Origin: a virus
Strand: one strand, 5' to 3'
DNA: 37,973 bases
Virus record (IMG/VR): IMGVR_UViG_3300042691_014315
Location: 1-37,973 of that record
Shown: positions 1 through 37,973 of the stretch, one piece after another
Position numbering within the stretch: the first letter of the stretch is position 1
Layout: every line of letters begins with the position of its first letter
Made by a program: the position numbers and the translations under genes
Notes under the pieces: model-generated
Database searches by the model: none
The model's input: the letters and a program-made list of their open reading frames with translations, nothing else
Told to the model about the DNA's origin: nothing

Positions 1-69
1 ACGACTTCGCAGATCGTGTCTTGAAGCCACGTATCTCGCAGCTCGCATCCTCCATCGACAACGATGTGG
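1..69. repeat. terminal direct repeat (circular overlap), left copy
   Basis: Bases 1-69 are identical to 37905-37973. The repeat lies inside the coat gene and keeps its frame, so it is best read as the overlap left when a circular or circularly permuted genome was assembled and opened, not as a biological terminal repeat. The unique genome length is then 37,904 bp. Confidence 0.95.
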
Positions 70-923
70 CGAACTCCTACAAGGGCATTTACTCGTCGGT
101 CGGCACGCCGGGCACAACGCCGGGCACGTCGCTCGTCCTGTTGCAGGCCCAGCAGAAGCTCAACGAATATGCCGCTCCGATGGACAACCGCTACGCAACC
201 GTTAACCCGGCTGCCAACGCGGCGCTTGTCGAAGGCATGAAGGGCTTCTTCAACCCGACCGACACAATCAGCCGTCAGTTCAAGAACGGTTTGATGGGTC
301 AGGGCGTGCTTGGCTACAACGAAGTTGCCATGTCTCAGTCCATCGTCAACCACACAACCGGCACGCGTTCGGCATCCGCCACGCTCACGGTTGGTGCAAC
401 GATCTCGACCGAAGGCGCGTCAACAATCGCCATCAACGGCGACACAGGCTCGGCTACGTTCAAGGCTGGTGACGTGTTCACCATCTCGGGCGTCTATGCC
501 GTCAACCCACAGACCCGTCAGTCCACGGGCAGCTTGCAGCAGTTCGTCGTCACGGCGGATGCAGTCGCTTCTTCGGGCAACTGGTCGTCGGTCAGCGTCT
601 CGCCTGCGATCTACACAGCCAACAACGCTCTTGCGACTGTTGACTCGTTCCCGCAGTCGGGCGCGACCGTCACTGTCCTCGGCGCGGCTTCGACCTCGTA
701 CCCACAGAACCTTGTCTATCAGAAGGATGCGATCACGTTTGCGACCGCCGACCTTTTGATGCCGCAGGGCGTGGATATGGCGTCGCGTCAGGTTCACAAC
801 GGCATCTCAATGCGTATTGTTCGTCAGTACGACATCAACAATGACCGTATGCCTTGCCGTATTGACGTTCTTTACGGCTACTCCGTGATTCGTGCGCCAA
901 TGGCCGCACGTATCTGGGGCTAA
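1..923 (+). CDS. major capsid (coat) protein, exon 2, 3' part
   Basis: This is the larger part of a P22 gp5-like coat protein, the structural subunit of the icosahedral head. The frame is open from base 3 with no start codon. The true start is at 36863, and the coding sequence reads 36863-36915, then 37666-37904, then 1-923 across the circular joint, giving 404 residues (P22 gp5 is 430). The region around residues 150-260 is rich in Ser, Thr, Gly and Ala and probably forms the inserted beta-rich domain of this family. The C-terminus reads MPCRIDVLYGYSVIRAPMAA, typical of this coat family. The gene follows scaffold, as in P22. The identification rests on the N-terminal coat motif at the other end of the window and on gene order. 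An in-frame TTG at 21 is not a start. Confidence 0.9.
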   Translation, partial: DFADRVLKPRISQLASSIDNDVANSYKGIYSSVGTPGTTPGTSLVLLQAQQKLNEYAAPMDNRYATVNPAANAALVEGMKGFFNPTDTISRQFKNGLMGQGVLGYNEVAMSQSIVNHTTGTRSASATLTVGATISTEGASTIAINGDTGSATFKAGDVFTISGVYAVNPQTRQSTGSLQQFVVTADAVASSGNWSSVSVSPAIYTANNALATVDSFPQSGATVTVLGAASTSYPQNLVYQKDAITFATADLLMPQGVDMASRQVHNGISMRIVRQYDINNDRMPCRIDVLYGYSVIRAPMAARIWG

Positions 924-949
924 CCTTTTTGAACTAAGGAGATACGACA

Positions 950-1366
950 ATGGCTATTCCTACCGTAGGTGGCGGCTATCAGTTCAATGATGGCAACCCG
1001 AATGAACTTAAAATGTCGGTTTCGGCGGCTCCGGTCACCGCAACCGACAGCGCGACGCTCACAGCGGCGCAGTTGACCAACGGCATTATTCTTGGTTCGC
1101 CAACGACAACGGCAGCGTATACGCTTCCAACAGCGGCGAACCTTGATGCGCTTTTGGAAAACTCGCACGCCAACACGTCGTTTGACTTCCGCATCATCAA
1201 TGTCACCGGTTCGGGCGTCATTACAGTGACAACGAACACGGGTTGGTCGATTGGTTCGTCCGGTTCGCAGGGTCTTATGACCGTTGCTGCAACAGCCGGA
1301 ACGACACGCGGCTTTCGTGCTCGCAAGACGGGCGACAGCACGTGGGCGCTTTACGCGATCTCGTAA
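950..1366 (+). CDS. small beta-rich virion protein, possibly head decoration
   Basis: 138 residues with a strong ribosome site (AAGGAG at 936-941) just after the coat stop. The sequence is almost free of charged residues in its middle and rich in Thr, Ala, Gly and Ser with alternating hydrophobics, as in beta-sandwich virion proteins. The end (GFRARKTGDSTWALYAIS) resembles the closing strand of phage head-fibre or decoration proteins. Its position directly after the coat gene, where many podoviruses carry a decoration protein, supports a role on the capsid surface. I do not recognise a named family. A similarly composed 154-residue protein lies at 28940-29404, next to the terminase. The assignment is inference from composition and context. 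Confidence 0.6.
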   Translation: MAIPTVGGGYQFNDGNPNELKMSVSAAPVTATDSATLTAAQLTNGIILGSPTTTAAYTLPTAANLDALLENSHANTSFDFRIINVTGSGVITVTTNTGWSIGSSGSQGLMTVAATAGTTRGFRARKTGDSTWALYAIS

Positions 1367-1372
1367 AACTAC

Positions 1373-1396
1373 CGGCGGGGGTTTCGGCCCCCGCCG
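1373..1396 (+). terminator. strong GC-rich stem-loop after the decoration gene
   Basis: A perfect 9-bp inverted repeat (CGGCGGGGG / CCCCCGCCG) with a 6-base loop starts six bases after the stop at 1366. No T-run follows, so it may be a weak or Rho-assisted terminator, a transcript-stabilising 3' end or a processing site that sets coat and decoration transcripts apart from the downstream neck genes. Confidence 0.55.
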
Positions 1397-1416
1397 CTGC
1401 ATTCAAGGGGAGAACT

Positions 1417-1638
1417 ATGACGCATATTTACCTTCGTCATCCTGTTCACGGCACAAAGATTGCCACAATGGATTTGGAAGCTGACGCAGACGAACAAAAC
1501 GGTTGGGAACGGTTTGACCCAAACAACCCTGTTGCTGACGATGACGACGACATCTTGCCGGAACCCGCGGTTACGGTTAATGTTCTAGCTGAAGCACCAC
1601 GCCGTCGCACAAGGACGCGTACAATATCGGACGAGTAG
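1417..1638 (+). CDS. small acidic protein of unknown function
   Basis: 73 residues. ATG at 1417 follows a good ribosome site (AAGGGGAG). The protein has an acidic middle (VADDDDDILPEP) and a basic Arg-rich tail (RRRTRTRTISDE), so charge is strongly segregated. I recognise no domain. Its place between coat/decoration and the gp4-like gene, with only one base before the next start, puts it in the head-completion operon; it may be a small virion or assembly protein. The frame is also open further upstream, but the ribosome site fixes the start at 1417. Confidence 0.6.
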   Translation: MTHIYLRHPVHGTKIATMDLEADADEQNGWERFDPNNPVADDDDDILPEPAVTVNVLAEAPRRRTRTRTISDE

Positions 1639-1639
1639 C

Positions 1640-2350
1640 ATGACAACGGCTGGCGATATTATCAATGGTTCCTTGAGGCTTCTTGGCATTTTGGCGGAAG
1701 GCGAAACGCCCTCCGCTGAAACATCGCAAGACGCGCTTAACGCGATGAACCAAATGATTGACTCGTGGAACACCGAGCGCCTGTCTGTTTTTTCTACCCA
1801 AGATCAGGTTGAAACATGGCCGCCTAGCACACGCTCACGGACCTTCGGCCCAACCGGCGATATTGTCGGCAACCGCCCTATTTTGATTGACGACAGCACG
1901 TATTTTAAAGACCCTGCAACGGGTATTTCTTACGGGCTGAAGCTCATCAACCAACAGCAATACAACGGCATTGCCGTCAAAACCGTGACCAGCACGTATC
2001 CGCAGGTCATGTGGGTCAACATGACCTATCCGAACATTGAAATGTATGTCTATCCGGTGCCGACAAAGGTGCTGGAGTTCCACATTGTGTCGGTTGAAGA
2101 GCTGACGCAGCCAGCCAATTTGTCCACTGTGCTGTCATTCCCGCCCGGCTATCTCAGAGCGTTCCGCTACAATCTGGCTTGTGAAATGGCCCCCGAGTTC
2201 GGTGTCGAACCCCCGCCGACGGTGGGGCGCATTGCCATGACGTCCAAGCGCAACCTGAAGCGCATTAACAATCCTGATGACATCATGTCGTTGCCTTATT
2301 CCATCGTCGGAACTCGGCAGCGTTTCAACATATTCGCTGGTAACTTCTAA
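1640..2350 (+). CDS. P22 gp4-like head-completion / tail accessory protein
   Basis: 236 residues. The N-terminus (MTTAGDIINGSLRLLGILAE, then ALNAMNQMIDSWN at about 32-44) is the helical signature of the P22 gp4 tail-accessory family, the ring that binds beneath the portal and closes the head after packaging. P22 gp4 itself is 166 residues; this longer form is common in other podoviruses. It follows the previous gene by one base and is followed directly by the gp10-like gene, as in P22 (4-10). The C-terminal part (PPGYLRAFRYNLACEMAPEF) is also typical. P22 gp4 has been reported to have muralytic activity, but nothing here shows this directly. Confidence 0.85.
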   Translation: MTTAGDIINGSLRLLGILAEGETPSAETSQDALNAMNQMIDSWNTERLSVFSTQDQVETWPPSTRSRTFGPTGDIVGNRPILIDDSTYFKDPATGISYGLKLINQQQYNGIAVKTVTSTYPQVMWVNMTYPNIEMYVYPVPTKVLEFHIVSVEELTQPANLSTVLSFPPGYLRAFRYNLACEMAPEFGVEPPPTVGRIAMTSKRNLKRINNPDDIMSLPYSIVGTRQRFNIFAGNF

Positions 2351-3790
2351 ATGCAGACGCCTATTCTGGGACAGACTTATGTGGCGCGCAGCGTTAACGC
2401 TGCCGACAGCCGCATGGTCAATCTTTTCCCTGAAATTCTGCCTATGGAAGGCAAGACGGCGGCGTTTTTGAACCGCGCGCCGGGCTTGCGTCGGTTGGCT
2501 ACGTTGGCCAGCGGCCCTGTTCGCGGGTTGTGGTCGCCCGCCCCCGGCGGTGATTACGCTTATGCTGTGGCGGGCAACACGTTCTATCGCATTGACACCA
2601 GCTACAACGCGCAGGCGTTCGGTTATGTCAGCGGCACAGGCCCCGTATCCATGTCGGACAACGGCACGCAAATTTTTATAGCGGCCAACCCCGACGGCTA
2701 CATCTTCAATATGGCTACGGAAATTTTTGCCCCGATTACAGACCCCGACTTCCCCGGCGCGGTGACGGTCGGCTATCTGGACGGCTATTTTGTGTTCAAC
2801 GAACCAAACTCGCAAAGAGTTTGGGTGACGCAACTGTTAGACGGCACGTCTGTTGACCCGCTGGACTTTGCCAGCGCCGAAGGCTCGCCTGACGGTCTTG
2901 TTGCGCTGATCATTGACCACCGCGAAGCTTGGCTCTTTGGTACCAGCACGGTTGAGGTCTGGTACAATTCCGGCAATGCCGACTTCCCGCTTGAACGCAT
3001 CCAAGGCGCGTACAACGAAATCGGTTGCGCGGCCCCATACTCTTTGGCCAAACTTGACAATGGCGTGTTCTGGCTCGGCGCTGACGCGCGCGGTGAAGGT
3101 ATTGTCTACCGCACCAACGGCTACACCGGCGTTCGTGTCTCAACCCACGCGGTCGAGTGGCAAATCCAGCAGTACGGCGACATCTCGGACGCCATCGGCT
3201 ACACTTACCAACAAGACGGGCACGCGTTCTACGTGCTGACCTTCCCGTCGGCCAACGCGACGTGGGTCTACGACGTGTCCACACAGGCGTGGCACGAACG
3301 GGCCGCATGGGACAACGGGCAATTCAAGCGCCACCGCTCCAACTGCCAGATGACGTTCAACCACGAGATCATCGTCGGCGATTTTAACGACGGACGCATT
3401 TATGCGTTTGATCTGACCGATTATACCGACGACGACCAGCCGCAACGCTGGCTGCGGTCGTGGCGGGCGCTGCCGCAGAACCAGAACCCGCTGACCCGCA
3501 CGGCGCAACACAGCCTTCAACTTGACGCCGAAACAGGCGTCGGGCTGAACCTTGGGCAGGGCAGCAATCCGCAGGTCATGCTCCGTTGGTCAGACGACGG
3601 CGGCCATACATGGTCAAATGAACATTGGTCGTCTATGGGGGCAATCGGTGCGTATGGCACACGTACATTCTGGCGGCGGCTCGGCATGACGCTAAAGCTG
3701 CGCGATCGCGTGTACGAGATTTCCGGCACAGACCCTGTGAAAATTGCGATTGTCGGGGCCAATCTGATTGTGAGCCCGACCCGTGCCTAA
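2351..3790 (+). CDS. P22 gp10-like tail hub / packaged-DNA stabilisation protein
   Basis: 479 residues, against 472 for P22 gp10. In P22 this protein forms the hexameric hub below gp4 to which tailspikes and needle attach. The start (MQTPILGQTYVARSVNAADS, followed by MVNLFPE) is the recognisable family opening, and the body has beta-propeller-like repeats (EVWYNSG, FWLGAD, WVYDVSTQAWHERA, the latter kelch-like). The gene abuts the gp4-like gene with no gap and its end overlaps the next gene by 8 bases, suggesting translational coupling. Confidence 0.85.
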   Translation: MQTPILGQTYVARSVNAADSRMVNLFPEILPMEGKTAAFLNRAPGLRRLATLASGPVRGLWSPAPGGDYAYAVAGNTFYRIDTSYNAQAFGYVSGTGPVSMSDNGTQIFIAANPDGYIFNMATEIFAPITDPDFPGAVTVGYLDGYFVFNEPNSQRVWVTQLLDGTSVDPLDFASAEGSPDGLVALIIDHREAWLFGTSTVEVWYNSGNADFPLERIQGAYNEIGCAAPYSLAKLDNGVFWLGADARGEGIVYRTNGYTGVRVSTHAVEWQIQQYGDISDAIGYTYQQDGHAFYVLTFPSANATWVYDVSTQAWHERAAWDNGQFKRHRSNCQMTFNHEIIVGDFNDGRIYAFDLTDYTDDDQPQRWLRSWRALPQNQNPLTRTAQHSLQLDAETGVGLNLGQGSNPQVMLRWSDDGGHTWSNEHWSSMGAIGAYGTRTFWRRLGMTLKLRDRVYEISGTDPVKIAIVGANLIVSPTRA

Positions 3791-4523
3791 TAACGAAACT
3801 CAAATCCCCGCCCCCCGCGTTCCGATCTCGGAGCAAAACAACATTCCGACGCGGGAATGGTTCCGGTTTTTTAACGCAATCTACGTGTTTCTCGGCCTGT
3901 CACGCGGCATTATCCCTGAGACCAGCGGTGGCACGGGCAACATCACCTATGCGACCGGCGATCTTTTGTACGCCTCCGCTCCCGACACGCTGTCACGTCT
4001 ACCAGTGCCGAGCCAAGCGTGCTATCTCGGCACCGACGACACCAACATGCCGCAATGGATACCTGTTGCATACGGCGCGTTTGCCAACACCACCACTCAG
4101 ACTGCGCCAGCGTCTACGCCGGTCGGCATTACGTTTAACGTTACAGATCACAGCCGCGGCGTTACAGTTAACGGCTCACAAGTGACCGTAGCTGAAACAG
4201 GGCTTTACACAATCACGTTTAGCCTTCAGCTTTCTAATCCGAGCACAGCATCAGAAGATGACGCAATTGTGTGGCTAAAAGTCAACAATAACGATCTTCC
4301 TAACACGGCCAGCCACATCACGATTGCCAAATCACACGGTGGCACGGCGGGTAGCGGTATTATGACCGTCAACTTCTTTCACGACTTGACCGCAGGTGAC
4401 TATTTTGAAATTTATGGTATGAGTGTAGCAGGGCTTCTTGAGCTTAAAACTTACGCCGCCGGAACTTCACCTGCATACCCTGCTGCACCTGCCGCCATTC
4501 TGACCGTTTCGCAGATTATCTAG
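3783..4523 (+). CDS. C1q/TNF-like fibre or tail-needle-position protein
   Basis: 246 residues, starting at GTG 3783 inside the end of the gp10-like gene. An N-terminal segment ([18 protein letters not shown], about 22-39) is followed by a short collagen-like linker (PETSGGTGN) and a C-terminal jelly-roll with the C1q/TNF pattern ([31 protein letters not shown]). It occupies the position of the P22 tail needle gene 26 and has a similar length (233 in P22). It lacks the long heptad coiled coil of gp26, so it may be a short needle tip, a plug or a trimeric fibre. A TNF-like knob is known on the Sf6 needle. Structural assignment is fair; role is inferred from position. Confidence 0.6.
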
Positions 4524-4533
4524 GACGACCACA

Positions 4534-5580
4534 ATGACAGTTATCCTCTCTCCTCTTGCCGGTGCTGGTTGGCAGTTCTTTGATAATAACGGCGATCCGC
4601 TGTCAGGCGGCCTTATCTACACCTACGCCGCAGGCACAACAACGCCGGAAGCAACTTACACAGATAACACGGGCAATTCGGCCAACACCAACCCGATTGT
4701 GCTTGACGCCGCCGGTCGCACAGCTAGCGAAGTTTGGCTGACCGAAGGTGTTAACTACAAATTTATCCTTAAAACTTCAACCGGCACAACTATCGGCACG
4801 TATGACAACATTGCCGGTGTGCCATCGTCCAGCATCACGTCGCTTCGCATTAACGGTTCAATTTCAGGTTATGTTGACCTGCAAACCGTTCCAATTGCGG
4901 GCGCAAACACAATCACATTCCCCGCCGCGACCGGCACGGTTCTGCTTGACCCGAACACGGCGTTTACCGGCACGACCACGTTTGAGACGATTTCGGCCAC
5001 GGGCGACATTAGCGGGCGCACCATCAACGCGTCGGGTTCTGTCACCATCGGGTCTTATCTTTATGGCAGTAGCACAGGACAATTTAAAATCCCTGTTGGC
5101 ACTACGGCTCAACGCGCAGGCGCGTTTTCAGGTATTGGCTCTATTACCGGCACAACGCTCTCTGTATCATCTGTCGCTACTGGCGCGCTTTATGTCGGCG
5201 CGACGATCACGGGGGCAAGCGTCACCGCAGGCACACGCGTTACGAAGTTTCTGACCGGCACAGGCGGGGCGGGAACTTACGAAGTCACGCCGTCGCAAAC
5301 CATAGCGTCCACAACCATCACGGATGTCGCTATTGACGGCATGATCCGCTACAACTCAACGCTTGCCACGTTTGAGGGCTACAGCAATTCCAACTGGGGC
5401 TCTATCGGCGGGGGTGCAACGGGTGGTGGTTCGGACGCTGTGTTCAATCTGAACGACAAAACGGTTACGGCGTCTTATACAATCCCCGCGACCAAAAACG
5501 CCAACTCGGTTGGTCCTTTGACTATCAATTCGGGCGTGATTATTACTGTCTCGTCCGGTTCACGTTGGGTGGTGCTGTAA
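4534..5580 (+). CDS. tailspike/fibre-like protein with head-binding-type N-terminus
   Basis: 348 residues. Residues 10-100 ([20 protein letters not shown], then [25 protein letters not shown]) match the pattern of the P22 tailspike head-binding domain: a small beta-sandwich that attaches fibres to the tail. The rest is Ser/Thr/Gly-rich beta repeat ([32 protein letters not shown]) and ends in a strand motif (SSGSRWVVL). There is no obvious enzymatic (endorhamnosidase or hydrolase) domain, and the protein is short compared with the 667-residue P22 tailspike, so it may be an adaptor fibre. Ribosome site is weak; the stop overlaps the next ATG (TAATG). Confidence 0.7.
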
Positions 5581-6185
5581 TGTCTCAACTTATTCTGACC
5601 TCTGATCCGCTTACCACAACGACCGTAGGCGCGTTTGAGTACGATGGTGTAGCGATGTACGCAACGCCTGTCTCGGCACAGCGCGGCGTAATCAAAACCG
5701 AACAGTTTATCATTCTGCAATCGCCTTACACGCTTACCTCGCAAACCGCGGCGCAGGCGATGTTTAATGCGCCAATTAACGGGCAGGTTACGCTGACGAC
5801 CGGCACGTACCAGTTTGAGTGCCTGTACAGCCTCAGCTCCATGAGCGCGTCGTCCGGCGCGTTCGGGTTTGCTTTGGGCGGCACCGCAACCACGACACAA
5901 AGCTGGATGGCAACCGCCCGCAAGTCGGCGCTGACTGACACGGCAACGACAAACCCGTCGGTTACATCCTACAACATTACGGCCAACACCGGTCTGGTCG
6001 CCGCCAACACGGTCACAACCGGCTTTGCCCGCGTTAACGGTACTGTGATCGTCACGGTAGCCGGAACGCTTATTCCGCAAGTATCGCTCGGCGTCGCAGC
6101 AGCGGCGGTTGTCGGTGTAGGGTCTTATTTTCGCATCAGCCCGCTTGGCACAACCACGGTCACCTCTGTCGGTAATTGGAGCTAA
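5580..6185 (+). CDS. tail fibre/virion protein, paralogue A
   Basis: 201 residues from the ATG at 5580, which overlaps the upstream stop by one base. The N-terminus (LTSDPLTTTTVGAFEYDGVA) and the tail (GSYFRISPLGTTTVTSVGNW) align with the next gene, so the two are tandem paralogues. The opening motif, VG.xEYDG..xY.TP...QRGVI, occurs in many phage fibre and appendage proteins. The protein is beta-rich with hardly any charged residues. Its probable role is a fibre component attached to the tail; receptor binding is inference from its position among fibre genes. Confidence 0.6.
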   Translation: MSQLILTSDPLTTTTVGAFEYDGVAMYATPVSAQRGVIKTEQFIILQSPYTLTSQTAAQAMFNAPINGQVTLTTGTYQFECLYSLSSMSASSGAFGFALGGTATTTQSWMATARKSALTDTATTNPSVTSYNITANTGLVAANTVTTGFARVNGTVIVTVAGTLIPQVSLGVAAAAVVGVGSYFRISPLGTTTVTSVGNWS

Positions 6186-6188
6186 CCT

Positions 6189-6806
6189 ATGTCCTCTGTT
6201 GTTCTTACCGCAGACACGCTTCTTTCCACTCCGACAGTCGGTCAGGTGGAGTATGACGGCAAGTCGTTCTACAGCACACCGCAAGGCACACAGCGCGGTG
6301 TCATCGTGGGCGCGCAGTACTACCGCCTGAACGCGGTTTATGTTGGGTCAAACGTCAACACCGCGCAGAGTGTGCTCGGCGTCGGCGTTACGTTGTCCAC
6401 CGCGACGGTGTACGCGTTTGAAGGTGTGTACATGCTGTCAAAAACAGCAGGTACAACTTCGCACACTGTAGGTACAGGGTTTGGGGGAACTGCGACGCTT
6501 AACAACATCGGGTATAATGCGGTTGGTTATCAAGGTGGTAGCGCCCTTATAGCTACAAATAACGGCAGTCTTCTTGCAACAAGCGCAACACCAACCGCCG
6601 TAACATCCTCTGGCGCAAGCGCGACCGCGTTTGCCACTTTACAAATCAAAGGCACAGTTAGCGTCAGCGGCGGCGGCACGTTCATTCCGCAGTACATTCT
6701 GTCAGCCGCGCCGGGCGGCGCGTACTCGACCGTTGCAGGGTCTTACTTCCTGATCTATCCGATTGGCACATCGGGTTCGAACACATCCGTAGGAGCATGG
6801 AGCTAA
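6189..6806 (+). CDS. tail fibre/virion protein, paralogue B
   Basis: 205 residues, three bases after paralogue A. It shares the opening (VGQVEYDGKSFYSTPQGTQR), the middle pattern (STATVYAFEGVYMLS against TGTYQFECLYSLS) and the end (GSYFLIYPIGTSGSNTSVGA) with its neighbour, while the central third differs strongly. This is the pattern of a duplicated fibre gene in which the exposed part diverges faster. No catalytic motif is visible. Confidence 0.6.
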   Translation: MSSVVLTADTLLSTPTVGQVEYDGKSFYSTPQGTQRGVIVGAQYYRLNAVYVGSNVNTAQSVLGVGVTLSTATVYAFEGVYMLSKTAGTTSHTVGTGFGGTATLNNIGYNAVGYQGGSALIATNNGSLLATSATPTAVTSSGASATAFATLQIKGTVSVSGGGTFIPQYILSAAPGGAYSTVAGSYFLIYPIGTSGSNTSVGAWS

Positions 6807-6809
6807 ACA

Positions 6810-7334
6810 ATGCCTATGACACTTGACGGCTCTGCCGGTATGACCGCTCCGCAAGGGGCAGTCTACAACGGCCTCCAAACCGGAACGTCGGTAACACTTA
6901 ACTCTGGCACGTCTGTCGAGTTTACAAATATTCCTTCGTGGGCAAAACGCGTCACGCTGGTTTTCTCTGAACTTGGCACAAGCGGAAGCACAGTACCTAT
7001 AGCTCAGTTAGGAACTGCTTCTTCTTATGAAACTAGCAGCTATTTGGGGTCCGGCATTTCAAACGGTACTACGTACGGGATTACTACAGGCTTAAACTTT
7101 CGTGATGCATGGGGAAGTTCAGCTTCATTTAAAAATAGCGGCACTATCGTTATTACTTTGATTGACGCTGTGGCAAATTTGTGGGTCATGTCGGCGGCGC
7201 ACAGTAACTCTGTGGGCAATGGCGTTGTCACCGTAACCGCAAGCAAAGCGTTGGCCGGAGCATTGACTCGAGTACGTATTACGATTGGTGCAAATACCTT
7301 TGTAACCGGCACAATCAACGTCGTGTATGAGTAA
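6810..7334 (+). CDS. small tail fibre-like protein
   Basis: 174 residues. The opening MPMTLDGSAGMTAPQGAVYN is a recurrent motif in phage tail fibre tips, followed by a beta-rich body (SVEFTNIPSWAKRVTLVFSE) that resembles small globular modules placed at fibre ends. It lies two bases after paralogue B and is somewhat more AT-rich in its middle (about 6990-7160) than its neighbours. The product probably belongs to the same appendage; function is inferred from position and motif. Confidence 0.6.
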   Translation: MPMTLDGSAGMTAPQGAVYNGLQTGTSVTLNSGTSVEFTNIPSWAKRVTLVFSELGTSGSTVPIAQLGTASSYETSSYLGSGISNGTTYGITTGLNFRDAWGSSASFKNSGTIVITLIDAVANLWVMSAAHSNSVGNGVVTVTASKALAGALTRVRITIGANTFVTGTINVVYE

Positions 7335-7339
7335 AAGTT

Positions 7340-7462
7340 ATGGAACGTATTGTTGTAGATGTCCAAACGGGCGAAGTGAAGATCGTACCGCTTACACCGG
7401 AAGAAATCGCAGAGATTGAGGCCGCGCAACAGCAATTGCCGCAACCTGACGGGCAGGCATGA
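7340..7462 (+). CDS. 40-residue conserved-type phage peptide
   Basis: A 40-residue reading frame, MERIVVDVQTGEVKIVPLTP followed by an acidic helix (EEIAEIEAAQQQ) and ending in Gln/Pro. Its last four bases overlap the start of the cupin gene (ATGA), a typical coupled arrangement. Short proteins of this type (VDVxTGE...TPEEIAE) are common between fibre genes in phages, often near the position of chaperones or assembly proteins. The function is unknown. Confidence 0.55.
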   Translation: MERIVVDVQTGEVKIVPLTPEEIAEIEAAQQQLPQPDGQA

Positions 7463-7905
7463 GAGAGAAAGTCGAACAGCTTGAAGAAATGATGCAGGCA
7501 TACGACCCTGCGGTCTTGCCGATCACGCATCATTTTGCCGATGGTATTTACGCCCGTGAGATGTTTATTCCTGCGGGCGCTGTGCTGACGGGGGCGGTTC
7601 ATAAAACCAACCACATGTGCATCTTGTCAAAAGGGCATGTGCGGGTGGCGACTGATGAAGGGCCTGTTGATTTGGTCGCGCCTGCGACTATAATCGCCAA
7701 GCCCGGCGCGAAGCGCGCCATCTTTGCTTTGGAAGACTCCGTGTGGACAAATATCCACGCGACAAACGAAACAGACCTTGATAAGATTGTCGAGGAACTG
7801 ACTGAATCTACTGCCGCTGAACTTCAAGGCGGAGCTGACAACAAACAGCAGCTCGCCTACGCCGAAAGGGAACTCGTATGGCTTTCATCACAACAGCCGC
7901 ACTGA
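7459..7905 (+). CDS. cupin-like protein
   Basis: 148 residues. Residues 30-100 form a single cupin-like beta barrel: FIPAGAVLTGAVHKTNHMC, then LSKGHVRVATDEGPVDLVAP, then KPGAKRAIFALEDSVWTNIH. Two His residues (in AVHKTNH) and a late His (NIHATNE) could bind metal, as in cupins. An N-terminal helix (EKVEQLEEMMQAY) precedes it. Small cupins of this kind are found in tail modules of several podoviruses; their role in the virion or infected cell is not established. The gene is coupled upstream (ATGA) and overlaps the next gene by 28 bases. Confidence 0.65.
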   Translation: MREKVEQLEEMMQAYDPAVLPITHHFADGIYAREMFIPAGAVLTGAVHKTNHMCILSKGHVRVATDEGPVDLVAPATIIAKPGAKRAIFALEDSVWTNIHATNETDLDKIVEELTESTAAELQGGADNKQQLAYAERELVWLSSQQPH

Positions 7906-8642
7906 TTGGCGCAGGTGCTTCGCTTATTGGCGGCGCAATGCAGTCCAGCGCCGCCAGCAAAGCCGCCAAAACGCAAGCCAAATCTGCTGACGCCGCAACC
8001 GCGCTTCAGCGCGAGATGTATGAGAAAAATCTGGAGCTTCAGAAGCCGTTTTACGAAGCGGGGCTGACAGGCCAGAACGCGCTTATGCAATACCTCGGCC
8101 TTGGCGGCGACCCAAACGCGCCGGGGTATGGCGCGGGGATGAAGCCGTTTACCGGCGCAGACCTTGCGAATGAACCCGGCTACCAGTTTCGTCTTGGTGA
8201 AGGCATCAACGCGCTTAACCGTACCGCTGCCGCTCGTGGCGGTATGATGTCGGGCCGTGCGCTTAAAGAAGCCGAGCGTTACGGTCAGGACTATGCGTCA
8301 AATGAATACAACAACGCGTTCAACCGTTACTACACCCAGCGCAACCAAATGTTGAACCCGCTTCAGAGTTTGCTCGGGCAGGCGCAGACTTCTGCCGGTA
8401 ATGTCGGCGCGGCAGGGCAGAACTACGCAACGCAGGCGGGCAGCAATATGATGCAGGCCGCCAACGCCCGCGCGTCCGGCTACATGGGCGGGGCAAACGC
8501 GTTGTCCAGCGCGCTTTCAGGGGCGGCAACGCCTTACATGAACTATAACATGATGAGTTCGTTCATGCCGCAAGGCGGCAGTGATTTGACATCTAACTAC
8601 GCCGCAGCGGGGTATCCTTTGCCGCCTGTCCGTCCTTATTAA
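7878..8642 (+). CDS. P22 gp7-like DNA-ejection protein
   Basis: 254 residues (P22 gp7: 229). The N-terminus is Ala/Gly-rich and hydrophobic (ALIGAGASLIGGAMQSSAAS), followed by a helix and the diagnostic stretch KPFYEAGLTGQNALMQYLGL, ANEPGYQFRLGEGINALNRT, AARGGMMSGRALKEAERYGQ. These mark the widespread ejection/internal virion protein family that leaves the head first and helps build a conduit across the cell envelope. It is followed by two long proteins in the P22 order 7-20-16. Confidence 0.8.
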   Translation: MAFITTAALIGAGASLIGGAMQSSAASKAAKTQAKSADAATALQREMYEKNLELQKPFYEAGLTGQNALMQYLGLGGDPNAPGYGAGMKPFTGADLANEPGYQFRLGEGINALNRTAAARGGMMSGRALKEAERYGQDYASNEYNNAFNRYYTQRNQMLNPLQSLLGQAQTSAGNVGAAGQNYATQAGSNMMQAANARASGYMGGANALSSALSGAATPYMNYNMMSSFMPQGGSDLTSNYAAAGYPLPPVRPY

Positions 8643-8654
8643 AGGGTAACGCAA

Positions 8655-10121
8655 ATGCCTTTAGACACGTCAATCCCGCTTCAGATCGGCAGAGCGCCTC
8701 AGGTTCAGGCGCTTGACCCGATGACGATGTACAACGCCATGCAAGAGCGTCAAATGAACGCTCTGCGGGCGCAAGTGCTCCAACAGCAGATGGCGCAGAA
8801 TGCGCTCACGATGCAGAACACGATGGAAGACCGGCGGGCAGCAGCAGCGCAAGCAGCAGCAGCGCGTGCTGCGCTTGCCCAACGTAAAAATATTTTTAGC
8901 CAATTTGGCACAACTGACGCTGCAATCGGCCAACGCGGTGCTGGCTATAGCGGCACAGGGGTTAACGCCGACCCCTACGCGTACGTTCGCAACCAGCTTA
9001 TTAAAACGGGCGATCTTAGCGCGGCTGAAGACATAGCCAAAGTTCAAAAAGAACAGTTAGCGGGTGAAGAGTCCAAAGCCAAGATACCGGGATTTAAAGC
9101 TACAAGTGAAGAAAATATCGTTAAAGCCCGCGCGGCCAAGATCGGCCAATACGGTGACGCCGTATTGCGCGCGTCCACCCCAGAAGAAGTCTACGCGCTT
9201 ATTGATAGCCATGCCGACACGTTAAAAGAACTTGGGTTTACCGCAGATCAAGCCAAAAAGAATTTTGCTGACCTCGCCGCGCGTTCGGGGTTTGACAACG
9301 CAATCATGCAGTCTGCTAAAGGCGCGATGGCAACGCGTGAGCATTTTGATAAGATGCTTACCGGCCAAGCGGGCCGCACTGAAACAATTACCGGTGCGGA
9401 CGGCACAACGTATGTACTTGACAAAGCTACAGGTATTGCAAAACCCGCTATTGTGGGGGCGCCTGTCGGCGCGGTTGCCGGAACGCCCGCGCCCGCCGGA
9501 ACACCTGCGGTTGCCGAAACACCTGCGACTGCGGGAACGCCGCTTAAAACAGCGCCTAAAGGCCAACTTACTGCGGCGCAAAAAGCGCGGCTTAAAGCCG
9601 AAACATCGGACGATTTTACCGCAGCGACAGAAGCTCTACGTTACATACAGGATATACAACGTAACGTTGAAGGACTTGAAAAAACCGACATAGGCGGTGC
9701 GACGGGGTATCAATCGCTGTTACCTTCTTTCAGTAAAGATACGCTAACCGCTGAAAAAGATTTTAAGAAATTGGAAGGTCAGTTGACGGCTCTTGGGCGC
9801 GCGCTTGCGTCTACAAGCGGTAAACTTGGCAACCTTGCGGTGCAAGAGTATGAGTTTTTAAGGCAACAAGTTGAAGCGTTTGACCCCTATAAAGGTGAAG
9901 AAGCTACGCGCGAGCAACTGGCCAGCATCAACAGCTCTATGCGACGCCTTAGCAACACGGTGCGCGACCGGTATTCAAGGGCGTACGGCAACGAAGATAA
10001 CCCATTCCCGCAATTCCGTGAGTTGCCGGAAATAGTGGGTGAAGAGCCACCGGACGCAAATAAAAAGCCATCGAACCCTATTTTTAACGCAGCAGATGAA
10101 ATCCTTAAGCGGGGTAGATAA
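8655..10121 (+). CDS. P22 gp20-like DNA-ejection protein
   Basis: 488 residues (P22 gp20: 471). The N-terminal third is strongly helical and Gln/Ala-rich (about residues 25-75, with an AAAAQAAAARAALAQ run). A Pro/Ala/Thr linker of short repeats (TPAPAGTPAVAETPATAGTP, about 275-300) separates it from a helical C-terminal part. The assignment comes from length, composition and position between the gp7-like and gp16-like genes; sequence alone would not be decisive. The stop overlaps the next start by one base (TAATG). Confidence 0.65.
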   Translation: MPLDTSIPLQIGRAPQVQALDPMTMYNAMQERQMNALRAQVLQQQMAQNALTMQNTMEDRRAAAAQAAAARAALAQRKNIFSQFGTTDAAIGQRGAGYSGTGVNADPYAYVRNQLIKTGDLSAAEDIAKVQKEQLAGEESKAKIPGFKATSEENIVKARAAKIGQYGDAVLRASTPEEVYALIDSHADTLKELGFTADQAKKNFADLAARSGFDNAIMQSAKGAMATREHFDKMLTGQAGRTETITGADGTTYVLDKATGIAKPAIVGAPVGAVAGTPAPAGTPAVAETPATAGTPLKTAPKGQLTAAQKARLKAETSDDFTAATEALRYIQDIQRNVEGLEKTDIGGATGYQSLLPSFSKDTLTAEKDFKKLEGQLTALGRALASTSGKLGNLAVQEYEFLRQQVEAFDPYKGEEATREQLASINSSMRRLSNTVRDRYSRAYGNEDNPFPQFRELPEIVGEEPPDANKKPSNPIFNAADEILKRGR

Positions 10122-11872
10122 TGGCTTCGGCAGAAGATTACGCACGGTGGATTGTAAACAACGCCGACAAGCAAGGCACACCGGAGTTTGAAACGGTTGC
10201 CAAAGCGTATGAACTTGCACGTGCGGGCAGCTACGGTGAAGAACCACCTAAGTTTCAACCGGAACTCGGCAAGTTAGAAGGGATGCCTAAAACGCGGCGA
10301 GCGGCGTACCGTGTGCCAAGCGCGATGGCAATGCAAGAGATTACATCTGCGGCGGGCGGCCCGGCTGAATTTCTTAGCCAACACGCCAAAGCGTTTGCGC
10401 GCGGTTTTGTAAAATCTCCGGGCGAAACGGCTGATTTGCCGGTTAATCTGTACAATTTAAGCCCCACCACTTTGGCAGGCGTAACACCTACACTGGAACC
10501 GGTAGGTGTTAAAGCAATTGAAGAATCACTTAAGTTAAAACAGACCCCCGCCCAATATGCGCCGACAGAATATTTAGGGTCTTTGGCAGGCGGCGGCATA
10601 ATTGGCGGCGCGGTAAAAGGTGGCGTAGCCACAGCCAACGCGCTGCAAAAATTTTTCCGACCTAAACTTGCTAACTATCTTGCCGCTGCTGATGGTAAAG
10701 GCGGCGAAATTTTGAACTGGTTACAGGGCGCAAAAGAAATTGTGCCGGGCAGTCAACCTACTGTTGCCGAAGCTTTGGCGGCGGCTCCCGACCAAGGCCG
10801 TGCATTTACACGTTTTGCAGGGCTTCAGCCAAGTGGCGCGGGGCAAATACCTGAAGAACTGCGCGCAGCATATAATGTTCGCACAGGGGCGCAAGAAGCC
10901 GCGCGTGAAGCGGCTGTTGGACGCGTTGCGGGTACGCCAATGAGTATGCAAATGGCGGAAGGCCAACGTTTGGCTAAAACAGAGCCGTTATACGAAGCAA
11001 CGCGCGATTTAAACTTACCGGTAGATGTCGCGCCGCTTTCATCAACTATTGATTCGCTTATCGCTGCAAACCCTCGTCAACGAAAAGTTGTCGATAAACT
11101 TGCGTCGGTAAAAGAAAATATTGATGGTATTACAAACGGTCGTGAAGCTGTATCCGCGCTTGACGATCTTAAAACCATGATGAAAGAAGAAAAAGATACG
11201 TTTACGCTTGGCGTGCTCAAGCAAGTTAAAGATGAGTTTGTTAAAACTGTTCCCGGTCTTGAAGAAGCAGAAACGGCGTTTCGTGAAGCTAGCAAGCCGA
11301 TTAATACAATGAACATCGGCGCGTATCTTAAAGATGCTTTGACCGGCGCGCTCCCTGCGGGGACAGAGCGCGCGGGCGCGTACGCAGCCGCGCTCAAAAA
11401 CGCCCCGGCTACGATTAAAAAATCTACCGGACAGGCTCGATTTACGTCACTTAAAGAAGCCGGTGTGCCAGATACAGATATTAAACGACTTACTGACGTA
11501 GCTGAAGACCTTAACCGCTCGTTGGCGGCAAAAAGTCTTCAATCCAAAGGCGGCGCAACAATAACAAAAGACCCAACCGTACCAAAAGCAAACTTGCTTA
11601 ACCGCACGGCGACCTTGTTTAACGAGTTTACATCCATATTGACATCGTATGTCGGGCAAAGAAAAGCGATTGAGATTGCTTTTGAAATGCTTGATCCGAA
11701 AGTCGCCGCAGATGTGCTTGAACAAGCAATGAAAATGGAGGCAAAACAAGCGGCTCGCGCTGCTGCTGCGGCGCGGGTTGGCCCAGTAACGCAAGCTGCA
11801 TCTGTAATCGCCGCACCAATTAACGCTCTCGCCCCTCAAAACCAAAACCAAAATAGCCTCGCAGGTCGATAA
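10121..11872 (+). CDS. P22 gp16-like DNA-ejection protein
   Basis: 583 residues (P22 gp16: 609). A short N-terminal helix (SAEDYARWIVNNADKQGTPE) typical of large ejection proteins is followed by an Ala/Gly-rich, possibly membrane-active segment (about 150-172, LGSLAGGGIIGGAVKGG) and long helical regions. It is the third member of the 7-20-16-like set. In P22 the equivalent protein enters the cell and is needed for DNA entry. No transglycosylase motif was seen. The identification rests on length, order and helical composition. Confidence 0.7.
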   Translation: MASAEDYARWIVNNADKQGTPEFETVAKAYELARAGSYGEEPPKFQPELGKLEGMPKTRRAAYRVPSAMAMQEITSAAGGPAEFLSQHAKAFARGFVKSPGETADLPVNLYNLSPTTLAGVTPTLEPVGVKAIEESLKLKQTPAQYAPTEYLGSLAGGGIIGGAVKGGVATANALQKFFRPKLANYLAAADGKGGEILNWLQGAKEIVPGSQPTVAEALAAAPDQGRAFTRFAGLQPSGAGQIPEELRAAYNVRTGAQEAAREAAVGRVAGTPMSMQMAEGQRLAKTEPLYEATRDLNLPVDVAPLSSTIDSLIAANPRQRKVVDKLASVKENIDGITNGREAVSALDDLKTMMKEEKDTFTLGVLKQVKDEFVKTVPGLEEAETAFREASKPINTMNIGAYLKDALTGALPAGTERAGAYAAALKNAPATIKKSTGQARFTSLKEAGVPDTDIKRLTDVAEDLNRSLAAKSLQSKGGATITKDPTVPKANLLNRTATLFNEFTSILTSYVGQRKAIEIAFEMLDPKVAADVLEQAMKMEAKQAARAAAAARVGPVTQAASVIAAPINALAPQNQNQNSLAGR

Positions 11873-11874
11873 CT

Positions 11875-12108
11875 ATGGATATACAAGTTTTATTTAATGT
11901 CGTCAGCAGTGCTGTTATCGCGGCTATTGGCTGGTTTGCTAGAGAAATTTGGACTGCGTTAGCAGAGCTGCGCAAAGACATCCACAAGATTGAGATTGAT
12001 TTGCCGCGCAACTATACGCGTCGCGATGAGCATCAGGCTTCTATGGACCGCATAGAGGAAATGTTCCGCCGCATATTCGACAAACTTGACGAAAAACAGG
12101 ACAAGTAA
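11875..12108 (+). CDS. small membrane protein, holin-like
   Basis: 77 residues with one membrane segment near the N-terminus (VLFNVVSSAVIAAIGWFAREI, about 5-25 read loosely) followed by an amphipathic charged helix (LAELRKDIHKIEIDLPRNYT) and an acidic/basic C-terminus. This plan (one transmembrane helix, then a coiled-coil tail with the LP..Y.xRDE motif) is common in phage genes near the lysis cassette, some annotated as holins or spanin-like. A 3-TM holin is already present at 13222, so this may be an accessory lysis or virion protein. Stop overlaps the next ATG by one base. Confidence 0.55.
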   Translation: MDIQVLFNVVSSAVIAAIGWFAREIWTALAELRKDIHKIEIDLPRNYTRRDEHQASMDRIEEMFRRIFDKLDEKQDK

Positions 12109-12665
12109 TGGCGAACTACCTCGCTCCATCGCCCAAAAGTTCGTTCTTGAAGTCGTTGTACGACACGCTTGCACAGACGGCTGCGCGGGGTAAGACACTT
12201 ACGAGCGAAGACCTCGCGTCGTACATGGACGCCATCAAGAAGCATTTGTCGGACACCGCCGAGAACTTGCCAACAACGGAAGAGAATATAAATGCTCTTC
12301 GTCGCGGCGCGTCCAATGTCTATGACAAACTGAGCGAAGGCGCGGGCGCTGTTGCTGGCGGTCTGGGCCGCATGGCCGACATGGCGACGCGCGAAGGTGC
12401 GGGCGTGCGTGACCAGATCATGCAGCGTTATGGACAACTGACAAAGCCGACCATACCGCAGGCGCAAAACCCGATGGGTGGCTATCGTGGGCCGTATGAT
12501 GCGCCCGAGCCGGAGGTGTCGCTCTACATGGCACCGGACGGCAGCGGGCAGATGTGGCCGCGTGAAAAGATTGAAGCCTACTATGTTGCGCTGCAAGATG
12601 CGTACGGTCAGAGCACAGGCGCTGCGCCGTCGCGTGCTGCGTTCCGGCGTCGTCAACAAAGGTAA
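12108..12665 (+). CDS. hypothetical protein downstream of ejection genes
   Basis: 185 residues, helical and Ala/Lys-rich in the first half (LTSEDLASYMDAIKKHLSDT, then GGLGRMADMATREGAGVRDQ), with a flexible Pro/Gly-rich segment (about 115-145) and a basic C-terminus (RAAFRRRQQR). I do not recognise it. It is coupled to the membrane-protein gene by a one-base overlap. Its composition would suit a minor virion or ejection-associated protein, but that is only inference. Confidence 0.5.
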   Translation: MANYLAPSPKSSFLKSLYDTLAQTAARGKTLTSEDLASYMDAIKKHLSDTAENLPTTEENINALRRGASNVYDKLSEGAGAVAGGLGRMADMATREGAGVRDQIMQRYGQLTKPTIPQAQNPMGGYRGPYDAPEPEVSLYMAPDGSGQMWPREKIEAYYVALQDAYGQSTGAAPSRAAFRRRQQR

Positions 12666-12671
12666 TTGCAC

Positions 12672-13220
12672 ATGGCTTTTGGTATCGCTGACGCAGTAGG
12701 CGCGGGGCTCAAGGTTTTTAACGCGCCCAAATATAAACTGTGCAGCGTTTGCGATTGCTATAAACCAACAACGCATTTTCACTACAGAAAAGACAACAAA
12801 AAATATCGTACAGATTGCGATAGCTGTAGATCGGCGAAGCACAAAAAATACTATAGAGAACAATATAAAGAAACTGCAAAAACTAAATCGCGGCAATTTA
12901 GAGAGCGCGACCAAAGACTTGCGCTGTTATCATCAGCGCGGCATAGCGCACGGATTAAAAAACTTAATTTTAATCTAACGCTTGAAGATATAGAAATACC
13001 TGAGTTTTGTCCTTTTTTAGGCATAAAACTGACAAACATACAGGGTAAAGGCCGCGTAGATTCTAATGCGTCTGTTGATAGAATTGACCCGACAAACGGC
13101 TACGTTAAAGGAAACGTACAAATACTGTCCTTACGAGCAAATTTTATGAAACGCGATGCAAGCCAACAAGAACTTGTCACGTTCTGCAAAAACGTTTTAA
13201 AAATATTTGGTGAGGTGTAA
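12672..13220 (+). CDS. HNH-type endonuclease with holin-like N-terminus
   Basis: 182 residues from ATG 12672 (ribosome site AAAGG at 12658). After the first ~17 residues there is a zinc-ribbon (CSVCDCYKP...CDSCRSAKHKKYY), a basic helix, and the C-terminal motif SVDRIDPTNGYVKGNVQILS, typical of phage HNH homing endonucleases. The opening MAFGIADAVGAGLKVFN is a diverged copy of the opening of the holin that follows (MAFGLGEAVGAAFKVLD): the endonuclease has apparently been fused to the 5' end of a holin gene. Base composition is clearly more AT-rich than the neighbours, as expected for a mobile gene. It ends two bases before the holin start. Confidence 0.8.
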   Translation: MAFGIADAVGAGLKVFNAPKYKLCSVCDCYKPTTHFHYRKDNKKYRTDCDSCRSAKHKKYYREQYKETAKTKSRQFRERDQRLALLSSARHSARIKKLNFNLTLEDIEIPEFCPFLGIKLTNIQGKGRVDSNASVDRIDPTNGYVKGNVQILSLRANFMKRDASQQELVTFCKNVLKIFGEV

Positions 13221-13221
13221 C

Positions 13222-13617
13222 ATGGCATTTGGCTTGGGTGAAGCTGTTGGTGCAGCGTTCAAAGTTTTGGACAAATTCATACCCGACCCCGCGGCGAAGG
13301 CCGAGGCCGAAAAGGAACTGCGTGATGCACTTCTTACATGGGATAGCAAACAGGCTGACATTGGCATTGCCGAAGCGCAGAACCCGAATCTTTGGGTATC
13401 TGGCGCTCGCCCTGCTTTGCTATGGATATGCGCTGTGGGTTATGGTTGGCATTATATCCTCTACCCCGCTCTTTTCTTTCTAGGTTCCGTGTTCCACGTC
13501 ACCGGTATGCCAACGAAGTCAGGTATTGATGGCGGTCTGTTCGAGCTGGCCATCGCGCTGCTCGGGCTGGGTGGGCTGAGAACCTACGAAAAAATCAAAG
13601 GGGTTGCACGGCAATGA
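13222..13617 (+). CDS. holin, GTA-type three-transmembrane family
   Basis: 131 residues from ATG 13222 with a GAGGTG ribosome site. The pattern matches the 3-TM holin family first noted in gene transfer agents: an N-terminal amphipathic helix (AVGAAFKVLDKFIPDPAAKA), a charged helix with the WDSKQADIGIAEAQNPN element, then membrane segments (PALLWICAVGYGWHYILYPA, ALFFLGSVF, FELAIALLGLGGL). It should make the inner-membrane lesion that lets the endolysin reach the cell wall. Its last four bases overlap the endolysin start (ATGA). Confidence 0.8.
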   Translation: MAFGLGEAVGAAFKVLDKFIPDPAAKAEAEKELRDALLTWDSKQADIGIAEAQNPNLWVSGARPALLWICAVGYGWHYILYPALFFLGSVFHVTGMPTKSGIDGGLFELAIALLGLGGLRTYEKIKGVARQ

Positions 13618-14000
13618 GACTGCTTGATGCACGGTCGCTCAAACGTCTTGAAGGCGTGCACGACGATCTCGTGAAAGTCGTCAAACTTGCGTTCGATCTG
13701 TCCCCCAACGTCTTTATTGTGACCGAAGGCTTACGCACGCTTGAGCGGCAAAAACAACTCTTGGCCGCAGGCGCGTCTCAGACGTTGCGTTCGCGTCACC
13801 TGACCGGCCACGCGGTTGATCTGGCTGTCAAAGTCGGCGACGAGGTGCGCTGGGACTGGCCGCTCTACCGCGCGCTGGCTGTTGTTATGAAAGACGCAGC
13901 CAACCAACTTGAGATACCGCTTGAATGGGGCGGCGATTGGAAAAGTTTGGTTGATGGCCCGCATTATCAATTGCCGTGGAAAGAATACCCCGTCACATGA
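13614..14000 (+). CDS. endolysin, M15-type peptidase
   Basis: 128 residues. The metal-binding pattern of M15/VanY-like endopeptidases is visible: S60-R-H62-L-T-G-H-A-V-D69, then EWGGDWKSLVDGPHYQLP (about 104-121) with D114 and H117. Such enzymes cut the L-Ala-D-Glu or D-Ala peptide bonds of peptidoglycan. No signal peptide or wall-binding domain is present, so export depends on the holin upstream. The gene starts in the holin stop (ATGA) and its end overlaps, tail to tail, the first minus-strand gene by 8 bases. Confidence 0.88.
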   Translation: MRLLDARSLKRLEGVHDDLVKVVKLAFDLSPNVFIVTEGLRTLERQKQLLAAGASQTLRSRHLTGHAVDLAVKVGDEVRWDWPLYRALAVVMKDAANQLEIPLEWGGDWKSLVDGPHYQLPWKEYPVT

Positions 14001-14193
14001 TCGGCTTGTCTGACCGCACGCCAATCAGCTCTTCCCGCTCGCGCTGCGCGCGCAGTACGGTGAACTTTTGGTGAAGGCGGGTCAGGATCGTGGGGCGCTT
14101 GTATGTTTCAAACTCCTGCACGATCATCTCGCGTAGTTCTTCTTCGGTCTTGTGATTGATTATGCGGTTCATGTCGCGCCAAGTCAGTTTCAT
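13993..14193 (-). CDS. small protein coupled to SNF2 helicase
   Basis: 66 residues, mostly one or two helices with mixed charge (WRDMNRIINHKTEEELREMI, RPTILTRLHQKFTVLRAQRE). Its ATG overlaps the stop of the SNF2-type helicase (ATGA), so it is the last gene of this minus-strand operon. I recognise no family. It may be a helper of the helicase or a small DNA-binding protein; that is inference from coupling only. Confidence 0.55.
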   Translation of the reverse strand: MKLTWRDMNRIINHKTEEELREMIVQEFETYKRPTILTRLHQKFTVLRAQREREELIGVRSDKPIM

Positions 14194-15485
14194 TTTAAAG
14201 CCTCTAATGCTACGTCAGAAATTCCGCGCTTGTCATGCAAAGCGCCCCAGATGCGTTCGTCCACGGTTTCGTTCGTCAAGAAAACATAACACCAGACGTC
14301 GTGCTGCTGCCCGCCGCGATGAAGACGACCGACCGTCTGTTCGTAAAGTTCCAAAGACCACGGCAATGACAAGAACACAATATGACAGCCGCCGTGCTGA
14401 AGATTGAGCCCGTGACCGGCTGACTTCGGGTGCACCAGCAGCAGCGGTATCTTGCCAGCGTTCCAGTTATCCACAGCATTTTCATCATCTAGCGTTTTTG
14501 CCTGTGGATAACGTCGCTTTAGCTCATCCAATTCCTCACGGTATCCGTACGCGATGATCGTGTTCGCGTGCTGGTTCTCATCTAATAATTCGTCAAGCCT
14601 ATCAAACTTATGGTGACTGATCCATTTGGTCTTGTCGCCGTATACAAACCCCGACGCCATCTGTTGCAGCTTTGACGTGACCACCGCGGCGTTGACCGCT
14701 ATGGCCTGCGTGTCGGGGAACTGCACCACAAAGTCGCGCTTCATCGTGTTGTAGTCGTTCATGTCCATGTCGCACTTGACCTCGACGACGTGGAGCGGCG
14801 GCAGTTTGTCTTTGTACTCGCCCGGCTCCAGCACGAACGTCGCGGGCTTGATGCGCTGCATGACCTGTTCGAGCGCGCCGTTGCGCGGCTCCCACTGGCC
14901 GTACTCTTGGTTGAGGCAAAAGAAGTATTGCTGCAAGAATGCGCCCTTCGACCGCCCGAGCAGACGCTGGTCAATGATCTTGCATTGACCAAACACGTCC
15001 TCAAGCCCGTTTGACGTGAAGCTGCCGGTCAACCCCCACCTGATCGGTATCTGGTCGATCACCTTGGCGAGCGCCTTGAACCGAGCGCCTGACGGGTTCT
15101 TAAGCCGCGTCAACTCGTCAAACACAATAATGTCAAACTTTAATTTTTCTGTGGATAACTGTTGCAGGGTGTCATAGTTTGCCACGACGATGTGCGTCGG
15201 GGCGTCAAGCGCCGCTTTACGCTGTTTCGGCGTCCCGACCGCGACCGACAAAGCAAGCTCTGGCGTCCATTTGCGGCACTCGGTCGGCCAGACGTCTACA
15301 CAGACGCGCTTTGGAGCCAACACAAGCACGCGGTTTGCGTGGCCGTCGCGGAGCATGTCGCGTATGGCGACTAGCGTCAGCGCGGTCTTGCCCGCCCCGA
15401 CCGGCGCAAGAACCATCGCGCGGTCATGCTCAAACAGGAAGTCAGCGGCCTGGTTTTGGTATGGACGCAAGGATAGCACGGCCAA
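14190..15485 (-). CDS. SNF2/DEAD-type DNA helicase
   Basis: 431 residues. SF2 motifs in order: RPYQNQAADF (Q-like, 7-16), Walker A APVGAGKT (27-34), VLAPKRV (Ia), motif II FDELTRLKN (122-130, DEL in place of DEAH), motif III GLTGSF, and C-terminal SAGHGLNLQ (V) and EQTVGRLHRGGQ (VI). This is the short SNF2-like helicase that accompanies VRR-NUC, DUF2800 and PolA genes in many phages, presumably in replication or recombination. The start is taken as TTG 15485 because GGAG lies five bases upstream; a GTG at 15479 is possible. It overlaps the end of the methyltransferase by 44 bases. Confidence 0.88.
   Translation of the reverse strand: MAVLSLRPYQNQAADFLFEHDRAMVLAPVGAGKTALTLVAIRDMLRDGHANRVLVLAPKRVCVDVWPTECRKWTPELALSVAVGTPKQRKAALDAPTHIVVANYDTLQQLSTEKLKFDIIVFDELTRLKNPSGARFKALAKVIDQIPIRWGLTGSFTSNGLEDVFGQCKIIDQRLLGRSKGAFLQQYFFCLNQEYGQWEPRNGALEQVMQRIKPATFVLEPGEYKDKLPPLHVVEVKCDMDMNDYNTMKRDFVVQFPDTQAIAVNAAVVTSKLQQMASGFVYGDKTKWISHHKFDRLDELLDENQHANTIIAYGYREELDELKRRYPQAKTLDDENAVDNWNAGKIPLLLVHPKSAGHGLNLQHGGCHIVFLSLPWSLELYEQTVGRLHRGGQQHDVWCYVFLTNETVDERIWGALHDKRGISDVALEALK
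14467..14511. promoter_or_regulatory. inverted pair of perfect DnaA boxes
   Basis: TTATCCACA at 14467-14475 and its complement TGTGGATAA at 14503-14511, 27 bases apart, both exact matches to the classical DnaA box. A third exact copy (TGTGGATAA) is at 15150-15158. All lie inside the helicase gene and in different codon phases, so a repeated protein motif does not explain them. Near matches, one mismatch each, flank the divergent intergenic region (16744-16752 and 16798-16806). Whether the host DnaA or the phage DnaA-like protein (24645-25121) uses them is unknown. Confidence 0.4.
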
Positions 15486-16491
15486 TTAACTCCGGTATTT
15501 GGGGGACTACGGCGTTCCCGAGCTGCTTAAGTCTGTCCACCCGTCCGGGAACCCCATTAGCCACTCGACCCACGTCGGGTTCAACTGCCCACCAGCGTGC
15601 GTCGCCAACGTCTTGGTGTTCCTCGCTAGTTCCGCAGGTGATTTGCCATTGTCTTTCCAATCGCGCGCGCAAGGTGTCGGTAACAACACCGCGTCGTTCA
15701 AGTTCTGCGACCATCCCTGCTCGCGCTTGCGTATGGCTCGCGGGCTGTCTGGGTTGTCCCCGCTCCGGTAATCCCCCGCTTGTGGGGTAGGCCACAGTTT
15801 TACCGCCATCCCCAAATCCACATTCTTGCCCCTCGCTAACTCTTTTTCTGCCCCTTCTAGCGTCCGAGAACCCTTGGCGCCGTCCGTTGCCCGAGGTGTT
15901 GGCCACATTTGAGCGTAACCCGCTAAATTCATCGTAAATCGTTTTCCCGCTTTGGTTGTTGGAGAGTTGTGATTCGGACCGCCCGTGGACGCTGTTGGCG
16001 TTGGGATAGGCGATGATCCAAATTCGGTCCCTGCGGTGAGGAGCGCCAACGGCGGAAGCGGGGATACAATGCCATTCTGCATCATACCCGATCTCAGAGA
16101 GTGACCAGAGAACTTGGTCCAATCCGCGAGATCGAAGGGCTGAAACGTTTTCGGCGATGACATACGACGGGCGGATTTCTTTGATAAGGCGGTGGAACTC
16201 AAACCAGAGACCGCTTCTGGCTCCGGCGAGACCGGCACCTTTACCGGCAACGCTGATGTCCTGACAAGGAAATCCGCCAACGATGATGTCAATTTTTTCA
16301 TTGATTTGATCCCCCGTCAGTGCTGATACATCTTCAAAAATTGGTACGTCAGGCCAGTGTTTTTTAAGAACAAGCCGCGCTTTTTTGTCTATTTCGCAGA
16401 ACGCTACAGTCTCAAACCCCCCTGTGCGCTCAAGCCCAAGCGAGAACCCGCCGATCCCGCTAAATAAATCCAATACTTTTAATCCACTCAT
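15442..16491 (-). CDS. C5-cytosine DNA methyltransferase
   Basis: 349 residues with all core motifs: I DLFSGIGGFSLG (8-19, AdoMet binding), IV GGFPCQDIS (72-80, catalytic Cys76), VI ENV (114-116), VIII PHRRDRIWIIA (151-161), a target-recognition region (about 165-300) and IX/X RVDRLKQLGNAVVPQI near the end. It methylates C5 of cytosine in an unknown target, probably to escape host restriction; no partner restriction endonuclease is visible. The ribosome site AAGGA precedes ATG 16491. The gene overlaps the VRR-NUC gene by 32 bases and the helicase by 44, so the three form one operon. A long second reading frame lies inside it. Confidence 0.92.
   Translation of the reverse strand: MSGLKVLDLFSGIGGFSLGLERTGGFETVAFCEIDKKARLVLKKHWPDVPIFEDVSALTGDQINEKIDIIVGGFPCQDISVAGKGAGLAGARSGLWFEFHRLIKEIRPSYVIAENVSALRSRGLDQVLWSLSEIGYDAEWHCIPASAVGAPHRRDRIWIIAYPNANSVHGRSESQLSNNQSGKTIYDEFSGLRSNVANTSGNGRRQGFSDARRGRKRVSEGQECGFGDGGKTVAYPTSGGLPERGQPRQPASHTQARAGMVAELERRGVVTDTLRARLERQWQITCGTSEEHQDVGDARWWAVEPDVGRVANGVPGRVDRLKQLGNAVVPQIPELIGRAILASIPKPGR
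15507..16301 (-). CDS. possible overlapping gene inside the methyltransferase (+1 frame)
   Basis: A 264-codon frame lies wholly inside the methyltransferase on the same strand. Its product contains DLADWTKFSGHSLRSGMMQN, LPPLALLTAGTEFGSSPIPT, four spaced repeats of the form PTPxAxD/T (PIPTPTAST, MWPTPRATDG, LWPTPQAGDY, LLPTPCARDW) and an end LNPTWVEWLMGFPDGWTDLS. From memory, very similar sequences are deposited as separate or C-terminal 'DNA methyltransferase' proteins in many phages and bacteria. The same bases encode the conserved motif IX/X region of the enzyme in the main frame, so this frame could be a by-product of that conservation. I saw no strong ribosome site at ATG 16301. Existence as a protein is uncertain. 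Confidence 0.4.
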   Translation of the reverse strand: MKKLTSSLADFLVRTSALPVKVPVSPEPEAVSGLSSTALSKKSARRMSSPKTFQPFDLADWTKFSGHSLRSGMMQNGIVSPLPPLALLTAGTEFGSSPIPTPTASTGGPNHNSPTTKAGKRFTMNLAGYAQMWPTPRATDGAKGSRTLEGAEKELARGKNVDLGMAVKLWPTPQAGDYRSGDNPDSPRAIRKREQGWSQNLNDAVLLPTPCARDWKDNGKSPAELARNTKTLATHAGGQLNPTWVEWLMGFPDGWTDLSSSGTP

Positions 16492-16741
16492 CTACATTTT
16501 CCTTAGACCACACTACTGTATAGTTCTGTTTCAACCTGAACATTTCCGTTGCGAACGCGCGTTGCAATGGCGAGATCGTGCCGCCAACCGTCTTAATCTC
16601 AACGAACCATGTTGAGCCGTCTGGCAGGCAGGCGATACGGTCAGATACGCCGCGATGGGCGGGGGACGTGAACTTGTACGTCCGACCGCCAATGTCCTCG
16701 ACGCGCTTTTTAAAATACTGCTCTACGTGTTTTTCCAACAT
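16460..16741 (-). CDS. VRR-NUC domain nuclease
   Basis: 93 residues from ATG 16741 (starts further upstream, up to 16777, are possible). The short VRR-NUC fold of the PD-(D/E)XK superfamily is clear: HRGVSDRIACLPDGSTWFVE with D34, then E48-I-K50 and GGTISPLQR with Q60. Stand-alone VRR-NUC proteins occur in many phages next to SNF2 helicases and PolA; they are structure-selective nucleases probably acting on replication or recombination intermediates. It is the first gene of the minus-strand operon that continues with the methyltransferase and helicase. Confidence 0.88.
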   Translation of the reverse strand: MLEKHVEQYFKKRVEDIGGRTYKFTSPAHRGVSDRIACLPDGSTWFVEIKTVGGTISPLQRAFATEMFRLKQNYTVVWSKENVDEWIKSIGFI

Positions 16742-16830
16742 GGCTATCCACATAAGCCGTAACAAATTGTTTGACAACTCAGATGGCGCAATCTTAGTGT
16801 GGATACATCAACGCAAAGGGAGAAGGTAAA
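16742..16830. promoter_or_regulatory. divergent promoter region between replication operons
   Basis: About 90 bases separate the VRR-NUC operon (-) from the DUF2800 operon (+). On the plus strand a perfect TTGACA lies at 16771-16776, but the -10 seventeen bases on is poor (around ATCTTAGTG). A strong ribosome site GGGAGAAGG precedes the GTG at 16831. Two near-perfect DnaA boxes in inverted orientation (CTATCCACA 16744-16752 and TGTGGATAC 16798-16806) flank the -35. The region probably drives both operons. Confidence 0.45.
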
Positions 16831-17958
16831 GTGCATTCCACTATTGTCGGCGGCTCGACCGCCAAACGCGTCATCTCATGCCCCGGCAGCGTGACGCTCG
16901 TCCAGAAAGTTCCGCCAGCGCCGTCAAGTTCTTACGCCGACGAAGGCACGCTGCTGCACGAAGTGATCGCCGAGATCATGCAAGACGGTATTGAACCGCG
17001 TAAATTTATTGGTCGTGAGTTTAACGGCATCACACTGACAGAAGAGCTGTACGGCGAGAAGCTGTTGCCCGCGCTTTTGCTGTTTGAAGAGTTGGACCCC
17101 GACGGCGAAATGGAGTTGATGATTGAAACACGGGTATCTTTTGGTCAGTATCTTCCTGACGTTTTTGGGTCTTGCGACATTCTCGGTCGCATTGGCAGCC
17201 GTGCTTTTGTGGTGGACTGGAAGTTCGGGGACGGTGTGCCTGTCATCGCCGAAGAAAACCCCCAGCTCCTCTTCTACGCCTCAGCCGCCCGCCGAACTGA
17301 AGAAGCCAAGTGGATTTTTAAAGATGTGGACAGCATTGAATGCGTCATCATCCAACCCACACGTGGTATGTCTCGCTGGGTGACAACACCTGACCGGCTT
17401 GACCGGTTTGAGCGTGACCTGAAACGCGCCGTCAAGATCGCTGGGCAGCCGGACGCACCGCTCAAGGCAGGCGCGCACTGCCGGTTCTGTGCCGCCAAGC
17501 CGATCTGCCCAATCCTGACCGGCGAGGTTGAACGTGCGGTTGTGACAACCTTGCAGGCGCTCGACGTTGACGAGCTGGGCTACTACCTGCACATGGCAAA
17601 GCGCCTTGAAGATTGGTCGAAAGACCTGCACAAACTCGCGCAGCAGATGCTTGAGAAAGACATCCCCGTCACGGGGTGGAAGCTCGTGCCGAAGCGCGCC
17701 ACAAGACAATGGGTGGATGAAGAGCTGGCGAAAGTCGAGCTGTTCAAGCACCTAAAGGAATCCGACGTCATCGAAACCAGCCTGATCTCACCGGCCAAAG
17801 CAGAAACGCTGTTGAAAAAGCAGCGTATCCCTTTACCGGCTGATCTGGTTGTATCAGTGTCGTCGGGTAGCACACTGGCCCCAGAGGATGATCCTCGACC
17901 AGCCGTGCTCAACATCGGGAAGCAGTTGACTGCGGCCCTAGGTAAACTTGGAGAGTAA
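16831..17958 (+). CDS. DUF2800-type PD-(D/E)XK nuclease (RecB/Cas4-like)
   Basis: 375 residues from GTG 16831. The N-terminus (IVGGSTAKRVISCPGSVTLV, then DEGTLLHEVIAE) is the typical opening of the DUF2800 family with the H of motif I. The nuclease core follows: FGSCDILGRI (Asp), AFVVDWKFGDG (D-x-K), NPQLLFYA (Q/Y motif), and a Cys cluster HCRFCAAKPICP that may hold an iron-sulphur cluster as in Cas4/AddB-like exonucleases. In many phages this gene precedes an SSB-like protein and PolA, as here; a role as a recombination exonuclease is inferred. Confidence 0.85.
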   Translation: MHSTIVGGSTAKRVISCPGSVTLVQKVPPAPSSSYADEGTLLHEVIAEIMQDGIEPRKFIGREFNGITLTEELYGEKLLPALLLFEELDPDGEMELMIETRVSFGQYLPDVFGSCDILGRIGSRAFVVDWKFGDGVPVIAEENPQLLFYASAARRTEEAKWIFKDVDSIECVIIQPTRGMSRWVTTPDRLDRFERDLKRAVKIAGQPDAPLKAGAHCRFCAAKPICPILTGEVERAVVTTLQALDVDELGYYLHMAKRLEDWSKDLHKLAQQMLEKDIPVTGWKLVPKRATRQWVDEELAKVELFKHLKESDVIETSLISPAKAETLLKKQRIPLPADLVVSVSSGSTLAPEDDPRPAVLNIGKQLTAALGKLGE

Positions 17959-17962
17959 AATA

Positions 17963-18613
17963 ATGTCGAATGAAGTATCAATGTTCTCGAAAGCCGGTCT
18001 TCCGGCTGTTGCAAGCCTGACAGACGCACTGCGTTCTATTCAGACTGACGTCGGCCCTGCCGGTGTTGCCATTCTCAAGATGGACAAGACCGGTCACTGG
18101 GTGTTCGGCGCTGACCAGACCGAAGTGCAGGAAGGCTCGACTTGGGCCATCAACCCGTTCTCTTTCGTCCACGGCTTTATTGCTTGGGGTGATGGTGAAG
18201 TTCTCGGGGAGAAGATGGTTCCTGTTTCTACGCCGTTGCCAGAGATGGAACCGGCGCACGCAAACGCGAAGCGTGGATGGGAACAGCAAGTCGGCATGTC
18301 GCTGAAGTGCCTTGATGGTGACGACGCGGGGCTTGAGTGCCGCTTTTCAACCACGTCCGTTGGCGGCAAACGCGCAGTGTCCGCGCTCGCTGTTGCCATC
18401 GCGACACAGGTTGAGACAGACCAGACAAAGCCTGTTGCAGTGGTGAAGCTCAAGAAAGAGCATTACCAGCACAAGTCGTATGGTCGCATCTTCACGCCTG
18501 TCTTTGAGGTCGTGAAGTGGATTGGCATGGAAGGCGCGGATGCGTCCGAGCCTGAATTGCCATTGGAAGAAGAAGCACCGCAGCCGACACGTCGCCGTCG
18601 CGCGGCTGTCTAA
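17963..18613 (+). CDS. probable phage ssDNA-binding protein
   Basis: 216 residues from ATG 17963, four bases after the nuclease stop. The body is beta-rich with an OB-fold-like pattern (GVAILKMDKTGHWVFGADQT, AVSALAVAIATQV, PVAVVKLKKEHYQHKSYGRI), and the C-terminus is an acidic tail (EPELPLEEEAP) followed by a short Arg-rich end. An acidic tail is usual in phage SSBs. It occupies the place of the DUF2815 ssDNA-binding protein found between DUF2800 and PolA in related gene sets, though the sequence is not a clear DUF2815 member. Function is inferred from context and composition. Confidence 0.6.
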   Translation: MSNEVSMFSKAGLPAVASLTDALRSIQTDVGPAGVAILKMDKTGHWVFGADQTEVQEGSTWAINPFSFVHGFIAWGDGEVLGEKMVPVSTPLPEMEPAHANAKRGWEQQVGMSLKCLDGDDAGLECRFSTTSVGGKRAVSALAVAIATQVETDQTKPVAVVKLKKEHYQHKSYGRIFTPVFEVVKWIGMEGADASEPELPLEEEAPQPTRRRRAAV

Positions 18614-18649
18614 GTGAGCGACGTGGGCGGTTAAGCCAGCGTTCAAGGA

Positions 18650-18727
18650 TGTTGCACACACGGTATTTTCTGGCTTTCCGCCGTGTCTTGTTGAGCAACC
18701 AAATTGACGCCCACGACTTTTATTAGA
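18650..18727 (+). CDS. possible 25-residue peptide in the gap before the HNH gene
   Basis: The 125-base gap between the SSB-like gene and the HNH gene holds one short frame (opening MLHTRYFLAFRRVLLSNQID, 25 residues, basic). AAGG lies directly against the ATG, too close for a good ribosome site, so translation is doubtful. Otherwise the gap shows no convincing promoter or terminator. Confidence 0.15.
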
Positions 18728-18738
18728 GAAACAACATC

Positions 18739-19125
18739 ATGACAGAGTGTCTGACTTGCGGGCGTTTGTTTGCGCCTGAACGGGCGTGGCAAAAATATTG
18801 CTGCGATAAATGCCGGCATAACGCGCCGCGCAAGAAAATACACACGCGTGATTTTCAACAATCGCGGCGCAATATGATTAACGAGATAAAATTGTCAAAA
18901 GGCTGCGCGCGTTGCGGCTATAATGCACACGCTGCGGCGTTAGATTTTAACCACATCAACGGTCGTAAAAATTTTTCTATTAGCCAAGACCCTAAACGCG
19001 CTTGGGCCGATCTATCAAAAGAAATAGCCAAGTGTGAAATTTTATGTGCGAACTGCCATCGGATTCACACTTACGAATTGCGACACTGGCACACAAAACG
19101 AAGAAAGTTTATTTGTCATGACTGA
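18739..19125 (+). CDS. HNH endonuclease next to DNA polymerase
   Basis: 128 residues. An N-terminal CxxC..CxxC zinc ribbon (CLTCGRLF, then YCCDKCRHNA) is followed by a classical small HNH module: GCARCGYNAHAAALDFNHIN, with the DFNHING catalytic His, and EILCANCHRIHTYE. It is much more AT-rich than the upstream genes. It lies immediately before polA and its last 8 bases overlap the polymerase start, a common location for free-standing homing endonucleases, which cut alleles lacking them in the neighbouring gene. Ribosome site is weak (AGAGAAAC). Confidence 0.88.
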   Translation: MTECLTCGRLFAPERAWQKYCCDKCRHNAPRKKIHTRDFQQSRRNMINEIKLSKGCARCGYNAHAAALDFNHINGRKNFSISQDPKRAWADLSKEIAKCEILCANCHRIHTYELRHWHTKRRKFICHD

Positions 19126-21073
19126 TATTTTATGGGCGGATACCGAAACTAAAAGTGAATGTGATTTGCCGGTGTACGGCGTGTACAATTATGCACAACA
19201 CGCCAGCACTGAGCTGTTATGCTTAACTTATGCGTTTAACGATGAAGAGCCGCAAATTTGGTGGCCATCATCTGGAAAACTTTTTCCTGCACGCATAATT
19301 CAGCACATAAGAAGGGGCGGACAACTTAGATTTCACAATGCGGCTTTTGATAGACTTATATTTTGGTTTGTCATCTGTTCCGATTACGGCGTGCCTAAAC
19401 CCGTGTTGGAGCAATTTTATTGCACCGCGACGCAAGCGCGCGCAAATTGTTCCCCCGGTGCTTTAGAAGATGTCAGTAGGTTCGCAGGGGCAACAATGCG
19501 AAAAGACCCCCGCGGCAAACAGCTTATTAGGCAATGCTGTTTACCGCCGTTTTCTACCGATCCTGAAATTTTAAAGCAACTTGGCGAATACGCTTTGCAA
19601 GATGTCCGTACAATGCGCGCCGTCAGCAAGGCCATGCGCGACTTGAGCATCCTTGAGCTGGCCGACTACCACACCAACGAGCGCATCAACGACCGTGGCG
19701 TGCTGATCGACCGCGAGCTGGTGCGTGCCGCACGTCGGTTTGCGAATGTTGAGATGAACGACATACACGACACAGTGCGTGAAGTTACAAACGGCGAGCT
19801 TGTGTCTGTGCGTAGCCCCAAGATGCGTCAGTGGGTGTATGATCGCGTCGGCCCGCGCGCCAAGCAGATCATGCAGAAGGACAACAAGACCAGCATCGAC
19901 AAGACGGTGCGCGCCGGTCTGTTGGCGATGGAAGACCCCGACGAAGTGCCCCCGCACGTCATGGACGTCATCCAGTGCGCCGACGACATCTGGGCGTCGT
20001 CAGTCGCAAAGTTCCAACGGCTTGATAATCTTGCCGATCTTGACGATGACCGCGTGCGTGGTGCGTTCGTGTTCAACGGCGGCAGCGCGACAGGCCGCGC
20101 GTCGTCCTACGGCGCGCAGGTGCATAACTTCACACGCAAGTGCGCGAAAGAGCCAGAGGCTGTGCGTCAGGCGATGGTGCGCGGGCATGAGATCGTGCCG
20201 AAGTATGGCAAGCGCGTTACTGACGTGTTGAAAGGTATGCTGCGTCCGTCGCTGATCCCCGAGAAGGGCAAAGTGTTCGTCGTTGCCGACTGGTCGGCGA
20301 TTGAAGCGCGGTGCAACCCTTGGTTGGCGAACGACCCGATGGCGAGAGACATTCTTGATGTGTTTGAAAACGGCGGTGACGTGTACATCAAAGAAGCCGC
20401 TGGTATCTTTCGCAAAGACGAAGCAAGCGTCGAGCCTGAAGAACGCCAGATTGGTAAAGTTGCGATCTTGTCGCTTGGCTATGGCGGCGCAGTCGGCGCG
20501 TTTAACAACATGGCCCGCGCTTACGGCATAGCTATGACGGAAAATCAAGTGAAGCGCATCGTTGACGCATGGCGTCGTGCGAATCTGTGGGCCGTCAACT
20601 ATTGGAGCGCGCTTGAAAATGCGTATATGCGTGCGATCCGCAACCCGAAGCATGAGTTTAGCGCAGGGCGCGTCACGTATATGCACGATGGTACGCATTT
20701 ATGGTATATCTTACCGTCAAAGCGCATCTTGTGTTATCCGTTCGCCAAGATCGAAGGCGATGAAGTCACGTATGTGAAAGCATCATGGAAGCCGGCGGCT
20801 GATGCAAAAGAATGGCCGCGTGCAAGACTGTGGCGCGGGCTTGCGGCGGAAAATATCTGTCAAGCTACAGCGAATGATTTGTTGCGTCATACACTCAGAC
20901 AGCTTGACGATGTTGTGCTGCATGTGCACGATGAAGTCGTGGCGGAAGTGAATGAAGCCGACGCCGAAGCATACGCACAGCATCTTAAACAGGTCATGTG
21001 TACGCCGCCTGAGTGGGCGGCGGGTCTGCCTTTGAACGCCGAGGTCAAGATTATGGGGAGGTATGGCAAGTGA
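19118..21073 (+). CDS. family A DNA polymerase with 3'-5' exonuclease
   Basis: 651 residues from ATG 19118. Exonuclease motifs: Exo I D8-T-E10, Exo II HNAAFD (73-78), Exo III Y158-ALQ-D162. Polymerase motifs: A VVADWSAIEARCN (Asp391), B RQIGKVAILSLGYGG (Lys447, Tyr455), C HVHDEVV (604-606). This is the phage replicative polymerase. The first ~150 codons are rich in TTA, AGA/AGG and ATA codons and AT-rich like the adjoining HNH gene, then composition changes sharply near 19600. The stop overlaps the GTG start of the primase-helicase (GTGA). A more upstream in-frame ATG (19034) lies inside the HNH gene and is not needed. Confidence 0.93.
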   Translation: MTDILWADTETKSECDLPVYGVYNYAQHASTELLCLTYAFNDEEPQIWWPSSGKLFPARIIQHIRRGGQLRFHNAAFDRLIFWFVICSDYGVPKPVLEQFYCTATQARANCSPGALEDVSRFAGATMRKDPRGKQLIRQCCLPPFSTDPEILKQLGEYALQDVRTMRAVSKAMRDLSILELADYHTNERINDRGVLIDRELVRAARRFANVEMNDIHDTVREVTNGELVSVRSPKMRQWVYDRVGPRAKQIMQKDNKTSIDKTVRAGLLAMEDPDEVPPHVMDVIQCADDIWASSVAKFQRLDNLADLDDDRVRGAFVFNGGSATGRASSYGAQVHNFTRKCAKEPEAVRQAMVRGHEIVPKYGKRVTDVLKGMLRPSLIPEKGKVFVVADWSAIEARCNPWLANDPMARDILDVFENGGDVYIKEAAGIFRKDEASVEPEERQIGKVAILSLGYGGAVGAFNNMARAYGIAMTENQVKRIVDAWRRANLWAVNYWSALENAYMRAIRNPKHEFSAGRVTYMHDGTHLWYILPSKRILCYPFAKIEGDEVTYVKASWKPAADAKEWPRARLWRGLAAENICQATANDLLRHTLRQLDDVVLHVHDEVVAEVNEADAEAYAQHLKQVMCTPPEWAAGLPLNAEVKIMGRYGK

Positions 21074-23355
21074 ATTTTATTGATTATTTGACAAGCATTG
21101 CGCCTGAAGGCGAAACAATTTTGTTCGTGCGTCAGAAGCCGACAGGCGGCACGCATAGCGACGGCGCGTTGAAGTGCGTATGGCCTGCGTTCTTGCCTAA
21201 AGATTACAACGGCAAGCGTGCTGCTGCGTGGTATGCCAACACAGCGTGTTTCATTTTGGATCGTTTTAAGGACGGCAAAGTGTCTGCCGCCGCGACCAAC
21301 TGCGAACGCGTCGCGTTCATGGTGCTTGATGACATTGACACCAAGTCCAAGACACCGCCGCTTGAGCCGACGTGGAAGATCGAGACATCACCTAACAACT
21401 ATCAGTGGGGCTACACGTTCGCGCTTGATGAACAGCCGACCAAGGGCGAGTTCTCGGCAGCGATCATCGCTATTGCAGAGGCCGGCTACACTGACCGCGG
21501 CGCGATCAACCCCGTGCGTAACTTCCGCATCCCCGGCTCACTGAACCTCAAGCCCGGCAGAGACAACTTCGCCGCTGTGCTGACCGAGTTCCATCCCGAG
21601 CGTGAGTTCAGTTTGAAACAAATCTGCGACGCGCTTGGCGTCGTGCCGCAGGACGCCAGCACCGCGCAGATCGCCAAGCTGCATCTTGATGACGACGGCA
21701 ACGATGATGTGCTTGCGTGGATGGCGGGGCGCGGTGAGATTGTTGAGAAGGCGAACGCCGAAGGTTGGGTCGGCGTTATCTGCCCGAACCATGCAGAACA
21801 CTCGGACGGCAACCCGACAGGCCGCTATCACCCCGTCAACCGCGCTTACGTCTGCTTCCACTCCCACTGCGGCGATTGGAACAGCGAACGCTTCCTCGGG
21901 TGGGTCGCCGACGAAGGCGGGCCAGCGCGTAAGCATGGCCTCCGCGATGATCTCCTTGCGCTCCAAATGGAAGCCGCACTATCGAAAATTAAGCCAACAG
22001 ACGCGTTTCCAGACGAAGCGTCGCGTGTCATCAAGCAAGTAGAACAAAAGGAAATGGGCCGTCTGGAAAAAAAGGATTGGTTCAAACGCTTCGCCTACAT
22101 CCAATCCGACGACGCGTTTTTTGACATGGAAGAGCGCCGCGAGGTGACGCGCTACACATTCAACGCGCTTTATCGTCACGTCACCTGCGTGTCGATCCAC
22201 AACGCCAAGCGCCGCATTGAGGCGGCGACGTGTTTTGACGAGAACCGTCAGGCGATGGGCGCTCACTCGCTTGTTGGCATCACTTACGCGCCGGGCGAGA
22301 GTGTGCTTGTGGCACGCGACGGGCTTGTTTACGGCAACCGTTGGCGCGACGCGCGGCCTGAGTATAGGGAAGGCGACATCACGCCATGGCTCGAACACTG
22401 CCGCGCACTTGTGCCGGAAGCCGACGAGCTTGAACACATTTTCAACATGATGGCGTTCAAGGTGCAAAACCCGAACATCAAGATCAACCACGCCGTGCTG
22501 CATGGTGGGGACGAAGGCTGCGGCAAGGACACAATGTGGGCGCCGTTCATCTGGGCCGTCTGCGGGCCTGATCTTAGAAATCGCGGGCTTGTAGACAATG
22601 ACAGCGTGTCGTCCGCATGGGGTTATCATCTTGAGAGCGAAATCCTGATCCTCAACGAATTGAAAGAACCCGGCGCGCATGAGCGCCGCGCGCTTGCCAA
22701 CAAACTGAAGCCGCTGATCGCCGCGCCGCCCGACATGATCTCAATCAACCGCAAGGGCTTGCATCCTTACGATATGGTCAACCGGATGTTCGTTCTGGCG
22801 TTCTCGAATGATCCCGTGCCGATCTCGCTCGCCTCACAAGACCGCCGCTGGTTCTGCATCTGGTCATCCAATCCGCGCATGATCCCGTCAGAGGCCGAGA
22901 AGCTCTGGGCGTGGTATAAGAACGGCGGCTATCAGGCGGTCGGCCATTGGCTCAAAACGCGCGATGTGTCGAAGTTTAATCCGGCAGAACCGCCGATGAT
23001 GACAGAGTTCAAGATGAACCTTGTCGAGAACAGCATGAGCGTCGCCGAGAGCTATATCGTTGAAGCGATCCGTATGCGTAAGGATGACTTCGCCAAGGGC
23101 GTCATCGCCGCGCCGTTCCACGCGCTCTGCGACCGCCTGTCTGGTATCATGCCGCAAGGCGTAAAGGTTCCACAAGCCGCGCTTCTCCACGCGCTCAAAG
23201 AAGCCAAGTGGGTCAACATGGGTCGGCTTGGTGCGTCGGACTATCCGACGAAAAAGCAAATCTATTGCGCGCCGGAGCTGGCGTATTTACCGAAGTCCGA
23301 TCTTAGGCGCATGGTCGAGACACCGCCAGAGGCAAGGCTTACAGTTGTAAAATAA
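21070..23355 (+). CDS. primase-helicase (AEP-like primase plus SF3-type ATPase)
   Basis: 761 residues from GTG 21070, overlapping the polA stop. The N-terminal third looks like a RepB/AEP-type primase (MVLDDIDTKSKTPPLEP with acidic pairs, then NPVRNFRIPGSLNLK). A Cys/His cluster follows (VICPNHAEHSDGN, YVCFHSHCGDW, about 236-265). The C-terminal half is a DUF5906/VirE-like ATPase: Walker A GGDEGCGKDT (about 479-488), Walker B EILILNELKE (about 525), and FVLAFSNDPVP as the SF3 sensor. It would unwind and prime phage DNA for the adjacent polymerase. It is the last gene before a strong terminator. Confidence 0.85.
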   Translation: MNFIDYLTSIAPEGETILFVRQKPTGGTHSDGALKCVWPAFLPKDYNGKRAAAWYANTACFILDRFKDGKVSAAATNCERVAFMVLDDIDTKSKTPPLEPTWKIETSPNNYQWGYTFALDEQPTKGEFSAAIIAIAEAGYTDRGAINPVRNFRIPGSLNLKPGRDNFAAVLTEFHPEREFSLKQICDALGVVPQDASTAQIAKLHLDDDGNDDVLAWMAGRGEIVEKANAEGWVGVICPNHAEHSDGNPTGRYHPVNRAYVCFHSHCGDWNSERFLGWVADEGGPARKHGLRDDLLALQMEAALSKIKPTDAFPDEASRVIKQVEQKEMGRLEKKDWFKRFAYIQSDDAFFDMEERREVTRYTFNALYRHVTCVSIHNAKRRIEAATCFDENRQAMGAHSLVGITYAPGESVLVARDGLVYGNRWRDARPEYREGDITPWLEHCRALVPEADELEHIFNMMAFKVQNPNIKINHAVLHGGDEGCGKDTMWAPFIWAVCGPDLRNRGLVDNDSVSSAWGYHLESEILILNELKEPGAHERRALANKLKPLIAAPPDMISINRKGLHPYDMVNRMFVLAFSNDPVPISLASQDRRWFCIWSSNPRMIPSEAEKLWAWYKNGGYQAVGHWLKTRDVSKFNPAEPPMMTEFKMNLVENSMSVAESYIVEAIRMRKDDFAKGVIAAPFHALCDRLSGIMPQGVKVPQAALLHALKEAKWVNMGRLGASDYPTKKQIYCAPELAYLPKSDLRRMVETPPEARLTVVK

Positions 23356-23386
23356 AAAAGAGGCCGGTCGTGAGACCGGCCTTTAG
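23351..23386. terminator. bidirectional intrinsic terminator
   Basis: A perfect 9-bp stem AGGCCGGTC / GACCGGCCT (23361-23369, 23374-23382) with a GTGA loop ends the plus-strand replication operon. On the minus strand the same stem is followed by CTTTTTTATTTT, so it also terminates the converging small-gene operon. The plus-strand T-run is short (TTT), so termination should be stronger for the minus strand. Confidence 0.85.
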
Positions 23387-23405
23387 TCTGCTGTATAGCA
23401 AGGAG

Positions 23406-23468
23406 TCAAACCTTTAGCACAGCACTCAGAAAAGCCACAAGCGCCGCAGATGCGATTGCCACAATCAT
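23406..23468 (-). CDS. 20-residue membrane peptide
   Basis: MIVAIASAALVAFLSAVLKV, a single hydrophobic helix. Its ATG overlaps the stop of the preceding 19-residue frame (ATGA), so it would be translated by re-initiation. It is the last frame of the minus-strand operon, just before the terminator. Too short for family recognition. It could be a small membrane regulator or toxin-like peptide, or a chance frame; tandem coupling and hydrophobicity argue for a real product. Confidence 0.4.
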   Translation of the reverse strand: MIVAIASAALVAFLSAVLKV

Positions 23469-23524
23469 TTGAACACGCTCCACCCTAAAAGCCCCAACAA
23501 ACCGACAACAATAAACCACTCCAT
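23465..23524 (-). CDS. 19-residue membrane peptide
   Basis: MEWFIVVGLLGLLGWSVFK, a single transmembrane helix with a charged residue at each end. The ATG overlaps the stop of the preceding coiled-coil gene by one base, and AAAGGAGAG lies about 6-14 bases upstream within that gene, an excellent ribosome site. Followed by a coupled 20-residue hydrophobic frame. Function unknown. Confidence 0.45.
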   Translation of the reverse strand: MEWFIVVGLLGLLGWSVFK

Positions 23525-23781
23525 CACTTGCTCTCCTTTTGTTGAAGGGCGGCAGCAACAGACCATGTATGCCCATTCATTCTGTTAAGTTCATTTTGTA
23601 AATCATTCGCCAATGAAAGAGCCGAGTCACGCAATTGTCTTTCTAATCGCAACGCCTCACGCAACCGCTCAATCCCTTCGCGCTGTTTATCATTTTCGAC
23701 GCGCAAACGCACAAGCTCCTGCACGGTCACGTCGTCGGCGTAACGCTTTCGGTCGGTCTCTAGCAGATTGTCATTTACCAT
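23524..23781 (-). CDS. coiled-coil small protein
   Basis: 85 residues, nearly all helix with many Arg, Glu and Leu (VQELVRLRVENDKQREGIER, LREALRLERQLRDSALSLAN). The heptad pattern suggests a coiled coil. A good ribosome site (GAGGGAG) precedes ATG 23781, which lies inside the previous gene. The combination of a coiled-coil protein with adjacent tiny membrane proteins may form a membrane-linked complex, but this is only inference. Confidence 0.6.
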   Translation of the reverse strand: MVNDNLLETDRKRYADDVTVQELVRLRVENDKQREGIERLREALRLERQLRDSALSLANDLQNELNRMNGHTWSVAAALQQKESK

Positions 23782-24032
23782 TTCATTTCTCCCTCAAGGT
23801 CGCGGATCAGTATCCGGTAACGCTCGCCTTCACGGCTCTCGACGATTTGCCACGTCCCGTCCTCGTCGTCCTCATATCTGATTGTCCAGTATAACATTCG
23901 TATCGTCTCCCTTAGTTTGTTGAGCGGCAGAGGTTGCATCTCAACCGCATGGTGCAGCATGGTCCACAGTGTCCACAAGATCAGGCCGTAACAGACTGAT
24001 CCGATCAGTATTGCCAGCGCGGTCATGCCCAT
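23775..24032 (-). CDS. small membrane protein
   Basis: 85 residues. One transmembrane segment near the N-terminus (LAILIGSVCYGLILWTLWTM, about 5-24) is followed by a cytoplasmic-type domain with acidic and aromatic residues (YEDDEDGTWQIVESREGERY). Start is ATG 24032 or the second ATG at 24026. Overlaps the neighbours by 7-10 bases on each side. No family recognised. Confidence 0.55.
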   Translation of the reverse strand: MGMTALAILIGSVCYGLILWTLWTMLHHAVEMQPLPLNKLRETIRMLYWTIRYEDDEDGTWQIVESREGERYRILIRDLEGEMKW

Positions 24033-24244
24033 TTGATTACTGGGTCCAATACCGCGCGGGCGTATTGCGCCGTCGTCTCGTCACGCGTCGAGAACGCGAT
24101 CAGTTCAAGCGCCATGTAAAGACGCTCTGTCTCGGCCACCAATGCGGTTGCCGTGTAGTCACGCAGCAATAGCGTTGCCCTGATCCGCGCGCGTAACAAT
24201 GCCTCGCTTGGTTGATCCGATACAATCGCCTCCACTTCATCCAT
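24023..24244 (-). CDS. small helical protein
   Basis: 73 residues, helical throughout (PSEALLRARIRATLLLRDYT, VAETERLYMALELIAFSTRD). ATG 24244 follows GGGGGCGAT. It overlaps both neighbouring genes by a few bases, consistent with the tight early operon. No recognisable domain. Confidence 0.55.
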   Translation of the reverse strand: MDEVEAIVSDQPSEALLRARIRATLLLRDYTATALVAETERLYMALELIAFSTRDETTAQYARAVLDPVIKWA

Positions 24245-24488
24245 CTTTATCGCCCCCGATGACCAATAGCGCGTAGCCTGCTATGTCTTTCCAGTGATCC
24301 GGTTCGTGCGGATCGCCGCACATGATGCGCGCGAGCTTGACCGCGATCATGTCCAGCGACTCACGTTGACGCTCGCTTGTGTCCATGTATGACGGCGCGT
24401 GACGGATCAAACGCTTAATCATCTGCGCGGTCTGCGCGGTCTGATCATAATTCCCATGCGTCTTTTTACGTTCCTGTAACAATTGCAT
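24237..24488 (-). CDS. DUF6378-like phage protein
   Basis: 83 residues from ATG 24488 (a TTG three bases upstream is less likely). The pattern ERKKTHGNY, QMIKRLIRH, QRESLDMIAVKLARIMCGD, DHWKDIAGYALLV is characteristic of a small phage family (DUF6378, related in pattern to nucleotide-modification-associated small domains) with conserved His/Asp/Glu and the terminal DHWxDIAGYA motif. The biochemical role is not established. It overlaps the next upstream gene by 23 bases. Confidence 0.7.
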   Translation of the reverse strand: MQLLQERKKTHGNYDQTAQTAQMIKRLIRHAPSYMDTSERQRESLDMIAVKLARIMCGDPHEPDHWKDIAGYALLVIGGDKDG

Positions 24489-24648
24489 CAACCGCCCCCA
24501 TGCGTGTTAGGTGAAACGTGACGCGGTTCGTTTTGACGCTTAACGCGCGCCATTTGCCATGCCAGTGTGATTTACTGATCCAGCCAAGCGCCGCGTCGTC
24601 TTTTATGACCGCGTAACAGTCTAACCCATCCTCTAAAATCCGTATCAT
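24466..24648 (-). CDS. small hypothetical protein
   Basis: 60 residues, beta-like with several aromatic residues (CYAVIKDDAALGWISKSHWH). ATG 24648 overlaps the stop of the DnaA-like gene (ATGA) and has a GAAGGGAG ribosome site. No family recognised. Confidence 0.55.
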   Translation of the reverse strand: MIRILEDGLDCYAVIKDDAALGWISKSHWHGKWRALSVKTNRVTFHLTRMGAVDAIVTGT

Positions 24649-25121
24649 TTTGTCGCTCCCTTCATGTTGCGCGTGTATGTCGTGCCGTTCAATTTTGCCG
24701 CGTGCTTATTTGCGCCATGCAGAACCGTCGTATGGTCACGGTTACAGAACCGTCCGATTTGCAGCATAGAATAGCCAGCTTGTTTTAGCAGATAAAACGC
24801 TTCTTGCCGGGCTTCAACAAAACGCGGCGAACGACATTTGCCGACGATATCGTTAGGCGTCATATCGTGCCGCGTTGCGACGTCGTGCAAAATTTTGACG
24901 TATTGCCGCGCGTTAGGCTTCGGTGCTGGCAATGGCTCAGGCGCTGGCGGTGGTCGCCGAACGACTGGCGCGTGTTTTGTCACGGGCTCAGGCTCAGGCA
25001 ATGGTTGCGGTCTGATCCGCTCAATTGGGATAGTAGGTCGCGCCATGCGCGGATCGCCGAGGCGCGTCCGTATCGCCTTGTAGTGCTCTGATAGCGTCTC
25101 GCGCGTCATCGTAACTGTCAT
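24645..25121 (-). CDS. protein with DnaA domain IV-type DNA-binding C-terminus
   Basis: 158 residues. A Pro-rich linker (about 40-70) joins a short N-terminal helix to a C-terminal domain matching DnaA domain IV: VATRHDMTPNDIVGKCRSPR, RQEAFYLLKQAGYSMLQIGR, then FCNRDHTTVLHGANKHA, the RDHTTV.H element that contacts the DnaA box. No AAA+ domain is present, so it cannot act as an ATP-driven initiator by itself. It could mark the phage origin, recruit or block host DnaA, or be a transcription regulator. A strong AAGGGGG ribosome site precedes ATG 25121. Confidence 0.85.
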   Translation of the reverse strand: MTVTMTRETLSEHYKAIRTRLGDPRMARPTIPIERIRPQPLPEPEPVTKHAPVVRRPPPAPEPLPAPKPNARQYVKILHDVATRHDMTPNDIVGKCRSPRFVEARQEAFYLLKQAGYSMLQIGRFCNRDHTTVLHGANKHAAKLNGTTYTRNMKGATK

Positions 25122-25215
25122 AGTGCCCCCTTGGTATATCGTATTCGTCGATTACTAAATAGCAGAGTATTTCACTTGGATTGTCGGGATCAATCACGGG
25201 TTCAATCGTCATCAT
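25021..25215 (-). CDS. small hypothetical protein overlapping the DnaA-like gene
   Basis: 64 residues (opening MMTIEPVIDPDNPSEILCYL, then VIDEYDIPRGHYDSYDDARD). The first 45 residues look like an ordinary small alpha/beta protein; the last 33 codons overlap the start of the DnaA-like gene by 101 bases in another frame. Either this overlap is real or the DnaA-like protein starts further in. The ribosome site is weak. It overlaps the preceding gene by 14 bases. Confidence 0.5.
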   Translation of the reverse strand: MMTIEPVIDPDNPSEILCYLVIDEYDIPRGHYDSYDDARDAIRALQGDTDAPRRSAHGATYYPN

Positions 25216-25390
25216 GGCGCGGCCCGTTCATCGTTACTGGCGTGATCTCGTGGATAAAAAATTCCGCGTCAATCTCGCCCCAATCTTTGAACTTGTATTT
25301 TAGCGCAAGCTCAAGCGCCTCGTCCTCATCCTCTGCCATGATCTCAATTTGATAAACTACGCTTGCGCGGATCGTGTACTCTGCACGCAT
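25202..25390 (-). CDS. small acidic protein
   Basis: 62 residues from ATG 25390, placed there because GAGGAGG lies 8-14 bases upstream. Sequence: MRAEYTIRASVVYQIEIMAE, then DEDEALELALKYKFKDWGEI. The beta-strand, acidic helix and F/W pattern resembles small phage proteins of the 'EAxELA' type with unknown role. A longer frame upstream (to 25504) lies in the structured leader and is unlikely to be translated. Confidence 0.6.
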   Translation of the reverse strand: MRAEYTIRASVVYQIEIMAEDEDEALELALKYKFKDWGEIDAEFFIHEITPVTMNGPRHDDD

Positions 25391-25425
25391 GGTTAGTCCC
25401 TCCTCTCGTTTTGATTGCGCCTCAT

Positions 25426-25475
25426 GGCAATCAGTGAGACAGCGCGCGCTTGGCACGCTGTCCTGACTGATTGTC
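25426..25475. repeat. 50-base imperfect palindrome in an operon leader
   Basis: CAATCAGT (25428-25435) pairs with ACTGATTG (25466-25473), and GACAGCG (25438-25444) with CGCTGTC (25456-25462), separated by a 2/3-base internal bulge and closed by an 11-base loop. It lies about 40 bases upstream of the minus-strand gene starting at 25390. No T-run follows on the minus strand, so it is more likely an operator, a leader RNA structure or a protein-binding site than a terminator. Confidence 0.55.
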
Positions 25476-25502
25476 ACGCGGCGCGCCAAGCTACGCGTTC
25501 CC

Positions 25503-25596
25503 ACGCGCCGGAATTAAACGCGCCGGTCAAGTTGTAATTTGAGACAATAAAAAAGACGCGCCGGAAATAATCCGACGCGCCGGTCAAGTTGTAATT
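25503..25596. repeat. imperfect tandem repeat with four CGCGCCGG cores
   Basis: A 22-base sequence (ACGCGCCGGTCAAGTTGTAA plus TT) occurs at 25518-25539 and 25575-25596. Each copy is accompanied by a further ACGCGCCGGAA-like element (25503 and 25556), giving two imperfect units. Read on the minus strand the units carry TTGACC and overlap a terminator hairpin. They lie between two minus-strand genes and may have arisen by duplication of a terminator. Confidence 0.6.
25544..25579 (-). terminator. intrinsic terminator, minus strand
   Basis: On the minus strand CGCGTCGGA and TCCGGCGCG form a 9-bp stem (one U-G pair) with a 5-base loop, followed by TCTTTTTTATTG. It lies 16 bases after the stop of the gene ending at 25595, so the two genes 25595-25891 and 25944-26159 form a separate transcript from the rest of the minus-strand cluster unless there is readthrough. 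Confidence 0.75.
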
Positions 25597-25891
25597 AAGC
25601 GAAAGCTTCCTCTGGTTTGTCGTCGGTCAATTCATAGTTTTCGCGCATGTGCTTAGCTATTTCATACCAATTCACATCACTGATAAATGCGCGGGCATAT
25701 TCAAGCGCCAGACCATCCGGCATGTCCATCTCCAAAATTTCAATAGCATATTCTTTAAGGGTTTGGCCTAACTCATAAGTGCTAAACTTTTCCCAACCAT
25801 TGTCGCGCGGATCAATTCCGTCGAATATCTCAAGATTGACGCGCCATGTCGCATAATTAGTCCAGCCGTTGTATGTGTTGTCATTCGTCAT
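25595..25891 (-). CDS. DUF7249-like phage protein (NGWTNYATW motif)
   Basis: 98 residues from ATG 25891 (ribosome site AAGGGGAG). The opening NTYNGWTNYATWRVNLEIFD is the hallmark of a widespread small phage family, usually found in early regions, with a helical remainder (LKEYAIEILEMDMPDGLALE, FISDVNWYEIAKHMRE). No biochemical role is established. It ends in a repeat-associated terminator. Confidence 0.75.
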   Translation of the reverse strand: MTNDNTYNGWTNYATWRVNLEIFDGIDPRDNGWEKFSTYELGQTLKEYAIEILEMDMPDGLALEYARAFISDVNWYEIAKHMRENYELTDDKPEEAFA

Positions 25892-25943
25892 TTTGTGCTC
25901 TCCCCTTGCTAAAGATTGTTTTGCAATATTGCGCCGTGACGTG

Positions 25944-26159
25944 TCAAGCGTCAATAAAATCAGAATAAGACTGGATCGATTGCGTTGGTAGCAACGCGCG
26001 GTCTGTCATTTCGTTATGTATTAAAAGCGCGCGGTCAGCGTCGGAAATTGCGTTTTCGTTTTCAGTCGGCGCGCAATAGGTAGCCCACAAGCTACTTAAT
26101 TCACGGTCTGATAAACGCTTAACCCAATCTTGATACGCGTTAAATTGCTCAGTCGTCAT
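25944..26159 (-). CDS. small early protein next to the iteron region
   Basis: 71 residues from ATG 26159 with a GGGAGA ribosome site; upstream in-frame ATG 26249 lies in the regulatory region and is not used in this reading. Helical, acidic (QFNAYQDWVKRLSDRELSSL, ADRALLIHNEMTDRALL). It is the first gene leftward from the iteron-rich region and so probably among the earliest expressed. No family recognised. Confidence 0.55.
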   Translation of the reverse strand: MTTEQFNAYQDWVKRLSDRELSSLWATYCAPTENENAISDADRALLIHNEMTDRALLPTQSIQSYSDFIDA

Positions 26160-26580
26160 TTGTCTGTCTCCCGGTTTGCGTCGTCGACGCGTTGTTGATG
26201 CAACAGAATTTATAGCATCTAATGGCGTTGTCAATAGGGTGCAAAACATTATTTTGCGTTTTGGCTGAAATTGTCATGGATTGTCGTGTGGGTTGGGGGG
26301 TGATGACAAGGGTTAAGTTACTGTCACGCTTAGGGAAATTTGGGTTTTTGTTATAATTGTCAAATTGTCATCTATATATTTTAAGAATATGATGATATAT
26401 TATATAATACTAATATAAATGTGAACAAGAATCCGCACGCAGAATTGCGCTCACCGTTTTGGTCGCGACTTAAACATCGATGACAATTGACAATCGTGAC
26501 AATTTGCATGGCCAAGCATTTGACTGGCATGAAATTAAAAGCTAATATTTTTAGGGTGACAATTTGACAAGGTGACAATC
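26160..26580. promoter_or_regulatory. AT-rich iteron region: candidate replication origin / divergent control region
   Basis: The only gene-free stretch above 300 bases. It holds eleven exact TTGTCA/TGACAA copies, at 26228, 26271, 26304, 26357, 26365, 26481, 26488, 26497, 26557, 26565 and 26573, plus TTGTCG at 26281 and CTGTCA at 26321. Left copies mostly read TTGTCA and all right copies read TGACAA, so they face each other across a very AT-rich block (26371-26422). Spacing within clusters is 7-9 bases. The genes on either side diverge. The arrangement suits a theta-type origin (iterons plus unwinding element) or a multi-site operator. Confidence 0.55.
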
Positions 26581-26868
26581 ATGAACCCGATGACTGACTT
26601 GCTTTTTGATACGCTGCACAGCCGACGCGACTTGCGCGATCGCTTAGATCGCTTCACGCGATGGGGTTACATGACAAGAAAACAATCAAGTGAATTGGAT
26701 CGCTTGATTGCGCCTGGCTTGCCTTGCTTGCTGACCCTGTCTTGCCGGGTAAAGAAAGGCGACGTGCATGTGAAGGTTGGTGAAGGTGAAAGCGCAAAAG
26801 AATTTAAGCTAGACGCAAGCGCTTGCGTGCATCGCGCTGCTAGCGTCAAGCATTGTGCGCTGAGTTAA
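26581..26868 (+). CDS. small basic protein right of the iteron region
   Basis: 95 residues from ATG 26581 (ribosome site AAGGTGA, which overlaps the last iteron). Basic helical N-terminus (LHSRRDLRDRLDRFTRWGYM, then TRKQSSELDRLIA) followed by a beta-like C-terminal half with CRVKKGDVHVKVGEG. The ribosome site lying within a TGACAA repeat suggests that a protein bound to the repeats could shut off this gene. Possibly a DNA-binding regulator; not recognised. Confidence 0.55.
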   Translation: MNPMTDLLFDTLHSRRDLRDRLDRFTRWGYMTRKQSSELDRLIAPGLPCLLTLSCRVKKGDVHVKVGEGESAKEFKLDASACVHRAASVKHCALS

Positions 26869-27019
26869 TTTACAATCTAACGTTGTGTATTAGATTGAAA
26901 CACAGAATTGACGGGGGGTAGGGCCCTGCGAAAGGGCCTTGAGTTTGGGCAGGGTCTGCAAAAATTTTTTATTTTTTATAAAATTTGCAAAGCCCCCGAT
27001 GAAAGGTTATCTTTGACAC
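26869..27019 (+). promoter_or_regulatory. structured leader before the terminase genes
   Basis: 151 bases with two mutually exclusive stems. Stem A pairs AGGGCCC (26920-26926) with GGGCCTT (26934-26940). Stem B pairs GGGCCCTGC (26921-26929) with GCAGGGTCT (26949-26957), 9 pairs including G-U. A run of A and T (26960-26985) follows. Either stem could work as the terminator of the upstream gene, or the pair as an attenuator for the late operon. No confident promoter was seen. Confidence 0.45.
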
Positions 27020-27487
27020 ATGTTTGAATCACTGCCTTACGAACCACGCGAAATCAAAGCCACAGAGGCGCGGCTTCAGCGCATCTATGAAGCTGCCACG
27101 TTCGGGCTTAAAGGTGACGCCTTGGCCTTGGCGGCGGGTATGCTGCCGTCAGAGTACCGGCGGCTCTGCCAGATGGACCCTATGGCCGAGATGGCTGAGA
27201 TGAAGGGACGCGCCGACTCGGAGATGAAGGTCGCCAAGACGCTGTACAAAGCAGCCGAGGAGGGCGACGCCAAGGCGGCGCTGGCGATCTTGCAGCACCG
27301 CCATGAGTGGTCGGCCAAGCAAGAGATCAGCGTGGACGTGTACCAGCGCATCTCAATCACACAAGCGCTGGCAGACGCCAAGACACGCGTTATTGAGGGG
27401 ATAGTAACCAATGGCTCAGATGCCAATCTACAACTCGGCAGACGAACAAGTCTTGATGTCGACCCTGTGGTCGCCGAGGCTGGCTGA
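27020..27487 (+). CDS. terS: terminase small subunit
   Basis: 155 residues (P22 gp3: 162). N-terminal helices with a helix-turn-helix-like segment (GLKGDALALAAGMLPSEYRR) are followed by a long helix (DSEMKVAKTLYKAAEEGDAK, ALAILQHRHEWSAK) and EISVDVYQRISITQAL, a pattern common to small terminases of this phage group. It should bind the packaging site and load the large subunit. The gene lies directly before terL and overlaps it by 77 bases. Confidence 0.85.
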   Translation: MFESLPYEPREIKATEARLQRIYEAATFGLKGDALALAAGMLPSEYRRLCQMDPMAEMAEMKGRADSEMKVAKTLYKAAEEGDAKAALAILQHRHEWSAKQEISVDVYQRISITQALADAKTRVIEGIVTNGSDANLQLGRRTSLDVDPVVAEAG

Positions 27488-28937
27488 CGACCCGGAAGCG
27501 TTTGTACTTTTTTGTTTTCCTTGGGGCCAGCCAAACACACCGCTCGCTAATTTCTCAGGCCCGCGCAAATGGCAGCGCGAGCGCCTGCGGGAGATCGCCG
27601 AGCATATCAAGAAAAACAAAGGCCAGCTCCAGATGGACACGCTGCGGAAAGCGGTCTCGTCCGGGCGCGGTATTGGTAAGTCGGCGCTTGTCAGTTGGTT
27701 GATCCTGTGGATGCTGACGACCCGCATAGGATCGACGGTCATCGTCAGCGCCAACTCGGAAGCGCAGCTCCGCTCGGTCACATGGGGCGAGTTGACCAAG
27801 TGGACGGCGATGGCAATCAACAACCACTGGTGGGAAATCTCAGCGACCAAGCTGACGCCCGCCAAGTGGGTCTGTGAGCTGGTCGAGCGCGACCTGAAGA
27901 AAGGCACGCGCTACTGGGCGGCGGAAGGCAAGCTGTGGTCGGAAGAGAACCCTGACAGCTACGCGGGTGTGCATAACCATGACGGCATGATGCTGATCTT
28001 TGACGAAGCATCAGGTATCCCTGACGCGATCTGGTCGGTCGGGGCGGGCTTTTTTACGGAAAACATACTGGACCGCTACTGGTTCGCGTTCTCGAACCCC
28101 CGCCGTAATCAGGGGTATTTCTTTGAATGTTTCAACGCGAAACGTGATTTCTGGTCAACGACGCAAGTTGACGCCCGCACGGTCGAGGGGACCGACAAGA
28201 TGGTCTATGAGCAGATCATCGCGGAGTACGGCGAGGACTCGGCGCAGGCCAAGGTCGAAGTGTATGGCGAGTTTCCGTCAGAAGGCGACGACCAGTTCAT
28301 CGGGCCCGCCTTGGTCGAAGAGGCTATGCGGCGGGAGCAGCACAAAGACATGACCGCCCCCTTGGTGATGGGCATCGACCCTGCGCGTGGTGGGCTGGAC
28401 TCGACGGTCATTGTGCTGCGGCGGGGGCGTGATCTTGTTACGATCAAACGCTACCAAGGCGAGGACACGATGATGATCGTGGGGCGCGTGATCGACATGA
28501 TCGAAGAGCATAAGCCGACGCTGGTCGTCATGGACGAGGGCGGGCTGGGGTATGGTATTCTTGACCGCCTGAACGAACAGCGTTACAAGGTCAAAGGTGT
28601 TAATTTTGGCTGGAAGGCCAAGAACTCGATCATGTGGGGCAACAAGCGCGCCGAGATGTGGGGCGCTATGAAGGACTGGCTGAAGTCAGCGTCGCTACCA
28701 CAGGACCGGCAGCTTAAGGCCGATCTGACGGGGCCGTTGAAAAAACCGAACTCTTCGGGTACAGTCTTTCTTGAAGGGAAGAAGGAAATGCGAGCACGGG
28801 GCTTGGCATCGCCTGACGCAGCAGACGCGCTGGCCGTGACGTTCGCATATCCGGTTGCCCATCGTGAATATAAGGAAGGCCCTGTTCGCAAGATAAGTTC
28901 AGGGTCTGGCGCAACTCTTACATGGATGGGTAGCTAA
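27411..28937 (+). CDS. terL: terminase large subunit
   Basis: 508 residues (P22 gp2: 499). ATPase: Walker A SGRGIGKSA (84-92) and Walker B MLIFDEASG (194-202). Nuclease: GIDPARGG (Asp323), VVMDEGG (Asp375) and SPDAADALAVTFAY near residue 480, the three-acid RNase H-like site. It pumps DNA into the prohead through the portal and cuts it. Start ATG 27411 lies within terS in another frame. Confidence 0.95.
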   Translation: MAQMPIYNSADEQVLMSTLWSPRLADDPEAFVLFCFPWGQPNTPLANFSGPRKWQRERLREIAEHIKKNKGQLQMDTLRKAVSSGRGIGKSALVSWLILWMLTTRIGSTVIVSANSEAQLRSVTWGELTKWTAMAINNHWWEISATKLTPAKWVCELVERDLKKGTRYWAAEGKLWSEENPDSYAGVHNHDGMMLIFDEASGIPDAIWSVGAGFFTENILDRYWFAFSNPRRNQGYFFECFNAKRDFWSTTQVDARTVEGTDKMVYEQIIAEYGEDSAQAKVEVYGEFPSEGDDQFIGPALVEEAMRREQHKDMTAPLVMGIDPARGGLDSTVIVLRRGRDLVTIKRYQGEDTMMIVGRVIDMIEEHKPTLVVMDEGGLGYGILDRLNEQRYKVKGVNFGWKAKNSIMWGNKRAEMWGAMKDWLKSASLPQDRQLKADLTGPLKKPNSSGTVFLEGKKEMRARGLASPDAADALAVTFAYPVAHREYKEGPVRKISSGSGATLTWMGS

Positions 28938-28939
28938 TC

Positions 28940-29404
28940 ATGGGTGATACCAAATCAATCGGCATCGCATACCGCGATCAGGACATTGACGGCGGCACAA
29001 TCGGCGCGACAACGCCATCAACAGGCCGTTTCACAACGCTTTCCGCTACATCGCTCTCGGCTCCGACAATGACCGCCTCAGGCGATCTGTACATCAAGTC
29101 GGCAACGGTTGCAGCAACAGGCTCAACACAAGGCGACGCAGCACAGCTCGCAGGCGGATTCACGCTTGTGACCGCAGCAGACGCAACCAAAGGTGTGAAG
29201 CTGCCAGCAGCCGTCGCAGGCCGCGTCATCATCATTAAGAACGCAGACGCAGCCAACGCAGTGTTGAAGGTCTATCCGGCAACGGACGACGCGATCAACG
29301 CAATCGCTGCCAACAGCGCCTACAGCATGGCGGCTAAAACGTCGATGATGCTCGTCGCATACGATTCGACGACATGGTACACGCTCCCGCTGCTGGCGAG
29401 CTAA
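28940..29404 (+). CDS. head-fibre/decoration-like protein
   Basis: 154 residues, two bases after terL. N-terminus DGGTIGATTPSTGRFTTLSA is a motif widely found at the start of phage fibre repeats; the body is Ala/Thr-rich with beta pattern (RVIIIKNADAANAVLKVYPA) and ends in TTWYTLPLLAS. The C-terminal 100 residues resemble the small trimeric head-fibre fold and the protein at 950-1366. Role as a capsid surface protein is inferred. Confidence 0.6.
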   Translation: MGDTKSIGIAYRDQDIDGGTIGATTPSTGRFTTLSATSLSAPTMTASGDLYIKSATVAATGSTQGDAAQLAGGFTLVTAADATKGVKLPAAVAGRVIIIKNADAANAVLKVYPATDDAINAIAANSAYSMAAKTSMMLVAYDSTTWYTLPLLAS

Positions 29405-29407
29405 TCT

Positions 29408-29656
29408 ATGGTTAGCTTGTCCGTAAAACGCGGCGAGAAACTGCCTGTCTCAAAGGGTGCGGGGCTAACGGCCAAAGGTCGTGCCAAGTACAACCGTGAG
29501 ACAGGCTCTAATCTCAAGGCTCCGGCTCCTAATCCGAAAACAAAAGCGGATGAAGGGCGTAAAAAGTCGTTTTGCGCCCGTATGGGCGGGGTTGCAGCCA
29601 AGGCCAAGAACGCAGATCGGGCCAAGGCGGCGTTGAAAAGGTGGAACTGCAAATGA
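29408..29656 (+). CDS. DUF6321-like small basic protein
   Basis: 82 residues, very basic. The pattern KGAGLTAKGRAKYNRETGSN, LKAPAPNPKTKADEGRKKSF, CARMGGV, and ALKRWNCK is strongly conserved in many phages (DUF6321) and always lies near the terminase/portal genes. The two Cys (in SFCARM and WNCK) are part of the signature. The function is unknown; a DNA- or RNA-binding or packaging role is plausible from its charge. Confidence 0.8.
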   Translation: MVSLSVKRGEKLPVSKGAGLTAKGRAKYNRETGSNLKAPAPNPKTKADEGRKKSFCARMGGVAAKAKNADRAKAALKRWNCK

Positions 29657-29799
29657 AAAAGCCCGGTCTCTACAGGAATATTCACGAAAAACGCGAGCGC
29701 ATTAAGGCGGGATCGGGCGAAAAAATGCGAAAAGTAGGGGCAAAAGGCGCTCCGACCGCAAAAGCGTTCAAAGACTCGGCCAAAACACGGAAAAAGTGA
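29653..29799 (+). CDS. 48-residue basic protein
   Basis: Sequence pattern KKPGLYRNIHEKRERIKAGS, GEKMRKVGAKGAPTAKAFKD, SAKTRKK: extremely Lys/Arg-rich. The ATG overlaps the stop of the DUF6321-like gene (ATGA). Short proteins with the same PGLYxNIHxKRxRIxAGSGE signature accompany DUF6321 in many phage genomes. Function unknown. Confidence 0.75.
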   Translation: MKKPGLYRNIHEKRERIKAGSGEKMRKVGAKGAPTAKAFKDSAKTRKK

Positions 29800-29800
29800 C

Positions 29801-29938
29801 ATGCCCCTTGTGAAATCAGCTTCAAAAGACGCATTTCGGAAGAATATCAAGGCCGAAATGAAGACAAAACCCCAAAAACAAGCTCTTGCGATCGCCTACG
29901 CGGTAAAACGCAAAGCCGCCCCCAAAAAGGGCAAATAG
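29801..29938 (+). CDS. 45-residue basic protein
   Basis: Opening MPLVKSASKDAFRKNIKAEM, then KPQKQALAIAYAVKRKAAPK. A known small phage pattern (PLVKSxSxxAFxxNIxxExxxKPxKQAxAIAY). It starts one base after the previous gene and is the third of three tandem small basic proteins between terminase and portal. Function unknown; possibly DNA condensation or a late regulatory role. Confidence 0.75.
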   Translation: MPLVKSASKDAFRKNIKAEMKTKPQKQALAIAYAVKRKAAPKKGK

Positions 29939-29975
29939 TTCGCATGTGGCAGCGCGCGGATACCGCGACCCACAC

Positions 29976-30014
29976 GGCGCAGCGGTGCCCCTCCCCGCCG
30001 CTGCGCCACTTTTT
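29976..30014 (+). terminator. intrinsic terminator between terminase block and portal
   Basis: GGCGCAGCGG (29976-29985) and CCGCTGCGCC (29998-30007) form a perfect 10-bp stem with a 12-base loop, followed by ACTTTTTC. It is a good rho-independent terminator in front of the portal gene. Since portal and head genes must be transcribed too, it implies a promoter nearby or partial readthrough. Confidence 0.75.
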
Positions 30015-30038
30015 CAAAGATAACTTGTCGGGCGCATT

Positions 30039-32159
30039 ATGAGCAAAAAAGATGTTTTAGATGTCATGCGTAGCCGTCTGACGATGGCGGTCAGTGCTTA
30101 TGCTGACAGCCGCGAGGACGAGCTGGACGATCTGAGGTTTTTTGCAGGTTCGCCCGACAACCAGTGGCAATGGCCTGCCGACGTGCTGGCGACCCGCGGC
30201 TCTGTGCAGGGCCAAACGATTAACGCGCGGCCGTGCCTGACCATCAACAAGCTGCCGCAGCACGTCCGTCAGGTGACAAACGACCAGCGCCAGAACCGGC
30301 CGTCGGGCAAGGTCATCCCTGCGGATGATCGTGCTGATCCGGCGGTGGCGGAGATTTTTGACGGTCTTGTGCGCCATATTGAGTACATGTCGGACGCAGA
30401 CGTGGCCTATGACACGGCCTGCGAGAACCAAGTGGCCTATGGCGAAGGCTACATCCGCCTTCTGACCGAGTATTGCGACGACAATACGTTTGACCAAGAC
30501 ATCAAGATCGGCCGTATCCGCAACTCGTTCTCGGTTTACATGGACCCGACGATCCAAGACCCGTGTGGCTCGGACGCCGAGTGGTGTTTCATTACCGAGG
30601 ACATGACGCGCGAAGAGTATGAGCGGGTGTTCCCGAACGCGCAGCCGATCACGTCCATTCAGGCCCAAGGTGTCGGCGACCAGTCGCTGTCAAACTGGAT
30701 CAATGAAAACACAGTGCGGATTGCCGAGTATTTCTACACAGAATACGAGCCCGCAACGCTGAATTTGTACCCCGGCAACCAGTCTTTCTTTGAGGGCAGC
30801 CCCGAAGACAAGATGATGAAGCAAAACGGTCTGAAGCCGCTGAAATCACGCAAAGTGCAGCGTAAAAAGATCAAATGGTGCAAAACCAATGGTTACGAAA
30901 TGCTTGAAGAGTCGGATTGGGCAGGGTCGTATATTCCTGTTATCCGCGTTATTGGCAACGAATTTGAGGTTGACGGCCAGATTTACATCTCCGGCCTTGT
31001 GCGTAACGCCAAGGACGCGCAGCGCATGTACAACTACTGGGTCAGCCAAGAAACTGAGATGCTGGCTCTTGCACCAAAAGCGCCGTTTATCGGTTATGGC
31101 GGTCAGTTTGAAGGCTATGAACAGCAGTGGAAGACAGCAAATACGACAAATTGGCCGTATTTGGAGGTCAATCCTGACGTCACCGATGGTCAGGGCTCTG
31201 TTCTCCCGTTGCCGTCACGTGCTCAACCGCCTATGGCTCAGACTGGCCTTATTCAGGCTAAAATGGGTGCTTCTGATGACATTAAAGCCACGACCGGTCA
31301 GTATGACTCAAGTCTTGGCGCGACATCCAACGAGCGTTCAGGTAAAGCTATTCTGGCGCGTGAGCGTCAGACCGATACCGGAACGTATCATTATGTGGAC
31401 AATCTTGCTCGCGCGATCCGTTACACAACGCGTCAGATCGTGGATTTGATCCCGAAAATTTACGACACTCAGCGCGTTGCTCGTATCATCAACCTTGATG
31501 GCGAGACCAGCATGGTCAAGATTGACCCGACGCAGCCGGAGCCGGTCAAAAAGATCACAGACCCGAACAATCCTGACATTGTGCTTGAAAAAATCTACAA
31601 TCCAAGCGTCGGCAAATATGATGTCGTGGTCACAACAGGCCCGAGCTACATGACAAAGCGTCAGGAAGCTCTTGAGTCGATGGCGCAGCTCTTGCAGGCC
31701 AACCCGAACCTCTGGGCTGTGGCAGGCGATTTGTTCGTCAAGCACATGGACTGGCCGGGCTCGCAGGAGTTGTCCAAGCGTCTTGCCAAAACTATTGACC
31801 CGAAGATTTTGCAGGACGACGATAAATCTCCGCAGCTTCAGGCCGCAGAACAGCAGATACAGGCGATGGGCCAAGAACTCGACCAGCTCCATCAGATGCT
31901 CATGAAGGTCAACGAGTCGGTTGAAATGCAACAGTTGCAAGTCAAGCAGTTTGAAGCTGAAGTCCGTGCGTATGATGCAGAAACCAAACGTATCTCGGCA
32001 ATGCAGGCGGGCATGACACCGGATCAAATTCAGGATATTGTGCAAGGCACAATTGCAGCCGCGATTGAAACCGGTGATCTGTCGCCCGGTATGCCTATGA
32101 TGCCTGTTATGGAACCACAACGCGGTATGCCGATGCCGGATGAAGGACAAATGCCATGA
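30039..32159 (+). CDS. P22 gp1-like portal protein
   Basis: 706 residues (P22 gp1: 725). N-terminal DLRFFAGSPDNQWQW, CLTINKLPQHVRQVTNDQRQ, and ENQVAYGEGYIRLLTEY are the signature of the P22-type portal family. The C-terminus is a long helical, Gln- and Met-rich barrel (QAAEQQIQAMGQELDQLHQM, then PMMPVMEPQRGMPMP). The dodecameric portal is the DNA channel and nucleates head assembly. Ribosome site is weak. Its stop overlaps the next start (ATGA). Confidence 0.92.
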   Translation: MSKKDVLDVMRSRLTMAVSAYADSREDELDDLRFFAGSPDNQWQWPADVLATRGSVQGQTINARPCLTINKLPQHVRQVTNDQRQNRPSGKVIPADDRADPAVAEIFDGLVRHIEYMSDADVAYDTACENQVAYGEGYIRLLTEYCDDNTFDQDIKIGRIRNSFSVYMDPTIQDPCGSDAEWCFITEDMTREEYERVFPNAQPITSIQAQGVGDQSLSNWINENTVRIAEYFYTEYEPATLNLYPGNQSFFEGSPEDKMMKQNGLKPLKSRKVQRKKIKWCKTNGYEMLEESDWAGSYIPVIRVIGNEFEVDGQIYISGLVRNAKDAQRMYNYWVSQETEMLALAPKAPFIGYGGQFEGYEQQWKTANTTNWPYLEVNPDVTDGQGSVLPLPSRAQPPMAQTGLIQAKMGASDDIKATTGQYDSSLGATSNERSGKAILARERQTDTGTYHYVDNLARAIRYTTRQIVDLIPKIYDTQRVARIINLDGETSMVKIDPTQPEPVKKITDPNNPDIVLEKIYNPSVGKYDVVVTTGPSYMTKRQEALESMAQLLQANPNLWAVAGDLFVKHMDWPGSQELSKRLAKTIDPKILQDDDKSPQLQAAEQQIQAMGQELDQLHQMLMKVNESVEMQQLQVKQFEAEVRAYDAETKRISAMQAGMTPDQIQDIVQGTIAAAIETGDLSPGMPMMPVMEPQRGMPMPDEGQMP

Positions 32160-32521
32160 GTAGCTGCGACAAGTTCATAGGGATGCTGTTTCTGGCCCGT
32201 GATGTCACGCATTCCGTGCATCTCAACACGCGCAGCTATGCAAAACACAAAGCCCTCGGCAAGTTTTACGGCGATATTGTTGATCTCGCTGATACGTTTG
32301 CCGAGATGTATCAAGGCAAACACGGCCTGATCGGGCCGATTGCGCTGATGTCAGCCGACAAGCGCAACAATGTTGTTGAGTTTCTCGAAGCGCAGGTCGA
32401 AGAGATCGAAAAGATGCGCTACGATGTTGTGGATCGTGAGTGCACGGCCATTCAGAACGTCATCGACGAGATCGTCGGCCTTTACTATTCAACACTCTAT
32501 AAGCTCAAATTCTTGGCGTAA
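32156..32521 (+). CDS. DUF5856-like phage protein
   Basis: 121 residues, all-helical. FIGMLFLARDVTHSVHLNTR, SYAKHKALGKFYGDIVDLAD is the clear signature of DUF5856, a phage protein family with a ferritin/Dps-like helical pattern (His and Glu/Asp in the first and second helices: HSVHL, KFYGDIVDLAD, FAEMYQG). It lies right after the portal. Whether it binds metal or is a virion component is not established. Confidence 0.8.
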   Translation: MSSCDKFIGMLFLARDVTHSVHLNTRSYAKHKALGKFYGDIVDLADTFAEMYQGKHGLIGPIALMSADKRNNVVEFLEAQVEEIEKMRYDVVDRECTAIQNVIDEIVGLYYSTLYKLKFLA

Positions 32522-32530
32522 GGTATCACC

Positions 32531-34489
32531 ATGCCCGTTACGATTACCCACTCGACGCTTGCCGATGGTACGTTCAGCGCAACAGGCGCAGCAGCTTGGG
32601 ACGCCACGCACACCGTGTCGGGTCTCGGCACGATGGCCGAGCAGAACTCCAACAACGTCAACATCACGGGCGGGTCGATCACGGGCGTAACGGGTGTTTT
32701 GTCCAGCCTGACCGTCAATTCAACACCCACCTCCGGCGGCGCTGCTGGTCAGATCATGTTCGATACTGGCTCAGTGCTTCAGGAAAGCAGCAATCTGGTA
32801 TGGGATAATACCAACAAGAAGCTGACGCTAACCGCTGACGCAAATCCTGTAATACCCACGTTACGAATCGCAGGCGGTTCTGGAATTACAGGTACAGCCC
32901 TTACAAATGTTGTAATTACTGGCATCGCAGGACAATTTTCTTGCGACGCTGCAACTTTAGAAGTTGGACAGCTTGTTTCAATTTCTGGAACATTTGGCGG
33001 TACGGGATCAATTACTGGGTACACTAATCCAACTACTTATCTAATTTCTTCCACAAATGGCTCAACAACATTTACGTTAGTAACGTCACAGAATGCAGCG
33101 ATAGTTACTTCTGTCGGTACTCCGACAGGGTTAACTTATACTGTAACGGCTCCAACGGTTAATATTTCACAAACGTGGAATAATTCAAATGTAGCATTTA
33201 GCGGGTTTAGATTAAATATTACCGACACAAATTCCGCTGTCTCAACTAGTTCTTCTATTGGATCTCTTTTCTTTGACGTTCAAAGAAACGGGCGCACACT
33301 ATTTGGCCTCGGGAAAGATACTCCAGCAAATAATATAGCATATTTATATTTTGGAAATAACGGATTTTCTTCAGGCCCAGCAAACAACACAAATTATGTA
33401 CTTGCCAACAATCAAACTAACATAAATCTAAATTCTCCCGGCGGCATACTTAGGTTTAGTATTTCTAATAACTCTTATTTGGCAATGTCATCTACGCAAA
33501 TAAGAAGCGGCCTAAATTTTGCTTTTACTACAGATATTAACTCTAATGGGGACACAATACTTTCTCGCCGCGGTGCAGCTAACCTCCGTCTTGGTGCAGC
33601 CGATGCAGCCGCACCTGTCGCACAGACACTCAGCGTACAGTCCGTCGTCGCGGGCACAACCAACACTGCAGGCGCTAATCTCACGATCACTGGATCGCAA
33701 GGGACAGGCAACGCAAACGGTGGGTCAATAAACTTTCAGGTAGCCCCCTTTGGATCGTCTGGGACTGCTCAAAATGCGTTGACGACTGCTTTAACAATCG
33801 CTGCAAACCCTTCAATTTCAGGATCGTACTACGCAGCTATTGGTACACCATCATCAACTGTTCTTGCTGCGGTTAGTTCAAATAGCGCGGGGATGTTTAT
33901 ATCAAACTCAGCGCAGCCAATTTTTTATCTAGAAAATACTGGCGCATATAGTTCAACGGGAGGGTCAGGGGTTGTTCTTTTGGCCAACGCGGGCTCTGCT
34001 ATTACGTCCGGCTCACGGATGGGTCAATTTTTGTTTGGTGCGGCGAGTGCTAGTAACGCACTCAGAAACACGGCGATCGTTCAAGCGTTTGCCACTCAAA
34101 ATTGGGTTGACGCTTCGGCCTATGGGACTCGTATTGAAATTGCCACAACAGCAAACGGATCAACCACCCGCACAACCCGTCTGATTATTGGCAACGGCGG
34201 TATTATTACGCTTGGCGCAACTGAAGCTAACACTGTTCCGGCTCTCAAGCCATCCAGCACAATCCTTCAGGTTCGCTTGGGCGACGACAGTGCATACGCA
34301 CCTGTTGAAGCATCTACTGTGCGTACTGCTGTTGCTTACACAGTTGCAACCTTGCCTGCCGCTGGTACTGCGGGTAGACGTGCTTATGTAACGGATGCAA
34401 CTGCACCAACATGGCTTGGCGCTTTGACAGGTGGTGGAGCAGTTGTGACACCAGTATTTGATAACGGAACCGCATGGGTTGCGGGCTAA
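32531..34489 (+). CDS. large fibre-like virion protein
   Basis: 652 residues, Ser/Thr/Asn/Gly-rich and beta throughout. N-terminus ADGTFSATGAAAWDATHTVS is typical of fibre anchors. Repeated elements of the form LRxxNLxLGAADAAAPVAQT, TNTAGANLTITGSQGTGNAN occur in many phage fibre/appendage proteins. The C-terminus (VATLPAAGTAGRRAYVTDAT, then GGGAVVTPVFDNGTAWVAG) is a common terminal module. The middle (about 32850-33570) is much more AT-rich than both ends, as though a host-range segment was exchanged. Position between portal and scaffold suggests a head- or neck-attached fibre. Confidence 0.65.
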   Translation: MPVTITHSTLADGTFSATGAAAWDATHTVSGLGTMAEQNSNNVNITGGSITGVTGVLSSLTVNSTPTSGGAAGQIMFDTGSVLQESSNLVWDNTNKKLTLTADANPVIPTLRIAGGSGITGTALTNVVITGIAGQFSCDAATLEVGQLVSISGTFGGTGSITGYTNPTTYLISSTNGSTTFTLVTSQNAAIVTSVGTPTGLTYTVTAPTVNISQTWNNSNVAFSGFRLNITDTNSAVSTSSSIGSLFFDVQRNGRTLFGLGKDTPANNIAYLYFGNNGFSSGPANNTNYVLANNQTNINLNSPGGILRFSISNNSYLAMSSTQIRSGLNFAFTTDINSNGDTILSRRGAANLRLGAADAAAPVAQTLSVQSVVAGTTNTAGANLTITGSQGTGNANGGSINFQVAPFGSSGTAQNALTTALTIAANPSISGSYYAAIGTPSSTVLAAVSSNSAGMFISNSAQPIFYLENTGAYSSTGGSGVVLLANAGSAITSGSRMGQFLFGAASASNALRNTAIVQAFATQNWVDASAYGTRIEIATTANGSTTRTTRLIIGNGGIITLGATEANTVPALKPSSTILQVRLGDDSAYAPVEASTVRTAVAYTVATLPAAGTAGRRAYVTDATAPTWLGALTGGGAVVTPVFDNGTAWVAG

Positions 34490-34504
34490 ATTGAGGAGGA
34501 ACCT

Positions 34505-34696
34505 ATGGAACCTAAGTTGACGATTGAATTGACTGCTACGGAAATTCAGAACCTTGGCGCATTGCTTGATGCGGCTGTGAAAGCCACAGGCATTCAGGGC
34601 GGCAAGGTGGCTGTGCCAATCATTGAAAAACTTGAGGCTGCGGTTGCGGCGCACAATGCTGCCAACGCCCCTAAAGAAGAAAAGGAAGCCGCATAA
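34505..34696 (+). CDS. small conserved-type phage protein
   Basis: 63 residues with an excellent ribosome site (GAGGAGG). Helical: LTIELTATEIQNLGALLDAA, VKATGIQGGKVAVPIIEKLE. This pattern (ELTxxExxxLxxLLDxAVKAxGLxxA) is frequent in phages near structural genes. Role unknown. One-base overlap with the next gene. Confidence 0.65.
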   Translation: MEPKLTIELTATEIQNLGALLDAAVKATGIQGGKVAVPIIEKLEAAVAAHNAANAPKEEKEAA

Positions 34697-35049
34697 TGGC
34701 AAACACATATCAATGGGCGGTCAACTCCATGACCGCCTACCCTGAGTTTGAAGGCGAAACCGACGTTGTATTTCAAGTTTCATGGGTTTGTTCGGCCACA
34801 GACGGCAATGGCCACAACGCCGCTACTTACGGCACAACGGATGTGACCTACGAAGCCGGTACGCCGTTTACGCCATACAACGAATTGACTCTTGAGCAGG
34901 TCTTGGGGTGGGTTTTTGCGGCGCTTGGGCCGGAAGGTGTAGCAAAAGCCGAGGCAGACTGTGATGAGCAGATTGCCAAGCAACTTGAGCCAGCGCCGAT
35001 CAATCCACCGCTGCCGTGGAACCAGCCAGCGCCTGAGCCTGCTGCCTGA
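34696..35049 (+). CDS. DUF7936-like small phage protein
   Basis: 117 residues. YQWAVNSMTAYPEFEGETDV, VFQVSWVCSATDGN, then LTLEQVLGWVFAALGPEGVA and PINPPLPW. It matches a conserved small phage family with the beta N-terminal part (WxVxxMxxYPxxxGxxDVVxxVxW) and the W(V/C)xxxLGxxGVxxxE...PLPW C-terminus. Probably a minor virion or assembly protein; no activity known. Confidence 0.7.
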   Translation: MANTYQWAVNSMTAYPEFEGETDVVFQVSWVCSATDGNGHNAATYGTTDVTYEAGTPFTPYNELTLEQVLGWVFAALGPEGVAKAEADCDEQIAKQLEPAPINPPLPWNQPAPEPAA

Positions 35050-35060
35050 AAGGTTGCCAA

Positions 35061-35189
35061 ATGAACTTCTTTGGTGGTATGTTCTTCGGCGGTGGATTTT
35101 TCGGTGCAATCGTCACAGGCATTCAGGAAGTCTTTGTTGAGATTCGCACCTTCGCAACGTCGTTTACGCAAAGCAGGAGAATGAGCTGA
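35061..35189 (+). CDS. 42-residue Gly/Phe-rich peptide
   Basis: Opening MNFFGGMFFGGGFFGAIVTG, then IQEVFVEIRTFATSF. Hydrophobic, glycine-zipper-like N-terminus with an amphipathic tail. GAAAGG lies upstream, and the stop overlaps the next start by one base (TGATG). Similar GGxFFGGGFF peptides occur in related podovirus genomes before the next gene. Function unknown; possibly membrane-interacting. Confidence 0.6.
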   Translation: MNFFGGMFFGGGFFGAIVTGIQEVFVEIRTFATSFTQSRRMS

Positions 35190-35494
35190 TGTCGCTTAAC
35201 CTCAAGGCCATTACGACCCGTCTTGGGTATCAGCAGATCACAACTTTGTCTTCTGCTACAAGTTTGAATGTCCCCGATAAAGATGTGCAGGGCTTGAGCT
35301 GCAAGCCCTCCATCGCTCTTATCACCCCCGAGACGCAAGCTGTACGCTGGCGCGACGACGGCGTTGCCCCGACAGCAACGGTTGGTATGCCCCTCGCAGT
35401 TGGCGTAACGCTCCAGTATGACGGCGATCTGACCAAAATCCAGTTTATTGAGCAGGTCGGCGGCGCTAAGATCAACATTTCCTATTACGCGTAA
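35189..35494 (+). CDS. small beta-rich virion-type protein
   Basis: 101 residues. SIALITPETQAVRWRDDGVA, PTATVGMPLAVGVTLQYDGD, then KIQFIEQVGGAKINISYYA. The vRWRDDGxxPTAtxGMxL signature is common to a phage family near head genes; the fold appears to be a small beta barrel or sandwich. A decoration or connector role is possible; it is not established. Confidence 0.7.
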   Translation: MSLNLKAITTRLGYQQITTLSSATSLNVPDKDVQGLSCKPSIALITPETQAVRWRDDGVAPTATVGMPLAVGVTLQYDGDLTKIQFIEQVGGAKINISYYA

Positions 35495-35503
35495 GAGGCG
35501 ACG

Positions 35504-36016
35504 ATGAACATTTCCAATGATGGCAGCGGCGGCGTCGATTACGTCACCTACTTTACTAAGCAGTTCCCGAAAGATTTGGCCGCAATGGCAACCCTTCGGG
35601 ACGAGCTTGAAAAGCGCCAAGGCGCGCTGACAGCGGTTGATGACGCCAATCAGCTCCGTAAGGACGCTGAGGTCGTTAAGGCAAAGGCCATCGCAGATGC
35701 CGAGTCGGCTACTGCCGCCGCAAAACAATATCTTGCAGATGCAAAAGCCAAAAACGACGACGTAAACGCTCGTCTGGCCGAGCTGACTGCTGGCGAAAGC
35801 GCGCTTGCCCGTGCCAAGGCCGACTATGAGGCCAACCGTGCGGTTGACGAGAAGTCGCTGGCTGAACGTATCAAGGCGGTCAGTGTCCGTGAGACACAGG
35901 CTACAACCCGCGAAGCTGCTCTGGCAAAGGCCGAGGCAGACCTTAAAGCGCAACAGGATTCACTCGATGCCCGCATCAAGGCATTCCAAGCCAAGGTCGC
36001 AGCGTTGAGTGCATAA
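35504..36016 (+). CDS. coiled-coil protein before scaffold
   Basis: 170 residues, almost entirely helical with heptad repeats from residue 25 on (TLRDELEKRQGALTAVDDAN, REAALAKAEADLKAQQDSLD). It precedes the scaffold by 39 bases. It may be an assembly helper or second scaffold-like protein. The Ala/Lys/Glu-rich repeats give little family information. Confidence 0.65.
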   Translation: MNISNDGSGGVDYVTYFTKQFPKDLAAMATLRDELEKRQGALTAVDDANQLRKDAEVVKAKAIADAESATAAAKQYLADAKAKNDDVNARLAELTAGESALARAKADYEANRAVDEKSLAERIKAVSVRETQATTREAALAKAEADLKAQQDSLDARIKAFQAKVAALSA

Positions 36017-36055
36017 CCGTACTAGTTCGGCAAACTAGGTCAAAAGGACTACACA

Positions 36056-36835
36056 ATGTCTGAAGAAGATGTGTTAGCGGCTCAGCCCGCGCCAGAGCAG
36101 GACGTAACGGCTACGCCTGCCCCTGAAGTTGCAACGCCGGAGGATAAGCCAGCAGAAGCAACCAAAACTTTCACACAGGAAGAATTGGATGCGATTGTTA
36201 GCAAACGCCTTGCAAGAGAACAGCGGAAATGGGAACGCGAGCAGGCAACCCGACAGACGCCTAAACCCGCCCCCGTAACCGCCGCCGAACCGCCGTCAGC
36301 GGATCAGTTCCAGTCCCCCGAGGCTTATGCGGAAGCATTGGCCGAGCGGAAGGCGGAAGAGCTGCTTCGTCAACGGGAGTTCGAGCGCCAACGCTTTGAG
36401 ATTTTGGACGCATACCACGAGAAGGAAGAGGAAGTTCGGGCCAAATATGACGACTTTGAACAGGTCGCCTATAACCCCAACCTCCCGATCACTCCGGTCA
36501 TGGCCGAGTCTATCCAAGCGTCGGACATTGGGCCTGAAGTCGCTTACTTTTTGGGCGCAAACCCCAAAGAAGCCGAGCGTATTTCGCGCCTTCAACCGTT
36601 CTTGCAGGCAAAAGAAATTGGGAAGATTGAAGCCAAACTGGCCGCAAATCCGCCCGTTAAGAAGACAACAAACGCGCCTGCCCCTATTTCGCCGGTAACG
36701 GCTAAGTCGTCAGGCCAACCTGCATACGATACGACCGACCCGCGCTCTATCAAGACAATGAGCACATCGGAATGGATTGAGGCAGAGCGGCAACGGCAGA
36801 TAAAGAAATTGGAAGCGGCGTCACGATACCGTTAA
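36056..36835 (+). CDS. scaffolding protein
   Basis: 259 residues (P22 gp8: 303). Disordered acidic N-terminus rich in Pro/Ala/Glu, then FTQEELDAIVSKRLAREQRK, a common scaffold motif, long charged helices (LAERKAEELLRQREFERQRF), and a basic C-terminal helix (RQRQIKKLEAASRYR) of the type that binds coat in P22. It directs prohead assembly and exits before packaging. It precedes the coat gene, as in P22. Confidence 0.85.
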   Translation: MSEEDVLAAQPAPEQDVTATPAPEVATPEDKPAEATKTFTQEELDAIVSKRLAREQRKWEREQATRQTPKPAPVTAAEPPSADQFQSPEAYAEALAERKAEELLRQREFERQRFEILDAYHEKEEEVRAKYDDFEQVAYNPNLPITPVMAESIQASDIGPEVAYFLGANPKEAERISRLQPFLQAKEIGKIEAKLAANPPVKKTTNAPAPISPVTAKSSGQPAYDTTDPRSIKTMSTSEWIEAERQRQIKKLEAASRYR

Positions 36836-36862
36836 CACAACTTTTGAAAGGACTATTCGGTC

Positions 36863-36915
36863 ATGGGTAATAGCTTACTTACTATTGACATGATCACAAG
36901 GAAGGCTCTGGAGAT
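36863..36915 (+). CDS. major capsid (coat) protein, exon 1
   Basis: ATG 36863 has a good ribosome site (GAAAGGA at 36846-36852). The exon encodes MGNSLLTIDMITRKALE plus two bases (AT) of codon 18. Without splicing the frame would stop at 36923-36925 after 20 residues. Joining to C37666 gives ATC (Ile) and continues LENNLVITRNVNRQYDDSF, the expected P22-type coat N-terminus. The join makes a 405-codon frame including stop, with no remainder. Confidence 0.9.
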
Positions 36916-37665
36916 TAACTTTTAAGGTCTCCCTTACTGGTGACAGTAAGAAAAAAAACTGTGTGAATTCGGTGAACGTCATGTTATCTATGATTTCATG
37001 AAAACACCGAGCCAAGACTCTGAAGACGGTAATCATGATGATACCAAGCGGAAAAACCGTGAGGCAGCAGCAAGATACCGAGAACGCAACCGGGAACGGG
37101 TAAACCAACGGATGCGCGATTGGCGAGAAGCAAATCGGGAAAAAGCCCGAGAGCAGTCTCGAGAATGGCGTAACCGGAAGATTGCAAATGGTACTCCAGA
37201 AGAAGTGGCCGCACTTAGGGCCGCAGAAGCTGAAAAGACCAAGCGCAATCAACAACGGACTAAAGCAGAAGTTTTCGCGGCTTACGGCGGATTCGTTTGC
37301 AATTGTTGTGGTGAAACCGAGCCTATGTTTTTGTCTATCGACCACGTACACAACGACGGGGCCGCTATGAGAAAAGCCAAACTTTATTCCGGCAACGGAA
37401 CAGGCTTTTACCTCTGGCTTCGTAAAAATGGATTTCCTTCGGGATTTCAGGTGTTGTGTATGAATTGTCAGATAGGCAAACATAAAAACGGCGGCGTTTG
37501 CCCTCATCAGAGTAAGGTGTAACGACTAGGCGAAAGCCGTAGGACCAAGCGGTCCGAAGCGCACAGCCCCTAGCAATAGGGTGAAGAGATAGTCTGCTCT
37601 GCATGGTGACATGCAGCAGTCTCGAAAGAGACGGGTCAAGGGTAGCGACCTTGGTTGAACACTGG
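36916..37665 (+). ncRNA. group I self-splicing intron (subgroup IA-like) in the coat gene
   Basis: P1: exon GGAGAU (36910-36915) pairs with GUCUCC (36927-36932), with U36915-G36927 at the 5' splice site. P10: exon 2 CUUA (37666-37669) pairs with UAAG (36923-36926). P2: CUUACUG/CAGUAAG with a GUGA loop (36933-36950). P3: CUGUGU (36959-36964)/GCACAG (37561-37566). P4: UUCGGU (36968-36973)/ACCGAG (37006-37011). P7: GACUA (37524-37528)/UAGUC (37590-37594). Between P7 and P3 lie two hairpins, GGC-GAAA-GCC and GGACC/GGUCC, the P7.1/P7.2 pair of subgroup IA. P8 is CCCU/AGGG. P9 is CUGCAUG/CAUGCAG; P9.1 is GUCUC-GAAA-GAGAC; P9.2 is CAAGG/CCUUG. The last base is G37665, as required. Length 750 nt. Confidence 0.92.
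36998..37522 (+). CDS. intron-encoded HNH endonuclease
   Basis: 174 residues. The N-terminal 70 are very Arg/Glu-rich and helical (REAAARYRERNRERVNQRMR), probably DNA-binding. The C-terminal half has CNCCGETE, then LSIDHVHNDGAAMRKA (catalytic His region), a WLRKNGFPSGFQVLCMNCQI segment and the end CPHQ: an HNH/zinc module of the type found in phage introns. It should cut intronless coat alleles and spread the intron. The ATG lies in the intron core between P5 and the P4 3' strand, and the frame ends one base before P7, so the gene fills the P6 loop. No clear ribosome site is visible; translation may need RNA refolding. Confidence 0.88.
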   Translation: MKTPSQDSEDGNHDDTKRKNREAAARYRERNRERVNQRMRDWREANREKAREQSREWRNRKIANGTPEEVAALRAAEAEKTKRNQQRTKAEVFAAYGGFVCNCCGETEPMFLSIDHVHNDGAAMRKAKLYSGNGTGFYLWLRKNGFPSGFQVLCMNCQIGKHKNGGVCPHQSKV

Positions 37666-37973
37666 CTTAGAGAATAACCTTGTGATTACGCGTAACGTGA
37701 ACCGCCAGTACGACGACAGCTTCGCTGTTGAAGGTGCCAAGATCGGTTCGACCCTCCGCATCCGCTTGCCGGATCGCGCGCTCGTCACCAACGGCGCTGC
37801 GCTTCAGGTTCAGGACGACAACGAGCAGTTCACAACGCTCACCGTCTCAACCCAGAAGCACATCGGCGTCAACTTTACATCGGCAGAATTGACGATGCAG
37901 TTGGACGACTTCGCAGATCGTGTCTTGAAGCCACGTATCTCGCAGCTCGCATCCTCCATCGACAACGATGTGG
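37666..37973 (+). CDS. major capsid (coat) protein, exon 2, 5' part
   Basis: Starts at C37666 (third base of codon 18) and encodes LENNLVITRNVNRQYDDSFA, then VEGAKIGSTLRIRLPDRALV and FTSAELTMQLDDFADRVL, the conserved N-arm and core of P22-type coat proteins. The frame continues across the circular joint into base 1 onward. The last 69 bases repeat the window start. A GTG at 37682 is in frame but is not the start. Confidence 0.92.
37905..37973. repeat. terminal direct repeat (circular overlap), right copy
   Basis: Identical to bases 1-69; see the left copy. The match is exact over 69 bases and ends at the end of the window. Confidence 0.95.

Follow-up and report, generated by a model that had tools for sequence, protein, structure and literature searches.

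Background

PICI origins consist of an AT-rich region lying between two sets of iterons (PMC6092414). In SaPI Rep and Cch2 it is the C-terminal domain that binds the repeats of the origin (PMC7581432), and PMC4234260 states the same for the C-terminal domain of P4 alpha, citing Ziegelin and Lanka (1995) and Yeo et al. (2002). For PLE RepA, replication has been observed only with cognate initiator-iteron pairs (PMC8263062). Among uncultured phages, origins can rarely be assigned from sequence.

Here we describe a repeat array in a virus record of 37,973 bases (the window, meaning the whole stretch of DNA analysed). We consider it very probable that the array is a replication origin, its hexamers being iterons for the winged helix of a primase-helicase in which the choice of sequence resides mainly in the wing tip (residues ~719-727). 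The terminase, portal, scaffold and connector proteins of the window are P22-like, and the virus, a freshwater podovirus, has a distant relative in Phage DSL-LC05, which comes from lake water. Genes for an exonuclease, Pol A and the primase-helicase (16.8-23.4 kb, plus strand) lie left of the array and point towards it; they are followed by an opposing operon of small genes, the gap that holds the repeats, a single further small gene and finally the terminase genes (Table 1). A DNA methyltransferase gene and an SNF2-like helicase gene sit side by side at 14190-16491 on the minus strand, opposite in direction to the replication genes.

Table 1. Positions in the window of the repeat array, the proposed initiator and neighbouring genes
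Feature	Position	Strand	Remarks
Primase-helicase, 761 aa, proposed initiator	21070..23355	+	AEP-like primase, SF3 helicase (DUF5906), C-terminal winged helix
Winged helix as predicted, spanning residues 658-733	23041..23268	+	Structure model
Wing tip RLGASDYPT, residues 719-727, putative specificity segment	23224..23250	+	Column scan, wing-motif table, prediction test
DnaA domain-IV protein	24645..25121	-	PF08299, E 2.6e-15; minority of relatives
Left neighbour gene, 71 aa, no known family	25944..26159	-
Intergenic gap, putative origin	26160..26580	.	Upstream of terminase genes, position shared with relatives
Iteron TTGTCA, left arm	26228..26233	+	Overlaps leftward -35-like TTGACA
Iteron TTGTCA, left arm	26271..26276	+	Exact match
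Degenerate copy TTGTCG	26281..26286	+
Lone inverted iteron within left arm	26304..26309	-	L017, L020 and L028 also have one
Degenerate copy CTGTCA	26321..26326	+
Tandem iteron pair TTGTCAaaTTGTCA, adjoins AT-rich core	26357..26370	+	Copies start at 26357, 26365
AT-rich core, 88% AT, presumed melting site	26371..26422	.	Inverted arms flank AT-rich core in relatives too
Iteron triplet TGACAAtTGACAAtcgTGACAA, right arm	26481..26502	-	Copies at 26481, 26488, 26497
Iteron triplet TGACAAttTGACAAggTGACAA, right arm	26557..26578	-	Copies at 26557, 26565, 26573; overlaps next gene's ribosome site
Right neighbour gene, 95 aa, no known family	26581..26868	+	Sole relative is one near-identical record
Small terminase subunit (TerS)	27020..27487	+	Weak match
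Large terminase subunit (TerL)	27411..28937	+	Query for relatives

A clustered, inverted repeat in the gap before the terminase genes

An earlier note on this DNA had counted eleven exact copies of TTGTCA/TGACAA in 351 bases, and our recount gives the same number (26228-26578), far above chance: when the 421-bp gap was dinucleotide-shuffled 5000 times, the copies averaged 0.50 and never exceeded 5. In the shuffled gap any hexamer at all reached at best 10 copies, and in 300 shuffles of the whole window the best 351-bp stretch held 4. The arrangement was also as the note had described it: four left-arm copies read TTGTCA and one is inverted, all six right-arm copies read TGACAA, the block between the arms is AT-rich, and the spacing of 7-9 bases within clusters was measured as 8 for the pair, 7 and 9 for one triplet and 8 and 8 for the other. 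The last iterons do overlap the ribosome site (TGACAAggTGACAATCATG) of the gene starting with ATG at 26581. The divergence of early genes from the gap holds on its left side, where the operon runs leftward, but not on its right, where the non-conserved 95-aa gene is followed by the terminase (late) genes. GC skew changes sign locally near 26 kb, a change that carries no weight as origin evidence since it tracks gene orientation.

Could such an array be an operator rather than an origin, at which a small repressor (the 71-aa, 95-aa or DnaA-domain protein) shuts divergent promoters? Many repressors fit tandem sites 8-9 bp apart, and the repeats overlap -35-like boxes as well as the ribosome site. 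The repeats also overlap promoter-like sites, of which a scan by consensus match only gave 12 where 2.2 are expected, so part of the selection may act on transcription. However, the sites are not spread over the genome as dispersed operators or stoperators would be, with at most two copies per 351-bp window everywhere else in the record and no other cluster, and no neighbouring gene is conserved: the 95-aa gene, rejected as a regulator, recurs in a single near-identical record, and the DnaA-domain gene in a minority of relatives. The one protein found to track the repeat is the primase-helicase, through its wing (see below), which also speaks against the small proteins encoded at 24645, 25944 and 26581 as initiators. 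We therefore regard a pure operator, whether for autoregulation, as the note had alternatively suggested, or otherwise, as very unlikely.

A secondary effect of repeat occupation on transcription is possible, and we entertain tentatively, as an addition to the origin, that an initiator sitting on the iterons also switches the divergent promoters, which would for example time terminase expression after the start of replication. The overlap of iterons with promoter-like boxes and ribosome site, and the location of the array upstream of the terminase genes in relatives, are consistent with this dual use, but the promoter scan is one of consensus matching.

The DnaA-domain protein pointed out in the note as lying 1 kb away is indeed encoded ~1.04 kb from the gap; a proline-rich N-terminus precedes a stand-alone DnaA domain IV in which the box-reading motif DHTTVLH is kept. 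An origin of DnaA type, with this phage protein as the reader of either the repeats or a DnaA box within the core, would accord with the kept motif and with one box (one mismatch) at 26420. Against it, that box is the only one in the gap, the repeats are unlike TTATNCACA, L002, L003, L004 and L018 have no box, and the DnaA-domain gene is absent from many array-bearing relatives, all of which makes such an origin highly improbable. DnaA boxes were discarded as a signal, there being 23 matches with at most one mismatch in the record and 23.6 expected; with this total at chance, several perfect or near boxes (TTATCCACA) occur at 14467-16806, left of the exonuclease gene. The DnaA-domain protein perhaps acts on host DnaA boxes.

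Arrays at the equivalent place in relatives

Relatives were gathered as a first set of 80 loci with a related large terminase, and a second set of about 200 more loci found with three primase-helicase queries. Contigs of cellular genomes, among them several betaproteobacterial ones, contributed another 12. A motif caller that required both orientations and excluded extreme GC was applied to 156 unique loci. The array scored above every shuffled control in 125 of these, and the 99 strong arrays entered the covariation analysis; the other 57 of the 156 gave no strong call, 31 of them not exceeding the shuffled maximum. As the first set already showed, many phages carry a clustered 6-7-mer at the equivalent place, upstream of the terminase genes, the sequence of which differs by group (TGTCCACA, TGACTACA, TGCCTACA, TGGCAAT, TGCTGACA, TGACCCA and others). 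Conservation in close relatives had been proposed in the note as a check on the repeats, with its absence counting against an origin. That refutation failed: TTGTCA itself is kept in L002, L003 and L082, and an array sits at the equivalent place in more than 100 genomes.

The anatomy is shared as well. Arms are opposite in 79 of the 96 two-sided strong arrays and the same in 10, with a spacing peak at 9 bp, and arrays start at a median of 2226 bp (5-95%: 1166-4018) after the primase-helicase gene. The primase-helicase and both terminase subunits recur among the relatives, and the flanking genes vary.

Loci initially listed as arrays, such as L026, L219, L221, L224, L232 and L071, were rejected as one-orientation, mostly GC-rich tandem repeats. 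Dense GC-rich hexamers (CGGATC, GCAGGC) were also seen at L004:1347-1718, L061:73-223, L071:3762-4071 and L079:2-296, and look like minisatellites, not an origin array.

Arrays at the equivalent place also accompany a different primase, in DSL-LC05 and in a sister clade. In DSL-LC05 (L085, OR003940.1) a GGGTCA/TGACCC (TGACCCA) array lies upstream of the small terminase gene at ~3500-3970, and a search for the window's primase-helicase family did not find the primase of this phage. The DSL-LC05 array overlaps an annotated hypothetical gene, which may be spurious. In the sister clade (L060:2856-2980; also L051, L055 and L064) a CGTAAC/GTTACG array in both orientations is found directly 3' of a gene with Prim-Pol, PriCT_1 and AAA_25 domains and upstream of the small terminase gene; this array and the Prim-Pol/AAA_25 gene are probably another origin/initiator pair.

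The repeat changes together with the wing tip of the primase-helicase

In printed alignments of the primase-helicases a short C-terminal segment varies along with the repeat. We scanned 457 primase-helicase columns without bias towards any region, comparing residue sharing with sharing of the enriched hexamer between pairs of genomes, within bins of overall identity. Two wing-tip residues came out on top: P726, with r 0.65 and z 7.2, followed by G721, with r 0.55 and z 6.1 (scan columns 555 and 550, the reference row lacking 171 N-terminal residues). The best TerL column reached 0.34.

This result bears on the possibility of a packaging site, pac or cos-like, with repeats bound by the small terminase subunit. 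The array does adjoin terS across the family, but TerS proteins that are 97-100% identical are accompanied by different hexamers, and on a common set of genomes the best TerS column attains r 0.25, where the primase-helicase attains 0.59. As near-identical TerS carry different repeats, the small terminase is excluded as the reader, and a packaging site is extremely unlikely.

Wing and repeat fall into matching classes. The wing motif K.R pairs with TGTCCACA in all 31 assigned cases, [AG]..[DE]Y with TGRCAAT in 12 of 13, SARAL with TGCTGACA in 9 and M.R with TGACTA in 7; phylogenetically independent pairs are concordant (6/6, 4/4 and 5/5 with one tie). These motif classes were set after seeing the data, and the column scan and the nearest-wing test are independent of them. 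When the wing is left out of the tree, at least 12 changes of motif class are seen on it. Where partners fall below 80% identity elsewhere, the motif is correctly predicted from the nearest wing in 43% of cases and from the nearest rest-of-protein in 9%, and the recognition helix region (700-713) gave no motif prediction in this nearest-partner test. The one residue-to-base rule to emerge is that an arginine within 722-724 goes with YACA (Fisher p 9e-7, uncorrected for kinship).

One pair of relatives illustrates how local the change can be. The 766-aa primase-helicases of L013 and L017 differ at 30 positions, none in residues 1-400 and 20 in the last 127; five differences fall in the wing (ASAEYMN to MSRDYTA), and the arrays are TTGCCA and TGACTA respectively, with TerS 99% identical. 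As for exceptions, the AARGL wing with its two motifs is only an apparent one: most of its arrays hold both GGGTACA and GCTCACA, which have the 3' half, YACA, in common. A few same-wing pairs differ in motif: some, such as L270 and L194, look like miscalled arrays, and others are one-base motif shifts that the wing leaves unexplained, as between L030 and L166.

That the repeat changes together with wing-tip residues points to the primase-helicase as the repeat reader. Judged from these sequence comparisons, the covariation is one of coupled specificity between repeat and wing, from which we infer direct binding, and it puts the presumed specificity in the C-terminal wing.

Predicted structure and a candidate route to initiation

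The primase-helicase matches DUF5906 above cut-off. A structure model of the protein has a mean pLDDT of 82 and a pTM of 0.47; as the latter is modest, the arrangement of domains was not used. The closest solved folds are the C-terminal region of NrS-1 (Z 24.5) and then the SaPI5 primase-helicase (Z 16.9), followed by ASFV PrimPol and poxvirus E5/D5 (Z about 15), so the helicase has the SF3/D5-like fold of NrS-1, SaPI5 and poxvirus D5. The N-terminus aligns with AEP primases (S-2L PrimPol, Z 14.2; RepB', Z 12.3). In the model, the winged helix comprises helices 658-668, 683-693 and 702-711 and strands 678-680, 715-722 and 725-733, and the covarying residues lie on and next to the turn that joins the final pair of strands. 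A search with the isolated C-terminal model returned weak matches to common winged helices, the best at Z 6.6 and the NrS-1 tail at Z 4.8. Among the matches listed there was no P4 alpha entry, an absence that carries no weight for or against a link to P4 alpha.

The initiator is most likely the primase-helicase, and an origin with its own initiator, as the note had favoured, agrees with the array kept in place in over 100 relatives and the wing that covaries with it. C-terminal repeat binding in SaPI, Cch2 and P4, together with PICI-like anatomy (79 opposite versus 10 same), suggests an origin that loads two hexamers, one per arm. The candidate target of the C-terminal domain (residues about 640-761) would be TGACAATTTGACAA DNA; the winged helices would load helicase subunits onto both arms, whose orientations are opposite, a pair of SF3 hexamers would assemble face to face over the AT-rich core and melt it, and the primase part would lay the first primers for the phage Pol A-type polymerase, replication presumably starting at the array.

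If one family of freshwater podoviruses has repeatedly switched origin specificity (at least 12 times) via small wing-tip changes and matching replacement of whole arrays, the result is a readable protein-DNA code and a set of orthogonal, mutually incompatible origins. The pressure behind it would perhaps be attack directed at the origin, or co-infecting phages and satellites that compete; we consider the case for this evenly balanced. Initiator, specificity segment and iterons can here be paired together across roughly one hundred genomes, which offer natural material for studying how a DNA reader of the wing type shifts its target. A few residues would let the origins of new members be predicted, natural orthogonal origin/initiator pairs are offered for study, and a testable question is raised: why do phages so often change an essential origin?

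Comparison with known systems

An origin of this kind is already known from satellites, and covariation of initiator and iterons is already known for PLE (PMC8263062). We did not find a SaPI-like origin described in a family of complete phages, away from the initiator gene and with wing-tip switching, in a literature made up mostly of papers outside subscription.

NrS-1 primase-polymerase (PDB 6k9c; PMC7102993), with its ring-forming SF3 helicase, is the best match for helicase plus tail, but the available part of that report describes no origin iterons or origin-binding winged helix and calls the tail a novel fold. P4 alpha likewise combines primase, helicase and C-terminal winged helix (here predicted) in a single protein; its primase, however, is of the bacterial type (Toprim), whereas the window's N-terminus is AEP-like, resembling S-2L and RepB', and not Toprim. 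SCCmec Cch2 (PMC7581432) is a helicase and a relative of SaPI5 Rep, and its C-terminal domain, taken alone, binds direct repeats that are short, but it has three AAGTG iterons only, works with a separate primase-polymerase and belongs to a staphylococcal element. In PLE RepA of Vibrio satellites (PMC8263062), initiator and iterons co-vary between variants as they do here, but RepA is of RepA_N type with no predicted helicase or primase, its iterons are about 30 bp long, and the variants are few.

The closest parallel is PICI/SaPI Pri-Rep (SaPI5, PDB 7om0/7ola/7pds; PMC6092414, PMC7581432). Two iteron sets flank an AT-rich core in both, a primase is fused to a self-loading helicase, and origin recognition is C-terminal, as we infer it to be in the window. 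However, PICIs and SaPIs are satellites, whereas the window array sits in a whole tailed phage, and their origin is directly 3' of rep, whereas here the putative origin adjoins the terminase genes, at a median of 2.2 kb past the initiator gene and, in the window, separated from the latter by an opposing operon. In contrast to those elements, one phage family here uses many iteron sequences, and the window's putative origin type is unusual for its rapidly switching specificity.
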